Source: Pseudovibrio exalbescens
GTDB lineage: Bacteria > Pseudomonadota > Alphaproteobacteria > Rhizobiales > Stappiaceae
DNA length: 64,000 bases
Reading direction: 5' to 3'
NCBI RefSeq assembly: GCF_028737195.1
Contig: NZ_JAQZAJ010000001.1
Span: 496,001-560,000 of the forward strand
Below the pieces are notes generated by a model, which searched no databases, was not told the DNA's origin, and saw only the letters and a program-made list of their open reading frames with translations. Each line of letters opens with the position of its first letter. The first letter of the stretch is position 1. Positions 1 to 64,000 of the stretch are shown piece after piece. The position numbers and the translations under genes were made by a program.

Positions 1-283
1 GTTCAGCACATGTCTTGTAAATATCGTCCACCATGTAGGCGAGGTGACCAAAGTTACGCCCTCCGGTGTATTCCTCCGGATCCCAGTTGTAGGTCAGCTC
101 GAGCAAGGGTGCTTTGGTCTCACTTGCGGTCTCCTTGTCTTGGGGCGCAGCCAGGAAGACAAGAGTGAAACGACCCTTTTCGCTTTCGGAGCGACGTACT
201 TCTTCAAGGCCGAGCTTGTTGCAATAGAAATCGAGGGACTCGTCCAGATCTTTGACCCGAACCATCGTATGTAGGTAACGCAT
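1..283 (-). CDS. gloA: Lactoylglutathione lyase (glyoxalase I), partial
   Basis: The N-terminal part of a glyoxalase I runs off the left edge. The translation from the ATG at 281-283 begins MRYLHTMVRVKDLDESLDFY, with a later LELTYNWDPEEY stretch and GRNFGHLAYMVDDIY, all typical of GloA. The enzyme isomerises the hemithioacetal of methylglyoxal and glutathione to S-lactoylglutathione in the cytosol. His5 and the Glu of LELTYN match known metal ligands of the family. About 94 residues are visible of the usual 130-150, so the C-terminal part lies outside the window. It is divergent from the cold shock gene to its right. The identification is firm because the whole visible reading frame fits the family. 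Confidence 0.9.
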   Translation of the reverse strand, partial: MRYLHTMVRVKDLDESLDFYCNKLGLEEVRRSESEKGRFTLVFLAAPQDKETASETKAPLLELTYNWDPEEYTGGRNFGHLAYMVDDIYKTCAE

Positions 284-719
284 TAAGTCAGCCCTTTATT
301 TGGAGTGAGATACTGTTACGCTCTGGGAATATAAAAGAGCGCGGCTGGATATCAATGCATGCTAAAGTGAAGCAGGTGACCTTTAGGGTAAAACCATGAG
401 AAAGCACCTTCCGCTAAAGTCACTTTCGCAGAATAAACTGGTTAATACGAAGTGATCCACAAACTTACCCTGATCTATCCACCAATTCAGGATGTGTAGG
501 ATGTGCTAATCTTGTAATCAGTACTCCATAAGACCTACTGGATCTTGTGCCTACTGTGAGAAAAAGAACAAAACAGCAGGGGATCATTTAAGCTTTTTTA
601 ATTTTTCATCTGGAGCAGCCGTTGGCGAATGATATCCTCGAAGGCGAGGAATCAATCAGGATCGCATTCCCTGTACGGACTGATTGGTCTTGATGCGGCA
701 ACGACTACGGGGCATTAAA
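284..719. other. Intergenic region between gloA and the cold shock gene
   Basis: About 436 bases without a credible gene separate two divergent genes, so both promoters must lie here. The stretch is richer in A and T than its surroundings around 560-615. A short inverted repeat (GGAAT at 647-651 with ATTCC at 665-669) sits close to the cold shock gene. Cold shock genes often have long structured leaders, but I cannot show that here. Confidence 0.5.
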
Positions 720-1301
720 ATGGCTATAAAAACGACGCCTGAAACAGGTTTCGTTGAAGATGTGAGCGACGACGTAGCAGTTGACGTTCTGCAGATTGGC
801 GGAACGATCAAGTGGTTCGACGTCGGCAAAGGCTTCGGATTCATAAAACCAGATAACGATTTGCCGGATGTACTGTTGCATGTGACTTGCTTACGTCGGG
901 ATGGTTTTCAGACAGCATACGAAGGGGCCCGTGTTGTCTGTGAAGTTCTGAATCGACCACGCGGCTTGCAGGCAATGCGCATTTTGTCCATGGACGAAAG
1001 CACAGCTGTTCATCCGTCACAGCTTCCTCCATCGCGTACACACGTGCAGGTGGTTCCGGAAGGTGGTTTTGTAGAGGCTGAGGTGAAGTGGTTTAACCGG
1101 GTAAAGGGCTTCGGCTTCCTGACCCGTGGTGAAGGCACTGAAGACATTTTCATTCACATGGAAACACTGCGGCGCTATGGCATCACCGAGCTACGTCCTG
1201 GGCAAAAGGTTCAGGTTCGTTTTGGCGATGGCCCAAAGGGCAAGATGGCAGCAGAGGTACGTCCGATGGGACTGGGGATTCATATTCCTGCCTCTCATTG
1301 A
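720..1301 (+). CDS. Cold shock protein with two cold-shock domains
   Basis: This 193-residue protein holds two cold-shock domains. Each carries the RNP1-like motif of nucleic-acid-binding CSDs: KWFDVGKGFGFI near residue 32 and KWFNRVKGFGFL near residue 125. The first is followed by LLHVTCLRRDGF and the second by DIFIHMETLRRYG. Double-CSD proteins of this kind are common in Rhizobiales and bind single-stranded RNA or DNA. I chose the ATG at 720, preceded by a GGGG tract at a suitable distance; an in-frame ATG at 684 would add 12 residues that do not look conserved. The gene stands alone, with DUF192 downstream on the same strand. Confidence 0.92.
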   Translation: MAIKTTPETGFVEDVSDDVAVDVLQIGGTIKWFDVGKGFGFIKPDNDLPDVLLHVTCLRRDGFQTAYEGARVVCEVLNRPRGLQAMRILSMDESTAVHPSQLPPSRTHVQVVPEGGFVEAEVKWFNRVKGFGFLTRGEGTEDIFIHMETLRRYGITELRPGQKVQVRFGDGPKGKMAAEVRPMGLGIHIPASH

Positions 1302-1418
1302 TGCTTTGTAGCGACTGGAAACTTTTCTTTCAGAGGCCGAAAGAGAACTCCAGTCGTTCTGGCCAGTCCGTTTCAGCTTGGCGGCACGAAACTGATTGGC
1401 AGCGTAAAGTGAAAAGAG

Positions 1419-1898
1419 TTGAGTTTGATCCGTTCTATCCTTGGTAGCTTTGGGATTTTGGTTGCTCTATGGGCGACGCTGTTCTCTTCATGGGCATCTG
1501 AGGTGAAAGTGCGCGAGCTCGATCTGGTGACTGCGCGGGGAACCTACGCGTTCACTGTCGAACTTGCGGAAACACCTGAGGCTCGCGGGAAGGGTCTCAT
1601 GTATCGCAAGAGCCTGCCTGAGAACCACGGCATGCTTTTCATTTTCGAGCGCACCCGGGATCAGCTTTTTTGGATGAAGAACACGCCTCTGCCCTTGGAC
1701 ATCATCTTTTTGACGGATGATTGGCGTGTACACCACGTTCATGAGAATGCAGAGCCCTTTTCTGAGTCTGTAATCTCATCACGCGGGCCCGTTCGCTACG
1801 TTGTGGAGTTCGAGGCAGGTATGGCTGCTCGCACCGGCTTGAGCCGTGGTGATCAGTTCCGCTTGGGCGTTGAGGTTTCTGAAGTGCCAACCCGATAG
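1419..1898 (+). CDS. DUF192 family exported protein
   Basis: This 159-residue protein starts with an N-terminal hydrophobic signal-like segment (IRSILGSFGILVALWATLFS) followed by a single DUF192 domain. The domain hallmarks are ETPEARGKGLMYRKSLPE, MLFIFERTRDQLFWMKNT and PLPLDIIFLTDDWRV. The family is widespread in bacteria and archaea, usually exported, and has no firmly assigned biochemical role. The start is a TTG codon at 1419, which keeps the signal peptide complete; no ATG lies in a suitable place. The gene converges on galE, with a shared terminator between them. Confidence 0.85.
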   Translation: MSLIRSILGSFGILVALWATLFSSWASEVKVRELDLVTARGTYAFTVELAETPEARGKGLMYRKSLPENHGMLFIFERTRDQLFWMKNTPLPLDIIFLTDDWRVHHVHENAEPFSESVISSRGPVRYVVEFEAGMAARTGLSRGDQFRLGVEVSEVPTR

Positions 1899-1921
1899 TA
1901 GTCAACGACGGGTAGAAATTT

Positions 1922-1947
1922 AAAAGGCCGCTTGAGAGCGGCCTTTT
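1922..1947. terminator. Bidirectional terminator between DUF192 gene and galE
   Basis: A perfect 10-bp stem (AAAAGGCCGC with GCGGCCTTTT) closes a 6-base loop. It has a run of T on each strand and lies between two converging genes, so it can end transcription from both sides. Confidence 0.85.
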
Positions 1948-1972
1948 GTATCTAGATCCGGTTCAGGCGGGC

Positions 1973-2965
1973 TTAGACCTCAGTATTGCGCTGAGAGAGC
2001 TTCTTTTCCCAGTTCAAAGCATGCTCCACGATCTTAGGCAGGTCGTTGTGCTTTGGTTTCCAACTCAGTTCCTTAAGCACGCGATCATTCTTGGCGACCA
2101 CCTTGGGGCTGTCACCAGGACGGCGTGGTTGTTCAACAACCTTAAAGTCAACGCCAGAAACGGCTTTCACAGCTTCGATGACCTGTCGCACGGAGTAGCC
2201 TTCGCCGTAGCCACAGTTCATTACGAGGCTGTTTCCGCCGTCACGCAGACGGTTCAGTGCAAGGTAGTGGGCGCCAACCAAATCGCTGACGTGGATGTAG
2301 TCGCGCACGCCCGTTCCATCCGGCGTGTCAAAATCCGTTCCAAAGATGCCGAGTTCGCTACGCTTTCCGAGAGCAGCCTCTGAGGCCACCTTTATCAAAT
2401 GGGTCGCATTCTTTGTTGATTGGCCGGTTCGTCCCTCGGGATCGGCGCCAGCCACGTTGAAGTAGCGCAGAGCTGTGTAGCGGAAGTCGTGCGCTGCAGC
2501 AACGTCGCTCAACATGAGTTCCGTCATGAGCTTTGACGTACCATAGGGGGAAAGAGGGCGCAGTGGGGCGTCCTCATCCACTGGAACCGTTTCCGGGTCG
2601 CCATACACAGCGGCAGTCGAGGAGAAGATGAACTTGCCGACGCCGTGATGTACACATGCTTCGATCAACTCGCGGGAGTTGGCGGTGTTGTTCTTGTAGT
2701 ACTTGAGCGGATCAGACACGGATTCTGGAACGATGATCGAGCCAGCAAAGTGTATGACTCCTTCAATGGAATGCTCGGTTAACACCTTGTCCAACAGCGT
2801 TCGATCACCAATGTCACCCCGTATCAGGGGAACGTCACCTGGCAATGCCCACTCAAAGCCGGTCGAGAGGTTGTCGATGACAACAACCTTTTCTCCTGCA
2901 TCTTTAAGCAGCCAGGTCATGTGGCTACCGATATATCCAGCACCGCCTGTTACCAGAATGGCCAT
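1973..2965 (-). CDS. galE: UDP-glucose 4-epimerase
   Basis: This is a 330-residue extended short-chain dehydrogenase. It starts with the NAD-binding glycine motif VTGGAGYIGSH. It carries the catalytic YGTSK (YxxxK) signature with the upstream Ser/Thr in FSSTAAVYG, and the GalE-type segments LRYFNVAGADPEG and GTGVRDYIHVSDL. It interconverts UDP-glucose and UDP-galactose in the cytosol, supplying galactose for polysaccharides and lipopolysaccharide. The length is normal for GalE. It is not next to the other sugar-nucleotide genes at 12.5-15.7 kb but would share the UDP-glucose pool made by galU there. Confidence 0.95.
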   Translation of the reverse strand: MAILVTGGAGYIGSHMTWLLKDAGEKVVVIDNLSTGFEWALPGDVPLIRGDIGDRTLLDKVLTEHSIEGVIHFAGSIIVPESVSDPLKYYKNNTANSRELIEACVHHGVGKFIFSSTAAVYGDPETVPVDEDAPLRPLSPYGTSKLMTELMLSDVAAAHDFRYTALRYFNVAGADPEGRTGQSTKNATHLIKVASEAALGKRSELGIFGTDFDTPDGTGVRDYIHVSDLVGAHYLALNRLRDGGNSLVMNCGYGEGYSVRQVIEAVKAVSGVDFKVVEQPRRPGDSPKVVAKNDRVLKELSWKPKHNDLPKIVEHALNWEKKLSQRNTEV

Positions 2966-3045
2966 TTTAACGTCCTTTGGTTTTAAACCTATTTTGCATT
3001 CAGGTTATTGGCGCAAATGTTTCGCAATGGTTGACGATAGCGGAA

Positions 3046-3678
3046 TTAGAAGTGGGCTTCGATCAAATTGAACAGCCCATCAGCAACAAACTGCACAGAC
3101 AGAGCGGCAAGAAGCACACCGAACAACCGCGTAATGATCAACTGGACCGTGGAGCCCATCACCTTCTCAATCTTGTCGGCAAGAATGAAAACGAAAAAGG
3201 TGATGATGAGAACAACCAACATGACCGCCAGAAGGCCCATGATGCCAGCTGCGCCCGGCGCCTGTGCTGTCAGCAGGATCAATGCTGAAATGGAAGCTGG
3301 ACCGGCAATAAGGGGGATTGCCAGCGGGAACACAGCAACGTGTGAAAGGTCGTTATCCTCTTCCACCGCTTTCTCTGCGCTCTCTGCTTTGCGCTTGGTG
3401 CGATGTTCGAACACCATCTCGACGGCAATGATGAAAAGCAGCAAGCCCCCAGCTACCTGAAATGCGGGCTGTGAAATGCCAAGCACACTCAGGACTGATT
3501 GACCGGCGACAAAGAAGACCATCAGTGTTGCGGTAGAAATGATAATGGTTTTGATAGCAATTGATCGCCGTTCTGCTGTGGTTGCGCCTGCAGTTACCGC
3601 CAAGAACATGGGGGCCAGGCCGATTGGATCGATGGTCACAAACAGCATGGCGAAGGAGTTGGTGAGGAAGTCGAGCAA
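3046..3678 (-). CDS. MarC family integral membrane protein
   Basis: This 210-residue protein has about six hydrophobic segments and the MarC/NAAT signature. It contains FVTIDPIGLAPMFLAVTAG near the N terminus and AIPLIAGPASISALILL in the middle, followed by a C-terminal hydrophobic stretch. MarC proteins sit in the inner membrane. Their transport role is unsettled, and the early link to antibiotic resistance was not confirmed. I chose a TTG start at 3678 because AGGAGA lies just upstream and the extra 26 residues of the longer frame are not conserved in the family. It lies between galE on the same strand and divergent gyrA. Confidence 0.85.
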   Translation of the reverse strand: MLDFLTNSFAMLFVTIDPIGLAPMFLAVTAGATTAERRSIAIKTIIISTATLMVFFVAGQSVLSVLGISQPAFQVAGGLLLFIIAVEMVFEHRTKRKAESAEKAVEEDNDLSHVAVFPLAIPLIAGPASISALILLTAQAPGAAGIMGLLAVMLVVLIITFFVFILADKIEKVMGSTVQLIITRLFGVLLAALSVQFVADGLFNLIEAHF

Positions 3679-3945
3679 GGCTCTCTCCTGAGTCAGTAGT
3701 ATAGCCAATATCGGTATTGGTTCGTCGCTAACAAATCCGTATGAAACTAGCAACACGAACCCCGGAAACCGGTGATTTTCATTTGTGCTTTGATGGCTAA
3801 GCGGTGCCTTTGCGGTGGATAACGCAACCTATTAAAAATGCCCTGTGATCTCTTGAGGTTACGGGGGCTAGGGAATTTGGAGATCGCCATTGAATCGGCT
3901 ATAACCTAGCTCAAATTAACTCAACGAAATTAATGAGAATATTCC

Positions 3946-6735
3946 TTGGCAGATCAGGACAATAGCACCCCTGAGGGTGGTCTCCCCAGCGATATCAAGC
4001 CTATTTCCATTTCGGAGGAAATGAAGCGCAGTTATCTCGATTACGCCATGAGTGTTATCGTGAGTCGTGCGTTGCCAGATGTGCGAGACGGTCTCAAGCC
4101 CGTGCACCGGCGCATCTTGTATTCCATGCATGAAAATGGCTACGAGTGGAACAAGCCTTATCGCAAGTCCGCCCGTGTTGTCGGTGACGTGATGGGTAAA
4201 TACCACCCGCACGGTGACAGCGCCATTTACGATGCGCTGGTTCGCATGGCGCAGGATTTCTCAATGCGTCTGCCACTCGTGGACGGTCAGGGTAACTTTG
4301 GTTCTGTTGACGGTGATCCGGCTGCAGCCATGCGTTACACCGAATGTCGCCTTGAGAAGGTGGCGCATACGCAGCTGTCTGATATTGACAAGGACACTGT
4401 CGATTTTCATGAGAACTATGATCAGTCCGAGACTGAACCGGAAGTGCTGCCTGCACGCTATCCCAACCTTCTTGTAAATGGTGCGGGTGGTATTGCGGTT
4501 GGTATGGCAACCAACATTCCGCCGCACAATTTGGGAGAGGTGATTGATGGTGCGATTGCTCTGATTGAGCGTCCCGACATCACGCTGCCAGAGCTCATGG
4601 AGATCATTCCAGGGCCGGATTTCCCGACAGGTGGTTTGATCCTTGGTCGCGCAGGCATTCGCAGTGCCTATGAAAATGGCCGCGGTTCCGTTGTCATGCG
4701 CGGCAAGGTCGACATTGAAGAGACCCGTAGCGGCCGTGAAAGCCTTATCATCACCGAGATTCCTTATCAGGTGAACAAGGCTTCCATGATCGAGAAGATC
4801 GCTGAGCTTGTTCGAGAAAAGCGCATTGAGGGTATTTCGGACATTCGCGACGAATCCGACCGTCAGGGCATGCGCGTTGTTATTGAGCTGAAGAAGGACG
4901 CCGTTGCTGACGTGATCCTGAACCAGCTCTATCGCTTCTCGCAGTTGCAGCAGTCATTTGGCGCCAACATGGTGGCTCTGAATGGTGGCCGTCCAGAGCA
5001 GATGAACCTTCAGGACATGCTTCGGGCATTTGTCCATTTCCGCGAGGAAGTGGTCAATCGCCGCACGCGTTTCCTTCTGAACAAGGCGCGCGACCGCGCC
5101 CACGTTCTCGTTGGTCTTGCTATTGCGACTGCCAACATTGACGAAGTCATTCAGCTCATCCGTACTGCGCCAGATCCTGCCACAGCTCGTGCCCAATTGA
5201 TGGAGCGTAACTGGCCGGCAAAGGATGTAACGCCGCTCATTCAACTGATTGATGATCCGCGCCACCGCGTTCAGGAGGACGGAACCTACAAGCTCTCCGA
5301 GGAACAGGCCCGAGCGATCCTTGAATTGCGCCTGCAACGCCTGACTGCTCTTGGCCGGGACGAGATCGGCGACGAGCTTGATGGCCTTGGTAATGAAATC
5401 AAGGACTATCTGGATATTCTCCGCTCACGTGAGCGGGTTTTCGAGATTGTTCGCAACGAGCTTGAAGAGGTCAAAAACGAATTTGCCACCCCGCGCCGTA
5501 CGGAAATCACCGAGGGCGGCGGAGATCTGGACGATGAAGATCTGATCCAGCGTGAAGACATGGTCGTGACTGTGAGCCACGGGGGCTACATCAAGCGTGT
5601 GCCTCTTGACACTTATCGGGCACAGCGTCGTGGTGGCAAGGGTCGTTCCGGCATGCAGACCAAGGATGAGGATTTCGTCACCCGTCTATTCGTTGCCAAT
5701 ACGCACACGCCGGTCCTGTTCTTCTCTTCGCGCGGAATCGCCTACAAGATGAAGGTATGGCGTCTGCCGTTGTCCAGCCCGCAGGCGCGCGGCAAGGCCT
5801 TGATCAACCTTCTGCCACTGGAGCCAGGTGAAAACATCACCAGCATCTTGCCACTTCCTGAGGATGAGGAGACGTGGGCAGAGCTGGACGTAATGTTCGC
5901 GACGACACGCGGTACAGTGCGTCGGAACAAGCTCTCAGACTTTGCTCAGATCAACAAGAACGGCAAGATCGCCATGAAGCTCGAAGAGGGCGATGGCATC
6001 GTGAACGTCATGACCTGCACCGAGCAAGATGACGTTCTGCTCACGACTGCAGCCGGTCAGTGCATTCGCTTCCCAACGACAGATGTGCGTGTCTTCACCG
6101 GCCGTAACTCTGTTGGTGTTCGCGGCATTGCGCTAGCTGATCAGGACCGCGTCATCTCCATGACCATTCTGCGTCATTTCGAGAGCGATTCAGATGAGCG
6201 TGCCGCGTTCCTCAAGCTGTCCCGTCAAATGCGCGGAGAAACAGATGAGGGTGAGGAAAACGGCGCGGTGGCGAATGGGGCTGGCATCAGTCAGGAGCGC
6301 TACATCGAGATGAGCGCTGCCGAGCAGATCATCCTTACGATTTCCGAGGAGGGGTATGGCAAACGTACATCCTCCTTTGAATATCGGACCACAGGCCGCG
6401 GCGGTAAAGGCATTGTTGCAATGGCGGTGAACCAGCGCAATGGCCAGCTGGTCAGCTCCTTCCACTGCGAAGAAAGCGATGAAATCATGCTCGTCACCAA
6501 CGGTGGTCAGTTGATCCGCTGTCCGGTCAACGGCATTCGTATCGCGGGCCGCTCTACTCAGGGTGTCATCGTCTTCAAGACCTCAAAGGGCGAGAAGGTG
6601 GTCGCCGTGGAACGCATCAGCGACGTTGAAGGCAATGGCGACAGTGCCATTGATCTGGATGCCGAAGGCGAAGGGCCCGAGAGCCCTGATGCGCCCGAGG
6701 CACCTGAAGCTCCACAGGACGGCTCTGACGAGTAA
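3946..6735 (+). CDS. gyrA: DNA gyrase subunit A
   Basis: This 929-residue protein is the DNA-cleaving subunit of gyrase, which introduces negative supercoils. The N-terminal breakage-reunion domain carries the catalytic tyrosine in AAAMRYTE, about Tyr131. The quinolone-determining region reads [10 protein letters not shown], with Ser92 and Asp96 at the positions of E. coli Ser83 and Asp87, so it looks quinolone-sensitive. The C-terminal beta-pinwheel has the GyrA box QRRGGKG, and a related GRGGKG occurs in a later blade. A short linker of about 30 residues around 750-780 and an acidic proline-rich tail end the protein. The start is TTG at 3946; no in-frame ATG precedes the conserved domain. 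Confidence 0.98.
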
Positions 6736-6766
6736 ACGCCTGAACTGCTTTGATTTATGACAGATT

Positions 6767-6790
6767 ACGGGGCCTATCGGGCCCCGTTTT
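6767..6790. terminator. Terminator after gyrA
   Basis: The 8-bp stem ACGGGGCC/GGCCCCGT with a 5-base loop is followed by TTTT. It lies 31 bases after the gyrA stop codon and directly before the 3' end of the converging small secreted-protein gene. Confidence 0.85.
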
Positions 6791-6797
6791 CGTAGGA

Positions 6798-7097
6798 TCA
6801 ACCGTTCTGTTGAGCTTGTGCCAGAATGGAAAGCTGCTGTGCTTCCACGCGGGTTTCCTCAACAAAACTTCCCGGTATCGGCTGTGTTATCGCCTCAACA
6901 TACCGGTCCTGCTTTAACGTGCTGCTGGTTGCGCAAAGGACTATGTCACTGTTGACCGGTGTCGTCTTGCTCTGCTCTTCAGCTTTGCCGGGCAGGGCGC
7001 TGAACGCGAGTGTTGAAAGAACCAAAGCAGTTAAGAGAGCGGGTGTTCGCTCCCTGATGCACGGGATCGTTTGGTGTGGAACGTGCGCGTATGCCAT
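6798..7097 (-). CDS. Small predicted exported protein of unknown function
   Basis: This 99-residue reading frame has a basic start, a hydrophobic core (PALLTALVLSTLAFSALPG) and a likely signal-peptidase site near KAEEQ, leaving about 58 mature residues. The mature part contains one Cys and is rich in Thr, Ser and Gln; I recognise no domain. It converges with gyrA across a terminator, which supports it being a real transcription unit. No match is claimed to a named family. It could also be a spurious frame, but the complete signal-peptide pattern makes a gene more likely than not. Confidence 0.5.
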   Translation of the reverse strand: MAYAHVPHQTIPCIRERTPALLTALVLSTLAFSALPGKAEEQSKTTPVNSDIVLCATSSTLKQDRYVEAITQPIPGSFVEETRVEAQQLSILAQAQQNG

Positions 7098-7851
7098 GTC
7101 ACCCCCTGTTGTTTATCGGGTGCCGGCCCCTGTGCGGTCTTCCAGCTCTACTGGGGCTGGCTGTTGGCCCTTTTTTATGGCCATGCGCTCATACTAGGGG
7201 TTTATGCGCAGTATTGCTCTGCTACCTATTTCTACAGGAAACGAGAGTCGGACAATGTTGCGCAGAAAACACAAGCCGTGGTGCGCAAACGATTTGCAAC
7301 ACACATCCTTTGCACATAAGGGGAGCGGGGCCCGTGAGGGCCCCGCAAGACAAATAGAGAGGTTTTTTTGAGGATTAGGACCCTGCTTGGCAGCAGAGAA
7401 ATCTCTTTACCAACCCCGTTGTGTCGGGGGTTTTGTCGTTATGTTGATATCGGGCCAGGAATGATTTGCTCAATGACATCAACATATTGGTCTTTTGATC
7501 GGAGCAATCTGCAAAACCGGGGGGCGCCGGTCACATGCAAACTCCTAGGCTCCGTTTAGAGGAAGTGCTGAAAGACAGGGGCAGTCTTGGCAGCACTTAG
7601 ATGGGGGATGTTGCCGGACACTTGTTGTTTTGGGGGGCTATTTTTGTCCAGCACCTCTAAAGTTCGCTTGACTGTGATAATATTGAAATCCCGATCAAGT
7701 GCTGTGATAGCCGTCACAAAAAGCCTTCTTTTAAGAAAGTGGTTCTTCGCACAATTTCCGGTTGGTTCCCCTGTTGTTTTCCGTAGGCATTGATTGTTAA
7801 GGTCCAGCCCAAGGGTTCGGGCCGAACCATCCAAAAACAGGGCTGGCAGAT
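7098..7851. other. Long gene-poor region before coaD
   Basis: About 750 bases hold no credible protein gene. Short frames here (for example 7076-7357 on plus and 7556-7927 on minus) lack recognisable domains, and the latter overlaps the start of coaD. The part from 7325 to 7434 is rich in hairpins and ends in a terminator-like structure; see the separate candidate RNA entry. The rest presumably contains promoters for coaD and for the small exported protein. Confidence 0.5.
7321..7434 (+). ncRNA. Candidate small RNA with Rho-independent terminator
   Basis: A series of hairpins stands in an otherwise empty region. First is a perfect 9-bp stem with a GTGA tetraloop (GCGGGGCCC at 7325-7333 with GGGCCCCGC at 7338-7346). 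Then come the small hairpins GCT-TGGC-AGC near 7385-7394 and AGAG-AAAT-CTCT at 7395-7406. Last is a terminator-like AACCCC...GGGGTT stem at 7412-7432 followed by T residues. I do not recognise a known RNA family, and the 5' end is a guess. It could instead be an untranslated leader or trailer. Confidence 0.3.
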
Positions 7852-8349
7852 ATGAAGCGAATTGCACTTTATCCGGGATCATTTGACCCAATGACCTTTG
7901 GCCATCTGGATATATTGGAGCAGTCACTTAGTCTGGCCGATGAAGTGATTGTGGCAATTGGCATTCATCCCGGAAAAGAGCCTCTTTTCAGCTTTGAAGA
8001 TCGCGTGGCAATGATTGATGAAGCTTGCAATGAGGCCTTTGGCGATGTCGAGGCAAAGCGCATCCGCTGTATCTCATTCACCGGCCTGGTGATTGAGGCC
8101 GCCAAAGAGTACGGCTCCAAGATCCTGGTTCGCGGCCTTAGAGACTCCACAGATCTCAATTACGAAATGCAGATGGCAGGCATGAACGGAACATTGGCAC
8201 CTGAAGTCAAAACCGTGTTCTTGCCCAGTTCACCGCCAATGCGGCCCATAACGGCCACATTGGTTCGTCAAATCGCGAAAATGGGCGGCGACTATGCGCC
8301 CTTCGTCCCGAAATGCGTGGTTGGTCGTCTTCAGGCACGCTTTTCCTAA
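7852..8349 (+). CDS. coaD: Pantetheine-phosphate adenylyltransferase
   Basis: This 165-residue enzyme catalyses the fourth step of coenzyme A synthesis, joining ATP and 4'-phosphopantetheine to dephospho-CoA. The N terminus carries the nucleotidyltransferase motif [12 protein letters not shown] (T/HxGH type), followed by [20 protein letters not shown], which is diagnostic for CoaD. The usual ISSS/T-x-VR motif is replaced by [15 protein letters not shown]. That keeps the reactive Arg but changes the serines, a mild deviation. Its length is normal. It begins a run of plus-strand genes through tgt, a gene order seen in Rhizobiales. Confidence 0.95.
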
Positions 8350-8393
8350 TAACCGCGTATCAATTCAGCTTTACCCAAAAGAAGGAACCAACA

Positions 8394-8927
8394 GTGGCTC
8401 GCTTATTTGCTGTAATTGCCGTGATGTTCGCATCGCTCTTTGGAACTTCGGCAGCATTTTCTCAGGATCTGGAAAACACTCTTTATCTGGACCTGAAGGA
8501 CGGACGCGTTGAAATTCAGCTGCGGCCAGATCTTGCTCCAATGCACGTTGAACGCATTAAACAGCTGACCCGCGATGGCTTTTACGACGGCATCGTCTTT
8601 CACCGTGTGATTGATGGTTTCATGGCTCAAACTGGCGACCCGACCGGCACCGGTCGTGGTGGTTCCGATCTGCCAGACCTGAAGGCAGAGTTTTCTCAAG
8701 AGCCATTCAAGCGCGGGACACTCGGCATGGCGCGCGCCTCCAATCCGAACAGTGCAAACTCTCAGTTCTTCATCATGTTCGCGGATGGTGCCTTCCTTAA
8801 CGGCCAATACACCGTTTTTGGTGAGGTCATCTCCGGCATGGAACACGTTGACAAGATCAAGCGTGGGGAACCTGTCCAAAACCCGGATAAAATCATCAAG
8901 ATGCAGGTTGCGGCTGATGCCCAATAA
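8394..8927 (+). CDS. ppiA: Periplasmic peptidyl-prolyl cis-trans isomerase (cyclophilin)
   Basis: This 177-residue cyclophilin has an N-terminal signal peptide (ARLFAVIAVMFASLFGTSAA, cut near AFSQ), so it should act as a proline isomerase in the periplasm. The cyclophilin core is clear: FYDGIVFHRVIDGFMAQTGD, GTLGMARASNPNSANSQFFI and FLNGQYTVFGEVISGM. The start is a GTG at 8394 with GAAGGA upstream; longer frames reach into coaD. It is a tandem paralogue of the following gene, which lacks a signal peptide. The two probably divide folding work between periplasm and cytosol. Confidence 0.92.
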   Translation: MARLFAVIAVMFASLFGTSAAFSQDLENTLYLDLKDGRVEIQLRPDLAPMHVERIKQLTRDGFYDGIVFHRVIDGFMAQTGDPTGTGRGGSDLPDLKAEFSQEPFKRGTLGMARASNPNSANSQFFIMFADGAFLNGQYTVFGEVISGMEHVDKIKRGEPVQNPDKIIKMQVAADAQ

Positions 8928-8976
8928 GGGCTAAGTGGTGCACCGTAAATTTTCACAGGAACTCAAGGAATAGCCC

Positions 8977-9447
8977 GTGGCTGACATTAAAGATCCAGAA
9001 AACACCCTGCTGATGGAAACAACACAGGGTAATGTTGTCATCGAGATGCGCCCAGACTTGGCACCAACACACGTGGCTCGCATCAAGGAACTGGTGCGTG
9101 ACGGCTTTTACGACGGCATCGTCTTCCACCGTGTGATCGATGGCTTCATGGCTCAGACTGGCGATCCAAACGGCACCGGCACGGGCGGTTCCGGCAAGAA
9201 GCTGGCTGCTGAATTCTCCAACGAAAAGCACGTTCGCGGAACTTGCTCCATGGCACGCGCAATGGATCCAAACTCTGCTGACAGCCAGTTCTTCATCTGC
9301 TTTGAAGATGCCTCTTGGCTTGATGGCCAGTATACCGTTTGGGGTCAGGTCATCGAAGGCATGGAAAACGTCGACAAGATCAAGCGCGGCGAACCAGTCC
9401 AGAACCCTGACAAGATGGTTTCTGTAAAGGTTGCTGCTGACGCCTAA
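8977..9447 (+). CDS. ppiB: Cytoplasmic peptidyl-prolyl cis-trans isomerase (cyclophilin)
   Basis: This 156-residue cyclophilin without a signal peptide is closely similar to the gene 49 bases upstream. Both share FYDGIVFHRVIDGFMAQTGD, and both end in VDKIKRGEPVQNPDK followed by VAADA. Here the substrate-binding region reads GTCSMARAMDPNSADSQFFI. It catalyses proline cis-trans isomerisation in the cytosol. The start is GTG at 8977 with AAGGAA seven bases upstream. A terminator follows, so the pair appears to form its own unit with coaD. Confidence 0.93.
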   Translation: MADIKDPENTLLMETTQGNVVIEMRPDLAPTHVARIKELVRDGFYDGIVFHRVIDGFMAQTGDPNGTGTGGSGKKLAAEFSNEKHVRGTCSMARAMDPNSADSQFFICFEDASWLDGQYTVWGQVIEGMENVDKIKRGEPVQNPDKMVSVKVAADA

Positions 9448-9475
9448 TTCGGCGGATTGCAGTTAGTTTCTTCAG

Positions 9476-9513
9476 AGGCGGTGGCCCTTCAAAAGGCTGC
9501 CGCCTTTGTTTTT
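9476..9513 (+). terminator. Terminator after the cyclophilin pair
   Basis: An 11-bp stem with two wobble pairs (AGGCGGTGGCC with GGCTGCCGCCT) and an 8-base loop is followed by TTGTTTTT. It lies 29 bases after the ppiB stop and separates the cyclophilins from queA. Confidence 0.8.
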
Positions 9514-9694
9514 GGAAGGTGCACTCCGGTTCCTGTTGACCATATGGCTTATTCCACGCTAAACCCCACACCGTTCTTGGGGTTTGGGCTGGTGACAGCG
9601 GCTCACCTCAAACATTTCCAACAGAGAACAAATCAACACGCGTCTGGCGATCTTTCAAAGTGTGCCGGACGTTTAGCCCTGAACAAGGCGACTA

Positions 9695-10777
9695 ATGCGC
9701 GTAGACGATTTTGATTTTGACCTTCCCACGGAAAACATCGCACTGCGGCCTGTAAAACCGCGGGATGCTTCCCGCATGCTTGTGGTGCGTCCGGGAGCCG
9801 ATCAGCTTCTTGAGGACAGTGCCGTGCTGTCACTGCCAGACCTTTTGGAACCTGGCGATGCACTGGTCTTCAACAACACCAAGGTAATCCCAGCTCAGCT
9901 ATTGGGCTTCAGGGACCGAGACGGAGTTCGGGCCAAGGTAGGCGTGACTTTGCACCAGAAGGTGAGTGCCAATGAATGGCGTGCCTTTGTGAAGCCTGCG
10001 AAGAAGCTCAGACTGGACGATACGGTCAAGTTTTATGGCAATGATGATGGTGAAGGTGAGCTAAAGCTCTCCGCTCTCATCTGCGAGAAATCCGAGGCTG
10101 GAGATCTTTTGCTGCGCTTTGACAAGAGCGCCGGTGAGTTGGACGCGGCCATCGCGGAAGTTGGCCATATCCCATTGCCGCCTTACATCGCTTCAAAGCG
10201 AGCGGAGGATGCGCAGGACCGGGAAGATTATCAGACAGTCTATGCTGAGCACAAAGGTGCTGTGGCGGCACCAACGGCAGGGCTGCATTTCACCGATCGC
10301 CTGTTTGATGCTCTGAAAAAACGCGGCATCGAAAGCCACTTTGTGACCCTTCATGTGGGGGCAGGTACGTTTCTTCCTGTCAAAGTAGACAAGACTGAAG
10401 ATCACAAAATGCATCATGAATGGGGTGAGATCTCTGAAGAGACCGCCCAGAAGCTCAATGAAATTCGCGCTCGAGGAAATAAAGTGGTTGCCGTTGGCAC
10501 CACATCGCTTCGCATTCTTGAGAGCGCAACGGGCGATGACAAGGTCATCAAGCCGATTTCTGGCAGCACAGATATCTTCATCACACCAGGCTACAAGTTC
10601 AAGGCGATTGATGGCCTGATGACCAACTTTCATTTGCCGAAGTCTACGCTGTTCATGCTGGTGAGCGCGTTCTCCGGCATGGATGAGATGCGCGCCGCAT
10701 ACACGTTTGCCATCGAAAACGGCTATCGGTTCTACAGTTATGGCGACAGCTCTCTCCTGTTTCCCAAAGGTGATTAA
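9695..10777 (+). CDS. queA: S-adenosylmethionine:tRNA ribosyltransferase-isomerase
   Basis: This 360-residue enzyme transfers the ribosyl part of SAM onto 7-aminomethyl-7-deazaguanine in tRNA to form epoxyqueuosine. Family marks include the N-terminal [61 protein letters not shown]-like [18 protein letters not shown], and [19 protein letters not shown] near the C terminus. The length is usual for QueA. Its stop overlaps the tgt start by one base (TAATG), so the two queuosine genes are translationally coupled. Confidence 0.97.
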
Positions 10778-11940
10778 TGAGTGAACAAACCCAAGCGCGG
10801 TTTTCCTTCAAGCTGCTAAAGACAGATGGCGGTGCCCGCCGTGGTGAAATCAACACGCCACATGGTGTTGTCCGCACGCCGGCTTTCATGCCGGTTGGAA
10901 CGCAAGCAACGGTTAAAGCCATGTACCCGGAACAGGTCCGCGATCTTGGCGCCGATGTTATTTTGGGCAACACCTATCACTTGATGTTGCGACCAACGGC
11001 TGAGCGTGTTGCAAAGCTCGGCGGTCTGCACAAGTTCATGAATTGGCCGCATACGATCTTGACGGACTCCGGTGGCTTTCAGGTGATGTCATTGGCTCAG
11101 CTCCGCAAGATGAGCGAGGAGGGGGTTACCTTCCGATCTCATCATGATGGCTCCGTTCATGAGATGAGCCCTGAGAGGTCCATCGAAATTCAGGGGCTGC
11201 TTGGCGCTGACATTCAGATGCAGCTTGACCAGTGCATTGCATTGCCTGCCGAGCGCAGCGAGATCGAGGAAGCCATGCAGCTGTCCCTCCGTTGGGCAGA
11301 GCGCTCTCGCACTCAGTTTGAAAAAATGGGTGGACCTGAAAAGGGGCAGGGTCTCTACGGCATCGTTCAAGGCGGCGACAATCCCGAACTGCGTGTTCAG
11401 TCTGCCAAAGCACTGGGTGACATGCCGTTCGAAGGCTACTCCGTTGGCGGTCTGGCCGTTGGTGAACCTCAGGAAGTCATGCTCAAAATGCTGGAGGTCA
11501 CTACTCCGGTCATGCCGGTTGACAAGCCACGCTACCTGATGGGCGTGGGCACGCCAGAGGACATTTTGGAAAGCGTCGCCCGCGGGATTGATCAGTTCGA
11601 TTGTGTGATGCCAACGCGCGCTGGTCGGCATGGCCTGGCGTACACACGCTTCGGCAAGGTGAATCTGAAAAACGCACGCCATTCAGAGGATCCGCGCCCG
11701 CTGGACGAGGCCTCAAGTTGCCCTGCCACGCGTGAGTATTCACGCGCTTACCTGCACCATCTGGTCCGTGTGAATGAGGGCCTTGCTGCAATGCTCCTGA
11801 CTTGGAACAATCTGGCTTACTACCAGTATCTCATGCAGGGCATTCGCGATGCAATTGATACAGGTACCTTTGAAGAATTCCGTCAGAAAACCAAGGAAGA
11901 TTGGGCTCGAGGAGACATCGAGCCCTATGTCTGGTCCTAG
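10777..11940 (+). CDS. tgt: Queuine/preQ1 tRNA-guanine transglycosylase, zinc site degenerate
   Basis: This 387-residue enzyme swaps guanine-34 of tRNAs with GUN anticodons for preQ1. The catalytic core is intact: [11 protein letters not shown], the aspartate in [28 protein letters not shown] and the nucleophilic aspartate in [14 protein letters not shown]. The C-terminal zinc site is not. Where the family has CxCxxC this protein reads SSCPAT, keeping only the middle Cys, and the usual His of the following helix (in TIHNL-like sequence) is Asn in [10 protein letters not shown]. Three of four zinc ligands therefore seem lost, while the surrounding YSRAYLHHL is conserved. It is coupled to queA. 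Confidence 0.95.
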
Positions 11941-11950
11941 GCCTCATGAA

Positions 11951-11981
11951 GGCAGTCAGCTTGCGGTTGACTGCCTTTTTT
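11951..11981 (+). terminator. Terminator after tgt, overlapping the next gene's 3' end
   Basis: The 8-bp stem GGCAGTCA/TGACTGCC with a 9-base loop is followed by six T. It starts 11 bases after the tgt stop. Its stem also encodes the last residues and stop codon of the converging DUF4864 gene. Confidence 0.8.
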
Positions 11982-12384
11982 GCAGCATCACGCCGTTGAT
12001 CTTCCAAATGCCATCTTGCTGCTGGTTCAGCTTGTAAATGCCGAGCCAGGACTCACCGTCGGTGTCGCTCAGCCAAACCTCTTGAAACAGAGTGCCATCG
12101 GTTTCGACAGTTCGTCCAAAACCAATATCTTGAGCGGTCAACAGTGGCTGATACCCTGCGCGTACCATCTCGATGAAGTCGCGTGGTGACGGAAACTGTG
12201 CCTTGATGGCGCTTGCTGCGTAGCTGTAGGCCTTGGCTGCATCGCTGCGTTTGAGCGCTTCGATCTGCTCAAGTATGATTGACTTGATTTGCTTGCCAGC
12301 GGTTAGCTCGTCGGCCTGTGCCTTGATGGGGTGCGCGGTGATGCCTGCGAGGATAAGCAGAAGCGCAAGTACGGTGTGGCGCAT
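11956..12384 (-). CDS. DUF4864 exported protein
   Basis: This 142-residue protein starts with a signal peptide (RHTVLALLLILAGITA, cut near IKAQA). The mature part matches the DUF4864 pattern: IILEQIEALKRSDAAKAYSYA, then IKAQFPSPRDFIEMVRAGYQP and a C-terminal EVWLSDTDGESWLGIYKL...DGIWKINGVML. The fold is likely NTF2/SnoaL-like, but function is unknown. It is thought to act in the periplasm because of the signal peptide. Its 3' end lies inside the tgt terminator. Confidence 0.8.
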   Translation of the reverse strand: MRHTVLALLLILAGITAHPIKAQADELTAGKQIKSIILEQIEALKRSDAAKAYSYAASAIKAQFPSPRDFIEMVRAGYQPLLTAQDIGFGRTVETDGTLFQEVWLSDTDGESWLGIYKLNQQQDGIWKINGVMLQKRQSTAS

Positions 12385-12483
12385 CTCTTCGGTCCCTGTT
12401 TTTATGCCATATACCCTAACGTAACATAGGGCGTGAGGCTAGAGACCCAAGAGAAGAATGCAGTCAGAGAACGCAGGGCGTCA

Positions 12484-13770
12484 TCACAAACGCCACAACT
12501 CCACTTGATCGGGCTTTTCTTCGCGGCAAAGTTTGTCGTGCAGATCTGCAACAAACACGCGCCCGTCTGCCGAGAAGGGTAAAACGGACGCCCAAGCGGT
12601 TTCCTTGTTCAGAAGAAGGCTGTGCGGAACGGCAAGCACGACGGCATCAGCTGGAACTGCTTCTGATGCCGGTGTTAGCGCCAAGCCGTACTCCTCCTGA
12701 ACTTCTGCAGGATCTGCGAGAGGATCGATGATCTGCACGTCTGCGCCAAACTTTTGCAGCTCGCGCACCAGATCGACCACCTTTGAGTTGCGCGTATCGG
12801 GTACGTCCGCCTTGTAGGTGATACCCAGAACCGTAATACTCGGCGGCATCTGGCGGCCCAGGCGCACACACCCTTGAATGATCTCACCCGCCACGAACCG
12901 GCTCATGGCTTCATTGGTGCCGCGGCCCGCCAATATCACCTGCGGTGAAAAACCCAGCTCGTAGGCTTTGTGCGTCAAATAGTAGGGATCGACGCCAATG
13001 CAGTGGCCACCCACAAGGCCCGGCTTGAAAGGCAGGAAGTTCCATTTTGTCCCAGCGCCTTCAAGCACATCACGGGTATCAATGCCCATACTATTGAAAA
13101 GCATGGCAAGTTCATTCATGAGCGCAATGTTCAAGTCGCGCTGTGTGTTCTCGATGACCTTGGCTGCCTCTGCAACCCGAATGCTCGGTGCCCTGTGAAT
13201 GCCAGCGGTAACAACTGTGCCGTACAGCTCACTCAAGGTGTTCAGAGCTGCTTCAGAGGAGGCTGAAACGATCTTGAGAATGCTTTCAAAAGTATGCTCA
13301 GTGTCGCCCGGATTAATGCGCTCAGGGGAGTAGCCAACCTCAAAGTCAACTTTGAACTTGAGCCCGCTTTGCGCCTCAAGAATGGGCACTGCAATTTCTT
13401 CGGTTGCGCCGGGAAAAACGGTCGACTCAAATACGACAATGTCGCCGCGCTTCATTTGGCTGCCGACAGTTTCAGCTGCTTTTTCCAATGGTTTGAGATC
13501 TGGCCGCTTTGCCTGATCGACGGGGGTTGGCACGGCGACAATGTGAATGTGCGCGCGCTTCAGGTCTTCAGGGTTTGCTGTCAGTTGCAGATGGTTGTTT
13601 GCAAGGCTGGATGGTTCAACAGATCCGGTGACATCATGACCTGCTTTCAGGGAAGCTATGCGTGCTTCATTGATGTCAAACCCGATGGTCGAGAAACCCT
13701 TGTTTGCAAATGCGCTTGCAACAGGCAGGCCCACATAGCCAAGCCCAACAACTGAGACTGTCAAAGACAT
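12484..13770 (-). CDS. UDP-sugar 6-dehydrogenase, TviB/WbpO type
   Basis: This 428-residue member of the UDP-glucose/GDP-mannose dehydrogenase family oxidises the C6 hydroxyl of a UDP-sugar to a uronic acid in two NAD-dependent steps. The N-terminal Rossmann motif is SVVGLGYVGLPVASAFA. The catalytic Cys lies in LVGGHCIGVDPYYLTHKA, a form typical of TviB/WbpO/CapL enzymes acting on UDP-N-acetylhexosamines rather than plain UDP-glucose. VFESTVFPGATEE and YSPERINPGD also fit. It is 19 bases downstream of the epimerase on the same strand and probably makes an acidic sugar for capsule, O-antigen or exopolysaccharide. The exact sugar cannot be read from sequence. Confidence 0.9.
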   Translation of the reverse strand: MSLTVSVVGLGYVGLPVASAFANKGFSTIGFDINEARIASLKAGHDVTGSVEPSSLANNHLQLTANPEDLKRAHIHIVAVPTPVDQAKRPDLKPLEKAAETVGSQMKRGDIVVFESTVFPGATEEIAVPILEAQSGLKFKVDFEVGYSPERINPGDTEHTFESILKIVSASSEAALNTLSELYGTVVTAGIHRAPSIRVAEAAKVIENTQRDLNIALMNELAMLFNSMGIDTRDVLEGAGTKWNFLPFKPGLVGGHCIGVDPYYLTHKAYELGFSPQVILAGRGTNEAMSRFVAGEIIQGCVRLGRQMPPSITVLGITYKADVPDTRNSKVVDLVRELQKFGADVQIIDPLADPAEVQEEYGLALTPASEAVPADAVVLAVPHSLLLNKETAWASVLPFSADGRVFVADLHDKLCREEKPDQVELWRL

Positions 13771-13789
13771 TGAATTCCTCTGACGGCTT

Positions 13790-14800
13790 TTAAACGCCGT
13801 AGTATTCGCGGTACCACTTCACAAAGGCGGCGACGCCGTCTTCAACACTGGTCTGGGGTTTAAACCCAGTGATGTCAATAAGATCTGTTACGTCTGCCCA
13901 GGTAGCAGCTACATCGCCCGGCTGGAAAGGCAAGAGTTCGCGTTTTGCCGTTTTGCCCAGAGCCTTCTCTATAGCTGCAAGATAGGTGAGGAGCTCAACA
14001 GGTTCGTTGTTGCCAATGTTGCAGATGCGATAGGGCGCGCTGCTTGTTGCTGGGTCGGCTGCAACCGCATCCCACTCGGCATCCGCCTGCGGTGGAACGA
14101 AGCTGACGCGAACAATGCCCTCTACAATATCGTCGATGTAAGTGAAGTCTCGCACCATGTTACCGCCATTGAAAAGCGGCACTGGTTTGTCTTCCAGAAT
14201 GGCTTTTGTGAACTTGAAGAGCGCCATGTCCGGCCGCCCCCAAGGCCCATAGACGGTGAAGAAGCGCAGGCCCGTGCACGGAATGGAAAACAGATGCGCA
14301 TAAGAATGCGCCATCGCTTCATTCGCTTTTTTTGTAGCAGCGTAGAATGACACAGGATGGTTGCCACCTTTGTGGGGTGACAACGGCATGTCCTTGTCGA
14401 GACCGAACACGGACGACGTGGATGCGTAAACGAGATGCTTGACGGGGTGAGCGCGCGCGCCTTCAAGGATATTCAGGAAGCCGGTTACGTTTGAGTCTAC
14501 GTAACTTTGAGGTTCTTCTAATGAATATCTTACACCCGCCTGAGCTGCCAGATGGATCACGTAGTCTGGCTTTGCCTCGACGAAGACCTTCATGACAGCA
14601 TCTCGGTCTTGCAGGTAAACACGGCTTTCTTCGAAATGGTTAGATCCTTGAAGCCTTTTGAGACGGTTCTCTTTCAGATTGACATCGTAGTAGTCGGTTA
14701 CCGCGTCAAGACCAATGACGTGATAGCCCAATTCGAGCAACCTCAGGGCCACGGCGTTGCCAATGAAACCCGCCGTGCCCGTCACAAGGATCTTTTCCAT
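13790..14800 (-). CDS. lspL: NAD-dependent UDP-uronate 4-epimerase (LspL type)
   Basis: This 336-residue extended SDR epimerase starts with VTGTAGFIGNAVALRLLELG, a variant of the glycine motif. SFYAATKKANE holds the catalytic YxxxK. GLRFFTVYGPWGRPDMALF followed by VRDFTYIDDIVEG is characteristic of UDP-glucuronate/UDP-uronate epimerases such as LspL, which convert UDP-glucuronate to UDP-galacturonate for rhizobial polysaccharides. It lies between galU and the dehydrogenase in one minus-strand group with short gaps. The three enzymes give a route from glucose-1-phosphate to acidic UDP-sugars. The substrate assignment is inferred from family. Confidence 0.85.
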   Translation of the reverse strand: MEKILVTGTAGFIGNAVALRLLELGYHVIGLDAVTDYYDVNLKENRLKRLQGSNHFEESRVYLQDRDAVMKVFVEAKPDYVIHLAAQAGVRYSLEEPQSYVDSNVTGFLNILEGARAHPVKHLVYASTSSVFGLDKDMPLSPHKGGNHPVSFYAATKKANEAMAHSYAHLFSIPCTGLRFFTVYGPWGRPDMALFKFTKAILEDKPVPLFNGGNMVRDFTYIDDIVEGIVRVSFVPPQADAEWDAVAADPATSSAPYRICNIGNNEPVELLTYLAAIEKALGKTAKRELLPFQPGDVAATWADVTDLIDITGFKPQTSVEDGVAAFVKWYREYYGV

Positions 14801-14829
14801 CTAACTCAATCTCGTAGCAGGCGCTTCGC

Positions 14830-15708
14830 CTAGTTTTTCAGCAGCTTTTCCAGGAGAGGGCGCACTTCAGCGGCCAACTCCTCATTGTCCATTGCATAGG
14901 CAATATTCGCCGCGAGGAAGCCTGCTTTCGAGCCACAGTCATAGGTCTCACCGGTATACTCAACGCCGAAGAAATCCTGTTTGCCCATCAACGTGAGCAT
15001 TGCGTCCGTTAGCTGGATCTCGCCTCCTGCACCGGTGGCCTGATTTTCCAAAAGGCCAAAGATCTCGGGTTGCAAGATGTAGCGGCCATTTATGTAAAGA
15101 TTGCTTGGCGCAGTTCCTGGCGCGGGCTTTTCAACCATACCCGTTACTTTGAACGTGCCGTCTGCCATGGGTTCTGATCGCTCGATAATGCCGTAATTCT
15201 GCGTTTGATCCCATGGCACTTCTTCGACAGAAATCACGTTGCCGCCATTCTTTTCATAGGCTTCGACCATCTGAGCCAGGCAGCCTTTTTCCGACTTCAT
15301 GACCATATCTGGAAGAAGCACGGCAAACGGCTCGTTGCCAATGATTTCACGTGCACACCAGACCGCATGTCCTAGACCCAGAGGCTCCTGCTGACGGGTG
15401 AAGCTGGTGCTGCCCGCTGCGGGCCGCATGTCTTCCAGCAGGCCTAGAGCCGCCTTTTTGCCGCGGCTGCTCAGGGTTTCTTCCAGCTCATATGCAATAT
15501 CAAAGTGGTCTTCGATGACGTGCTTGTTGCGGCCAGTCACGAAGACGATGTGCTCAATACCCGCTGCAAGCGCTTCGTCGACAACATACTGAACAATTGG
15601 CCGATCCACGACAGTCAGCATCTCCTTCGGCACAGCTTTGGTGGCTGGCAAAAAGCGGGTCCCAAGACCTGCAACGGGAAGAACTGCTTTGCGAATTGTT
15701 TTGCTCAT
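14830..15708 (-). CDS. galU: UTP-glucose-1-phosphate uridylyltransferase
   Basis: This 292-residue enzyme makes UDP-glucose from UTP and glucose-1-phosphate. The N terminus carries the nucleotidyltransferase signature [23 protein letters not shown]. Also present are [17 protein letters not shown]-like sequence, [20 protein letters not shown], and [20 protein letters not shown] near the middle. I chose the ATG at 15708 with GAGG upstream; the longer frame adds 60 unconserved residues. It is the first gene of the sugar-nucleotide group and lies divergent from cysQ with a shared upstream region of about 200 bases. Confidence 0.95.
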
Positions 15709-15905
15709 ATCGGCCTCATTGTTACTAATGTACCTCGGTTTTGATAGGCGCTTCCGCTGCCCTTGGTCAATGCTTTGAATTGTTTCATGGCATTTCGTCC
15801 GGTGAAAGCTGTGAAACCTGTCTAATAATGACTCGCGTCGGTCATATGGGCTCAATAGTGTTGCCCGGCTTAAGTATAACTCCTCCATACCGTTGGATCT
15901 CGAAG

Positions 15906-16718
15906 ATGATTGAGAAATTCAAAGAAGCCGCCTTGGTCGCTGGTCAAGAAGCCATGAAGATTTATGAGACTGATTTTATGGTGGAGGACAAAGAGGATGG
16001 CTCACCGGTTACCATAGCCGACCAAGCTGCTGAAGATGTCATCATCAAGATTCTTGGAGAGGCCTTTCCAGATCTGACGGTGATTGGCGAAGAAAGCACC
16101 GCTGCGGGCAAGGTTCCTGAAACCTGCAACCGCTTTGTCATCGTCGACCCAATTGATGGCACGAAAGAGTTCATCAAGAAGAATGGCGAGTTCACGGTCA
16201 ACATCGGCTTGATTGAGGGCGGTGTCGCCATCGCAGGCGTCGTATATGCGCCAGCGCTGGGAGAACTCTATTGGGGCGACTGCCACAATGGGGCATTCAA
16301 GGCGACAGTTGAGAACAACAAGATCGTTTCAACGAAACCCATTCGCTCGCGTGGCCTTGATGAGAATAATGTTGTTGTGCTGGCAAGCCGTTCTCATCGC
16401 ACACCAGAAACTCAGTCCCTGATCGACCGCCTCGGTAATGTCGAGGTGATGGCCGCAGGCTCGTCTCTGAAGTTCTGCAGATTGGCTGAAGGAGCCGCTG
16501 ACTTTTACCCGCGCCTAAGTCCCACAATGGAATGGGATACCGCTGCTGGGCAGGCGGTTCTAACGGCAGCCGGTGGCGCGACAATCGTCTCCGGCGGCGG
16601 GCCTTTGCTTTACAACAAGCGCGATGAGACAAATCAGCGAGCCTTCGAAAATCCATTTTTCATTGCTGTTGGTGATGAGCAAATTATTTCCCGGTTCAGC
16701 TTGAAGTCAGGCTGGTAG
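15906..16718 (+). CDS. cysQ: 3'(2'),5'-bisphosphate nucleotidase
   Basis: This 270-residue inositol-monophosphatase-fold enzyme hydrolyses 3'-phosphoadenosine 5'-phosphate, the by-product of sulfate activation. Metal-binding motifs are present: GEEST after FPDLTVIG, the DPIDGTKEF signature, and [15 protein letters not shown] near the C terminus. [15 protein letters not shown] follows as in CysQ. I chose the ATG at 15906; the long upstream frame lacks conservation. It stands 75 bases before cysD on the same strand, which fits a shared sulfate-assimilation unit. Confidence 0.93.
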
Positions 16719-16793
16719 ACTTCGGCATCTCTGGAAAAACCGTCTAGCTTTCAGTGCAACGACTGACCTTTACGGTTTTATCCGGAGAATTTG

Positions 16794-17702
16794 ATGCCGA
16801 TTAATCCATCCTCGCATTTAAAGCGTCTTGAGAATGAGAGTATTCAAATCATTCGCGAGGTTGCGGCGGAGTGCCGGAATCCTGTCATGCTGTATTCCAT
16901 CGGCAAGGATTCCGCCGTCATGCTGCATTTGGCGCTCAAGGCGTTTTATCCGTCCAAACCGCCGTTTCCCTTGCTCCATGTAGACACCACCTGGAAGTTT
17001 CGAGAAATGATAAGCTTCCGCGATACGATTGCGGAAAAGTACGGTTTGGAACTTATCGTGCACACCAATGAGGAAGGTGTACGGCAGGGCATCAATCCGT
17101 TTGATCATGGCTCCTCAAACTACACCCATGTGATGAAGACCGAGACGCTGAAGGCGGCTCTTACTGAACATGGGTTCGATGCAGCCTTCGGTGGGGCCCG
17201 GCGTGATGAGGAAAAGTCGCGCGCCAAGGAACGAGTTTTTTCTTTCCGCACATCCTCCCATTCGTGGGACCCCAAAAACCAGCGTCCGGAGCTATGGAAC
17301 AATTACAACGCTCGGGTCAAGCCGGGCGAGTCCATTCGAGCATTTCCGCTCTCCAATTGGACCGAACTTGATATCTGGCAGTACATTCTTGCCGAGGAAA
17401 TCGACATTGTTCCCCTTTATCTGGCGGCAAGACGTCCGGTGGTGAACCGGGGCGGATTGCTGATCATGGTTGATGACGAGCGCTTCCGCTTGGAGCCGGG
17501 TGAACAGATAGACGAGAAGATGGTTCGGTTCAGAACCCTTGGCTGTTATCCGCTCACCGCGGCAATTGAATCAGAAGCCACCACACTTCCTGAAGTGGTT
17601 CGCGAGATGCTTATTGCTCGGACCTCCGAGCGTCACGGGCGCCTTATTGACCATGACGATGCGGCCTCGATGGAAAAAAAGAAGCGGGATGGGTATTTCT
17701 GA
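16794..17702 (+). CDS. cysD: Sulfate adenylyltransferase subunit 2
   Basis: This 302-residue PP-loop ATPase is the catalytic subunit that forms adenosine 5'-phosphosulfate from ATP and sulfate. The PP-loop reads [47 protein letters not shown] and [16 protein letters not shown] are CysD signatures. The ATG at 16794 is used because GGAG lies six bases upstream; a TTG at 16791 directly precedes it. The stop overlaps the start of cysNC (TGATG), so the subunits are translationally coupled. Confidence 0.97.
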
Positions 17703-19624
17703 TGAACATTAATCCGGACATCAAGGCGGAAGACTTTGCGGAGTATATTTCCTCTCAAGAAGACAAGGGGCTCTTGCGTTTTTTGACCTGCGGCAGTGTG
17801 GATGATGGCAAGTCCACTCTCATCGGGCGCTTGCTATTCGACACGAAGTTAATTTTTGAGGATCAGCTCTCTGCTCTTGAGCGCGACAGCAAGCGCCACG
17901 GCACCGTTGGCGAAGAGATGGATCTGGCGCTACTGGTTGACGGTCTGGAAGCAGAGCGAGAGCAGGGCATCACCATTGATGTTGCTTATCGGTTCTTTGC
18001 AACGGACAAGCGCAAGTTCATCGTTGCCGACACTCCGGGCCACGAGCAATACACCCGGAACATGGCAACGGGCGCCTCTACCGCCGATCTTGCCGTGCTG
18101 TTGGTTGATGCGCGCAAGGGCATTCTCACACAGACCAAACGCCATGCGTTTATTGCTTCTCTTCTCGGGGTACGACACGTGGTTCTGGCCCTCAACAAGA
18201 TTGACCTTGTTGACTACAGCCAAGAGCGTTTTGAGGAAGTCCGCGCGGAGTTCGACCAGTTTGCGGAGAGCTTTGACTTTGACAGCGCGGTGGCCATTCC
18301 TCTTTCTGCCCGTTTTGGCGACAATGTCACGCAGCGCAGTGACAAGCTTTCATGGTTCAACGGACCGACCCTGCTCGAACACCTGGAAACCGTTGAGGCT
18401 GAAAAGGAAGAGGAGGGCGGGCCCTTCCGGCTTCCTGTCCAGTGGGTCAATCGCCCGAACCTCAATTTTCGAGGCTTTTCAGGAACAGTGACTGGCGGTC
18501 CCATGCGGGTGGGTGACGAGATCGTCGTGGCAAACTCCGGAAAGACCACGGTCGTCGACAAGCTGGTGACCATGGATGGGGAGCTCAGCGAAGCGCCGTC
18601 AGGGCAGGCTGTAACGGTCACCTTGAAGGACGAGATCGACATTTCACGTGGTGATGTGCTGGCACCCGCCAATAATCGGCCGGATGTCTCCGATCAGTTT
18701 GCAAGCCATGTGATCTGGATGTCCGAACAGCCCATGTATCCAGGGCGACCATACCTGCTCAAGATTGCCGGGCGAACGGTTTCAGCCCAGGTCACCGAGA
18801 TCAAACACAAGATTGACGTCAACACCTTCAAACACCTTGCAGGCAAGCAGCTGGAACTCAATGAGATCGCGTTTTGTAACGTGGCTTTGTCTCATCCGGT
18901 GGCGTTTGATCCCTACGAGGCCAACAAGGAGACGGGCAGCTTCATCTTGATTGACCGCATGAGCAACGAAACCGTTGCAGCGGGAATGGTGTGGTTCGGC
19001 CTTCGGCGCGCAACCAACGTGCACCGACAAGCGCTCGACATCAACAAGGCGGAGCGCGCATCGTTAAAGAACCAGCGTCCGGCCCTCCTGTGGTTTACGG
19101 GCCTGTCTGGGTCTGGCAAATCCACGATTGCGAATGCGCTTGAACTGAAACTGAGCGAGCGCGCGAAGCACACGTATGTTCTTGACGGCGACAACATTCG
19201 TCATGGCCTGAACAAGGACCTCGGCTTTACAGAGGCTGATCGGGTGGAAAACATCCGCCGGGTGGCCGAAACGGCAAAACTCTTCGTGGATGCTGGGCTG
19301 ATTACGCTGGTGTCTTTTATCTCACCGTTCCGATCGGAACGCCAGCTGGCGCGGTCTTTGGTGGAAGCAGGGGAGTTCTACGAGATCCATGTAGATACGC
19401 CGCTGGAAGACTGCGCAAAACGCGATCCCAAAGGCCTTTACGCCAAGGCAAAGGCAGGAGAAATCCAGAACTTTACGGGAATCGACAGTCCTTACGAAGC
19501 GCCGGAAAACCCGGAAATTCGCGTCAGCACCGTGGGACGGACACCAGAAGACATTGCTGATGAGATTATTGATCGTTTGGAAGAAAATGGCGTTCTGGAG
19601 CGTGCACTGGAGTGGCACATTTAA
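17702..19624 (+). CDS. cysNC: Sulfate adenylyltransferase subunit 1 / adenylylsulfate kinase fusion
   Basis: This 640-residue fusion has an N-terminal EF-Tu-like GTPase and a C-terminal APS kinase. The GTPase part shows G1 GSVDDGKST (about residues 31-39), G3 DTPGHEQY and G4 NKID. It drives APS formation with CysD by GTP hydrolysis. The kinase part begins near residue 455 with the P-loop GLSGSGKST (about 467-475), then [15 protein letters not shown] and [13 protein letters not shown]. It phosphorylates APS to PAPS. Fused CysNC is common in Rhizobiales (the NodQ type). The gene overlaps cysD by one base. Confidence 0.97.
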
Positions 19625-19741
19625 CTGCAGAAAACACGGTTATCCTTGGATCAAAAGGGGCGGCATGTGCTGCCCCTTGTTTTTTCCATATTCTGCCTCT
19701 ACCAGAACTACAGACGATTCTACGCTTAGGAGCCTGAAGCC

Positions 19742-20590
19742 GTGACCCAGCCTAATTCTGAAGTCATTGTTGGAAATGCAAAATTCTCCAACTCCGCCCC
19801 ATTTGCCTTGATTGCTGGTCCTTGCCAGCTGGAAAGCCGTAATCACGCCATGGAGATGGCTCAGGCGGTAAAGGAGATCACCGACGAGCTGGGCATTGGG
19901 TATGTGTTCAAGGCTTCCTATGACAAGGCAAACCGCACCAGCCTTTCTGCGTCTCGTGGTATTGGCATGGCAAAGGGTCTGGAAGTCTTTGCGGAAATCA
20001 AGGAGACCTTTGGCCTTCCTGTGATCACCGATGTTCATGAATCCACCCACTGTGCGCCTGCTGCCGAAGTCTGCGATATTCTCCAGATCCCAGCTTATCT
20101 ATGCCGACAGACCGATCTGCTCGTAGCAGCGGCTCAGACCGGTCGGGCCATCAACGTGAAAAAAGGTCAGTTTCTTGCCCCTTGGGACATGAAAAACGTT
20201 CAGACCAAGCTCGTGGAGAGTGGCAACTCGAACGTCCTGTTGTGTGAACGCGGCGCCACCTTTGGCTACAACACACTGGTTTCTGACATGCGCGCGCTGC
20301 CAATCATGGCGGCCATGGGCTCTCCAGTGGTTTTTGATGCGACGCACTCCGTGCAGCAGCCTGGTGGCCTCGGTGGTTCCTCAGGTGGTCAGCGCGAATT
20401 TGTCGCCACCTTGGCCCGTGCAGCTGTCTCCGTCGGCATTGGTGGTCTCTTCATTGAAACCCATGACGATCCGGACAACACCAAGTCCTCTGACGGACCG
20501 AACATGATTCCTTTGAACCGATTGAAAGAGCTTCTTTCTTGGCTTCAGGAGTACGACAAGATCACAAAGGCACGTAGTTTTACTCTTTGA
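19742..20590 (+). CDS. kdsA: 3-deoxy-8-phosphooctulonate (KDO-8-P) synthase
   Basis: This 282-residue enzyme condenses phosphoenolpyruvate and arabinose-5-phosphate to KDO-8-phosphate for the lipopolysaccharide inner core. Hallmarks are LIAGPCQLESR, FKASYDKANRTS, TDVHESTHCAPAAEVCDILQ, IPAYLCRQTDLL, VKKGQFLAPWDM, and FDATHSVQQPGG near the C terminus. The Cys in the IPAYLCRQ/VKKGQ context and HEST region match the KdsA family. The start is GTG at 19742. It lies upstream of eno on the same strand, as is common in proteobacteria. Confidence 0.96.
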   Translation: MTQPNSEVIVGNAKFSNSAPFALIAGPCQLESRNHAMEMAQAVKEITDELGIGYVFKASYDKANRTSLSASRGIGMAKGLEVFAEIKETFGLPVITDVHESTHCAPAAEVCDILQIPAYLCRQTDLLVAAAQTGRAINVKKGQFLAPWDMKNVQTKLVESGNSNVLLCERGATFGYNTLVSDMRALPIMAAMGSPVVFDATHSVQQPGGLGGSSGGQREFVATLARAAVSVGIGGLFIETHDDPDNTKSSDGPNMIPLNRLKELLSWLQEYDKITKARSFTL

Positions 20591-20624
20591 TTTCGAAAGG
20601 GTTTCGGGGTAATTACGTACCGTC

Positions 20625-20673
20625 ATGGACATATCCACCGCGTGCAACAAAAAAATCAGCGGTGAATGTCCAT
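20625..20673. repeat. Long stem-loop between kdsA and eno
   Basis: ATGGACATATCCACCGC (20625-20641) can pair with GCGGTGAATGTCCAT (20659-20673), giving about 15 base pairs with small internal mismatches around an A-rich 17-base loop. No T-run follows, so it is not a standard terminator. It may be a processing or attenuation structure ahead of eno, or a remnant of a repeat. Confidence 0.55.
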
Positions 20674-20776
20674 TTGCTCTCAGGTTGTGAGGTTCGGCTC
20701 TTTAACTTTAGTCGGACCTCGGGTACAAGCGCAGCGAGCCAAAATTCCTCACTCGACCAGTACACTGGAGTTTTAG

Positions 20777-22051
<1,275 letters not shown>

Positions 22052-22080
22052 TCGGTTCGGAGCGTATCCAGACCAAACGA

Positions 22081-22108
22081 AAAGCCGGGTTTCGACCCGG
22101 CTTTTTTG
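22081..22108. terminator. Terminator after eno
   Basis: A perfect 9-bp stem (AAGCCGGGT with ACCCGGCTT) closes a TTCG tetraloop and is flanked by A residues upstream and T residues downstream. It lies 31 bases after the eno stop and can work in both directions between eno and the converging membrane-protein gene. Confidence 0.9.
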
Positions 22109-22133
22109 TTGTCTGGATTTAGCCTCATGGCGC

Positions 22134-22445
22134 TTAGTCAAAGCTCTTGCGAACCCACCACACCAGTCCGCAAACAAGAGCGAAGGGCAGGGCCGTGTAG
22201 CCAAAGAACAAAGGCACCATCAGCAGCCCCCAAGCGGCTATCATGCCAATAGAGTAGAGGGTGTCGCCCACGTCCACCCCCGCGATCATGCATGGATTGG
22301 GAAAGCCCTCGTGCACCATGCAATCTGTGAAATTTCCAACCAAGATCATGATGGCCACACAGCCAAGCCAGATGGCAAAGGGAAATGCCACATAGAGAAT
22401 GAGGAGAATCTTTGGGCGTAGAACAGCAACAAAAAGGCGTCGCAT
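22134..22445 (-). CDS. Small membrane protein of unknown function
   Basis: This 103-residue protein has two clear hydrophobic segments, about residues 10-37 (LRPKILLILYVAFPFAIWLG...) and 66-95 (IGMIAAWGLLMVPLFFGYTA...). Between them is a hydrophilic loop with Cys42 and Cys52 that could form a disulfide bond. I recognise no family. It lies 17 bases downstream of the FrnE-like gene on the same strand and may be the last gene of that operon. Confidence 0.6.
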   Translation of the reverse strand: MRRLFVAVLRPKILLILYVAFPFAIWLGCVAIMILVGNFTDCMVHEGFPNPCMIAGVDVGDTLYSIGMIAAWGLLMVPLFFGYTALPFALVCGLVWWVRKSFD

Positions 22446-22462
22446 GGCGCTGTCCCGCGTCT

Positions 22463-23119
22463 TCAGCTCAAGGACCGGGTCTGGTCTGCATGCATCAGCG
22501 CTGCAGCGATGGTTTCGGGTTGCTCGGCCCCGGAAATGCCAAACCGGTTGTCAACCACGAAGAACGGCACCCCAGTAACACCCATCACTGAAGCTTGCTC
22601 AACAGCGGCACTGACATTGGCGAGGTCTTCATCGCTTTCCAGTCTTCGACGGATCGCCTCAGTCTCAAGGCCTGCATCCCCAGCAATCTCAGATAACGTG
22701 TCGATACGGCTCAAATCTTTTCCGTCGATAAAGAAGGCCTGAAACAGAGCTTCCACCATCTCTTCCTGCCGGTCGTTTTCTTGAGCCCACAGGATGAGGC
22801 GATGTCCGTTCAAGGTGTTGGGGGACTTGGTGATCTTGTCGAAGGCAAATGGAATTTCTTCCTGCTGGCCTGCGGCCTCGATCCGGGAATAGACTTCCTT
22901 GGCTTGCTCCGCCCCGCCGAATTTCTCTGATAGGTAAAGCTGACGGTCTTTGCCTTCCGCTGGCAGCGTACTGTCGAGCTGAAACGGAAGCCATGTGGTT
23001 TCAACTTTGATGTCCGGCACCAATGCCAGCGCCTTTTCAAAGCGCCGTTTTCCGATGTAGCACCAAGGGCACATCACGTCTGAAATCACGCTGACTTTGA
23101 GGGGAACAGGTCCAAACAT
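22463..23119 (-). CDS. DsbA/FrnE family thiol-disulfide oxidoreductase
   Basis: This 218-residue thioredoxin-fold protein matches the FrnE/2-hydroxychromene-2-carboxylate isomerase branch of DsbA. The active site CPWC lies in SDVMCPWCYIGKRRFEKAL. The helical insertion has NTLNGHRLILWAQE, and the C-terminal cis-Pro loop reads VTGVPFFVVDNRFGISGAQ-like with GISGAE. No signal peptide is visible, so it is probably cytosolic. Some FrnE proteins help resist oxidative stress. I chose the ATG at 23119; a TTG at 23167 would overlap the upstream gene. It follows the REC-GGDEF gene by 37 bases. Confidence 0.85.
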   Translation of the reverse strand: MFGPVPLKVSVISDVMCPWCYIGKRRFEKALALVPDIKVETTWLPFQLDSTLPAEGKDRQLYLSEKFGGAEQAKEVYSRIEAAGQQEEIPFAFDKITKSPNTLNGHRLILWAQENDRQEEMVEALFQAFFIDGKDLSRIDTLSEIAGDAGLETEAIRRRLESDEDLANVSAAVEQASVMGVTGVPFFVVDNRFGISGAEQPETIAAALMHADQTRSLS

Positions 23120-23156
23120 CTTTATGCTCTCGTTGAGTGGCCGGGGACGCCTATGG

Positions 23157-24395
23157 TCAGTTACCAAGACCTGTTGTGCGTACCATCATCATGATGCGGC
23201 TGGAAAGCTGGTCCATGCCCTTTTTGGTGCGCAAAAGCGCGATCGGCCCCCGGTTTTCGACATTGGCGACAAAGTCCTCATCCCGGCACACGGCCATTGC
23301 GATAGAAAGAACTGTCCCTGTCCAAGCGTCTCTATTACGAGACATCAGTGAATCGTCGTGAGCCGTAAAACGGCCAATCAAATCGAGAAGGTCCAGCTCA
23401 AATACGGACTCGCCGCGTCGACCAGTGGAGTCCTTGAGCATCTCCAGGTAATCGAGATAGATCTGCTCATCCAACAATCCATTGGACTGCCCCCGTGAGA
23501 GCAGCTTGCTGGATGCCGTCAAAATTCCGTTGGAGAGGCGCTGGCGCCGTCCTGCGCGCAGAGCTGACATCAGATGCCCATAGACAGCCGGATCGGCCAT
23601 GTTGCCCACCAGCACGTCCGTAGCGCCTGCTGCGTACAAAGTTTCCGCATCCTCTCGGTTCGAGGCATAGGCAAGGGTGGGCAAGCTGTAAAAGCGCGGG
23701 TCAGCTCTCAGGCGCGAAATTGTATCGCAGCTTTCCCAAAGAGGCCCATCCAGCATCAGTGCCTCAAAGCTCCGCTGTCCGAGGAACTCCAGTGTCATGT
23801 CAGCGGTAAAGGTTGCAATCACTTCTGCCTTGCGGTCAGTCAGGCTCTGTACCAGCGCAAAATGCCCGCCCATCCCGGCAAGCAGCAGGGTGGGCTTGTC
23901 ATCAATGTCGCTGAAGGTTTCCGAGGCGATCTGTGTTCCCAGCAAGCGGCGGCGCAAACGCGCTTCTTCCGAGCGCAAGGCCATTCGCCGAACCATGGCA
24001 AGGCGGGGGATCAATACGCTTGGGGGAATGGCATCACTAAAGCACGCACTGGCCTTCATGTTGAGCGGCACCTGCGCGTTGCCTGAGGTTATGATGACCA
24101 ACGGCACTTCAACATGCTGGTTGCGTCTGTATCCCTTCAGATACGCGGCCATTTCCGTCAGCTCTGGTGGGTTTGCCACCGACCACGGCAGGATGACGCA
24201 GACCGGCAACGGCGCAGCATGATCAAGTTCATCCTGAAGCGCTGAAAGACTGCGGATGATGGTGAGCCGGTCTGAAAGCTCCGCAAGCGGTGCCAGCATG
24301 TCAAGAACGTGCGTCTTGACGGGAGACAGGAGCAGGATCTTCCCGAAGCTGCTGGTCTCTTCTACTTGCAGATTTACGGAGCTCAGATGGGTCAT
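23157..24395 (-). CDS. Degenerate REC-REC-GGDEF (PleD-like) protein
   Basis: This 412-residue protein resembles PleD in layout. Residues about 18-130 and 155-285 look like receiver domains, and about 325-412 like a GGDEF domain. The first receiver lacks the phosphorylation Asp (VCVILPWSV). The second keeps an Asp in EALMLDGPL but lacks the acidic pair at its start (LLLAGMGG). The C-terminal part keeps the CRDEDF stretch that precedes the GGDEF loop, but the loop itself reads ENRGP. It should therefore neither accept phosphate normally nor make cyclic di-GMP. It may be a structural regulator. It lies eight bases after the degenerate ligase, so the two are surely co-expressed. Domain calls are by eye. 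Confidence 0.6.
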   Translation of the reverse strand: MTHLSSVNLQVEETSSFGKILLLSPVKTHVLDMLAPLAELSDRLTIIRSLSALQDELDHAAPLPVCVILPWSVANPPELTEMAAYLKGYRRNQHVEVPLVIITSGNAQVPLNMKASACFSDAIPPSVLIPRLAMVRRMALRSEEARLRRRLLGTQIASETFSDIDDKPTLLLAGMGGHFALVQSLTDRKAEVIATFTADMTLEFLGQRSFEALMLDGPLWESCDTISRLRADPRFYSLPTLAYASNREDAETLYAAGATDVLVGNMADPAVYGHLMSALRAGRRQRLSNGILTASSKLLSRGQSNGLLDEQIYLDYLEMLKDSTGRRGESVFELDLLDLIGRFTAHDDSLMSRNRDAWTGTVLSIAMAVCRDEDFVANVENRGPIALLRTKKGMDQLSSRIMMMVRTTGLGN

Positions 24396-24403
24396 ATGTC
24401 CTC

Positions 24404-26026
24404 TCAGGCCACCGCGGTTTTCTCTCTTGGCTGAGAGCGGCGTGCCAATCTTGTTCTATCGACTTCACCCGCTTCCGAGCGTGGCAGCGAGCGCAATGAG
24501 AAGATGCGGTGGGGCAGCATCGCCAAGCTGACGCGTTCTGCATCCAGATACGCATAGAATGCGTCCACATCTACCGTTGCACCCTCGCTGGGCACGACTG
24601 CGACCATTAAACGGGCACCCAGTACCTCATCTTCTACCAGAAAAGCAGCCGCTTCGCTTACCCCCGGGAATGCACTGTAGATCATATCAAGGTGTGGCAA
24701 TTCAGAGGAATCAGGTGCAATCGTCCCGGTACGGCCAAAATCGGAAATCGCACCGTTTGCGATCTGAACGGGAAGATTGGTTTGCGTACAACCACTTTCG
24801 GTGAGTTCAAGGCAGGTTTCCGCGTCCGGCCAGTTGGCGCTCGGCACCATGGCCCCCTGCAAAGTGATTAGGGTTTCATCCCCGTTATCCAGCGTATCCA
24901 AAGACATGAGCACCGGGCCATGGATGTTGCCGGAAGGCGCATGCACGTTTCCAAGTTCCAATTTGTTTGGCAGAACATTGGTGCCGCGCAGTTTGGCGAC
25001 AAAACCAAAGTCCTCCAGCACATGAAGATCTATGAAGGTGCCATTTGACTTGTAGCGGGCAGGGCGCGTTGAGGTCGGCGACCAGACAGCGGTTACGGCC
25101 GTGTTCCAGCCTTGCAAGGCTTCATCGATGTGCGGGGCCAGCGCCCCTGGCACCAGAACATAATCCGCGTCCACCGTTCTGGCATGGTCGGTGAGGCTGT
25201 GAAGGGCAATCGGGTGATGAAGGTGCAAGGTTCCTTCGCTCAAAAGCCAGGGAACCAGCCCTGCGCCGATTCCAGTCATGCCACAGGCCACAAAGGGCAC
25301 GACCAGATTGGCCTTGGTCTTCAGCCGCGCCTCCAGAAATGGCATCAATCCCGCCGAGATCCAGTGGTTGTGGCTTCGAGGTACAGGTGCCGGACCATGT
25401 TTGGTCTGGATCCAGGTAAGTGTGGCGATGTGGTTGGCGGCGTTCTTGTCCGCGCTGCGCCCAACTGTTTCTGCAGCCTCCGCGTACTGCTGCACGAGCG
25501 GGGCCAACTCCAGCACCCCATCTGGAACGGAACTGCCAAGGCCAAATACAAACTTCAGCGAGAAATAATCCGCAGCGGCATCTCGCGCATCTTCGCCGAG
25601 GAAACGCGCTTCAATACGGTCAGCGGTGATGAAAGCCTTAGCGCCCACCGTGCTCAAAGCCTGAAGGATTTCCCGGTGACGCCAGTGCAGCGGGAAGGGG
25701 GACACAATCAAACCGGCCCGCCATGCGCCCAGCATGGTCAGCACCGTGTCAACTGTGTTGGGCGCTTGAATGCCGATCACCTTGTCGGGTTCCAGCCCCA
25801 CGGCAGAGAAAAACGCCGCAATGCGATTGATCTCTTCTTCTGCCTGCTTGAACGTCAATTTGCGCGGCTTGCCGCCGGTCCATTGGGCGCGGTCCGGCGC
25901 GTCCACCAGTGCCAATTGGTGCGGGTTTGTCTGCGCGGCGCGTTTCACCAGCGCATCCAAGGTTACCGAGCCCCAGACACCGCTGGTGGTGTATTGCGCG
26001 ATCGTCTCTTCGCTACAAAGGATCAT
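24404..26026 (-). CDS. Degenerate acyl-adenylate-forming (ANL superfamily) protein
   Basis: This 540-residue protein has the overall shape of an AMP-binding acyl-CoA synthetase. It has an N-terminal LTFKQAEEEINRIAAFF and PDKVIGIQAPNTVDTVLTML, a P-loop region before RSHNHW, and a C-terminal AAFLVEDEVLGARLMVAVVP. Key residues are gone. The Ser/Thr/Gly-rich P-loop (normally like TSGTTGxPK) reads WIQTKHGPAPVP (residues 205-216). The catalytic Lys of the C-terminal GKxxR motif is Glu521 in AGEVDR. It probably does not activate acids in the standard way. The start at 26026 has a GGGGG tract upstream; longer frames overlap the binding-protein gene. It is 20 bases from that gene and eight from the REC-GGDEF gene. 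Confidence 0.65.
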   Translation of the reverse strand: MILCSEETIAQYTTSGVWGSVTLDALVKRAAQTNPHQLALVDAPDRAQWTGGKPRKLTFKQAEEEINRIAAFFSAVGLEPDKVIGIQAPNTVDTVLTMLGAWRAGLIVSPFPLHWRHREILQALSTVGAKAFITADRIEARFLGEDARDAAADYFSLKFVFGLGSSVPDGVLELAPLVQQYAEAAETVGRSADKNAANHIATLTWIQTKHGPAPVPRSHNHWISAGLMPFLEARLKTKANLVVPFVACGMTGIGAGLVPWLLSEGTLHLHHPIALHSLTDHARTVDADYVLVPGALAPHIDEALQGWNTAVTAVWSPTSTRPARYKSNGTFIDLHVLEDFGFVAKLRGTNVLPNKLELGNVHAPSGNIHGPVLMSLDTLDNGDETLITLQGAMVPSANWPDAETCLELTESGCTQTNLPVQIANGAISDFGRTGTIAPDSSELPHLDMIYSAFPGVSEAAAFLVEDEVLGARLMVAVVPSEGATVDVDAFYAYLDAERVSLAMLPHRIFSLRSLPRSEAGEVDRTRLARRSQPREKTAVA

Positions 26027-26046
26027 GTTGCCCCCGTCAGTGACCC

Positions 26047-27930
26047 TTATTGAGAAGCGGTGGCTGACCACCAATTGTCGTATTGATGACCATAGGTCGG
26101 GCTCTTTTCCGGGTGTTCCAGCGTGGTCCAGCGGCCCACCCATTCATTGGGAACGTGGTAAAGAGGTATAGCATAAGCACCGGAAATGAGCACACGGTCC
26201 ATGGCGCGAACAGCGGCAACGAAGTCTTCACGGCTGCGGGCCGCGACCATGGCGTCAATCAAAGCATCCAGTGCAGGTTCTTTTGCCCCAACAATATTGC
26301 GCGAACCTTTGATGTCTGCAGCTTCAGACGACCACCGGGCATATTGTTCACCGCCCGGTGACAGGGAAGCGGACCAACTGTTGAACAGCATGTCGAAATC
26401 AAAGTTGAAGCGGCGCTCCTCGAACTGAGAGGCATCAACGGAGCGAACCTGCATATCCACACCAACCAGTTTCATGGTGCGTTGCAGGGTCAGCGCCACA
26501 CGTTCTTCATCTTGAGTACGAACGAGAATTTCGAAGGAAAGAGGCTCTCCTGTTTCGGCGTTTACCAGTTTGCGGTCCTGCAGCTTGTATCCGGCTTCTT
26601 GCAGCAGAGAAAGCGCGCCTCTAAGTACCGCGCGATCGCGGCCAGAACCATCCGCCTGAGAGGGACGCCAAGTTCCATCCATTACATCGCTATCAACCGC
26701 GCCTTCAAACTCAACAAGGAGATGGCGTTCTTGTGCACTGGCCGGCTGGCCAATGGAAGACAGCTCGGAATTGTCCCAATAGCCCGCCGTGCGCTGGTAG
26801 AGACCGCGGAAGAGCGTGCGATTGATGAAGTCGAAATCAACGAGCATACCCAGCGCCTGCCGGACGCGCTTGTCTTGAAACTGCGGACGACGGGTGTTGA
26901 AGGCGAGGCCCAGCATTGGGGCTGGGGTTCCTTTTTCAAAGACGTCTTTGACGACCCGCCCTTCGTTGAATGCTGGAAAGTCGAAACCGGTCTCCCAGGT
27001 GGCTGGGTTCCCAATCTGCAAAGCTTCCACATCGCCTTTCTTGAATGCCTCCAACAAGGCATTGCTGTCGCGGAAGTAGTCGATGGAGATCACGTCGAAA
27101 TTGTCAAAGCCGACTTTTACAGGCAGGTCTTTAGCCCAGTAGTCAGGATCACGCTCATAAACCACGCGGCGGCCGGGATCGACTTCTTTAAAGGTATAGG
27201 GGCCCGAGCCGACCGGAGGCACCAAGGTGCTTTGGTCAAAGGTGTCTGGATTCGTATCGCTTTTGGAGAAGATCGGAGCCAAAGCAATCAAGAGGGGCAG
27301 TTCGCGATCCTTACCATCGGCGAAGTGCAACTTGATGGAGCGTTCTCCGGTACGTTCAAACTCCGTGATGCGGCTGTACCAGCCTTTGAATGGCGGGCGT
27401 CCTTTCTCACTCATGATCTTCAGTGAGAACTCCACATCTTCCACAGTCACAGGCTTGTCATTGGAGAATTTGGCGGCTGGATTCAGGCGAAATTCTATCC
27501 AATTTCTCTCGTCTGGCATCCGTACGGCTTCGGCCAGATGGCCATAAAGCGTGAACGCTTCATCATTAGATCTTATGAGAAGGCTTTCAAAAATGTTCTG
27601 CCCCATCTGGCGCTCTTTCATGCCGCGCGCAGAGGTCCAGGCCCCTTTCAGGATGAACTGGTTCAAGCTGTCGAAGGTACCCTGAACACCAAGCCGGATA
27701 CGGCCACCCTTGGGCGCATCGGGATTGGCATAAGGAAAGTGTGTAAACCCTTCCGGGAGCGCGGGTTTTCCGTGCATGGAAATTCCGTGACCCCATGGAA
27801 CGGTCTCATCGGCGAAGGCGGGGGCGCTCACGCTCAAGGGGGCGGCCAAGGCCATGCCGAGAAATGCAGTAAGCATAAAGCGCAGCCTTTTGGTGGAGAC
27901 AGCGCTTGGGGAACTGCAGAAAGAGACCAT
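26047..27930 (-). CDS. ABC transporter family 5 solute-binding protein, YejA-like
   Basis: This 627-residue periplasmic binding protein has a signal peptide cut near APAFADE. The following HGISMHGKPALPEGFTHFPY and NPDAPKGGRIRLG is the YejA-type start, and VGSGPYTFKEVDPGRRVVYERDPDYW is the family 5 signature. Such proteins bind peptides (or microcin C in YejA). AGGAGA lies upstream of the ATG. No permease or ATPase genes follow. Instead the operon continues with the degenerate ligase, the REC-GGDEF protein and the FrnE-like protein. The cognate transporter must be elsewhere if it exists. Confidence 0.9.
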   Translation of the reverse strand: MVSFCSSPSAVSTKRLRFMLTAFLGMALAAPLSVSAPAFADETVPWGHGISMHGKPALPEGFTHFPYANPDAPKGGRIRLGVQGTFDSLNQFILKGAWTSARGMKERQMGQNIFESLLIRSNDEAFTLYGHLAEAVRMPDERNWIEFRLNPAAKFSNDKPVTVEDVEFSLKIMSEKGRPPFKGWYSRITEFERTGERSIKLHFADGKDRELPLLIALAPIFSKSDTNPDTFDQSTLVPPVGSGPYTFKEVDPGRRVVYERDPDYWAKDLPVKVGFDNFDVISIDYFRDSNALLEAFKKGDVEALQIGNPATWETGFDFPAFNEGRVVKDVFEKGTPAPMLGLAFNTRRPQFQDKRVRQALGMLVDFDFINRTLFRGLYQRTAGYWDNSELSSIGQPASAQERHLLVEFEGAVDSDVMDGTWRPSQADGSGRDRAVLRGALSLLQEAGYKLQDRKLVNAETGEPLSFEILVRTQDEERVALTLQRTMKLVGVDMQVRSVDASQFEERRFNFDFDMLFNSWSASLSPGGEQYARWSSEAADIKGSRNIVGAKEPALDALIDAMVAARSREDFVAAVRAMDRVLISGAYAIPLYHVPNEWVGRWTTLEHPEKSPTYGHQYDNWWSATASQ

Positions 27931-28247
27931 TCAGATTTCTCCTAGGGAACTGTTTAGGAATTATGTTTAATATGATTCTGTCACAACGCCAGCCTACCGA
28001 CCTTTGGAAAAGCCCCCATTCACGGGTATTCTATGCCTAGAAATTTGCCGTGGACATGTTTAAACAGGGGCTAAATGGCATTCCTCTTCGTGCTTTGGTG
28101 TTTACTCTGAACCCTTCAAGCGGGTGCACTGGCGCAATCAGCCGCTGTGTTTATGTGGTGGAAGAGAGCTTGTCTCACAGATTTACAGGTCGCCGACATG
28201 CACTGTCTTCAGTTATGGTCGGCCGCAAACAATTGAGGGAATTTGGA
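27931..28247. other. Divergent intergenic region before ialB
   Basis: About 317 bases separate the divergently transcribed binding-protein operon and ialB. The half next to 27931 is AT-rich and should contain the minus-strand promoter. An in-frame ATG at 28050 extends the ialB frame but has no conserved sequence. I see no strong palindrome or other gene here. Confidence 0.45.
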
Positions 28248-28871
28248 ATGGCCAATCATTTGAAGCGCATTGTTGCTGGTGGGGCAATGGCTGTCGTGGC
28301 GGCACTCGGCTTTTCGACTGCTGCGTCCGCACAGGCTCAGCCTGATGATGCTTGGGTAAAGGTGTGTAACACTGATCCGAACTCTAAGAAGGAATTTTGC
28401 CTCATTACCCAGGAACTGCGTACCGACACTGGCCAGTTCCTTGCTCAGGCAGTTGTGCGCGAAGTGACCGGCGAAAGCCGCAAGCTTCTGCACCTGGCAG
28501 TTCCTCCAGGAATGCTGATCCAGCCTGGCCTGCGTGTTCAGATCGATGCTGCAAACCCGACCGAAGCCAAATACACCATCTGTTTCCCGAATGCGTGTAT
28601 CGCTGAACTCGTGATCGACGACGCATTCATCGGTTCCATGAAGCGCGGCAACAAGCTGGTCATCACGACGCTGAACCAGCAGGGCAAGCCACGTCCGTTT
28701 GACATGACGCTTTCTGGTTTCACCCGCGTTTACGACGGTGAGGCAATCAAGCCGGAAGAACTGCAGCGCAAGCAAGAGCAGCTTCAGTCCGAACTGCAAA
28801 AGCGCGCGGAAGAAGCACGTCAGCGCCTGATCGAACAGCAGCGCAAGGCGAGCGAAGCAGCAAACAACTAA
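28248..28871 (+). CDS. Invasion-associated locus B (IalB) family protein
   Basis: This 207-residue exported protein has a signal peptide (VAGGAMAVVAALGFSTAASA) and an IalB domain, named after a Bartonella protein linked to red-cell invasion but widespread in non-pathogenic Rhizobiales. Marks are WVKVCNTDP...FCLITQELR and the paired Cys of KYTICFPNACIAEL, likely forming disulfides. The last 40 residues (from EELQRKQEQLQSELQKRAEE) form a charged, coiled-coil-like tail. I chose the ATG at 28248 with GAGGGA upstream; the longer frame is unconserved. A strong terminator follows. Confidence 0.87.
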   Translation: MANHLKRIVAGGAMAVVAALGFSTAASAQAQPDDAWVKVCNTDPNSKKEFCLITQELRTDTGQFLAQAVVREVTGESRKLLHLAVPPGMLIQPGLRVQIDAANPTEAKYTICFPNACIAELVIDDAFIGSMKRGNKLVITTLNQQGKPRPFDMTLSGFTRVYDGEAIKPEELQRKQEQLQSELQKRAEEARQRLIEQQRKASEAANN

Positions 28872-28895
28872 GTTGTTGTTGAGACAACGTTGAAC

Positions 28896-28928
28896 AAAAA
28901 ACGCCGCTCCGATTGGGGCGGCGTTTTG
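28896..28928. terminator. Terminator between ialB and hspQ
   Basis: The stem ACGCCGCTCC/GGGGCGGCGT (10 bp with one wobble) has a GATT loop, A residues before it and TTTT after it. It lies between converging genes and works for both strands. Confidence 0.88.
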
Positions 28929-28957
28929 CGTTTATTGTAGATGTTGAAGACCGAGCT

Positions 28958-29290
28958 TTAGTGGATCTCTACGTCCCTCGGGATGTAGCTGCCGTCTTCT
29001 GCTTCATCAAAAATCTCGTCGATCTGAGGATGGCGCACAGGTTCGCCGCTCTCATCGCTTTCCAAATTCTGCTCCGAAACATACGCGATATACTCGGTCT
29101 CGGAGTTTTCGGCGAGAAGGTGATAAAACGGCTGATCCTTGCTTGGTCTGACATCTTCCGGAATGGAATCGTACCATTCTTCGGTATTGTCAAAGGTCGG
29201 GTCCACATCAAACACAATACCCCGGAACGGGTAGAGCCGATGGCGTACCACCTGACCAATGCGAAACTTTGCCGTTCTTATCTTCTCCAT
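28958..29290 (-). CDS. hspQ: Heat shock protein HspQ
   Basis: This 110-residue protein matches HspQ (YccV), a hemimethylated-DNA-binding-domain protein that in E. coli favours DnaA degradation and acts as a Lon specificity factor. Typical stretches are KFRIGQVVRHRLYPFRGIVF, DVDPTFDNTEEWYDSIPEDV and DQPFYHLLAENSETEYIAYV, followed by EQNLESDESGEPVRHP. I chose the ATG at 29290 because homology starts there. The gene converges with ialB. Confidence 0.93.
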   Translation of the reverse strand: MEKIRTAKFRIGQVVRHRLYPFRGIVFDVDPTFDNTEEWYDSIPEDVRPSKDQPFYHLLAENSETEYIAYVSEQNLESDESGEPVRHPQIDEIFDEAEDGSYIPRDVEIH

Positions 29291-29398
29291 CACAATCCCA
29301 TTTCTTCGCCCATGCATATTCATGGACTTCAGGGCGCTCTAAAAGTCATGGGGAGCCGTGAAAGTCAAGTCACAAGTCCCTTGTTGACTTAGTTTCCA

Positions 29399-30442
29399 TC
29401 ACTCAACCTGATAGAACTTTGCATATTCAGGGTCTTTATCGGCCACCAGTTTTGCCAAATCATCCAGCACCTTAGCCTGCTTCCACGTGGCATCATCCTG
29501 CATCTTCCCATCAATCATCACAGCTCCTGAGCCATCCGGCATGGCCGCCAGGATGCGCCGCGCCATGGCAACTTCTTCCGGCTCAGGGGAAAATACGCGT
29601 TTTGCGATGTCGATCTGGCTCGGATGCAGCGTCCATGTACCGGCACAGCCCATAAGAAAGGCGTTGCGGAACTGGGCCTCACATGCGGCTGGGTCCGAGA
29701 AGTCGCCAAAGGGGCCGTAAAACGCCTTGATGCCAGCCGCCATGCAAGCATCCACCATTTTGGCGAGGGTATAGTGCCAGAGGTCCTGCTGGTAGCTGGC
29801 GCGCGGTGCATCGCCAGCATCATCTGCAAGTACCTTGTAATCCGGATGGCCACCGCCGACGCGAGTCGTTTTCATGCCCCGCGAGGCGGCAAGGTCTGCA
29901 GGTCCAAGGCTGATGCCCTGCATACGGGGGCTGGCCTCAGCAATGGCGGACACATTGTTGACGCCCTCTGCCGTTTCCAAAATGGCATGGATGCGGATGG
30001 GCCGGGAGATCGCTGCCTTGGCCTCCAGCTGCGCCAGCAATTGGTCCAGATAGTGGATGTCCCAGGGACCATTTACCTTGGGCAGCATGATCACATCCAG
30101 CTTCTCACCGCAGGCCGGAACAATCTCCATAAGATCATCAAGCACCCATGGGCTTTCCAGAGAGTTGATGCGCACCCAAAGGCCGGTTGATCCGAAGTCG
30201 TTGTCGTTTGCGAGTTGAATAAAGCCCTGTCTGGCAGCCTGCTTCGCATCCAGGGGGATCGCGTCCTCAAGGTTTCCAAGGATCACGTCCACTTGCTTGA
30301 TGAGCTGCGGAACCTTGGCGCGTACCTTCTCCATATGAGGCGGGACAAAATGGATCATCCGCTCCAGCGCAACGGGCATGCTCTGAAAAGGGGCAGGGGC
30401 GCCGATCGCAAGTGCTCGATAAAAGGAACGGTGTGATTTCAT
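29399..30442 (-). CDS. mcl: HpcH/HpaI aldolase family malyl-CoA lyase
   Basis: This 347-residue protein belongs to the CitE-like CoA-ester lyases and is closest in style to L-malyl-CoA/beta-methylmalyl-CoA lyase. The N terminus has [17 protein letters not shown]. The catalytic-site stretch is [19 protein letters not shown], then [29 protein letters not shown] and [19 protein letters not shown] with a metal-binding Glu, and [16 protein letters not shown]. Such enzymes serve the ethylmalonyl-CoA pathway and C2 assimilation. The ATG at 30442 has GGAGA upstream. The precise substrate cannot be fixed from sequence. Confidence 0.87.
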
Positions 30443-30533
30443 GCGGCTCTCCGACTGCACCTATGAGGTTGCACTGGGAGAAACTATACCTCAGCTTGCA
30501 GCGGGCTAAATCAGGCCATTGGGCTAAGTCGGG

Positions 30534-31409
30534 TCAGCGCTGCCACTTTTTCAAGATCCACATCCATTGGCTGGGGTCTTCGCGAATCCAGGCTTCAAAC
30601 TGGTCGTGAATGGCCTGCGTGCCGTCAATGGCGTCCTGCTTCTTGTTGTCGGTGCGGGGCACCGGAACGTCTTTGCCCTCGATCACATAGCGCGCCCCCT
30701 TGGTGCGGATGGCACGTACGGCGATCACGGGAACGTTGCCAGCCCGTGCGAGGTAGGCTGGAATGTGCGTAGCGTAGGCCTTTTGGCCGAAGAAGGTGAT
30801 TTCAACGCCGCGGCGATCCCGAACATCGGCAACGAACGCGGTTGAGCCGCCTTTGCGGATGATGGATATGAGCTTTTGCGCGGTACGGTGGCTCTTGTGG
30901 AACAAGCCGAGTTGATAGATTGGGCGGCGTTTTGCGGCCAGATACTCATCTGAAAGCGGATTGGCGAGAGCCTGATAGACACCGGCGATAGGCAGACCCA
31001 AACGGCCACTTTCCATGCCGACAACTTCCCAGTTGCCGCCATGCATGGTCACAAACACACATCCGGCATCAGAAGCCTTGATCTTCTCAAGGATCTCCGG
31101 GTTCTTGAATCTGACGCGGTCCCTTGCGGCGAACAGACGGTCCAGAAGAAGCGTTTCGGCAGCGACACGACCTAGGTGTTCCCACATTTTCCGGATGGTT
31201 TGATCTGCCTCTTCGGCACTCATGTCCGGGTAAGCCTTGCGAATGTGATCTACGGCTCTTGGATGGCGCTCAGTCATTGGTGCGAAGAGGCGCCAAGCCT
31301 TGCCCATGAGTGCCGAGGCCGTATCCAATGGCATGAGGCCAAGCAGGCTCGAAACGCACACAAGCGCGAACCATTCCAGCCTCAGCTTCAGTTTTTCAAA
31401 AAATTGCAT
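30534..31409 (-). CDS. Lipid A biosynthesis (LpxL/HtrB type) acyltransferase
   Basis: This 291-residue protein is a late lipid A acyltransferase. It has a hydrophobic N-terminal segment (WFALVCVSSLLGLMPLDTAS) and the catalytic HGGNWE (Hx4E) motif near residue 120. Later come GVYQALANPLSDEYLAAKR, GGSTAFVADVRDRRGVEITFFG and WIREDPSQWMWILKKW near the C terminus. It transfers an acyl chain from acyl-ACP to KDO-lipid IVA at the inner face of the inner membrane. It fits with kdsA in the same window. It lies 91 bases beyond the start of the malyl-CoA lyase gene, on the same strand. Confidence 0.88.
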   Translation of the reverse strand: MQFFEKLKLRLEWFALVCVSSLLGLMPLDTASALMGKAWRLFAPMTERHPRAVDHIRKAYPDMSAEEADQTIRKMWEHLGRVAAETLLLDRLFAARDRVRFKNPEILEKIKASDAGCVFVTMHGGNWEVVGMESGRLGLPIAGVYQALANPLSDEYLAAKRRPIYQLGLFHKSHRTAQKLISIIRKGGSTAFVADVRDRRGVEITFFGQKAYATHIPAYLARAGNVPVIAVRAIRTKGARYVIEGKDVPVPRTDNKKQDAIDGTQAIHDQFEAWIREDPSQWMWILKKWQR

Positions 31410-31599
31410 TCGCGCTAAGGATCCGCAGGTTTATTTGTCTTCCGGCATTAATGCGTAGTTGTGCTCAATTCATTGACCGGAAGCATGTATCCCGATAAGG
31501 CAGGTTGATTAGCCAATCACTCCGGCAAACGCAACATTTTCCGCAACTCATTTGCCCATTACCGGGGGAGAGGGAAGCAGAATCTCTGCTTAGGTTCAA

Positions 31600-32544
31600 A
31601 TGATTGATGTTCTCAATTTGGCGCTGCCATTCTTTCTTCTGATATTTATCGGCTTTGCATCCGGCAAACTCATGAAATTGCCTCAGGAAGGATTGGCGTG
31701 GATCAACTTTTTCGTTCTCTACATTGCCTTGCCAGCCTTGTTCTTTCAGTTGCTTTCCGAAACGCCGCTGGAGCAGCTGGCAAGCTTTGAGTTCGTGGCC
31801 GCGACCACGGCGTCTACCTTCATCGCTTTCATCATGGCCTTTTGCATTGGCCGGTTTATCGTGCGTGAGGAAATCAACAGCGCTACGGTTCAGGCGCTCA
31901 TTGGGTCTTATTCGAACATCGGGTACATGGGCCCCGGTGTCACTCTTGCGGTCCTTGGCGCATCGGCAACGGTGCCAACGGCGCTCATCCTGTGTTTTGA
32001 CACCATTCTCCTGTTCGTTCTTGTGCCTACGATGATGTCGCTCGGCGGCACGGCAACCCAGCCGCTCCACGTTGTTGTGCGCCAAGTGCTGTTCAAGATC
32101 GCGACGCACCCTTTTATTCTCGCCGTGTTTGCGGGCATTCTGGCGGCGGCTGTGGAGTTCAAGCCACCCGTTGCCATCGACACGTTGCTGACGTACCTGC
32201 GCGGTGCAGCCGCGCCATGCGCGCTCTTTGCCATGGGCGTTACAATTGCGTTGCAGAAGGCAAACAAACGCCCCGCCGAGCTTCCCGTGCTGCTTTTCAT
32301 CAAGCTGGTGGTGCATCCCGTGGTGGTCTACGTCATCCTAAGCGCCATTGGCGGCATCGATCCGCTTTGGGTGTTCACCGCAGTCCTGATGGCAAGTCTG
32401 CCGCCAGCGGCCAACGTCTACGTGCTGGCGCAGCAGTATCACACCTACGTGGAGAGAGCCTCTACCGCCGTTCTTATCGGCACCATCGCCTCGGTGGTGA
32501 CGGTGCCGGTAGTCATCTATCTCATCACCAACGGCTACCTTTGA
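31600..32544 (+). CDS. AEC (auxin efflux carrier) family transporter
   Basis: This 314-residue membrane protein has about ten hydrophobic segments and the AEC halves: ALPFFLLIFIGFASGKLMKL at the N terminus, ATTASTFIAFIMAFCIGRFI, SYSNIGYMGPGV in the first half, and VLMASLPPAANVYVLAQQY in the second. These proteins export or import small organic acids such as malate; the substrate is not readable here. It stands alone, convergent with the UbiH-type gene, whose stop is only four bases away. Confidence 0.87.
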   Translation: MIDVLNLALPFFLLIFIGFASGKLMKLPQEGLAWINFFVLYIALPALFFQLLSETPLEQLASFEFVAATTASTFIAFIMAFCIGRFIVREEINSATVQALIGSYSNIGYMGPGVTLAVLGASATVPTALILCFDTILLFVLVPTMMSLGGTATQPLHVVVRQVLFKIATHPFILAVFAGILAAAVEFKPPVAIDTLLTYLRGAAAPCALFAMGVTIALQKANKRPAELPVLLFIKLVVHPVVVYVILSAIGGIDPLWVFTAVLMASLPPAANVYVLAQQYHTYVERASTAVLIGTIASVVTVPVVIYLITNGYL

Positions 32545-32548
32545 GGCG

Positions 32549-33754
32549 TCACGAAGAACGCATCAGACGGGGCAGACGCCACGATGGGGCAATGCCTTCG
32601 CGCATCAACAGCTTGCGCAAGGGACTGATTGTTGCGGCAGTGTAAAGGCCAATGGAACGTAGCACTTGAACGGGCAGGGCGCTGCTCAACAACGAGCGGT
32701 TCAGAAGATCAACCGCGCTGGTGCGGGATGTAATGTCGCTCCAGCGGTGCTTCTCATAGGCCTTGAGCACGTCTTCCGAGCCAAGATCGCCGTCTTGCTT
32801 CTTGGTGCGCTCCGCAAGATCGGTGATCACGGCCACATCACGAAGGGAAAGGTTCAAGCCCTGAGCCCCAATTGGCGGAAACGCGTGCGCGGCTTCACCA
32901 ATGAGAACAGAACGGTTGCCCGCCAGTTTCAGAGCCTTCAGACCGGACATCGGGTACACTTGGCGTTCACTGATCACTTCAAATTTGCCAAGCACCGAAT
33001 GGCAGATCTTTTCAAGTTCGAGGGCCAGCTCCTCATCGGACAGCTTCTTCAACCGCTCTGCTTCTTCGGGGCGCTCGACACACACAAGCGAACTTTCCCG
33101 GCCGGGGAGCGGCACCAATGTGAACGGGCCGGTCTCGCGGTGAAACTCCGTCGATACATTGTAGTGGGGCAGGTGATGGGCAAGGTTCAAAACCAATGCG
33201 GACTGCTCATAGGTCCATGTTTCCACTTCAATGCCAGCACACTCGCGGACCACAGACCGGCGACCATCAGCACCAACCACCAACGGTGCCTGCAGCTTTG
33301 CGCCGCCTGCCATCGTCACGCTCGCAGTCTTCGCGTCAGATCGTACCGCGGAGATCGTACCGGGCACGTGGGTCAGGTTGTCGGTCTGCTCTATGAGGTC
33401 ACCCAGCAAGCGGTTAAGGTTCTTGTTCAAGATGTTGTAGCCGAATGCTGGCAGTTTCAGTTCGGCCGCATCAAAAGTTGTTTCGCGGGCACGGATCAGG
33501 CGATTTGTGCCATCGATCAGCCGCATCTTTTCAAGTGACGTGAAGTCCTGTTCCAAAGCGGACCAGATACCGATGTTGACCAAGAACTCTTTGGAGGCCG
33601 CCATGAGCGCCGTAGTGCGGCTGTCTTCAAGGTTTGGGGCGGGGCCTACAATTGCCGTGTTGATCCCTTTTGCCGCAAGCGCCAACGCGCAGATCATTCC
33701 GGCAGGGCCTGTGCCAACAACAATACAATCATAGGGTCCTTGGTTCTGGGTCAT
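32549..33754 (-). CDS. UbiH/COQ6-family FAD-dependent hydroxylase
   Basis: This 401-residue flavoprotein monooxygenase has the dinucleotide-binding start CIVVGTGPAGMICALALAAKG, the middle motif VGADGRRSVVRECAG, and LIGEAAHAFPPIGAQGLNLS, which is the UbiH-family third motif with Glu in place of the usual Asp. The family hydroxylates the aromatic ring during ubiquinone synthesis. Which carbon is modified cannot be told, as alphaproteobacterial UbiH, UbiF, UbiL and UbiM are hard to tell apart. It is convergent with the AEC gene and divergent from the DUF2182 gene. Confidence 0.87.
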   Translation of the reverse strand: MTQNQGPYDCIVVGTGPAGMICALALAAKGINTAIVGPAPNLEDSRTTALMAASKEFLVNIGIWSALEQDFTSLEKMRLIDGTNRLIRARETTFDAAELKLPAFGYNILNKNLNRLLGDLIEQTDNLTHVPGTISAVRSDAKTASVTMAGGAKLQAPLVVGADGRRSVVRECAGIEVETWTYEQSALVLNLAHHLPHYNVSTEFHRETGPFTLVPLPGRESSLVCVERPEEAERLKKLSDEELALELEKICHSVLGKFEVISERQVYPMSGLKALKLAGNRSVLIGEAAHAFPPIGAQGLNLSLRDVAVITDLAERTKKQDGDLGSEDVLKAYEKHRWSDITSRTSAVDLLNRSLLSSALPVQVLRSIGLYTAATISPLRKLLMREGIAPSWRLPRLMRSS

Positions 33755-33912
33755 TTGATTTTCACTGTCCTGCGTGCTTTTGCATCTGATTCAACACTTT
33801 AGAACTTGGAGAAATTCTGCCAAAAGACAAGGCGAAAGATCGGCATGGCGATTCATTTCGAAACACCGTTTAATGCGAAACAGGAAACCCTTCGAGTTCA
33901 AGGCTGTACAGC

Positions 33913-34821
33913 ATGGCTGACAATCTCTCCACTTCCCATCGGTTTTGGCGCGATGCGCTGCCCGTCGTGGTGCTTACAGGTGCCATTGCCATCGGGTGGG
34001 CCTATCTGGGCTACATGGTTGTGGATATGGTTTCCCGCATGGACATGGGGGCCATGGGCCCGGGCATGGAGATCTTCAATGAGTTCAACATGTTCAATGG
34101 CTTATCGCCGGAGGTTCGCGCACAACTTGCGGTTTTGTGCCTACCGATGGCCAATGAAGCCTTTGGCATGCCCGGCCTTGTCGACAGCTCGCTCTCCGAT
34201 TTTCTGCTGATCTTTCTGATGTGGCTGATGATGGTGCTCGCCATGATGTTGCCAAGCGCCGTTCCCATGCTGAGCGCCTATCGCAAGGTTCGTCCCGGCA
34301 ACGCGGTATTGGGCGTGACCTTCGGCTATCTGGCGGTTTGGACCGCCTTCAGCGTGCTGGCAACAGTCCTTCAGATGCTGCTGCACAGTGTCGGGGCCTT
34401 GACCACCATGATGGTTCCCACCATCAGCATTTTGGCCACCTCTACCGTTTTTGCTGCAGGCATCTATCAGTTCACGCCGTTCAAGATGGCATGTCTTGTG
34501 CGCTGCCGGCTGCCCAATACAATGCTGGCGGGCTATGCTGCGGAAAATGAGCCGTCATCCTTCAAGTTCGGCATCGAGCAAGGGCTTTACTGCCTTGGCT
34601 GCTGTTGGGCGCTCATGGCGCTGATGTTTGCTGTTGGCATCATGAACATCATCTGGATTGCGCTGCTTGGACTTGTTATGGCGCTTGAGAAGACATCCAA
34701 CTCACGCCCTGTGACCTATGGTATCGGTGTGGCCCTCATTCTGTGGGGAGCTGCAAACCTCTACTTCTCCTCCGGGGCAACGCCGTTTATGAATGCAATC
34801 GCTGGTCTGTTCACCATGTAG
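33913..34821 (+). CDS. DUF2182 integral membrane protein
   Basis: This 302-residue protein has about seven transmembrane segments. The DUF2182 signature is the Met-rich stretch LMWLMMVLAMMLPSAVPML, and the later FTPFKMACLVRCR and GIEQGLYCLGCCWALMALMF are also conserved in the family. Databases describe it as a predicted metal-binding membrane protein; the Cys-rich CLGCCW and Met clusters fit a soft metal such as copper, but this is inference. It is followed after 39 bases by pcs on the same strand. Confidence 0.85.
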   Translation: MADNLSTSHRFWRDALPVVVLTGAIAIGWAYLGYMVVDMVSRMDMGAMGPGMEIFNEFNMFNGLSPEVRAQLAVLCLPMANEAFGMPGLVDSSLSDFLLIFLMWLMMVLAMMLPSAVPMLSAYRKVRPGNAVLGVTFGYLAVWTAFSVLATVLQMLLHSVGALTTMMVPTISILATSTVFAAGIYQFTPFKMACLVRCRLPNTMLAGYAAENEPSSFKFGIEQGLYCLGCCWALMALMFAVGIMNIIWIALLGLVMALEKTSNSRPVTYGIGVALILWGAANLYFSSGATPFMNAIAGLFTM

Positions 34822-34860
34822 GTGTACGCGCATTGCAATCAGGATCAAAAGAGAACAATT

Positions 34861-35559
34861 TTGGCTGACAAATCTGAAAACAAGCTCTTCATCATTCACC
34901 TGTTTACAGCGCTTGGCGCGCCTTTGGCGCTGCTGGCGTTGATTGCGGGTGCGCAGGGCGACTTGGCCATGATGTTCTTGTGGCTTGCGATTTCCCTGTT
35001 TGTTGATGGGGTTGACGGACCGCTTGCCCGTCGTTTTCAGATTCAAACCCGGTTGCCGCGGTGGAGTGGCGCAATCCTTGATCTTGTCATCGACTATGCC
35101 ACCTATGTGTTCCTGCCTGCCTTTGCGCTTTATCAGAGCGGGCTATTGAGCAACTTCTGGGCGTTGGCAAGTGGCTCAATCATCGTGTTCAGTGGTGCAA
35201 TCTACTTCGCCGATACAGACATGAAGGTGGAAACTGGCCACTTCAGCGGCTTCCCCGGTGTTTGGAACATGGTCATCGTTGCGTTGATTGCCATTCAGGC
35301 GTCGCCTTGGCTCATTCTTACACTTGTGGCGCTGTGCACGGTTCTCACCTTCCTGCCAGTCCATTTCGTGCACCCGGTCCGCACCGTTCAGTGGCGTCCG
35401 CTTACATTGCTTGTGTTTGCCCTCTGGACCTTTGCCATCGCCTATTCAGTGCTGCTCAATTTCCAGGTGGGCGAAACGCTGACTGTGGTGATCACGGTTT
35501 CAAGTCTTTACCTGTTCCTTGTCGGCGCTGTTCAGCAGCTTATCGCGAAACTTGCCTAG
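34861..35559 (+). CDS. pcs: Phosphatidylcholine synthase
   Basis: This 232-residue membrane enzyme makes phosphatidylcholine directly from choline and CDP-diacylglycerol, a pathway typical of Rhizobiales and other host-linked bacteria. The CDP-alcohol phosphotransferase motif appears as DGVDGPLARRFQ...WSGAILDLVIDYATYV, with LPAFALYQSGLL and FSGFPGVWNMVIVALIAIQA following; these are close to the Sinorhizobium enzyme. There are about eight hydrophobic segments. I use a TTG start at 34861, preceded by AGAGA; a GTG at 34822 would overlap the DUF2182 stop region and adds 13 residues. Confidence 0.9.
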   Translation: MADKSENKLFIIHLFTALGAPLALLALIAGAQGDLAMMFLWLAISLFVDGVDGPLARRFQIQTRLPRWSGAILDLVIDYATYVFLPAFALYQSGLLSNFWALASGSIIVFSGAIYFADTDMKVETGHFSGFPGVWNMVIVALIAIQASPWLILTLVALCTVLTFLPVHFVHPVRTVQWRPLTLLVFALWTFAIAYSVLLNFQVGETLTVVITVSSLYLFLVGAVQQLIAKLA

Positions 35560-35697
35560 CCCTGACCTCGCGCTCCGTTTTCTATTGGCCAATAGACTGA
35601 GTTAGCGGGCTATGGCCTTGCATTCACGGGTGTTTTTGAGAGACAACTACCCGAAAGAACCCGCGTAGGCTCAAGATTGAAGTGGAGGAGTGAAGTC

Positions 35698-36675
35698 ATG
35701 GTGAACGCAATCAGGGTGCATGAGACTGGCGGCCCGGATGTCTTGAAATGGGAGACCATTGATCTTGGGCCACCAGCGCCGGGCGACGTTCGGATCCGCC
35801 ACACCGCCGTTGGCCTGAACTTCATCGACACGTACTTCCGCTCAGGTCTTTACCCTGCGCCATTCGGCATGCCGTTCATTCCGGGCAACGAGGGCGCGGG
35901 CGTCGTCATTGCCGTTGGGCCTGATGTTACCGAGATCAAAGAGGGCGACCGGGTCGCCTATGCCGGTCCGCTGGGCGCCTATACTGAAGAGCGCAACATT
36001 CCAGCGGCGAACCTCGTCAAGGTTCCAAGCACTGTCTCGGATGAGACAGCTGCAGGCATGATGTTGAAGGGAATGACGGCTCGCTATCTTCTCAAGGCAA
36101 CCTATCCGGTGGGTGAGGGCACGACCATGCTGTTCCATGCAGCTGCTGGCGGCGTCGGGCTCATTGCCGGTCAGTGGGCTTCCAAACTTGGTGCGGTCAC
36201 GATCGGCACAGTCGGCTCAGAGGAAAAGGCAGCGCTCGCCAAGGCAAATGGCTACCAGCACGTGATCAACTACCGCAGTGAGAACTGGATCGAGCGTGTT
36301 CTGGAAATTACTGGCGGCAAGAAGTGCGACGTGGTTTACGACAGCATCGGCAAGGATACCTTTCCAGGATCACTTGACTGCTTGAAGCATCGCGGCATGT
36401 GGGTCAGCTTCGGCCAGTCTTCCGGGCCTCTGCCAGAGATTGATCTGGGCATTCTGGCCCGAAAGGGCTCCCTGTTTGCCACCCGTCCAACGCTGTTCAA
36501 CTACATTGAGAAACACGAGGACCTCGTGGAAACCGCCAGTGACTTGTTCGAGGTCGTTGCATCGGGTGCGGTCAACGTGCCCATTAATCAGCGCTATGCC
36601 TTGAAGGATGCGGCTCACGCTCACCGCGATCTGGAAGGGCGGCGCACCACAGGGACCACCGTCCTGATCCCTTAA
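35698..36675 (+). CDS. qor: NADPH:quinone oxidoreductase (zinc-free MDR type)
   Basis: This 325-residue medium-chain dehydrogenase/reductase lacks the zinc ligands and matches quinone oxidoreductase. Marks are NAIRVHETGGPDVLKWE, NFIDTYFRSGLYPAPFGMPF, GNEGAGVV, and the NADPH-binding HAAAGGVGLIAGQWASKLGA. It reduces quinones with NADPH in the cytosol. GGAGG lies just before the ATG at 35698. It is 17 bases upstream of the LysR gene and is probably co-transcribed with it. Confidence 0.92.
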   Translation: MVNAIRVHETGGPDVLKWETIDLGPPAPGDVRIRHTAVGLNFIDTYFRSGLYPAPFGMPFIPGNEGAGVVIAVGPDVTEIKEGDRVAYAGPLGAYTEERNIPAANLVKVPSTVSDETAAGMMLKGMTARYLLKATYPVGEGTTMLFHAAAGGVGLIAGQWASKLGAVTIGTVGSEEKAALAKANGYQHVINYRSENWIERVLEITGGKKCDVVYDSIGKDTFPGSLDCLKHRGMWVSFGQSSGPLPEIDLGILARKGSLFATRPTLFNYIEKHEDLVETASDLFEVVASGAVNVPINQRYALKDAAHAHRDLEGRRTTGTTVLIP

Positions 36676-36692
36676 CAGGAAGCACTGCATTA

Positions 36693-37643
36693 ATGGACCG
36701 TTCCCGGTTTCTTTATGGCCCTGCCATGCGATATTTCGCCTGTACGGCGGAAGAGGGCTCCATTCGTGCCGCTGCCCGGCGGCTCAATGTGGCCTCTTCT
36801 GCCGTAAATCGGCAGATCCTGACGCTGGAAGACCAGCTGGGGGTTCAGCTGTTTGAGCGCGTAGGCCGCACCATTCGCCTTTCAACGGCGGGTGAAATCG
36901 TGCTGGCGCACATCAAACGCACGCTCTCGGACTTTCAAAGCACCTTTGAAGAGCTGGAAGCCCTGAAAGGCGTGCGGCGGGGAACGGTGTCCATTGCCAG
37001 CGTGGAGAGTGTCAGCCAGACACTGCTTCCCGAGGTCATCAGCGCGTTTCGCAAGTCATTCAGCGGCATTCACGTCTCCTTGCACATCACCTCGTCCAAG
37101 GGCGTGATTGAAGCGGTCGAGAATGCCGAGGCCGATGTGGGCTTTACCTTCGATCCCACAAGCTCCGGCTCGGTGGACGTGGCCTTCCAGCGTTCATTGA
37201 AGATTGGGGCGATCATGTCGCCCCAGCATCCTCTGGCCGAAGTTTCTCCTCTGACACTCGCACAGTGCTTCCTTTACCCGGTAGCCCTGCCGAGCAAGGG
37301 CCTTTCTTTGCGCACCCAGCTGGACGCCATCCTTGAAAAGACCATGCCCCGGTCAAAGACATGCATTGAGGCCAACTCCTTGAGCTTCATGCGTCTGTTG
37401 ACGCGGGACGATCAGACGGTTTCGTTCCAGACCATGATCGGCCTGGAGGAGGAGATTGCCGCCGGTCGCATTCTGTTCAAGGAGCTGGACGAACCGCAGC
37501 TCAGTGAAGATCGTTTGTCCGTAATCACTTCTGCCATGCGTGGTCTGCCCTTGGCGCCAGCCATGTTCTTTGACCATGCGGTGGCCAACTTGAAAAAGAT
37601 GCTGCCCGCCATCAGCTTGCCACCCGACCTGCGGGAAACTTGA
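36693..37643 (+). CDS. LysR family transcriptional regulator
   Basis: This 316-residue regulator has an N-terminal winged helix-turn-helix (about residues 10-66) with GSIRAAARRLNVASSAVNRQ and LGVQLFERVGRTIRLSTAGE. The rest is a periplasmic-binding-protein-like effector domain (RRGTVSIASVESVSQTLLPE). Unlike many LysR genes it is not divergent from a target; it follows qor closely and precedes the FMN protein and the purine cluster. It could control either; the effector is unknown. Confidence 0.9.
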   Translation: MDRSRFLYGPAMRYFACTAEEGSIRAAARRLNVASSAVNRQILTLEDQLGVQLFERVGRTIRLSTAGEIVLAHIKRTLSDFQSTFEELEALKGVRRGTVSIASVESVSQTLLPEVISAFRKSFSGIHVSLHITSSKGVIEAVENAEADVGFTFDPTSSGSVDVAFQRSLKIGAIMSPQHPLAEVSPLTLAQCFLYPVALPSKGLSLRTQLDAILEKTMPRSKTCIEANSLSFMRLLTRDDQTVSFQTMIGLEEEIAAGRILFKELDEPQLSEDRLSVITSAMRGLPLAPAMFFDHAVANLKKMLPAISLPPDLRET

Positions 37644-37712
37644 CGAGGCTTGGCGTCCGCCAGATAGTGTGAGGGCCTACCTTTTAAAACCTCACGTTTC
37701 AGGATCCTGCCC

Positions 37713-38327
37713 GTGTCACACATCATTCGCTCCATCGAGGCCTTGGAGAACATCTATGGTCACCCGCAATTGGCTTCCACGGCCAAGGTCAGTGACCGGA
37801 TTACCCCGAAGTACCGCGATCTGATCGAGGCCTCCTCTTTTTGCGCGCTGGCCACCGTAGGCCCGGAGGGTGTGGACTGCTCACCGCGTGGTGACGAGGG
37901 GGCCTGTCTGATCGTGGAGGATGAGAAGACGCTTCTGTTGCCGGATCGGCGTGGCAACAACCGCATCGACTCCTTGCGCAACATTGTCCGCGACCCTCGT
38001 GTTGCCCTGATGATGCTCATTCCAGGCTCAGGAACCACTGTGCGTATCAACGGTACGGCAGAACTCACCACCGATCCAGAATTGCTTGCCCGCTTTGCCA
38101 AGGAGGGGAACGCGCCGCGCTGCGTGGTTCGGATCACCATCAATGAACTCTATTTCCAGTGTGCCCGTGCCGTCATTCGGGCAGGCCTTTGGAACATGGA
38201 GACCCATGTTGACCCCAAGACGCTGCCCACGCCCGGATCGATCCTTCAGGAAATGTCGCAGCGAGAGATTGATGGCAAAAAGTACGACCGCGAGTGGCCA
38301 GAACGGGCTGCGAAAACCATGTGGTGA
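37713..38327 (+). CDS. Pyridoxamine-5'-phosphate-oxidase-like FMN-binding protein
   Basis: This 204-residue protein belongs to the split-barrel flavoprotein family, in the MSMEG_1061-like subgroup. Marks are FCALATVGPEGVDCSPRGDE near the start, LLLPDRRGNNRIDSLRNIV with FMN-contacting residues, and VALMMLIPGSGTTVRINGTA. The C terminus reads AVIRAGLW. It may reduce a small molecule with F420 or FMN, or simply bind FMN; the substrate is unknown. The start is GTG at 37713 with AGGAT upstream. It lies between the LysR gene and the uraH-xdh operon. Confidence 0.82.
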   Translation: MSHIIRSIEALENIYGHPQLASTAKVSDRITPKYRDLIEASSFCALATVGPEGVDCSPRGDEGACLIVEDEKTLLLPDRRGNNRIDSLRNIVRDPRVALMMLIPGSGTTVRINGTAELTTDPELLARFAKEGNAPRCVVRITINELYFQCARAVIRAGLWNMETHVDPKTLPTPGSILQEMSQREIDGKKYDREWPERAAKTMW

Positions 38328-38408
38328 GGACGGGCAGGACAGGCCTTTGAAGCCCATTACGGCTTAAAATCGCCACAAATGACCGAGCGTTTCCCTTGAA
38401 AAATCAGA

Positions 38409-38528
38409 GGTGATGCCAAAAAAGCATCACCAAGCGCCAAAATTAATTCTTTCTCGATCAGTAATTTTACGGCTAATCTCTTGGCTAGGAGAGAGACGCG
38501 CAGAAAGCGCGCTTGAAAACCTAGCCAA
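38409..38528 (+). promoter_or_regulatory. Leader of the uraH-xdh operon with three inverted repeats
   Basis: Three perfect inverted repeats stand in a row just upstream of uraH. First, GGTGATGC/GCATCACC (38409-38431) has a 7-base loop. Second, AAAATTA/TAATTTT (38439-38445 and 38462-38468) looks like an operator for a dimeric regulator. Third, TTGGCTAGG/CCTAGCCAA (38481-38489 and 38520-38528) encloses GCGC-AGAAA-GCGC and ends 12 bases before the uraH ATG. They may be operator sites or RNA stem-loops that set translation of the purine operon. Confidence 0.5.
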
Positions 38529-38540
38529 AGAGAGACTTCG

Positions 38541-38894
38541 ATGGGGCGCATCACCACGCATGTTCTCGATACGGCCCTTGGGCGGCCGGCTCAGAACCTG
38601 AAGATTACCCTTCACAGGCTTGAGGGAAATGACCGGGATCTTCTCGGCACATTCACCACAAACAGTGATGGGCGCGTGGATACCCCCTTGATTGAGGGCG
38701 ATGCCTTGAAGAGGGGCACCTATGAGCTGACGTTTCACGCTGGCGCCTATCTGCGCCATACCCGCGAGGGCTGTGACGCGGTTCTGTTCCTTGATGAAAT
38801 TCCAATTCGGTTTGGAATTGAAGCGGCGGATCAGCATTATCATGTGCCGCTTCTGCTTTCTCCGTTTGGCTACAGCACATATCGGGGGAGTTGA
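38541..38894 (+). CDS. uraH: 5-hydroxyisourate hydrolase (transthyretin-like)
   Basis: This 117-residue protein opens the ring of 5-hydroxyisourate, the unstable product of urate oxidation, to OHCU. The family marks are [13 protein letters not shown] at the start with the catalytic His7, the SDGRVDTPL loop, HAGAYLRHT, and the C-terminal YRGS tetrapeptide (114-117), the hallmark of hydrolases as opposed to transthyretin. No peroxisomal or signal sequence is present. It heads the xdh operon: its stop is three bases from the xdhA ATG. Confidence 0.96.
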
Positions 38895-38896
38895 TC

Positions 38897-40381
38897 ATGC
38901 GCCACAACATCCGCTTCTTATGGTCCGGCCAAGTGATCGAACTGAAGGATGTTGGGCCAACTGAAACTCTACTGGACTACATTCGCCTGAGAGCGCGGCA
39001 AACCGGCACCAAGGAAGGGTGCGGCGAGGGGGATTGCGGCGCATGCACGGTGGCTCTTGGACGGTTGCGCGACGGTCAGCTTGTCTACGAACCGGTGAAC
39101 AGCTGCATCCTTCTTCTGGCGCAGATCGATGGCTGCGAGCTGGTGACCATCGAAGACCTGTCGAGAGACGGTACGCTGCATCCGATCCAAAAGGCCTTCG
39201 TTGACGTTCACGCCTCACAGTGCGGGTTCTGCACACCCGGGTTCATCATGAACCTCTTCACGCTTTATCATCGGGATACGCCGGGCCTTGACCATCAGGA
39301 TGTGGCCACGTGGCTTGCAGGCAATCTGTGCCGCTGTACGGGATACCGTCCCATTGTTGAGGCCGCGCTTGAGACCTGCCGGGACGCTGCAAACGACGCG
39401 TTCAGTGCTCGTGCCTCCAAGACCATCGCGGCTCTGGAAGACCTTAACGACGGCGATGACATCTTCATCCGCTCCAAGGATACCGGCTTTACGGTTTCTC
39501 CCAGCACCATTGCCAGCCTGTGCGCGGTCTATCTGCAGCACCCCGATGCCACACTCGTGTCTGGCGCAACAGATGTGGGGCTTTGGATCACCAAGCATAT
39601 GAAGGAGCTTCCCAAGGTGATCCTGTTGAACCGCATTGCGGACATGCAGGAGATTAAAGAAAGCCCGATTGGTACCCACATCGGGGCCGGTGTCACCTTT
39701 GCTCAGGCTGCAACGGTTCTTGCCAAGCAAGACCCTGATCTTGGCGAAGTTCTTCGCCGCCTTGGCTCTGTGCAGGTCCGCGCCTCCGGTACCATCGGCG
39801 GAAACATTGCCAATGGCTCTCCCATCGGGGACAGTCCGCCGCTGCTTATAGCTCTCGGTGCCCGCATTACCCTGCGGCTGGGACGTGTGGAGCGGGAACT
39901 GCCTCTTGAAGATTTCTTCATCGACTACGGCAAGCAGGACATCGCAGAGAGCGAAGTGCTGACCGGCATTTTCGTGCCGCGTCTTGATGCCAATCAGGTC
40001 TTCCGCGCCTACAAGGTTTCCAAGCGGTTTGATCAGGACATTTCCGCAGTCATGGCAGCCTTCCGCTTCTCTTTGGTCAAGGACCGGGTGGTGGATGCGC
40101 GGATCGCCTACGGGGGCATGGCAGGAACGCCCAAGCGTGCGGCCCATTGCGAAACCGCTCTGATCGGGGCCTCCATAAGCAATGAAACCTCGTGGCAAAG
40201 CGCCGTTACGGCGCTGGAAAGCGACTTTACGCCGCTTACGGATATGAGAGCGAGCAACACCTATCGGATGGATGTGGCCAAGGCCTTGCTCACCAAGGCA
40301 CTGCTTGAGGTGGGCGGAAGCACAACAACGCAAACCCGCGTGACCGGGCACCGTGAACGGGAGGTGCGCGATGTTGCATAA
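38897..40381 (+). CDS. xdhA: Xanthine dehydrogenase small subunit (Fe-S and FAD)
   Basis: This 494-residue subunit carries two [2Fe-2S] clusters and FAD. The first cluster motif is GCGEGDCGACTV, the second CGFCTPGF...LCRCTGYRP. The FAD domain follows from about residue 190 with SGATDVGLW and the GGNIANGSPIGDSPP stretch. The subunit passes electrons from the molybdenum site to NAD. The ATG at 38897 has GGGGGAG six bases upstream; a TTG at 38891 overlaps the uraH stop. The 3' end overlaps xdhB by 11 bases. Confidence 0.96.
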   Translation: MRHNIRFLWSGQVIELKDVGPTETLLDYIRLRARQTGTKEGCGEGDCGACTVALGRLRDGQLVYEPVNSCILLLAQIDGCELVTIEDLSRDGTLHPIQKAFVDVHASQCGFCTPGFIMNLFTLYHRDTPGLDHQDVATWLAGNLCRCTGYRPIVEAALETCRDAANDAFSARASKTIAALEDLNDGDDIFIRSKDTGFTVSPSTIASLCAVYLQHPDATLVSGATDVGLWITKHMKELPKVILLNRIADMQEIKESPIGTHIGAGVTFAQAATVLAKQDPDLGEVLRRLGSVQVRASGTIGGNIANGSPIGDSPPLLIALGARITLRLGRVERELPLEDFFIDYGKQDIAESEVLTGIFVPRLDANQVFRAYKVSKRFDQDISAVMAAFRFSLVKDRVVDARIAYGGMAGTPKRAAHCETALIGASISNETSWQSAVTALESDFTPLTDMRASNTYRMDVAKALLTKALLEVGGSTTTQTRVTGHREREVRDVA

Positions 40382-42725
40382 GACCCACAGCACACAGGAA
40401 GCCATGGCCCTCACAGGAGGGCGCGAAACCGTCTCCGGCAAGGCTCTGCCTCATGACAGCGCCGTCAAACACGTTTCGGGCCACGCGACTTATGTGGACG
40501 ACGTCCGTGAGCCGGAAGGGACGTTGCATCTGGCCCCGGCCTTTGCCCGCAACTGCGTTCACGGGCGCATTCTCTCGCTTGATCTGGACGCAGCTCTGGC
40601 AGTGCCCGGCGTTCTGGACATCCTCACCGCCAAAGACATTCCAGGTATCAACGATTGCTCGCCCTCCATGGGCGATGACCCGGTTCTTGCCGATGAGATC
40701 ATCCACTTTCATGGTCAGGTTGTCTGCCTCGTTCTTGCAGAGACCCGAGAAGCGGCACGCCGCGCGGCCTCTCGCGTTTCCATTGAAGTCGAGGACTTGC
40801 CAGCAGCTCTGACGGTTGATGATGCGCTGGCCAACAATGCGTCTCTTCTACCTGATTATCAGTTCGAGCGCGGCGATCCTTCCGCAACCATTAAGGCCTC
40901 CGCCCATCAAGTGGAAAGCCGGTTCTATATCGGCGGTCAGGAACACTTTTATCTGGAAGGACAGGTGGCCATGGCGCTGCCCGGTGAAGATGGCGACATG
41001 ACGGTCCTTTCGTCCACCCAGCATCCCAGTGAAGTCCAGCACTCCGTTGCCAAGGTTCTGAACACCATTGAGGCGGCGATCACCGTGGAGGTGCGACGCA
41101 TGGGCGGAGCGTTTGGCGGCAAGGAATCTCAAGCCAACCAATGGGCAGCGCTTGCAGCCCTTGCCGCTCACAAGACCGGACGCCCCTGCAAGCTCCGTCT
41201 TGACCGGGATGACGACATGATCATGACCGGCAAGCGCCATGACTTTCGTGTGGATCTTGCGGCGGGGTTTGATGAAAACGGCAAGCTCACGGCCACCGAA
41301 CTGCAGTTTGCCTCCCGATGCGGCTATTCGGCAGACCTGTCACTTGGCATCAACGACCGCACCATGTTCCACGCGGACAACTGCTACTATTATCCGCAAA
41401 CAACGATCCGCTCCAAGCGGCTGCGCACGAACACCGTCTCCAATACCGCATTTCGTGGCTTCGGAGGGCCGCAGGGAATGCTTGCGGCAGAGCGCCTGAT
41501 GGACACGGTTGCCATCACGCTCGGCAAAGACCCACTCGATGTGCGCTATGCCAATCTGTACAGCGCGGGCCGTGATCTGACGCCCTATGGCATGGTGGTT
41601 GAAGAACATGCCCTTTTGAAAGACCTTATGGAAACGCTGGAAGCGGACTGCGCGTATCGCACCCGCCGCGAAGAAGTCGCAGCATTCAACGGGGAAAACC
41701 GGTTCCTGAAAAAGGGACTTGCGCTGACCCCAGTCAAGTTCGGCATTTCCTTCACGCTCACCCATCTCAATCAGGCGGGCGCGCTGGTCCATCTTTACAG
41801 GGATGGTTCGGTTCACCTCAATCACGGCGGCACGGAGATGGGGCAGGGCCTTTACCAGAAAGTCGCCCAGATCGCAGCGGACGAAATGGGTGTCTCCCTG
41901 GACAAGGTGAAGATCACTGCCGCCAACACCTCGAAAGTGCCGAACACTTCGCCCACGGCTGCATCCTCCGGCACCGATCTTAACGGTATGGCGGTGGTGC
42001 TGGCGTGCCGGGAGATCAAAGGGCGCATGCTCGCCTTTGCTGCCCGTCACTATGATGTGGTGGAAACCGAAATCCATCTGGAAGACAATCGGGTCTACTT
42101 CGAAGGTCAGAACAGCATGAGCGTGGCGGACCTTGCCCGCGCGGCTTACTCTGGCCGCGTGTCTCTGTCTGCTGCTGGGTATTATGCCACGCCGAAGATC
42201 AACTGGGAGCGGGAGACCCAAAAGGGGCGGCCGTTCTTCTATTTTGCCTATGGCGCGGCCTGCGCCGAGGTCACAGTGGACACCCTGACCGGTGAGAACA
42301 GGGTCGACCGGGTGGACGTGATCCACGACGTTGGGCGTTCTATCAATCCAGCCATTGATATCGGTCAGATCGAGGGCGGATTTGTTCAAGGCATGGGCTG
42401 GCTGACCACGGAAGAGCTGTGCTGGGACAAGCAGGGGCGTTTTCGCACTCATGCGCCGTCCACCTACAAGATCCCGACCGCCACGGACGTTCCTGAGGCC
42501 TTTCACGTCAAACTCTATGAATCCAAGGGCAACCCTGAGGAGACGGTGTTCAACTCGAAAGCGGTGGGCGAGCCGCCTTTGATGTTGCCAATATCAGTAC
42601 ATTGTGCCATCAATGATGCCATATCGAGCCTGAAACCCGGTTTCATCCCGCGTTTGAACGCTCCGGCAACCCCGGAAGCGATTCTTTCTGCTGTTCATGA
42701 GATTCGACGCGGAGTGGGCTCATGA
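40371..42725 (+). CDS. xdhB: Xanthine dehydrogenase large (molybdopterin) subunit
   Basis: This 784-residue subunit binds the molybdenum cofactor and oxidises hypoxanthine and xanthine to urate. Cofactor and substrate motifs are RRMGGAFGGKES, FRGFGGPQGM with the Arg of the substrate pocket, GGTEMGQGLYQK, and the active-site Glu in AVGEPPLML near the C terminus. The ATG at 40371 is preceded by GGGAGG and overlaps the 3' end of xdhA. The 3' end overlaps xdhC by four bases (ATGA). Confidence 0.96.
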   Translation: MLHKTHSTQEAMALTGGRETVSGKALPHDSAVKHVSGHATYVDDVREPEGTLHLAPAFARNCVHGRILSLDLDAALAVPGVLDILTAKDIPGINDCSPSMGDDPVLADEIIHFHGQVVCLVLAETREAARRAASRVSIEVEDLPAALTVDDALANNASLLPDYQFERGDPSATIKASAHQVESRFYIGGQEHFYLEGQVAMALPGEDGDMTVLSSTQHPSEVQHSVAKVLNTIEAAITVEVRRMGGAFGGKESQANQWAALAALAAHKTGRPCKLRLDRDDDMIMTGKRHDFRVDLAAGFDENGKLTATELQFASRCGYSADLSLGINDRTMFHADNCYYYPQTTIRSKRLRTNTVSNTAFRGFGGPQGMLAAERLMDTVAITLGKDPLDVRYANLYSAGRDLTPYGMVVEEHALLKDLMETLEADCAYRTRREEVAAFNGENRFLKKGLALTPVKFGISFTLTHLNQAGALVHLYRDGSVHLNHGGTEMGQGLYQKVAQIAADEMGVSLDKVKITAANTSKVPNTSPTAASSGTDLNGMAVVLACREIKGRMLAFAARHYDVVETEIHLEDNRVYFEGQNSMSVADLARAAYSGRVSLSAAGYYATPKINWERETQKGRPFFYFAYGAACAEVTVDTLTGENRVDRVDVIHDVGRSINPAIDIGQIEGGFVQGMGWLTTEELCWDKQGRFRTHAPSTYKIPTATDVPEAFHVKLYESKGNPEETVFNSKAVGEPPLMLPISVHCAINDAISSLKPGFIPRLNAPATPEAILSAVHEIRRGVGS

Positions 42726-43711
42726 ACGTCTGGCAAGCTGTTTCACGCGCATTATCCGTCGGCAAATCCTGTGCCCTTGTGACTATTTCACAGGTTCGTG
42801 GATCGGCCCCTCGTGAGGTCGGCGCGCGGATGGTGGTGCATGCAGACGGGCATTTTACCGGCACCATTGGTGGCGGTCAGCTTGAGTATGATGTCATACA
42901 TCAGGCTCAAACCTTGATGGCTAAAGAAGCCATTGGCCTGCACGCCACCAGCTTCTCTCTTGGGCCAGACCTTGGACAATGCTGTGGGGGTTGGGTTGAG
43001 GTCTATATCGAAATCGTCCCTCGCGTCCTTATTGGCTTAGCAAACGAACTTGAAGCGTTGGAGCAACGCGGTCCGTTTTCAACGCAGGCACAGATCCGCG
43101 AAGGCGAGCCGGTACTACGCGAAGTGACGCAGTGGGCACCACCTCGGGTTTTGAACCTTGAAAAGGGTGTTCTGAAAGAGCAGTTCGGGCAAGCCTTCAG
43201 CCAACTGTTTCTTTTTGGGGCAGGGCATGTGGGCCGCTCCATGATGCTGGCGCTCGCTCCTTTGCCGTTTAACGTTCAATGGGTGGACAACAGGCGCGAC
43301 CTTTTTCCCGCTCATGTCCCTAGCAATGTGAGCTGTATTCATCTAAACGACCCCGTAAACGCAATCGCATCGGTTCCAGCCGATGGATACGTTGTGGTGA
43401 TGACGCATGACCACGCTCTGGATCAGAGATTGGCTGATGCAGCTCTTCGCCGGAACGACCTCGCTTACGTGGGGATGATTGGCAGCAAAACCAAACGAGC
43501 ACGAGCACTAAGCAGACTTCGAAGCGCAGGCCTGGCAGATGAGCAATTAGAACGGCTCGTGTGTCCTATTGGTATTCCCGGAATTTCCAGTAAGCAGCCC
43601 GCCCAGATCGCCGCTTCAGTGGTCGCTCAGCTATTGCAGGTTGCTGATCAAAAACAGAGCAAGGAACGGTCAAACTTTGCGCTTGCCAAGTCGGGGACAC
43701 CCGACCAATAA
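42722..43711 (+). CDS. xdhC: Xanthine dehydrogenase accessory factor
   Basis: This 329-residue chaperone inserts the sulfurated molybdenum cofactor into XDH. The N terminus has VTISQVRGSAPREVGARMVV and GTIGGGQLEYD, with LGPDLGQCCGGWVEVY carrying the Cys pair expected for cofactor sulfuration. The C-terminal half is a Rossmann domain with LFGAGHVGRSMM and DHALDQRLADAAL. It overlaps xdhB, and the ABC transporter genes follow after 27 bases, so uptake and oxidation are probably co-regulated. Confidence 0.94.
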   Translation: MNVWQAVSRALSVGKSCALVTISQVRGSAPREVGARMVVHADGHFTGTIGGGQLEYDVIHQAQTLMAKEAIGLHATSFSLGPDLGQCCGGWVEVYIEIVPRVLIGLANELEALEQRGPFSTQAQIREGEPVLREVTQWAPPRVLNLEKGVLKEQFGQAFSQLFLFGAGHVGRSMMLALAPLPFNVQWVDNRRDLFPAHVPSNVSCIHLNDPVNAIASVPADGYVVVMTHDHALDQRLADAALRRNDLAYVGMIGSKTKRARALSRLRSAGLADEQLERLVCPIGIPGISSKQPAQIAASVVAQLLQVADQKQSKERSNFALAKSGTPDQ

Positions 43712-43738
43712 GGGCCTTTACGAAGGAGAGTTCGTGGC

Positions 43739-45331
43739 GTGAGCAAACAAGGGGTGCCTTCGTCGGACGCGGTTGACCAACCGGTTCTTGTGAAGGCTGT
43801 TTCGATATCCAAACGGTTCGGGGAAGTCCTGGCCAATGACAGTGTGGACCTGACAATCCGGGAGGGCGAAATTCACGCGCTTCTGGGTGAAAACGGTGCA
43901 GGCAAATCCACGCTGGTCAAGATCTTGTACGGCGCGCTGGAGCAAACTTCAGGTGATATCGTCTGGCGCGGAAATACCGTAAAAATAGCAAATCCTGCTG
44001 ACGCCCGCACGCTGGGTGTCGGTATGGTGTTTCAGCATTTCTCGCTGTTTGAAGCTCTGAGTGTTGCTGACAACATCGCGCTCGCACTGCCCAAGGACAC
44101 GGACCTCAAGGCCCTGCCAGAGCGCATCATTTCGGTTTCAAAGAAGTACGGCCTGCCGCTTGATCCCAATGCCATGGTGGCGGATTTGCCCGTTGGGGTG
44201 CGTCAGCGCATCGAGATCGTCCGCTGTCTGTTGCAGGAGCCGAGCCTCCTGATCATGGATGAGCCGACCTCGGTTCTGACCCCTCAGGAAGCTGACGAGC
44301 TGTTCAAGACACTTCAGCGTCTGGCCTCTGAAGGCTGCGCAATCCTTTACATCTCGCACAGGCTTGAGGAAGTGCAGCGCATCTGTCAACGTGCCACCAT
44401 CATGCGGCATGGCAAGGTGGTGAACGAGTGCGATCCCCGTCAGGAAACGCCTGCAAGTCTGGCGCGCATGATGGTGGGTGCAGACGTACACGCAATTAAA
44501 TCTACCTCTGAAATAACCACAGGCAACCCACTGATCACGCTACGCGATCTGAACCTGCCAGCAGACAACGCCTTTGGTATTGAGCTCAAGGACATCAACC
44601 TTGAGGTCTTTGCAGGCGAGGTTGTCGGCATTGCGGGTATCGCGGCCAACGGTCAAAGTGAACTGTTCGATGCGATCTCTGGTGAGCGCCGTGTTGAGAA
44701 CGTTCATGCCGTCAATCTTCTCGGCGTTCCGGTCGGCAAGAAGAAGATCAACCCACGGCGCAAACTGGGCGCAGCTTTTGTTCCTGAAGAACGTCTTGGC
44801 CATGGTGCTGTGCCGGGCTTCCGGCTGTCCGACAACGTGATGCTGACCCGGTTCAGCACCGAGCCCAGCCTGCTTTTGCGTGGCATCCTGAAGCGTGGCA
44901 ACGCAGCGGAGATGGAACAGCGCATCAAGGTGAACTACGACGTGCGCATGACCCACGACAACCCCGAGGCGCGCTCGCTGTCGGGGGGCAATCTGCAAAA
45001 GTTCGTTGTGGGTCGTGAACTGGACCGCAAGCCGCGCGTCATGGTCATCAACCAACCCACCTGGGGTGTTGATGCCGGTGCTGCGGCGCTGATCCGACAA
45101 GCGCTGATTGATCTGGCGCGCACGGGGGCGGCGGTTCTGGTTATCTCTCAGGATCTTGATGAAATTTATGAGGTGAGTGATCGGATTGCGGTCATCTCCC
45201 GTGGCCAACTGTCTCCAGCAGAGCCTGCGAACGTGATGACACGCGAGCGCATCGGCATGCTGATGGCGGGCATGGGTGAAAAGAACACCTCAAAATCGGA
45301 CGAAGGGCAGGCACATGCGGCTCGAGCTTGA
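43739..45331 (+). CDS. BMP-type purine/nucleoside ABC transporter ATPase
   Basis: This 530-residue protein has two ABC domains in tandem. The first has Walker A GENGAGKST, signature-region LPVGVRQRIEIVR and Walker B LLIMDEPTSVL. The second lacks a Walker A lysine (GIAANGQSELFDAI) but has SLSGGNLQKFVVGRE. This asymmetry is normal in the RbsA/YufO group. It powers the two permeases that follow, with the BMP lipoprotein-type binding proteins at 47.4-49.8 kb. The start is GTG at 43739 with GAAGGAG upstream. The context of xdh and puuD suggests a purine or nucleoside substrate. Confidence 0.92.
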   Translation: MSKQGVPSSDAVDQPVLVKAVSISKRFGEVLANDSVDLTIREGEIHALLGENGAGKSTLVKILYGALEQTSGDIVWRGNTVKIANPADARTLGVGMVFQHFSLFEALSVADNIALALPKDTDLKALPERIISVSKKYGLPLDPNAMVADLPVGVRQRIEIVRCLLQEPSLLIMDEPTSVLTPQEADELFKTLQRLASEGCAILYISHRLEEVQRICQRATIMRHGKVVNECDPRQETPASLARMMVGADVHAIKSTSEITTGNPLITLRDLNLPADNAFGIELKDINLEVFAGEVVGIAGIAANGQSELFDAISGERRVENVHAVNLLGVPVGKKKINPRRKLGAAFVPEERLGHGAVPGFRLSDNVMLTRFSTEPSLLLRGILKRGNAAEMEQRIKVNYDVRMTHDNPEARSLSGGNLQKFVVGRELDRKPRVMVINQPTWGVDAGAAALIRQALIDLARTGAAVLVISQDLDEIYEVSDRIAVISRGQLSPAEPANVMTRERIGMLMAGMGEKNTSKSDEGQAHAARA

Positions 45332-46406
45332 AAAACGTTCTGAGCACTCCGCGTTGATGACCGTGCTGTCGCCGGTCGTCGCTCTGGGTCTCACAGTTGT
45401 CGCGGGCGGCATCCTGTTTGCCGCCATGGGGTATAACCCCGGTGAAGCGCTTTATGCATTCTTCATTGAACCCCTGACCAACCAGTGGTCCATTGAAGAG
45501 CTGCTGGTCAAGGCCGGTCCGCTCATCCTCATCGCGGTAGGGCTATCGGTCTGTTTTCTATCCAACAACTGGAACATTGGCGCAGAAGGTCAGTTCACCA
45601 TCGGTGCGCTTGCCGGGTCCATGATCCCAATTCTGTTTCATGAATACACCGGGCCAATGGCCATGCCTCTCATGGTCCTCATGGGGGCGCTTGGCGGCAT
45701 GGTCTGGGCTTCCGTTCCCGCGTTTCTGAAGACGCGGTTCGGCACCAACGAGATCCTGACCAGCCTCATGCTGGTCTATGTGGCTCAGTTCCTGCTCGAC
45801 TATCTGGTGCGCGGCCCATGGCGCGATCCGGATGGCTTCAATTTCCCCGAAAGCCGCATTTTCGACGATGCACACACGCTCATGACCCTTGGGGATGGCC
45901 GTTTGCATCTGGGCTTCGTGTTTGCGCTCGTGGCTGTCTTCGTGATCTGGTTCATGCTTTCGCAGACCCTGAAAGGCTTTGAAATCAAGGTCATGGGTGA
46001 AACGCCGCGGGCAGGGCGCTTTGCGGGCTTTTCCCATCGGGGCATTGTGTGGTTCGGCTTCATGGTTTCTGGCGCTTTTGCCGGCATTGCTGGCATGGCC
46101 GAAGTCTCCGGTTCCATCGGCCAGCTCACTCCCGTCATTTCGCCGGGCTACGGCTTTACCGCGATCATCGTTGCCTTCCTTGGCCGTTTGAATCCGATCG
46201 GGATCGTGTTTGCAGGCTTGCTTCTGGCGCTGTCTTACATCGGTGGTGAATCCGCGCAGGTGGCCCTCGGCCTGTCTGACAAGATCACGCGCGTTTTCCA
46301 GGGCATGCTGCTGTTCTTCGTTCTGGCCTGTGACACCCTCATTCTTTACCGCATCCGGCTGATCAAGTCGGCACCAAAGGCAGGAGGCGCTCATGAGCGC
46401 GCTTGA
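45315..46406 (+). CDS. BMP-type ABC transporter permease 1
   Basis: This 363-residue protein has about nine to ten hydrophobic segments. Its motifs fit the branched-chain/ribose permease fold of nucleoside transporters: ALYAFFIEPLTN, NNWNIGAEGQFTIGALAGS, FGTNEILTSLMLVYVAQFLL and the permease loop KVMGETPRAGRFAGF. It overlaps the ATPase gene by 17 bases, and the ATG at 45315 follows AGGGCAGG. It pairs with the shorter second permease to form the membrane channel. Confidence 0.9.
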   Translation: MRLELEKRSEHSALMTVLSPVVALGLTVVAGGILFAAMGYNPGEALYAFFIEPLTNQWSIEELLVKAGPLILIAVGLSVCFLSNNWNIGAEGQFTIGALAGSMIPILFHEYTGPMAMPLMVLMGALGGMVWASVPAFLKTRFGTNEILTSLMLVYVAQFLLDYLVRGPWRDPDGFNFPESRIFDDAHTLMTLGDGRLHLGFVFALVAVFVIWFMLSQTLKGFEIKVMGETPRAGRFAGFSHRGIVWFGFMVSGAFAGIAGMAEVSGSIGQLTPVISPGYGFTAIIVAFLGRLNPIGIVFAGLLLALSYIGGESAQVALGLSDKITRVFQGMLLFFVLACDTLILYRIRLIKSAPKAGGAHERA

Positions 46407-47313
46407 ACCTATTCTGCTGACCATCATCACCGCATCAACGCCGCTGCTGCTCGCCGCTATCGGTGAACTCATCACCGAGCGCTCCGGGGTTCTCAATCTG
46501 GGCGTCGAGGGCATGATGATCGTTGGCGCCGTCATGGGCTTTGCCATCACCGCCATGAGCGGCTCGCCTTATCTTGGCGTGGTGGCCTCCATGTTCGCTG
46601 GCATGGCCATGGCCTTGCTGTTCGGGTTCTTGACCTTGAACCTCATGACCAACCAGGTGGCAACCGGTCTGGCGCTGACCATTCTCGGTCTTGGCCTTTC
46701 GGGCATGCTGGGTGAAGCATTCATTGGCCAGCCGGGCATCAAACTGCCGGTGCTGCACATCCCCGGTCTTTCCGATATCCCGTTTATCGGCACGGTGCTG
46801 CTGTCTCAGGACATTCTGGTTTACATCTCGCTGGCGCTGGTTGCGGCTGTTTACTACTTCCTGTTCAAGACGCGGGCAGGGCTTGTCATCCGCGCTGTGG
46901 GTGACAACCACACCTCAGCCCACGCTCTTGGCTACTCCGTGTTGAAAGTACGCTATCTCGCGGTTTTGTTTGGCGGTGCGTGTTCCGGTCTTGCCGGCGG
47001 CTACCTGTCTCTCGTCTACACCCCGCAGTGGGTGGAGGGCATGACCGCAGGCCGCGGCTGGATCGCGCTGGCGCTTGTTGTGTTTGCAAGCTGGCGCCCG
47101 CTGCGTCTTCTCGTGGGTGCTTATCTGTTTGGTGCGGTTTCCGTGCTTCAGTTCCACGCCCAAGCGGCTGGCATCGGCCTGCCGTCCCAGCTCATGTCGG
47201 CTCTGCCATATCTGGCGACTATCGTTGTTCTGGTCATCATCTCCCGCAATCAGGCGGTGACCCGAGCCAACACGCCAGCCTGCCTTGGCAGACCATTCTC
47301 GCCCGATCGATAG
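46393..47313 (+). CDS. BMP-type ABC transporter permease 2
   Basis: This 306-residue permease has about eight hydrophobic segments. It shows TASTPLLLAAIGELITERSG, the conserved NLGVEGMMIVGAVMGF, and the cytoplasmic loop RAGLVIRAVGDNHTSAHALGY. It belongs to the same family as the preceding permease and overlaps it by 14 bases, with AGGAGG before the ATG at 46393. Together they would import a nucleoside or free purine delivered by the BMP proteins downstream. Confidence 0.9.
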   Translation: MSALEPILLTIITASTPLLLAAIGELITERSGVLNLGVEGMMIVGAVMGFAITAMSGSPYLGVVASMFAGMAMALLFGFLTLNLMTNQVATGLALTILGLGLSGMLGEAFIGQPGIKLPVLHIPGLSDIPFIGTVLLSQDILVYISLALVAAVYYFLFKTRAGLVIRAVGDNHTSAHALGYSVLKVRYLAVLFGGACSGLAGGYLSLVYTPQWVEGMTAGRGWIALALVVFASWRPLRLLVGAYLFGAVSVLQFHAQAAGIGLPSQLMSALPYLATIVVLVIISRNQAVTRANTPACLGRPFSPDR

Positions 47314-47399
47314 GGCCCTCACTGGCCAGCGGTACGGTCCATGCCGGTGGCCAGCATCTTCCTCCAGTGGACCCAATGACTAGATGGGATCGTGCATCC

Positions 47400-48473
47400 A
47401 TGCGCAAACTATCAAAATTTCTCGTTACTGCTGCACTGGCACTCGGTCTGGGTGCCGGATCATCCGTTGCCGACGAAGCGCTGAAAGTCGGCTTCGTTTA
47501 TGTAGGACCGGTATCCGATCATGGCTACTCCTACCAGCATGACCTTGCCCGCAAGGCCGTTGAAGCCCATTTCGGCGACAAGGTGGAAACCACATTCATC
47601 GAAAACGTGCCGGGTGGCGCAGACGCTGAACGGGCCGTTGAACGCCTTGCGCGTTCTGGCCACGACCTGATTTTCTCGACTTCCTTCGGTTTCATGAACC
47701 CGACCCTGAAAGTGGCGAAGCGGTTCCCGAAAGTGAAGTTCGAGCACGCCACCGGCTTCAAGCGCGCCAAGAACATGGCGACCTACAATGGCCGCTTTTA
47801 CGAAGCCCGCTATGTCATGGGCCAGATCTCGGCCAAAGCCTCCGAAACAGGAACGGCTGGCTACATTGGCGCCTACCCAATCCCAGAGGTGGTGCGCGGC
47901 ATGAACGCCTTCATGCTGGGTGCTCAGTCCGTAAACCCTGAGTTCAAGGTGAAAGTTGTTTGGGTCAATTCCTGGTATGATCCGGGCCGTGAAGCTGATG
48001 CGGCCAAGGCTCTGGTAGATCAGGGCGTTGATGTCATTCTCCAGCATACGGACAGCCCGGCACCATTGCAGATTGCACAGGAGCGCGGCGTTCTGGCATT
48101 TGCGCAGGCCTCTGACAACATCAAGTTCGCAGAGACCTCTCAGGCTTCTGCACTCCTTAACGACTGGACGCCATACTACATCGAGCGTGTACAGGCGTTG
48201 CTTGATGGCACATGGGAGCCGACAGACACTTGGGGTGGCATCGACACCGGCATGGTGAAACTGGCCCCGATCCGCAACGTGTCCGATGAAGTCAAGGAAG
48301 CGGCAGAAGCAACCATTGCCAAGCTGGAATCCGGCGAGTTCGAGCCCTTCACTGGTCCAATCTACAAGCAGGATGGCACGCTGTTTCTCGAAGAAGGTGT
48401 TACAATCACCGATGAGCAACTGCTTGGCATGAACTTCTTCGTCAAAGGTTTTGACGCGGCCCTGCCGAACTGA
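47400..48473 (+). CDS. BMP family ABC substrate-binding protein, copy 1
   Basis: This 357-residue periplasmic protein has a signal peptide (RKLSKFLVTAALALGLGAG, cut after VADEA). The BMP-family core is KVGFVYVGPVSDHGYSYQHD, ERLARSGHDLIFSTSFGFMN, VKFEHATGFKRAKNMATYNG and VWVNSWYDPGREADAAKALV. It lacks the lipobox Cys of Gram-positive BMPs. Related proteins bind nucleosides or purines. I chose the ATG at 47400; another in-frame ATG at 47376 would add eight residues. The following gene is a full-length tandem paralogue. Confidence 0.9.
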   Translation: MRKLSKFLVTAALALGLGAGSSVADEALKVGFVYVGPVSDHGYSYQHDLARKAVEAHFGDKVETTFIENVPGGADAERAVERLARSGHDLIFSTSFGFMNPTLKVAKRFPKVKFEHATGFKRAKNMATYNGRFYEARYVMGQISAKASETGTAGYIGAYPIPEVVRGMNAFMLGAQSVNPEFKVKVVWVNSWYDPGREADAAKALVDQGVDVILQHTDSPAPLQIAQERGVLAFAQASDNIKFAETSQASALLNDWTPYYIERVQALLDGTWEPTDTWGGIDTGMVKLAPIRNVSDEVKEAAEATIAKLESGEFEPFTGPIYKQDGTLFLEEGVTITDEQLLGMNFFVKGFDAALPN

Positions 48474-48509
48474 TCGAGAGCTGCCCTAAGCAGCCCGAAC
48501 GACATGGTC

Positions 48510-48538
48510 CCAAAGGACTGCCCCGCGCGGTCCTTTGG
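48510..48538. repeat. Stem-loop between the two binding-protein genes
   Basis: A perfect 9-bp inverted repeat (CCAAAGGAC at 48510-48518 with GTCCTTTGG at 48530-48538) lies about 36 bases after the first binding-protein gene. No T-run follows. It may mark an mRNA processing or stability point rather than a terminator. Confidence 0.55.
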
Positions 48539-48711
48539 CACCCGAAACAAACAAAGACCGGCTCATGTTGATGGCGAAGGAGAGCGCTCATCCGTGACGA
48601 TAAGATCGGTCTCAGGAGATTTGGCTATTCTTCCCGAACCGGGTTGCAGTCCGACTGGTTCAGGAAGGCCTCAAAAATTTTGGACTGCCGTATAGAGAGG
48701 GGAGGCGCATA

Positions 48712-49785
48712 ATGCGCAAACTGTTGAGCCTGGCCGCAACGGCTACTCTTGCACTTGGTCTTACTGCGGGTATTGCCTCTGCAGAAGATCCACTCAAGGT
48801 TGGCTTTATCTATGTTGGTCCGGTTTCCGACCACGGCTGGTCTTACCAGCACGATCAGGGCCGTCTAGCGATCGAAGAGCACTTCGGTGACAAGGTGGAA
48901 ACCACCTTCATCGAAAGCGTGTCTGAAGGACCAGATGCGGAACGTGCGATTGAACGTCTTGCTCGCTCCGGCCATGATCTGATCTTCACCACTTCCTTCG
49001 GCTACATGAACCCGACTGTGAAGGTTGCCAAGCGTTTCCCAGATGTGAAGTTTGAGCACGCCACCGGTTACAAGCAGGCTGAAAACGTCGCCACCTACGG
49101 CGCCCGTTTTTATGAAGGCCGCTACATCATCGGTCAGATTGCAGCAAAGGTTTCTGAAACCGGCACTGCAGGCTACATCGGCTCATTCCCAATCCCGGAA
49201 GTTGTGCGCGGCATCAACGCCTTCATGCTGGGTGCTCAGTCTGTAGACCCGGACTTCAAGGTGAAGATCGTATGGGTAAACTCCTGGTACGACCCGGGCC
49301 GCGAAGCTGACGCTGCCAAGGCACTGGTTGATCAGGGCGTGGACATCATGGTCCAGCACACCGACAGTCCTGCGCCGCTTCAGGTTGCTGAAGAACGTGG
49401 CATCAAGGGCTTCGGTCAGGCATCCGACATGATCAAGTTTGCGCCAAACGCGCAGATGACAGCCATTGTCGATGACTGGTCCGAGTACTACATCGCACGC
49501 GTTCAGGCGGTGATGGACGGCACTTGGGAAGGTGGCGACACCTGGGGCGGTCTGGACCAGAAGCTGGTTCACATTGCACCCTTCACCAACCTGCCAGAAG
49601 AAGTGGCAGCAGAAGCTGCAGCAACCACAGAAGCAATCCGCAAGGGTGAACTGGTTCCGTTCAGCGGCCCAATCACCAAGCAGGACGGTTCTGTGTTCCT
49701 GGAAGAAGGTCAGCAGGCGACCGACGAACAGCTTCTGGGCATGAACTTCTACATCAAAGGCGTTGACGACCAGCTTCCAAAGTAA
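48712..49785 (+). CDS. BMP family ABC substrate-binding protein, copy 2
   Basis: This 357-residue protein is the same length as copy 1 and alike along its whole length. It has its own signal peptide (RKLLSLAATATLALGLTAG, cut near ASAED). Core motifs are KVGFIYVGPVSDHGWSYQHD, VKFEHATGYKQAENVATYGA and VNSWYDPGREADAAKALV. The C-terminal third differs most, where the ligand lobe meets the hinge. It has GGGGAGG upstream of the ATG. Codon choice is C-rich and narrow, like enolase, suggesting strong expression. The copies may bind different purines. Confidence 0.92.
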   Translation: MRKLLSLAATATLALGLTAGIASAEDPLKVGFIYVGPVSDHGWSYQHDQGRLAIEEHFGDKVETTFIESVSEGPDAERAIERLARSGHDLIFTTSFGYMNPTVKVAKRFPDVKFEHATGYKQAENVATYGARFYEGRYIIGQIAAKVSETGTAGYIGSFPIPEVVRGINAFMLGAQSVDPDFKVKIVWVNSWYDPGREADAAKALVDQGVDIMVQHTDSPAPLQVAEERGIKGFGQASDMIKFAPNAQMTAIVDDWSEYYIARVQAVMDGTWEGGDTWGGLDQKLVHIAPFTNLPEEVAAEAAATTEAIRKGELVPFSGPITKQDGSVFLEEGQQATDEQLLGMNFYIKGVDDQLPK

Positions 49786-49823
49786 GCTGCTCAACCAATC
49801 TACATTCCAGTTTCAAAAACAGA

Positions 49824-49849
49824 CAGGGCGGCGTACCACCGCCGCCCTG
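49824..49849. repeat. Stable stem-loop between the binding-protein gene and puuD
   Basis: A perfect 10-bp GC-rich stem (CAGGGCGGCG with CGCCGCCCTG) closes a six-base loop, 38 bases after the second binding-protein gene and 38 before puuD. No T-run follows. Such structures after binding-protein genes often protect the upstream mRNA and lower expression of the next gene. Confidence 0.6.
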
Positions 49850-49887
49850 GCTCTGGACCATGCCAAGTTTCACAGAAAAGCAGAGCC

Positions 49888-51066
49888 ATGACCGTCACAT
49901 TTGCTATGGACTGGCTCAATCTGCTGTTCCGATGGGCTCACTTGATCGTCGGCGTTGGTTGGATTGGGACGTCCTTTTATTTCATTGCACTGGATCTCTC
50001 CCTCAAAAAACGGGAGAAAATGAACCCGGGTGTCGCAGGCACCGCTTGGGAAGTTCATGGTGGCGGCTTTTATCATGTCGAAAAGTACATGGTCGCACCA
50101 AAGGAGCTTCCAAGTGACCTGATCTGGTACCGCTGGGAAGCCTATCTGACATGGGTCACGGGCTTTGCGCTTTTGGTCGTGCAGTACTACTTCAACGCCT
50201 CGGCCTATCTGATCGATCCGAGCGTGATGGCAATCCATCCGTCAGAAGCAATCGTGATTTCCATCTTTTCCCTTGGCGTGGGGTGGGTGATCTATGACTT
50301 TTTGTGCCGCTCGCCAATTGGTCAGAACACGCCTGTATTGGCTGCCTGTCTTTTTGTTCTCATTGTTGGTGCAGCCTGGTTCTTCTCCCACGTGTTTTCC
50401 GGAAGGGGCGCACTCATCCACGTGGGGGCACTGGTCGGAACGATCATGGCCTTCAATGTGTTCCGGGTGATCATCCCGAACCAGAGGAAGATTACTGCAA
50501 GCCTTCTGGCGGGCCACGACCCTGACCCGCGTCTGGGACAAATTGGCAAACAGCGCTCCGTTCACAACAACTATCTCACGCTGCCCGTGTTGTTGATGAT
50601 GGTCTCCAACCACTATCCCATGCTCACGGGCCATCCGCAGATCTGGCTTGTTACTGCGCTCATTCTGATCATGGGCGGGATGCTGCGCCACTTCATAAAC
50701 CGCCACGATGCGCACGACAATTTCGCCCGGTTCTGGTGGAGCTTGCCAGCGGCGGCCGTGGCGCTTGTTGCCGCCATCATCTACACCGCACCGCGAGATG
50801 TCAGCTCAGCAGAACGCATTGCCGACATTGAGGCGGTTTCACTGGCCCAGACCCATTGCGCTGCCTGTCACGCGGCCTCACCAAGCGATCCGGCCTTCGA
50901 GGAGGCACCCAAGGGCATTCTTCTGGAAACCGCGGCGGATTTGCGACGCTACAGCGATCTGGTCATGGCCCAAGCGGTTCATTCCGATGCCATGCCCCTT
51001 GGCAACTTGACCGGCATGACACGGGAAGAGCGGGACAAACTTGGCGCGTGGCTTTTGAGCAAGTAA
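49888..51066 (+). CDS. puuD: Urate hydroxylase PuuD, membrane-bound with cytochrome c domain
   Basis: This 392-residue protein has about eight transmembrane segments followed by a C-terminal cytochrome c domain with the haem-binding motif CAACH (in THCAACHAASPSD). The N terminus WLNLLFRWAHLIVGVGWIGT and the HGGGFYHVEKYMVAP stretch are diagnostic. PuuD oxidises urate to 5-hydroxyisourate and passes electrons to the respiratory chain instead of to oxygen, so no hydrogen peroxide is made. Its product is the substrate of UraH, whose gene is 11 kb upstream in the same cluster. A weak purine-rich site precedes the ATG. Confidence 0.93.
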   Translation: MTVTFAMDWLNLLFRWAHLIVGVGWIGTSFYFIALDLSLKKREKMNPGVAGTAWEVHGGGFYHVEKYMVAPKELPSDLIWYRWEAYLTWVTGFALLVVQYYFNASAYLIDPSVMAIHPSEAIVISIFSLGVGWVIYDFLCRSPIGQNTPVLAACLFVLIVGAAWFFSHVFSGRGALIHVGALVGTIMAFNVFRVIIPNQRKITASLLAGHDPDPRLGQIGKQRSVHNNYLTLPVLLMMVSNHYPMLTGHPQIWLVTALILIMGGMLRHFINRHDAHDNFARFWWSLPAAAVALVAAIIYTAPRDVSSAERIADIEAVSLAQTHCAACHAASPSDPAFEEAPKGILLETAADLRRYSDLVMAQAVHSDAMPLGNLTGMTREERDKLGAWLLSK

Positions 51067-51113
51067 GCTGGACGGGTTAGCCGGACAACAAAATCAAGTC
51101 GGCGAGGAGGGGC

Positions 51114-51650
51114 ATGAGCTATTCACTGGTTGAAGTCAATCAAATGGACAAGGAAACGTTCGTCGCCGCCTTTGGGGACGTGGCCGAACATTCCCCCTGG
51201 GTCGCAGAAAAGGCTTATGAGCTGGGACCATTTCGGGCCCGTGATGATCTGGCGGACGCTTTTAGCAAGGCGATGGACACAGCCCCGCAAGCTGACCAGC
51301 TGGCGCTCATACGCGCCCATCCTGATCTTGCAGGAAAAGCTGCGCTGGCGGGAGAGATTGCCGAAAGTTCGAGAGATGAACAAGCCGGAGCCGGGCTGGA
51401 TCGGCTCACCCGGGAAGAGTTCGCGCGCTTCTGCGCGCTTAATGACGCGTACAAGGACAGGTTCGGCTTCCCCTTCATTTTTGCGGTAAAGGGCGCAACC
51501 AAGACGCAAATCCTTGCAGCGTTCGAGCCGAGGTTGCACAATAGCCCGTCTGAGGAATTTTCTGAAGCGCTTCGGCAGATCGCCCGGATCTTCCGTTTTC
51601 GTCTGGAAGCGCTTGTCGAGGCTCCCCACGAGAGAGGATCGGAAGGATGA
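51114..51650 (+). CDS. uraD: OHCU decarboxylase
   Basis: This 178-residue enzyme decarboxylates 2-oxo-4-hydroxy-4-carboxy-5-ureidoimidazoline to (S)-allantoin. Family marks are FVAAFGDVAEHSPWVAEKAY, the catalytic-His loop IRAHPDLAGKAAL, SSRDEQAGAGLDRLT and KDRFGFPFIFAVKG. The start ATG at 51114 follows GAGGAGGGGC. The stop overlaps the next gene (ATGA). With UraH and PuuD it completes the urate-to-allantoin branch. Confidence 0.95.
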   Translation: MSYSLVEVNQMDKETFVAAFGDVAEHSPWVAEKAYELGPFRARDDLADAFSKAMDTAPQADQLALIRAHPDLAGKAALAGEIAESSRDEQAGAGLDRLTREEFARFCALNDAYKDRFGFPFIFAVKGATKTQILAAFEPRLHNSPSEEFSEALRQIARIFRFRLEALVEAPHERGSEG

Positions 51651-52924
51651 CACTGGCTGTATCGGAGACCGTCCGCGCGCTTGGCAATCGCTCTGAAGAG
51701 ATGATCCGCGCCCTTGCAGAGATCACCGAAACGGAGGGCCAGATCACCCGCCTTTTCCTGAGCCCTGAACACAAGCGGGCCGCAGCTCTGGTTTCCGACT
51801 GGATGGAGCAGGCGGGCTTGACGGTGTCCAACGATGCCATTGGCACGGTGTGTGGCATCCTTCCTGCCAACAACAGGTCTTCTTCCAACAAGACGCTACT
51901 GATTGGCTCCCACATTGATACCGTGATCAACGCGGGCGCTTATGACGGCCCGTTTGGGGTGGTGGCCGGTGTTCTGGCTGTCAGTGAAATCCAGAAGCGC
52001 GGCATCGAGCTGCCGTTCGCCGTTGAAGTACTTGCCTTTGGCGACGAGGAGGGCGTGCGTTTTCCATCTACGCTGTTGTCCTCCAGCGCGGTTGCAGGCG
52101 TGGCAAAGCCCGAAGATCTGGAAGTCACCGACGCCGACGGCGTTCGGCTTTGCGATGCCTTGAAGGACTTCGGCGGCGATCCTGCTGCCACAGCTAAGGC
52201 GGCCCGCGACCCTGACAGTGTGCTTGGCTACCTTGAGGTTCATATCGAGCAAGGCCCAGTGCTTGAAGCGGAGCGCCTGAGCGTGGGAATTGTCACGTCC
52301 ATTGCCGGTGCCAACCGCTACCGCGTTACGCTCTCGGGCATGGCCGGGCATGCGGGCACTGTTCCCATGCATTTGCGCAGTGACGCCCTTGTGGGGGCCG
52401 CAGAGCTGATTTGCGCCATCAATCAGATCGCCCACGAGGCCAATGATCACGGTGTTGTTGCCACCGTGGGTGAGCTTTCCGTGGAGCCGGGCGCTGTGAA
52501 CGTGATCCCGGCGGAAGTGGTGCTGTCGCTTGATCTGCGCGCAGCAACTGACGAACCGCGCCATGAAGCGGCACGGGCGATCAAGCAAGCGGCGGACAAG
52601 ATTGCAGCAAAGCATGGCCTTTCTGTCGGCTTCGAGCAGTATCATGAGGTCAGCACCTGCTTGTGTGCGGATCGTTTTCAGAACACCGCCGAAAAGGCGA
52701 TCAAGTCGCTGGGGCTGCGCCCGCTGCGCCTCATGTCCGGTGCCGGGCATGATGGTCAGGCCATGTCCCAGCTAACCGATATCGGTATGATGTTCGTCCG
52801 TTGTCAGGGCGGCATCAGCCACAACCCGCTAGAATATGTAGAACCCCACGATATGGGGCTCGCCGTCGAGGCTCTGGTTCGATGGATCGAGACGATTGCC
52901 GAGGAGGAAAGGGCAAAATCATGA
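51647..52924 (+). CDS. Allantoate amidohydrolase / M20 family Zn-dependent amidohydrolase
   Basis: This 425-residue enzyme belongs to the M20 subfamily that includes allantoate amidohydrolase, ureidoglycolate amidohydrolase and N-carbamoyl-L-amino-acid hydrolase. Metal-binding marks are GSHIDTVINAGAYDGPFGV, FGDEEGVRFP and YLEVHIEQGPVLE, and the C-terminal GAGHDGQAMSQ and GGISHNPLEY. The purine context points to allantoate (or ureidoglycolate) as substrate, releasing ammonia. The start overlaps uraD and the stop overlaps the next M20 gene, so the three are coupled. Confidence 0.85.
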   Translation: MTLAVSETVRALGNRSEEMIRALAEITETEGQITRLFLSPEHKRAAALVSDWMEQAGLTVSNDAIGTVCGILPANNRSSSNKTLLIGSHIDTVINAGAYDGPFGVVAGVLAVSEIQKRGIELPFAVEVLAFGDEEGVRFPSTLLSSSAVAGVAKPEDLEVTDADGVRLCDALKDFGGDPAATAKAARDPDSVLGYLEVHIEQGPVLEAERLSVGIVTSIAGANRYRVTLSGMAGHAGTVPMHLRSDALVGAAELICAINQIAHEANDHGVVATVGELSVEPGAVNVIPAEVVLSLDLRAATDEPRHEAARAIKQAADKIAAKHGLSVGFEQYHEVSTCLCADRFQNTAEKAIKSLGLRPLRLMSGAGHDGQAMSQLTDIGMMFVRCQGGISHNPLEYVEPHDMGLAVEALVRWIETIAEEERAKS

Positions 52925-54132
52925 AGGCCTTAATAGAGGCGCGCTTTGAAGAGCAGGTGAAGTTCCTGCGCAAGCTGGTCAAGGTACCGAGCGACAATCC
53001 CCCCGGTGATACAGAGCCCCATGCAATGAAAGCCGCCAAGCTTCTGGAAAAGCTTGGTTTTGTGGTCGAGCAACATCCGGTACCGGAACCGTTCGTGCGC
53101 CAGAACGGCATGGTCTCCGTCACCAACCTGATTGTCCGGGAAACCTTCGGCAAGGGGAAGGGGCCGGTGATTGCCCTTAACGCCCATGGGGACGTGGTGC
53201 CTCCCGGCGATGGCTGGACCAAGGACCCCTACGGCGCGGAAATCGACAATGGCGCAATGTATGGCCGCGGTGTCGCCGTCTCCAAGTCTGACTTTGCCAC
53301 ATACGCCTTTGCGCTTCTGGCACTCAAGGAAAACGCCAAGGGCCTTAACGGCACCGTCGAGCTGCACCTGACCTATGATGAGGAAGCTGGCGGGTTCGTT
53401 GGGCCGAAATGGATCCTGGAGCAGGACCTTTCCAAACCCGACATGGCGATCTCCGCAGGCTTTTCCTACGCCATCACCACAGCCCACAACGGGTGCCTTC
53501 ACATGGAGGTCATCCTGCGAGGCAAGCAAGCCCATGCGGCCATGCCCGAAACCGGTCACGATGCACTTGAAGCGGCCACGCACGTGCTTCAGGCGGTTTA
53601 TGGCGAGCGCGCCCGCCTTGCCAAGATCAAGAGCGCGCAGAAGGGCATCGATACGCCCAAAATCACCGTGGGCCTGATTTCGGGCGGCATCAACACCAAC
53701 GTGGTGCCAGACCGTGTTGCCCTGCGCCTTGATCGCCGGCTGATCCCGGAGGAAAACGGCGAGCAGGTCGAGGACGCTCTGATTGAGCTGATCGAGGGTG
53801 CGTTGCCGAAAGGCTCCAAGGTTGAGGTGGAGTGCCGCCGCATCATGTTGGCGGAGCCTTTGCGTGAGCTTCCGGGCGTTGAGAAGATGGTCGCGGCCAT
53901 TCAAAAGCCTGCCAAGGCAGAGCTCGGCGTGAAGGTGCAGCCCACAGGGGTGCCGCTTTACACCGATGCCCGGCATTACAGCGAGGCTGGCATTCCGACG
54001 ATCCTCTACGGGGCTGGTCCGCGCTCAATCCTGGAAGCCAATGCCCATGGCGCGGATGAACATCTGCAGCTTAGCGACCTGAAGTCAGCAACGGTAATTG
54101 TGGCGGAGGCCTTGTCTGAACTCTTGAAGTAG
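52921..54132 (+). CDS. ArgE/DapE-like M20 family hydrolase, unassigned
   Basis: This 403-residue Zn-peptidase-like enzyme is of the acetylornithine deacetylase/succinyl-diaminopimelate desuccinylase type. Metal and catalytic motifs are NAHGDVVPPGDGW, GRGVAVSKSDFATYAFAL, TYDEEAGGFVGP and YTDARHYSEAGIP. The dimerisation lid contains the GKQAHAAMPETGHDALEA stretch. It overlaps the preceding gene by four bases (ATGA) and so is coupled to the purine operon. Its substrate is unknown; a carbamoyl or acyl amide arising in purine breakdown is plausible but not shown. Confidence 0.85.
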   Translation: MKALIEARFEEQVKFLRKLVKVPSDNPPGDTEPHAMKAAKLLEKLGFVVEQHPVPEPFVRQNGMVSVTNLIVRETFGKGKGPVIALNAHGDVVPPGDGWTKDPYGAEIDNGAMYGRGVAVSKSDFATYAFALLALKENAKGLNGTVELHLTYDEEAGGFVGPKWILEQDLSKPDMAISAGFSYAITTAHNGCLHMEVILRGKQAHAAMPETGHDALEAATHVLQAVYGERARLAKIKSAQKGIDTPKITVGLISGGINTNVVPDRVALRLDRRLIPEENGEQVEDALIELIEGALPKGSKVEVECRRIMLAEPLRELPGVEKMVAAIQKPAKAELGVKVQPTGVPLYTDARHYSEAGIPTILYGAGPRSILEANAHGADEHLQLSDLKSATVIVAEALSELLK

Positions 54133-54402
54133 CCACAACGGGCGCGGCGACAAAGTGGCGGACGCCGCGCCCTCATCAGCCCTTGCCATCAGCTCCTGCA
54201 TGTCACAGGGCCTGTCAGACAGCACGGTGGATGCCAATGGCAGATCACTTCCTGCGGGCTGTTGGTTGGCTTTCTGGTGTGTTGCCTTGGGCGAGGGGCA
54301 TTTGCTTTGCAGCCCCCCATGCGCCCCCCAATGCGCCCGCCATGTACCCCAATGCACCTAAGTGGATCAGCGTCTTCAGCTGATCAGCGCGCGAACCGGC
54401 GT

Positions 54403-54939
54403 TTAGTGAACGACCTTGGCCACCAGTTCAGCGACGGGAACAAAATGCTCCTCACGGATCGGCTTGTTTGCGTCCACGCTGGTGTAGAGCTGCATGGCAA
54501 GCCCTGTGCTCTTGAAAACCGGGATGTCCAGTTCACGTGCGATTTCGAGGATCTTTACGCCCTTCACCTCTTTGCCCTTGATGGTTACCAGAGGCGTTGC
54601 GCTGCTTCCATGTTCATACCGAAGGGCAACTGCCGTGTGGTTTGGCGTCGCAATGACAATGGTGGAGCGGTTCAGGATTTGCTTATAGCGTTTACGCTCT
54701 TCCTTGCGCAGCTTTTCAGTGACCGGATGACCGGCATGAACCGGATCATAGTTGCGCCGAGGGCGCTGATTGCCTGCAAAGGAGCGAGGGCCGTTGTGGC
54801 GTGGCCCAGAAGGAAGAGGGGCCGCCACGGTTGCCGCGCGGGTTTTCACGATGTGCGTTACCATGAGTGCACATGTCATCAGACCAAGTGTGGCGATGAC
54901 GAGGAATTCACCAAGAGACTCTGCCAGTTCTATGATCAT
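54403..54939 (-). CDS. Orphan FlhB/YscU C-terminal-domain-like membrane protein
   Basis: This 178-residue protein has one N-terminal transmembrane segment (about 11-31), a basic Pro/Arg-rich linker, and from about residue 78 a domain like the cytosolic part of FlhB/YscU export-gate switch proteins. The match includes RKEERKRYKQI before the cleavage site, then AVALRYEHG, TPLVTIKGKEVKGVKILEIA, and VPVAELVAKVV at the end. The autocleavage motif NPTH reads TPNH (98-101), replacing the cleaving Asn, so self-cleavage is unlikely. It has one membrane helix instead of four, and no secretion genes are near. Its function is unknown. Confidence 0.6.
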   Translation of the reverse strand: MIIELAESLGEFLVIATLGLMTCALMVTHIVKTRAATVAAPLPSGPRHNGPRSFAGNQRPRRNYDPVHAGHPVTEKLRKEERKRYKQILNRSTIVIATPNHTAVALRYEHGSSATPLVTIKGKEVKGVKILEIARELDIPVFKSTGLAMQLYTSVDANKPIREEHFVPVAELVAKVVH

Positions 54940-55693
54940 GTTTGTACGCCGCCCATAACGTAAAACTCAATGAGGCGCCCAGATGGGTCGGACACCTGCT
55001 GGTCAGAGACAGTCCCGAAAGTGGTTCTTCCGCTTCTCGGGATGCTTTCAATTTGCGGTGCCCTCAAACCTTGAAACAAACGATTACAATTTGTCTCAAG
55101 TTTAAGAGGCTTTGTGCAAACGTCAGCTATTTGCCTCGATTTTTAATTTATCTGTTTGGAACCGACGATAAAAGTAAACCAAAACCTAAATTCACATAAT
55201 AATCTTGAATGTTTGGCCCCAAAATTACGTAGAAAAATCAAATATGTATCAAAATGAAGCAAAAATGGGGCAATTACAATTTTAGTAAAATGCAATTACA
55301 AATATTTATCTCTAATTTTCTTCAATATATGCACTAAACAGGCTTCAAGACTTGTTTCACCTCAGAATCATCAGGCTTTCTTCGCCCTCTAACCTGGAAA
55401 ACATTGAGTTTTCGATGGTTTCTCTCCGGGCTCCTCAGCAAGAACAGGAGGGGTCAGGCGAGGGCTCCTCAAAATAGACCAATCAGTCTATAGAGCTTGA
55501 CAAAAAGTAGACGACTGGTCTATTTTGGATCCCAGACGCAGGTTTTGCCGCGGGGATTGATGCAAACCACCGCGCCAAGGCCGCACAGACCCAGGGGCTG
55601 TGGAGGCACCATTCAAGCAAAAACCTGATCGGAGCAGGGAGCGTGCGCTCCCAAGGAAACCGAGAATGCGCCAGAAGGAAGCAAGGTGTTTTC
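54940..55693. other. AT-rich gene-poor region before the TetR gene
   Basis: About 750 bases hold no credible gene. From about 55070 to 55340 the sequence is strikingly AT-rich, unlike the GC-rich neighbours, and GCAATTACAA occurs twice in it (near 55270 and 55292). The right part holds the regulated TetR promoter. Both the orphan FlhB-like gene and the TetR gene are read outward from here. An AT-rich island like this is often a sign of transferred DNA or a nucleoid-protein binding site. Confidence 0.5.
55475..55526 (+). promoter_or_regulatory. Promoter and two NemR-like operator boxes
   Basis: TAGACCAATCAGTCTA (55475-55490) and TAGACGACTGGTCTA (55508-55522) are palindromes with TAGAC/GTCTA arms, as in the NemR operator of E. 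coli. TTGACA (55497-55502) is a perfect -35, and TATTTT at 55521-55526 is an acceptable -10 at an 18-base spacing. The second box overlaps the -10, so binding there should repress. The promoter drives the TetR gene at 55694. Confidence 0.7.
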
Positions 55694-56308
55694 ATGCCGA
55701 CAGGCGTAAAAGAAGCCCAAAACACAGCCAAGGGACTGCAGACCCGAGAGAAGATTTTCCAAGCGGCCGAGCAGTTGATCCTTGCCAAGAGTTTCAATGG
55801 CATTGGCCTCTCTGAAATCCTGAAGGCATCGCACATACCAAAGGGCTCGTTCTATCACTACTTCGCGTCCAAAGAGGACTTCGGCGCTCGGTTGATAGAG
55901 CACTACGCAGCACAGAAGGGGCCGCAGGTACACAAGCAGCTTTTTGAGGCCGGCGGCACCGCGCGCGATCGCGTGTTGGGCATCATCAGGGCCGAGATGG
56001 AAAAAACAAAGAGCGCGTCGTTCCGGATCTCTTGTCTGGTGGTCAAACTCTCTGGTGAAATTGCCACGACGAGTGAACCCATGCGCACAGCGCTAGAGCA
56101 GGCATCCGCCAGCTGGATCAAGAAGTATGCAGATGTGGTGCGGCAAGGCCACCTTGATGGTTCCATGCCATCTGCACTTGATCCAGATGCAACTGGTCAG
56201 GTGATCCACTTGGGCCTTTCAGGGGCCATGATGCAGGCGTCTATCCAGAACTCAACCGAGCCTTACGACGCCTTAATGAAGACAATGGAGCGGTTGACAG
56301 CGGCTTGA
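55694..56308 (+). CDS. TetR family regulator, NemR-like
   Basis: This 204-residue repressor has an N-terminal helix-turn-helix with GIGLSEILKASHIPKGSFYH and YFASKEDFGARLIEHY, and a C-terminal ligand domain. FRISCLVVKLSGEIATTSEP closely parallels the NemR stretch with the redox-sensing Cys (E. coli Cys106), and the TAGAC/GTCTA boxes upstream fit. E. coli NemR responds to electrophiles and hypochlorous acid and controls nemA. No nemA lies next to it. The ATG at 55694 has AAGGAAGCAAGG upstream; the longer frame is not conserved. Confidence 0.85.
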   Translation: MPTGVKEAQNTAKGLQTREKIFQAAEQLILAKSFNGIGLSEILKASHIPKGSFYHYFASKEDFGARLIEHYAAQKGPQVHKQLFEAGGTARDRVLGIIRAEMEKTKSASFRISCLVVKLSGEIATTSEPMRTALEQASASWIKKYADVVRQGHLDGSMPSALDPDATGQVIHLGLSGAMMQASIQNSTEPYDALMKTMERLTAA

Positions 56309-56321
56309 AGCCCCGTCTTAC

Positions 56322-56684
56322 TCAACCGGGCTTGGACACCACCTCAAGTGGCCCATGATCATCGCAGTGGCCATCGTGTGGGTGGTGGAGGCGCCCATTG
56401 ACCAGGTAGCAGATGTGGCCGCCGTGCGGCACCGCTTCATGGCCGCATCCGGGTCCGTGCACATGACCTGGCTCATGCCCCAGATCATCTGTGCTCAGGG
56501 GCGCACACTTTTCAGGATTCTTGTCGGAGACCTCGATAACGTGCTCTTCAACATCATCGCCATTTTGGTGATGCAGGTGGCCATCGTGCAGATAGTCCAC
56601 GTGATCACCATGCCTTACGGCCGTATGCCCACACTTGGGTCCATGCACATGATCGTGGTGTGTATCCTTGGGTTTGGTGCTCAC
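56322..56684 (-). CDS. Histidine-rich two-repeat metal-binding-type protein
   Basis: This 120-residue protein contains 23 His and 5 Cys residues. Two 29-residue repeats, at 11-39 and 73-101, share 19 identical positions. The pattern is HVHGPxCGHxAVxHGxH, then YLxxGxLHH. Between them lies a short acidic stretch (NGDDVEEHVIEVSD), and the C terminus is again His-rich (HHPHDGHCDDHGP). No signal peptide is seen, so it is likely cytosolic. The layout suggests binding of zinc, nickel, cobalt or copper. I do not recognise a characterised family. It is convergent with the TetR gene. Confidence 0.75.
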   Translation of the reverse strand: MSTKPKDTHHDHVHGPKCGHTAVRHGDHVDYLHDGHLHHQNGDDVEEHVIEVSDKNPEKCAPLSTDDLGHEPGHVHGPGCGHEAVPHGGHICYLVNGRLHHPHDGHCDDHGPLEVVSKPG

Positions 56685-57115
56685 TGCGTTCTCTCTGTTT
56701 TTGTTGTTGTCGAGCGCATCTCACGGTCATCCAAGAAGGCTTAGTGACCGTCTGTTACGATAGTGACCGAGAAGCACAGTCTGCTTCCAATCCGAATTCG
56801 TTGCAAGTCCATCAGGCGAAGGCTCGAGAAACGATCAGCCAGACTTGGTGCGCACATGAGAGATCAAAACTATGATCCGCGAATGCCATAGAGCGCCGTC
56901 GCAGCAACACATTTGTAAGGAGAGCAAAGTCTTGTTTGAGAGGCAGAAAAGGCAATTCTGGTACAGCAAGAGTGGACCAACAACCGATCAGCCCTCGCTA
57001 AATCCATATTTCGCATAAGCTAGATTATGGAACCTAAGCATATCATAAGGATATCTGAGCTCTCATTGTGCCTGGGATTGAGCTTACGAGGATAACACTC
57101 TTTGAAGCCGTCATA
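56685..57115. other. Intergenic region upstream of the His-rich gene
   Basis: About 430 bases with no credible gene lie between the His-rich gene and the 3' end of the hydrolase gene. The bases near 56690-56760 should contain the promoter of the His-rich gene. AGTGACCG occurs twice (near 56743 and 56762). The remainder is moderately AT-rich, with no terminator or RNA that I can recognise. Confidence 0.4.
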
Positions 57116-57925
57116 CTACGGCGCCAACAGACTGGACATGAGCCAACTGTCAGGATCACACAAATCATCGATCACCGTGAAATGGTTCTTGCCGATTGCT
57201 TCGTGCTTGGACACGGTCATATCAAAACCACGCCACACTTCGTATAGCGCCGCATTCTGACGACGGAACTCATAGAGCTCATCGGCACCCACCCAACACA
57301 TCAAGGATGAGCCTTCGACTGGGTCGCACAATATGGGGCTCTCAGATCGGGCGTCCTCAGGGCTCAAGCCCAGGACCTCGTTCATTTGCGTCTTGAGCAA
57401 CGGCCTGAGGTCCTGAACGCCGCTAATGGAAACCACTCTGCGAAGCCGTGCTGAAACGTCATCGGACAGTTTTACATCCTTACACAACAAACGGCTGACC
57501 AAATGTCCACCTGCTGAGTGTCCAGCCACGTAAATGGGTCCATTTACCTTGCGGGCGGCAGCTTCCAAAGCCATGACAATTTCGGCAGTAATTTCAGAGA
57601 TGCGCGCTTGCGGACACAAGGTGTAACTGGGCAAAACCGCAGTAAACCCGCGTTTTACAGCCCCTTGCGCCACGTGACTGAACGCGTTTTTGTCAAGCGC
57701 CTTCCAGTAGCCGCCATGGACATAAAAGAACAGTCCTCGCGCCTTGTGCTCAGGTCGGAACAGATCAAAGCGATGGCGCTCTCCTGGGCCATACGGACAA
57801 TCCGCAGATGTATTGGCGGTTGCCTTGAACTCGATTGCCATGGCTTGCCGCTGGGCAAAATAGGCGTCGACTTCCGGAAATGCGCCGCTGTTATCGTAGG
57901 CCTTATCCCAATCTCGCACGGTCAT
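57116..57925 (-). CDS. Alpha/beta hydrolase, kynurenine-formamidase-like esterase
   Basis: This 269-residue enzyme shows the oxyanion-hole motif HGGYW (70-74) and the nucleophile elbow GHSAGG (135-140, Ser137). A likely catalytic His lies in GKNHFTVIDDL near residue 250. Both HGGYW and the HF motif are typical of arylformamidases, but esterases of the same fold look alike. It lies 74 bases downstream of a MarR gene on the same strand, which suggests regulated breakdown of a small aromatic ester or amide. Substrate unknown. Confidence 0.8.
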   Translation of the reverse strand: MTVRDWDKAYDNSGAFPEVDAYFAQRQAMAIEFKATANTSADCPYGPGERHRFDLFRPEHKARGLFFYVHGGYWKALDKNAFSHVAQGAVKRGFTAVLPSYTLCPQARISEITAEIVMALEAAARKVNGPIYVAGHSAGGHLVSRLLCKDVKLSDDVSARLRRVVSISGVQDLRPLLKTQMNEVLGLSPEDARSESPILCDPVEGSSLMCWVGADELYEFRRQNAALYEVWRGFDMTVSKHEAIGKNHFTVIDDLCDPDSWLMSSLLAP

Positions 57926-57999
57926 CCTATCAACTCCCGAAAATGTTCACGTTTTGTCTGTGCCATCATCTGGGGTTGCTGTCAACGCGCTTGAGCTAC

Positions 58000-58464
58000 C
58001 TAGGATATCGATCTCAGGGTCTTGTTGAGGAACTCGGTTTCTGCCCCATCAAAGCAACCAAGCAGTTCGTCCACCCAGCATTCATAGTGGGCAGAAATGA
58101 TCTCATAGCTTCTGCGGCCTTCTGCTGTGAGACGCACCAGATGCGTACGTTTATCTCCATCACGTGAGCGCCTTTCAGCCAAACCGTTGCTAACCAGCCG
58201 CTCCACGATGCCAGTAACGTTGCCATTGGAGACCATCAGGCTCCTGGAGAGCTGAGACATCAAAAGCCCCTCCGGCTCCTCATAGAGAGCGGCCAAAACG
58301 TCATAGCGCGGCAATGTTACGTCTGCGAAATGAATTCGCATGCGTTCACGCAGTTCAGCTTCAATGCGCGCACTTGCACGCGACAGGCCAGACCAGAGCC
58401 GTAGGCGTTCATGTTTCAATTTCTGTTGGTCCAGAGACTGACCGGCAACGTGGTTCTCTCTCAT
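58000..58464 (-). CDS. MarR family transcriptional regulator
   Basis: This 154-residue winged helix-turn-helix protein has PRYDVLAALYEEPEGLLMSQ, LSRSLMVSNGNVTGIVERLV and the wing RRSRDGDKRTHLVRLTAEGR, all typical of MarR. Its ATG at 58464 has GAAGGGAGA upstream; a longer frame starts at 58512. A perfect TTGCAT/ATGCAA palindrome lies about 60 bases upstream and may be its own operator. It is followed by the alpha/beta hydrolase gene, its probable target. Confidence 0.88.
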   Translation of the reverse strand: MRENHVAGQSLDQQKLKHERLRLWSGLSRASARIEAELRERMRIHFADVTLPRYDVLAALYEEPEGLLMSQLSRSLMVSNGNVTGIVERLVSNGLAERRSRDGDKRTHLVRLTAEGRRSYEIISAHYECWVDELLGCFDGAETEFLNKTLRSIS

Positions 58465-59151
58465 GGTCTCCCTTCCGAGGGGCAAATTCAGCCCCAAGAC
58501 CCCAATGGGCATTTATTTCAAAAATTGCATGAATAATGCAAATATAAAATCAATTATGGCCATTAGGATAGCCAAAATTTGCGCAACCGCTGCGCACATG
58601 GCGCCCATCAACAAGTAATGATCTCCTTGCGGCATCATCGGTTTTGCAGAGGTTGGAAAGCGAAAACCCTGAACTGCCTTTCTAAATCACCGAAAACATG
58701 TAGGTATTAGTCGCTGAACGTGCCATTCAAACGCTCCCCAAAACATAATCAATAATCGATTCTTGTTTCGGAATATTCTCAGGGTCATCCTCCGGGTTCA
58801 CCCAAAGGAATCAGCAGTTTGTCACTGGCAGAAGCGGGAGATTTTATCATCACAAAATTCATTTCGAATACGGTATGATGTGAGCTGAAAATCGTTTGAC
58901 GGAACCCTCAAAGCCCATAGATGCAACGAGCATGTGTTTGATCTGATGCGTTGATTAGACGCCTATATAAATGCGCTTGGTTTTTGTTGCATTCGACGTA
59001 AATCGCAGACGCGACTCACGGCTTTCTGACTGGCAGAGGCGCAAATAATGGTCAGAACGTCGTTTTCCGGCAGTTGGACAGATGATCCTGTGCGTTTTTG
59101 AAAGCCGCCTCAAGATTTCTTCAAATTCATCTATATTTTTTAGCGTATCGC
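58465..59151. other. Intergenic region upstream of the MarR gene
   Basis: About 690 bases carry no credible gene. The left end holds the MarR promoter and its palindrome. The middle part (about 58530-58570 and 58850-58880) is AT-rich. No terminator, tRNA or recognised RNA is visible. The right end abuts the 3' end of the MBL-fold gene. Confidence 0.45.
58525..58541. promoter_or_regulatory. Candidate MarR operator
   Basis: The palindrome TTGCAT-GAATA-ATGCAA (17 bases) lies in an AT-rich stretch 61 bases before the MarR start. The arms resemble operators of MarR regulators of aromatic breakdown. No clear -10/-35 pair could be read, so promoter placement is open. Confidence 0.5.
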
Positions 59152-59961
59152 CTAGCTGATGTCCTGATAAAGGGTCATGCCGTCAAATGCGGGCTCCACC
59201 CCCTCGGGGACCTCTGCCGATAGCGCGTTGTAGTCCAGATCGCAGTGCAGATTGGTCAGGACTGTATGCCGTGGCGCGAACCGTGCTGACCATCTCAGCG
59301 CGTCTTCCACGTTGAAATGCGACTGGTGCGGCTTGTGACGCAGCGCATCGATGATCCAGATGTTCAAGCCCTCCAGCGCGCTGAAGGCGGCCTCGGGAAT
59401 GTCGTTGACATCCGGCGAATAGGCCAGATCACCAAACCGGAACCCGAGAGCGGTGATATCGCCATGTTGAAGCCGGAATGGGAGTGCCTGGATTGAACCA
59501 CCCTTCCCTTCGACAACGATGGGCTCGCCCTCCGTTATGCGGTGCTCCTCAAGAATGGGCGGATATCCGGAACCGGGAGGTGTTGTAAAGCAGTACTCAA
59601 ACGCGGTGCGCACCCGGTTGGAGGTTGGTTCATCCATGTGAACGGGTACGCGTGCGCGCTGCATCAGTGCAAAGAAGCGAAGATCGTCAATGCCATGAAT
59701 GTGGTCTGCATGCGGATGTGTGTAGAGCACCGCATCCAGCGCCTTCACATCCGCGGATATCATTTGTTCCCGCAGATCAGCGCCCGTGTCCACGACCAAG
59801 GTAGTGCGGCCGGTCTGCGAGATGCGCTCCACCAGCAATGAACATCTGCGCCGGCGGTTCTTTGGCTCCAGTGGGTCGCATGCGCCCCAATCCCCGCCAA
59901 TGCGCGGCACGCCGGTTGAGGATCCGCATCCAAGTATCGTGAATTTCAGCTGATCGGCCAT
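59152..59961 (-). CDS. MBL-fold metal-dependent hydrolase (PhnP-like)
   Basis: This 269-residue metallo-beta-lactamase-fold protein has ILGCGSSTGVPRIGG at the N terminus, the metal-binding THPHADHIHGIDDLR motif, and LVDTGADLREQMIS. The group includes PhnP phosphodiesterases; the substrate here is not known. It follows tatD by eight bases. The tatD-MBL pair after metG is a conserved arrangement in alphaproteobacteria. Confidence 0.9.
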   Translation of the reverse strand: MADQLKFTILGCGSSTGVPRIGGDWGACDPLEPKNRRRRCSLLVERISQTGRTTLVVDTGADLREQMISADVKALDAVLYTHPHADHIHGIDDLRFFALMQRARVPVHMDEPTSNRVRTAFEYCFTTPPGSGYPPILEEHRITEGEPIVVEGKGGSIQALPFRLQHGDITALGFRFGDLAYSPDVNDIPEAAFSALEGLNIWIIDALRHKPHQSHFNVEDALRWSARFAPRHTVLTNLHCDLDYNALSAEVPEGVEPAFDGMTLYQDIS

Positions 59962-59969
59962 ATGGAGTT

Positions 59970-60770
59970 TTATCCTTCAGAGCGAATGTGAAGCTCCTGA
60001 GGCACCTTCGAGAAGAGCTTAAAGAAATTATCGGTTGTTTGGGTCGCCATGGTTTCCTCAGAGACACCATGGACCTGCGCCAAAATCTTGTTGGTGTGGG
60101 CAACATAAGCTGGCTCGTTGCGCTTGCCGCGCCACGGCTGCGGCGCCAGATACGGTGCGTCGGTTTCAACGAGCAACCGATCCATCGGCAGGTCAGCAAC
60201 GATCTCACGCAGTTCCTCAGACCTCTTGAAGGTCAGAATACCGGAGAGCGAGTAATAGGCACCCAGATCCTTTGCACGCATCGCCAGCTCACGGCCAGAG
60301 GAGAAGCAGTGCAGCAGGAACTTGAACGCCCCCTTCCCCATTTCCTCTTCCAGGATGCGCGCCATGTCCTCGTCCGCGTCGCGGGTATGAATGGCAAGTG
60401 GCAATCCGGTCTCGCGGGCAACGGCAATGTGCCGTCGAAACACGGTCTGCTGTTCATCACGCGGAGAGTTGTCGTAGTAGTAATCGAGACCCGCCTCACC
60501 GATCGCGATCACCTTCGGCTCCGCGCTCAGTTTCAAGATCTCGTCGGCGCTCACATCGATCTCTTCTGCGGCGTTGTGGGGGTGCGTGCCCACCGAACAG
60601 AAGACCGACGCATAATTATTCGCAATCTCACGAATTTGTTCAAACCGACGCACGCGCGTGCAAATGGTGACCATCAGCTTTACATCAGCTTCATGGGCGC
60701 GCGTGATTATCTCATCGCGTTCTTCGGCAAAGTCCGGAAAGTCCAAATGGCAATGGCTGTCGATCAGCAT
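59970..60770 (-). CDS. tatD: TatD family DNase/metal-dependent hydrolase
   Basis: This 266-residue TIM-barrel hydrolase has the metal ligands of TatD: DSHCHLDFPDF at the start, VGTHPHNA, GEAGLDYYY, LPLAIHTRDADED, LLHCFSSGREL and LLVETDAPYLAP at the end. TatD proteins are 3'-5' exonucleases or D-aminoacyl hydrolases of broad role. It lies upstream of the MBL gene and downstream of metG. A terminator after metG suggests its own promoter. Confidence 0.94.
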   Translation of the reverse strand: MLIDSHCHLDFPDFAEERDEIITRAHEADVKLMVTICTRVRRFEQIREIANNYASVFCSVGTHPHNAAEEIDVSADEILKLSAEPKVIAIGEAGLDYYYDNSPRDEQQTVFRRHIAVARETGLPLAIHTRDADEDMARILEEEMGKGAFKFLLHCFSSGRELAMRAKDLGAYYSLSGILTFKRSEELREIVADLPMDRLLVETDAPYLAPQPWRGKRNEPAYVAHTNKILAQVHGVSEETMATQTTDNFFKLFSKVPQELHIRSEG

Positions 60771-60854
60771 GGTCGAAGTCGAGTCCTATCAATTCCAAGG
60801 CCCATATGCGCCGAAATGCGCGCAGTTTCCAGAGGCCCATCCGTGTTTACACGC

Positions 60855-60880
60855 AAAAAAGGGGTGTCGGAACACCCCTT
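60855..60880 (-). terminator. Terminator after metG
   Basis: The 7-bp stem GGGGTGT/ACACCCC with a CGGA loop has a run of six A on the plus strand, which reads as a U-tract on the minus strand. It lies about 30 bases beyond the metG stop and ends that transcript before tatD. Confidence 0.85.
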
Positions 60881-60907
60881 CAATAGTTGCAGGAACCCAA
60901 AGGGCGA

Positions 60908-62461
60908 TTACTCTGCAGTTTCCGGTTCCACATAGCGTGGGAACACGCCCTGTGGCTTTGGCAGCTCCTTGCCCGGCGCCAGACGGCCCTGCGCACCTAG
61001 CTTGTCAAACTGACGTTCATCTTCAGAAAGAACGAGCAAATCCAATAGCTTGGAAGCTGAGCCCGGCATCACAGGCTGAGCCAGAATACCCACCTGGCGG
61101 ATGATTTCAGCCGTTACATAGAGCACGGTTGCCATGCGCTCAGGGTCGGTTTTCTTCAGTGCCCAAGGTTCTTGAGAGGCGAAGTAGCGGTTCGCTTCAC
61201 CCACAGTTGCCCACACGCAGCCAAGCGCCTGATGGATTTCCTGACGCGCCATGGCAGCACGGCAAGTCTCAAGCATCGCATCGGCCTGATCCAGAATGGC
61301 TTTGTCAGCCTCTTGCAGTTCGCCAGGTTGCGGCAGCTTCGCCGCACAATTCTTGTGAATCATGGAGAGAGAGCGCTGCGCCAAGTTACCGAGATCATTG
61401 GCCAAATCCGCATTGATGCGATTGACCATGGCCTCATGATTGTAGTTGCCGTCCTGTCCGAATGGTACTTCACGCAGGAAGAAGTAACGGATCTGATCCA
61501 GCCCGTAGTTCTCCACCAGATCAGCTGGAGCGATCACGTTGCCCAATGACTTGGACATCTTCTCACCAGAGTTGAACAGGAAGCCGTGAGCGAACACGCG
61601 GTTCGGCACAGGAACACCGGCGGACATGAGGAAAGCCGGCCAGTAGACAGCATGAAAACGAATGATGTCCTTGCCGATGATGTGAACATTGGCAGGCCAG
61701 AACTTGTCCATCATGCCATCCATCTCAGGATAGCCGAGCGCCGTGATGTAGTTGGTCAGGGCGTCAACCCACACGTACATAACGTGTTTTTCGTCACCGG
61801 GAACCGGGATACCCCAATCAAACGTGGTGCGCGAAATAGAAAGGTCCTTCAAGCCCCCCTTGACGAAGCTCATCACTTCGTTCCGGCGTGTAGATGGGCC
61901 GATGAAGTCTGGCTGGCTTTCATAAAGCTCGATGAGCTTGTCCTGATAGGCGGAGAGACGGAAGAAATAGCTTTCTTCTTCCACCCACTCAACAGGTGTT
62001 CCCTGCGGGCCATAGCGCACGCCATCTTCGCGCAGTTCCGTTTCGCCTTCCTGATAATAGGCTTCATCGCGCACGGAGTACCAACCGGCGTAGCTATCCT
62101 TGTAGATGTCGCCGTTTTCCTGCATTTTCAACCAGATAGCCTTGCTGGCCTCGTAGTGGCGCGGCTCATTTGTCTGGATGAAATCGTCGTTGGAACACCC
62201 CAGAACCTCGACCATTTCGCGGAAGCGCTTGGAGTTCATATCAGCGAGATCGGAGGGTGACATGCCTTCCTTGACGGCGGTCTGAAGCATCTTCTGGCCA
62301 TGTACATCGGTACCGGTCAGAAAGTGTACTTCACGGCCGTCCAGTCTCTGGAATCGGGCCAGCACGTCAGTTGCGATTGCCTCATAGGCGTGGCCGATGT
62401 GCGGCGCGCCATTGGGGTAGGAAATCGCTGTCGTAATATAGAAAGGCGATTTATCTGTCAT
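60908..62461 (-). CDS. metG: Methionine--tRNA ligase
   Basis: This 517-residue enzyme charges tRNA-Met. The class I motifs are PHIGHAY (HIGH) near the start and [10 protein letters not shown] (KMSKS). Other marks are [29 protein letters not shown] and [15 protein letters not shown]. There is no C-terminal tRNA-binding domain, so it is the shorter type. I chose the ATG at 62461 because the conserved N terminus ([20 protein letters not shown]) begins there; the longer frame adds 13 residues. Confidence 0.97.
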
Positions 62462-62563
62462 GTTGTTCGATCGATCTCGAAGGGTTGGATCGTAAGGCAC
62501 TAAAAGCTCCCGCGTTTCAGACGGAAGCCTTCGACGAGGGATTGACCGGCGTGCAGAAGCGGG

Positions 62564-63622
62564 TCAGCCCCGCAGGTCCTTCAGGAAGTTGAGGACAACC
62601 TGCTTACGATCAAGGTTCAAAGCATCAGCAGCTGCAGCCGCTTGGCCCACCTTTTCCCACACCTCGGCCCACCTGACAAGAGAGCGTGCCCCGTGTTGCG
62701 CATCTTTCCGGACCTGTTCCGATAGAAAACTGCGAGCCAAATCAAGGAAGGTAGCCCAGGCATCGTCAGCTCCCCGGCTTGCAACCAGATCTGCAAACCG
62801 GTGCCCTTCACTCATGTCCACATGCGGTAAAGAAGAGACTAGCTGGAAGAACCTTGTTGCCACCTCTTGCCCCTCACCGCCAATGGCCAGCATGGCGTGC
62901 CGCGGACTGCCATCGGCCATTGCCATCAGTGCCTCTGAGTAGGTTTCGCCGGAATCTGGCGGAAAACCGAAGGTATGGAGCGCTCCATACATCTCCTGAT
63001 TTTCAAGGCGGCGCAGTTCCAGACGACGGCAACGGGACCTGATTGTTGGCAGCAACCGGCCCGGATTGTGGGAGAGCACCAGAAACAGACAGCGTTCCGG
63101 CGGCTCCTCCAGCACCTTCAACAGGGCATTGGCCGCGCTTGCATTCATGTCGTCGGCCGCATCGACGATGCAGATGCGCCATGTGCCACCTGCAGAGGTA
63201 GAACCGAAGAAAGATACGGTTCGCCGCACCTCATCAACAGGTAGCTCTTTCTTGAAACGCTTGCCTTTTTCGTCCCATGGACGCTTCAGGTGCAGCAGGT
63301 CCGCGTGAGATGCGGCTGCGATCATTCGGGCAGCATGGCTGTCCTCAGGCACGGCCAACGAGGTAGCCTGCGCCACTTCAGGAGCATTTCGGTCCGGATG
63401 TGTCAGCACAAAGCGGGCAAAGCGGAATGCAAGGGTTGCCTTGCCTACGCCTTTGGGACCACCCAGTATCCACGCATGATGCATGCGCGTGGAGCGGTAG
63501 GCATCCAGAAGCTCCTGTTCCGCCTCTTTGTGGCCGAACAGATGGCCATGCTCACGGGGAAGCGGCACGCCATCGATTGAATCGAGAATGGGAATTTCTT
63601 GTATTGCGGGCGCTCTAGCCAT
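62564..63622 (-). CDS. holB: DNA polymerase III subunit delta'
   Basis: This 352-residue clamp-loader subunit has an AAA+ fold. The P-loop reads GPKGVGKATLAFRFARF, and other marks are ICIVDAADDMNASAANALLK, VLEEPPERCLFLVLSHNP and TIRSRCRRLELRRL (SRC motif). The Zn-binding Cys cluster of E. coli delta' is absent, as often in alphaproteobacteria. It helps load the beta clamp. The start overlaps the end of tmk by eight bases, and metG follows with a 102-base gap. Confidence 0.92.
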   Translation of the reverse strand: MARAPAIQEIPILDSIDGVPLPREHGHLFGHKEAEQELLDAYRSTRMHHAWILGGPKGVGKATLAFRFARFVLTHPDRNAPEVAQATSLAVPEDSHAARMIAAASHADLLHLKRPWDEKGKRFKKELPVDEVRRTVSFFGSTSAGGTWRICIVDAADDMNASAANALLKVLEEPPERCLFLVLSHNPGRLLPTIRSRCRRLELRRLENQEMYGALHTFGFPPDSGETYSEALMAMADGSPRHAMLAIGGEGQEVATRFFQLVSSLPHVDMSEGHRFADLVASRGADDAWATFLDLARSFLSEQVRKDAQHGARSLVRWAEVWEKVGQAAAAADALNLDRKQVVLNFLKDLRG

Positions 63623-64000
63623 TTTCTGCGGCTCCCTGCGCCTCGCCTGCTGGCGTCTTTGCCTTCAAGAAACGGTCTTCTACCGCCTGCCAGATGGCCT
63701 GCTCTACCGCGTCCAAGGATTGACTGCCGTCAATCACCACAAACCGGTGTGCGGCATTTTCCGCAATCTTCAGAAACAGTTGTCGGCGGCGCTCATGGGT
63801 TTCAATCGTATCCTGCTCAAACCGGTCTGGAGCATGCTCTGCGCCTTTTTCCGAGCGCTGGGTAACGCGCGCAAGCCCCACCTCGGTGGGCACGTCAATG
63901 AGAAGGGTCATATCCGGCTCATGGCCATCAATAGCAACTTCCTGTAGCTGGTCGATCAGCGCATCAGATACCCCAGCCTCGCCCTGATAAACGCGAGATG
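63615..64000 (-). CDS. tmk: Thymidylate kinase, partial
   Basis: The C-terminal part of dTMP kinase runs off the right edge. Visible marks are VYQGEAGVSDALIDQ, then EPDMTLLIDVPTEVGLARV, where the DVP triad occurs, and the LID-like RFEQDTIETHERRRQLFLKI. The N-terminal P-loop and start are outside the window. It converts dTMP to dTDP. The overlap with holB (stop at 63615-63617, holB ATG at 63620-63622) shows the standard tmk-holB operon. Confidence 0.93.
   Translation of the reverse strand, partial: SRVYQGEAGVSDALIDQLQEVAIDGHEPDMTLLIDVPTEVGLARVTQRSEKGAEHAPDRFEQDTIETHERRRQLFLKIAENAAHRFVVIDGSQSLDAVEQAIWQAVEDRFLKAKTPAGEAQGAAENG

Follow-up and report, generated by a model that had tools for sequence, protein, structure and literature searches.

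An order-wide pseudo-ligase and a candidate PopA-like c-di-GMP receptor in a putative yepA locus of Hyphomicrobiales

The DNA analysed here, a stretch of 64,000 nucleotides referred to as the window, belongs to a Pseudovibrio-like host of the family Stappiaceae. Two neighbouring genes, separated by 8 bases, encode P0001, a relative of acyl-adenylating ligases, and P0002, a degenerate REC-REC-GGDEF protein; the corresponding families are designated LIGA and REG, respectively (Table 1). For both proteins, the closest named match is found in Pseudovibrio exalbescens, with identities of 81% (P0001) and 74% (P0002). The frames, coordinates, and spacing reported in a preliminary description of this locus, in which the two genes were presented as decayed pseudoenzymes kept side by side, were reproduced exactly. 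Between the DsbA-like gene and enolase, a further gene (22134-22445, minus strand) encodes a partly hydrophobic 103-aa protein without a Pfam match, a counterpart of which occurs in P. exalbescens (50%). A role in anti-phage defence was also considered and was rejected, as PADLOC returned zero matches.

Table 1. Coordinates of genes and motifs within the window.
Feature	Position	Strand	Basis
P0002 (REG), degenerate REC-REC-GGDEF protein, 412 aa, candidate c-di-GMP receptor	23157..24395	-	Sequence and profile comparison
REG I-site RxxD, R371-D-E-D374, equivalent to PleD R359..D362	23274..23285	-	Conservation and independent profile alignment
REG R400, equivalent to PleD R390, third I-site residue	23196..23198	-	Kept in 83/83
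ENRGP, P0002 residues 380-384, at the lost GG[DE]EF active-site loop	23244..23258	-	GG[DE]EF in 0/83 homologues
P0001 (LIGA), ANL-family putative pseudo-acyl-adenylate ligase, 540 aa	24404..26026	-	Motifs, profiles
WIQTKHGPAPVP, P0001 residues 205-216, replacing the ATP-binding P-loop	25379..25414	-	P-loop in 0/51 LIGA, 11/11 LIGB
RSHNHW, LIGA motif directly after the lost P-loop	25361..25378	-	RSHN(H/Q)W-like in most LIGA
Glu521 of P0001 at the A10 Lys position	24464..24466	-	Variable among LIGA; Lys in 10/10 LIGB holding the region
yepA-like SBP of 627 aa (SBP_bac_5), opening the gene run	26047..27930	-	Domain and gene context (PMC9790009)
DsbA-like protein, 221 aa, downstream gene	22463..23128	-	PF01323; conserved position (PMC9790009)
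IalB-domain protein (ORF as listed), RgsG-like, divergent from SBP	28050..28871	+	PF06776; IalB domain of RgsG (PMC7327166)

Across Hyphomicrobiales, the genes surrounding this pair are collinear, running from an SBP5 gene through LIGA to an optional LIGB, an optional REG, and an optional DsbA-like gene, with a convergent mfd in many genomes; in 50 of 52 loci, LIGA is preceded by the SBP gene. According to PMC9790009, Agrobacterium YepA (Atu1774) is a peptidoglycan-fragment SBP of YejBEF that is encoded apart from yejABEF, in the neighbourhood of a gene for a cytoplasmic DsbA-like protein and the polar-growth gene rgsG. RgsG in turn carries an IalB domain (PMC7327166). The SBP of the window is likewise encoded apart from the genome's own yejABEF-like cluster, differs from both SBPs of that cluster, and has DsbA-like and IalB-domain genes beside it, with LIGA and REG separating the DsbA-like gene from the SBP. 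Because of this arrangement, the locus is read as a yepA locus and its SBP as YepA, an assignment made by context and relative similarity. The yejABEF-like cluster, named from SBP similarity, gene size, gene order, and a Walker A motif, consists of two adjacent YejA-like SBP genes followed by two permease-like genes and a Walker A ATPase gene (L216, 2076-9925).

P0001 shows a partial match to the AMP-binding domain of ANL acyl-CoA and acyl-AMP ligases (PF00501, 71 bits), which covers residues 28-140 only, and its C-terminal match is sub-threshold. In NCBIfam, its scores fall far below every cut-off, and no catalytic ANL subfamily can be assigned. The best solved-structure match of LIGA is 5wm2 (157 bits), its closest solved relatives being aryl-acid AMP ligases. 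Both the replacement of the P-loop in P0001 and the presence of Glu at the position of the catalytic A10 Lys were found as the preliminary description had quoted them. Among relatives, the two losses behave differently: the Ser/Thr/Gly P-loop is absent from all 51 LIGA sequences inspected, which represent more than 30 families, whereas the A10 position drifts and holds Lys in seven of the 40 relatives listed, all of them Stappiaceae from two genera. The expectation that the same residues would always be missing thus holds for the P-loop and fails for A10.

Using a 17-sequence profile, LIGA was detected in 152 of 297 Hyphomicrobiales genomes (E <= 1e-45), and a draw of 289 genomes from the class yielded just two beyond the order (E <= 1e-60); these matches are L149 (G419) and L150 (G386). 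Eleven loci encode an intact ligase, LIGB, directly 3' of LIGA; its P-loop is present in all 11, and the A10 Lys in all ten sequences that hold the region. A search of the window genome for a LIGB orthologue elsewhere returned no clear candidate, the best ligase match having 28% identity.

Judged by its motifs, LIGA is an ancient, order-wide, non-catalytic pseudo-ligase of the ANL superfamily. Such a protein would not adenylate in the usual way, and may instead function by virtue of its fold, serving as a scaffold or regulating another protein. An active enzyme with a rewired site, built for example around the conserved RSHNHW segment, is improbable. The His/Asn segment following the former P-loop is strongly conserved (H219 in 45/51, R217 in 42/51), as are the LIGA-specific residues G164, D169, G170, and D333, and motif-based pseudoenzyme calls are sometimes wrong (PMC10211241); in the 51 sequences inspected, however, each of four motifs (P-loop, A7 Gly-Asp, A8 Gly-Arg, and A10 Lys) is either lost or variable. 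In the open-access literature, no description of an ANL pseudoenzyme of the LIGA type was found.

The second protein, P0002, has no match whatever in Pfam or NCBIfam. Profiles of its family, in turn, match PleD over the full length, with 136 bits for a broad set and 188 bits for the better-kept REGs, and PleD is their best solved-structure match. When the Stappiaceae REGs alone were compared with canonical PleDs using hhalign, the match was retained (97%, E 7.6e-11), in agreement with the PleD-like REC-REC-GGDEF layout initially proposed. The losses attributed to this protein stand for the first-receiver Asp and for the GGDEF loop (ENRGP); for the second receiver they need correcting, as it keeps its Asp (D216). 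GG[DE]EF, the diguanylate cyclase loop, occurs in none of the 83 distinct Hyphomicrobiales REGs. The metal-binding Asp (PleD D327) is mostly lost as well, with L, A, M, or E mostly in its place in Stappiaceae REGs. PleD N335 and D344, guanine-binding residues of the active site, have equivalents in most REGs from outside the Stappiaceae (42/48 and 44/48, respectively) but not in those of the Stappiaceae; because of this retention, binding of a guanine nucleotide at the former catalytic site might still occur in the non-Stappiaceae versions. The window genome also carries a separate, canonical-scoring PleD-like gene (G000:C20:616216-617526).

The c-di-GMP-binding I-site of PleD comprises R359, D362, and R390, together with R313 of the partner (PMC7288161). 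In the REG family, R359 and R390 are kept in 83 of 83 sequences and D362 in 81; the trio is complete in all 35 Stappiaceae REGs and in 46 of 48 from other Hyphomicrobiales, the Asp having been lost in L124 and L138. These residues, which alignment of the Stappiaceae REGs alone with canonical PleDs placed identically, correspond in P0002 to R371-D-E-D374 and R400 on either side of ENRGP, and were overlooked when REG was described as decayed. Only 14 of the 412 positions are invariant among the 35 Stappiaceae REGs, and these include R371, E373, D374, and R400; by simple arithmetic, the chance of three named residues all falling within such a set is ~3e-5. In four pairs, the segment containing the site (358-412) has a pN of 0.008-0.036 with undiminished pS; for three of these pairs, this is the minimum among the five segments.

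A loss of the active site combined with an intact I-site is the pattern of PopA, a degenerate REC-REC-GGDEF c-di-GMP receptor (PMC10333796, PMC10212136), and PopA-like proteins that have an I-site and lack the GGDEF motif have been described as c-di-GMP receptors (PMC10333796). By this residue pattern, the preferred reading of REG is that of a PopA-like c-di-GMP receptor or sensor, apparently derived from a PleD-type REC-REC-GGDEF protein whose cyclase site has gone and whose I-site has been kept. We infer that c-di-GMP would bind there and would probably alter the conformation or partners of REG, as in Caulobacter PopA. Since R313, the secondary I-site Arg, is not conserved, REG is unlikely to form a PleD-like dimer cross-linked by (c-di-GMP)2.

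That R313 is not conserved also bears on a different explanation, in which the I-site residues persist for reasons of fold or protein-protein contact and REG binds no c-di-GMP. In its favour, E373, beside the motif, shows the same invariance although it is not an I-site residue, and the GGDEF fold near the site is very diverged in Stappiaceae, to the point of leaving no Pfam match. We nonetheless consider this explanation unlikely, given that precisely the three ligand residues survive in the 83 sequences, whereas the catalytic residues nearby are free to vary. A broader lesson is that the I-site of a "degenerate GGDEF" protein should be checked before the protein is called decayed. Other alphaproteobacterial orders contain REG-like REC-REC-GGDEF proteins with an I-site (L181-L187, L194, L209), where the LIGA profile has no match; one of these carries GGDEF and one SGEEF, and they may be ancestors or PopA-like proteins.

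Both genes are under purifying selection, and their losses are ancient. In most pairs, dN/dS is 0.05-0.10 for LIGA and 0.02-0.09 for REG. Saturation affects several of the dS values; in G009/G014, where it is less pronounced, the ratios are 0.06 and 0.03, respectively. Selection on REG is relaxed in one genus (0.36, G024 versus G034). The earlier view of two proteins non-catalytic by motif yet under selection is upheld, whereas "decayed" is a poor description of them, since the losses are old and REG has selectively kept the residues of a c-di-GMP-binding site. Recent pseudogenization of either gene was rejected from dN/dS and distribution. The related idea that both genes are relics drifting towards loss draws on a single genome, G030, with in-frame stops in both and a broken DsbA gene. 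It is highly improbable, being largely refuted by dN/dS values of 0.02-0.1 in most pairs together with order-wide conservation; among 36 Stappiaceae relatives, two lack LIGA, one has a broken LIGA, and one a broken REG. At the G030 locus (L072, 4532-8765), the SBP gene remains open, and the damage reflects either the loss of everything downstream or errors in the assembly.

Each of the 36 same-family relatives searched has a homologue of P0002, as do some other families; homologues of P0001 were found in 34 of the 36, the exceptions being the Pseudovibrio genomes G010 and G012. As initially proposed, the two genes are neighbours across the order: of 45 assessable genomes from outside the Stappiaceae, 44 have REG on the strand of LIGA, on its 3' side and no more than ~3.5 kb away (exception, G308), a count taken from profile-match coordinates that leaves out six further genomes cut by contig ends. 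REG also adjoins LIGA in nearly all Stappiaceae. This proximity speaks for a dedicated non-catalytic complex of LIGA and REG, possibly gated by c-di-GMP. The linkage, however, is strong but not absolute, and an obligate shared complex is not supported. In G012, LIGA has been lost from between the SBP and REG genes, and REG is kept; in G010, REG is kept without LIGA among IS-transposase-like ORFs. Many genomes in many families have LIGA without REG, so LIGA must have a REG-independent job too, and the REG-like proteins of other orders occur without LIGA. Moreover, the linkage may merely reflect a common yepA locus. On balance, a dedicated complex seems unlikely, and any physical contact between LIGA and REG is putative. 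The REGs of G010 and G012 both keep RDED and the downstream Arg, and this retention of the I-site without LIGA fits a c-di-GMP receptor better than it does a subunit that LIGA holds in place. The translocated REG of G010 (L078, 3172-13434) is intact and stands alone; a fragment of a YepA-like SBP lies where that stretch ends. AlphaFold2 models of each protein, made from two-sequence alignments, had mean pLDDT values of 31 and 39, too low for interpretation.

The explanation that best accommodates the whole is a c-di-GMP receptor (REG) and a pseudo-ligase (LIGA) encoded in a yepA locus, to which we assign a probability of roughly 0.5. The locus would then comprise the rgsG-like gene, yepA, LIGA, in some genomes the active ligase LIGB, REG, and the dsbA-like gene. 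As both genes belong to this locus, their most likely role would be to connect c-di-GMP state with the recycling of peptidoglycan fragments or with polar growth of the envelope. More ambitiously, and rather doubtfully, LIGA and REG could form an undescribed control module of the yepA locus, in which an order-wide pseudo-ligase and a dedicated c-di-GMP receptor jointly couple c-di-GMP to both cell-wall-fragment recycling and polar growth. Hyphomicrobiales are known for unipolar growth; if the reading is right, it would directly connect c-di-GMP signalling with the recycling of peptidoglycan in such an order. LIGA would also become a named pseudoenzyme family of order-wide occurrence, one whose similarity in sequence readily leads to its being annotated as a ligase.

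In comparison with known systems, LIGA resembles aryl-acid AMP ligases (salicylate- and DHB-AMP ligases) and acyl-CoA synthetases in its N-terminal domain and overall length, but lacks their P-loop, their A7 and A8 motifs, and a reliable A10 Lys. The SBP of the window is like that of the YepA-YejBEF system in its separation from the yejABEF cluster and its DsbA-like and RgsG-type neighbours; it differs in the insertion of LIGA and REG between the SBP and DsbA-like genes, of which the accessible part of PMC9790009 makes no mention. REG differs from PleD in the loss of GG[DE]EF, the metal Asp, and the REC1 Asp/acidic pair. From PopA, the Caulobacter c-di-GMP receptor and ClpXP adaptor, REG is set apart by its neighbours as far as tested (the yepA locus and a pseudo-ligase) and by a GGDEF fold that is far more eroded in Stappiaceae; the two nevertheless have in common the REC-REC-GGDEF architecture, the lost cyclase motif, and the retained RxxD I-site.
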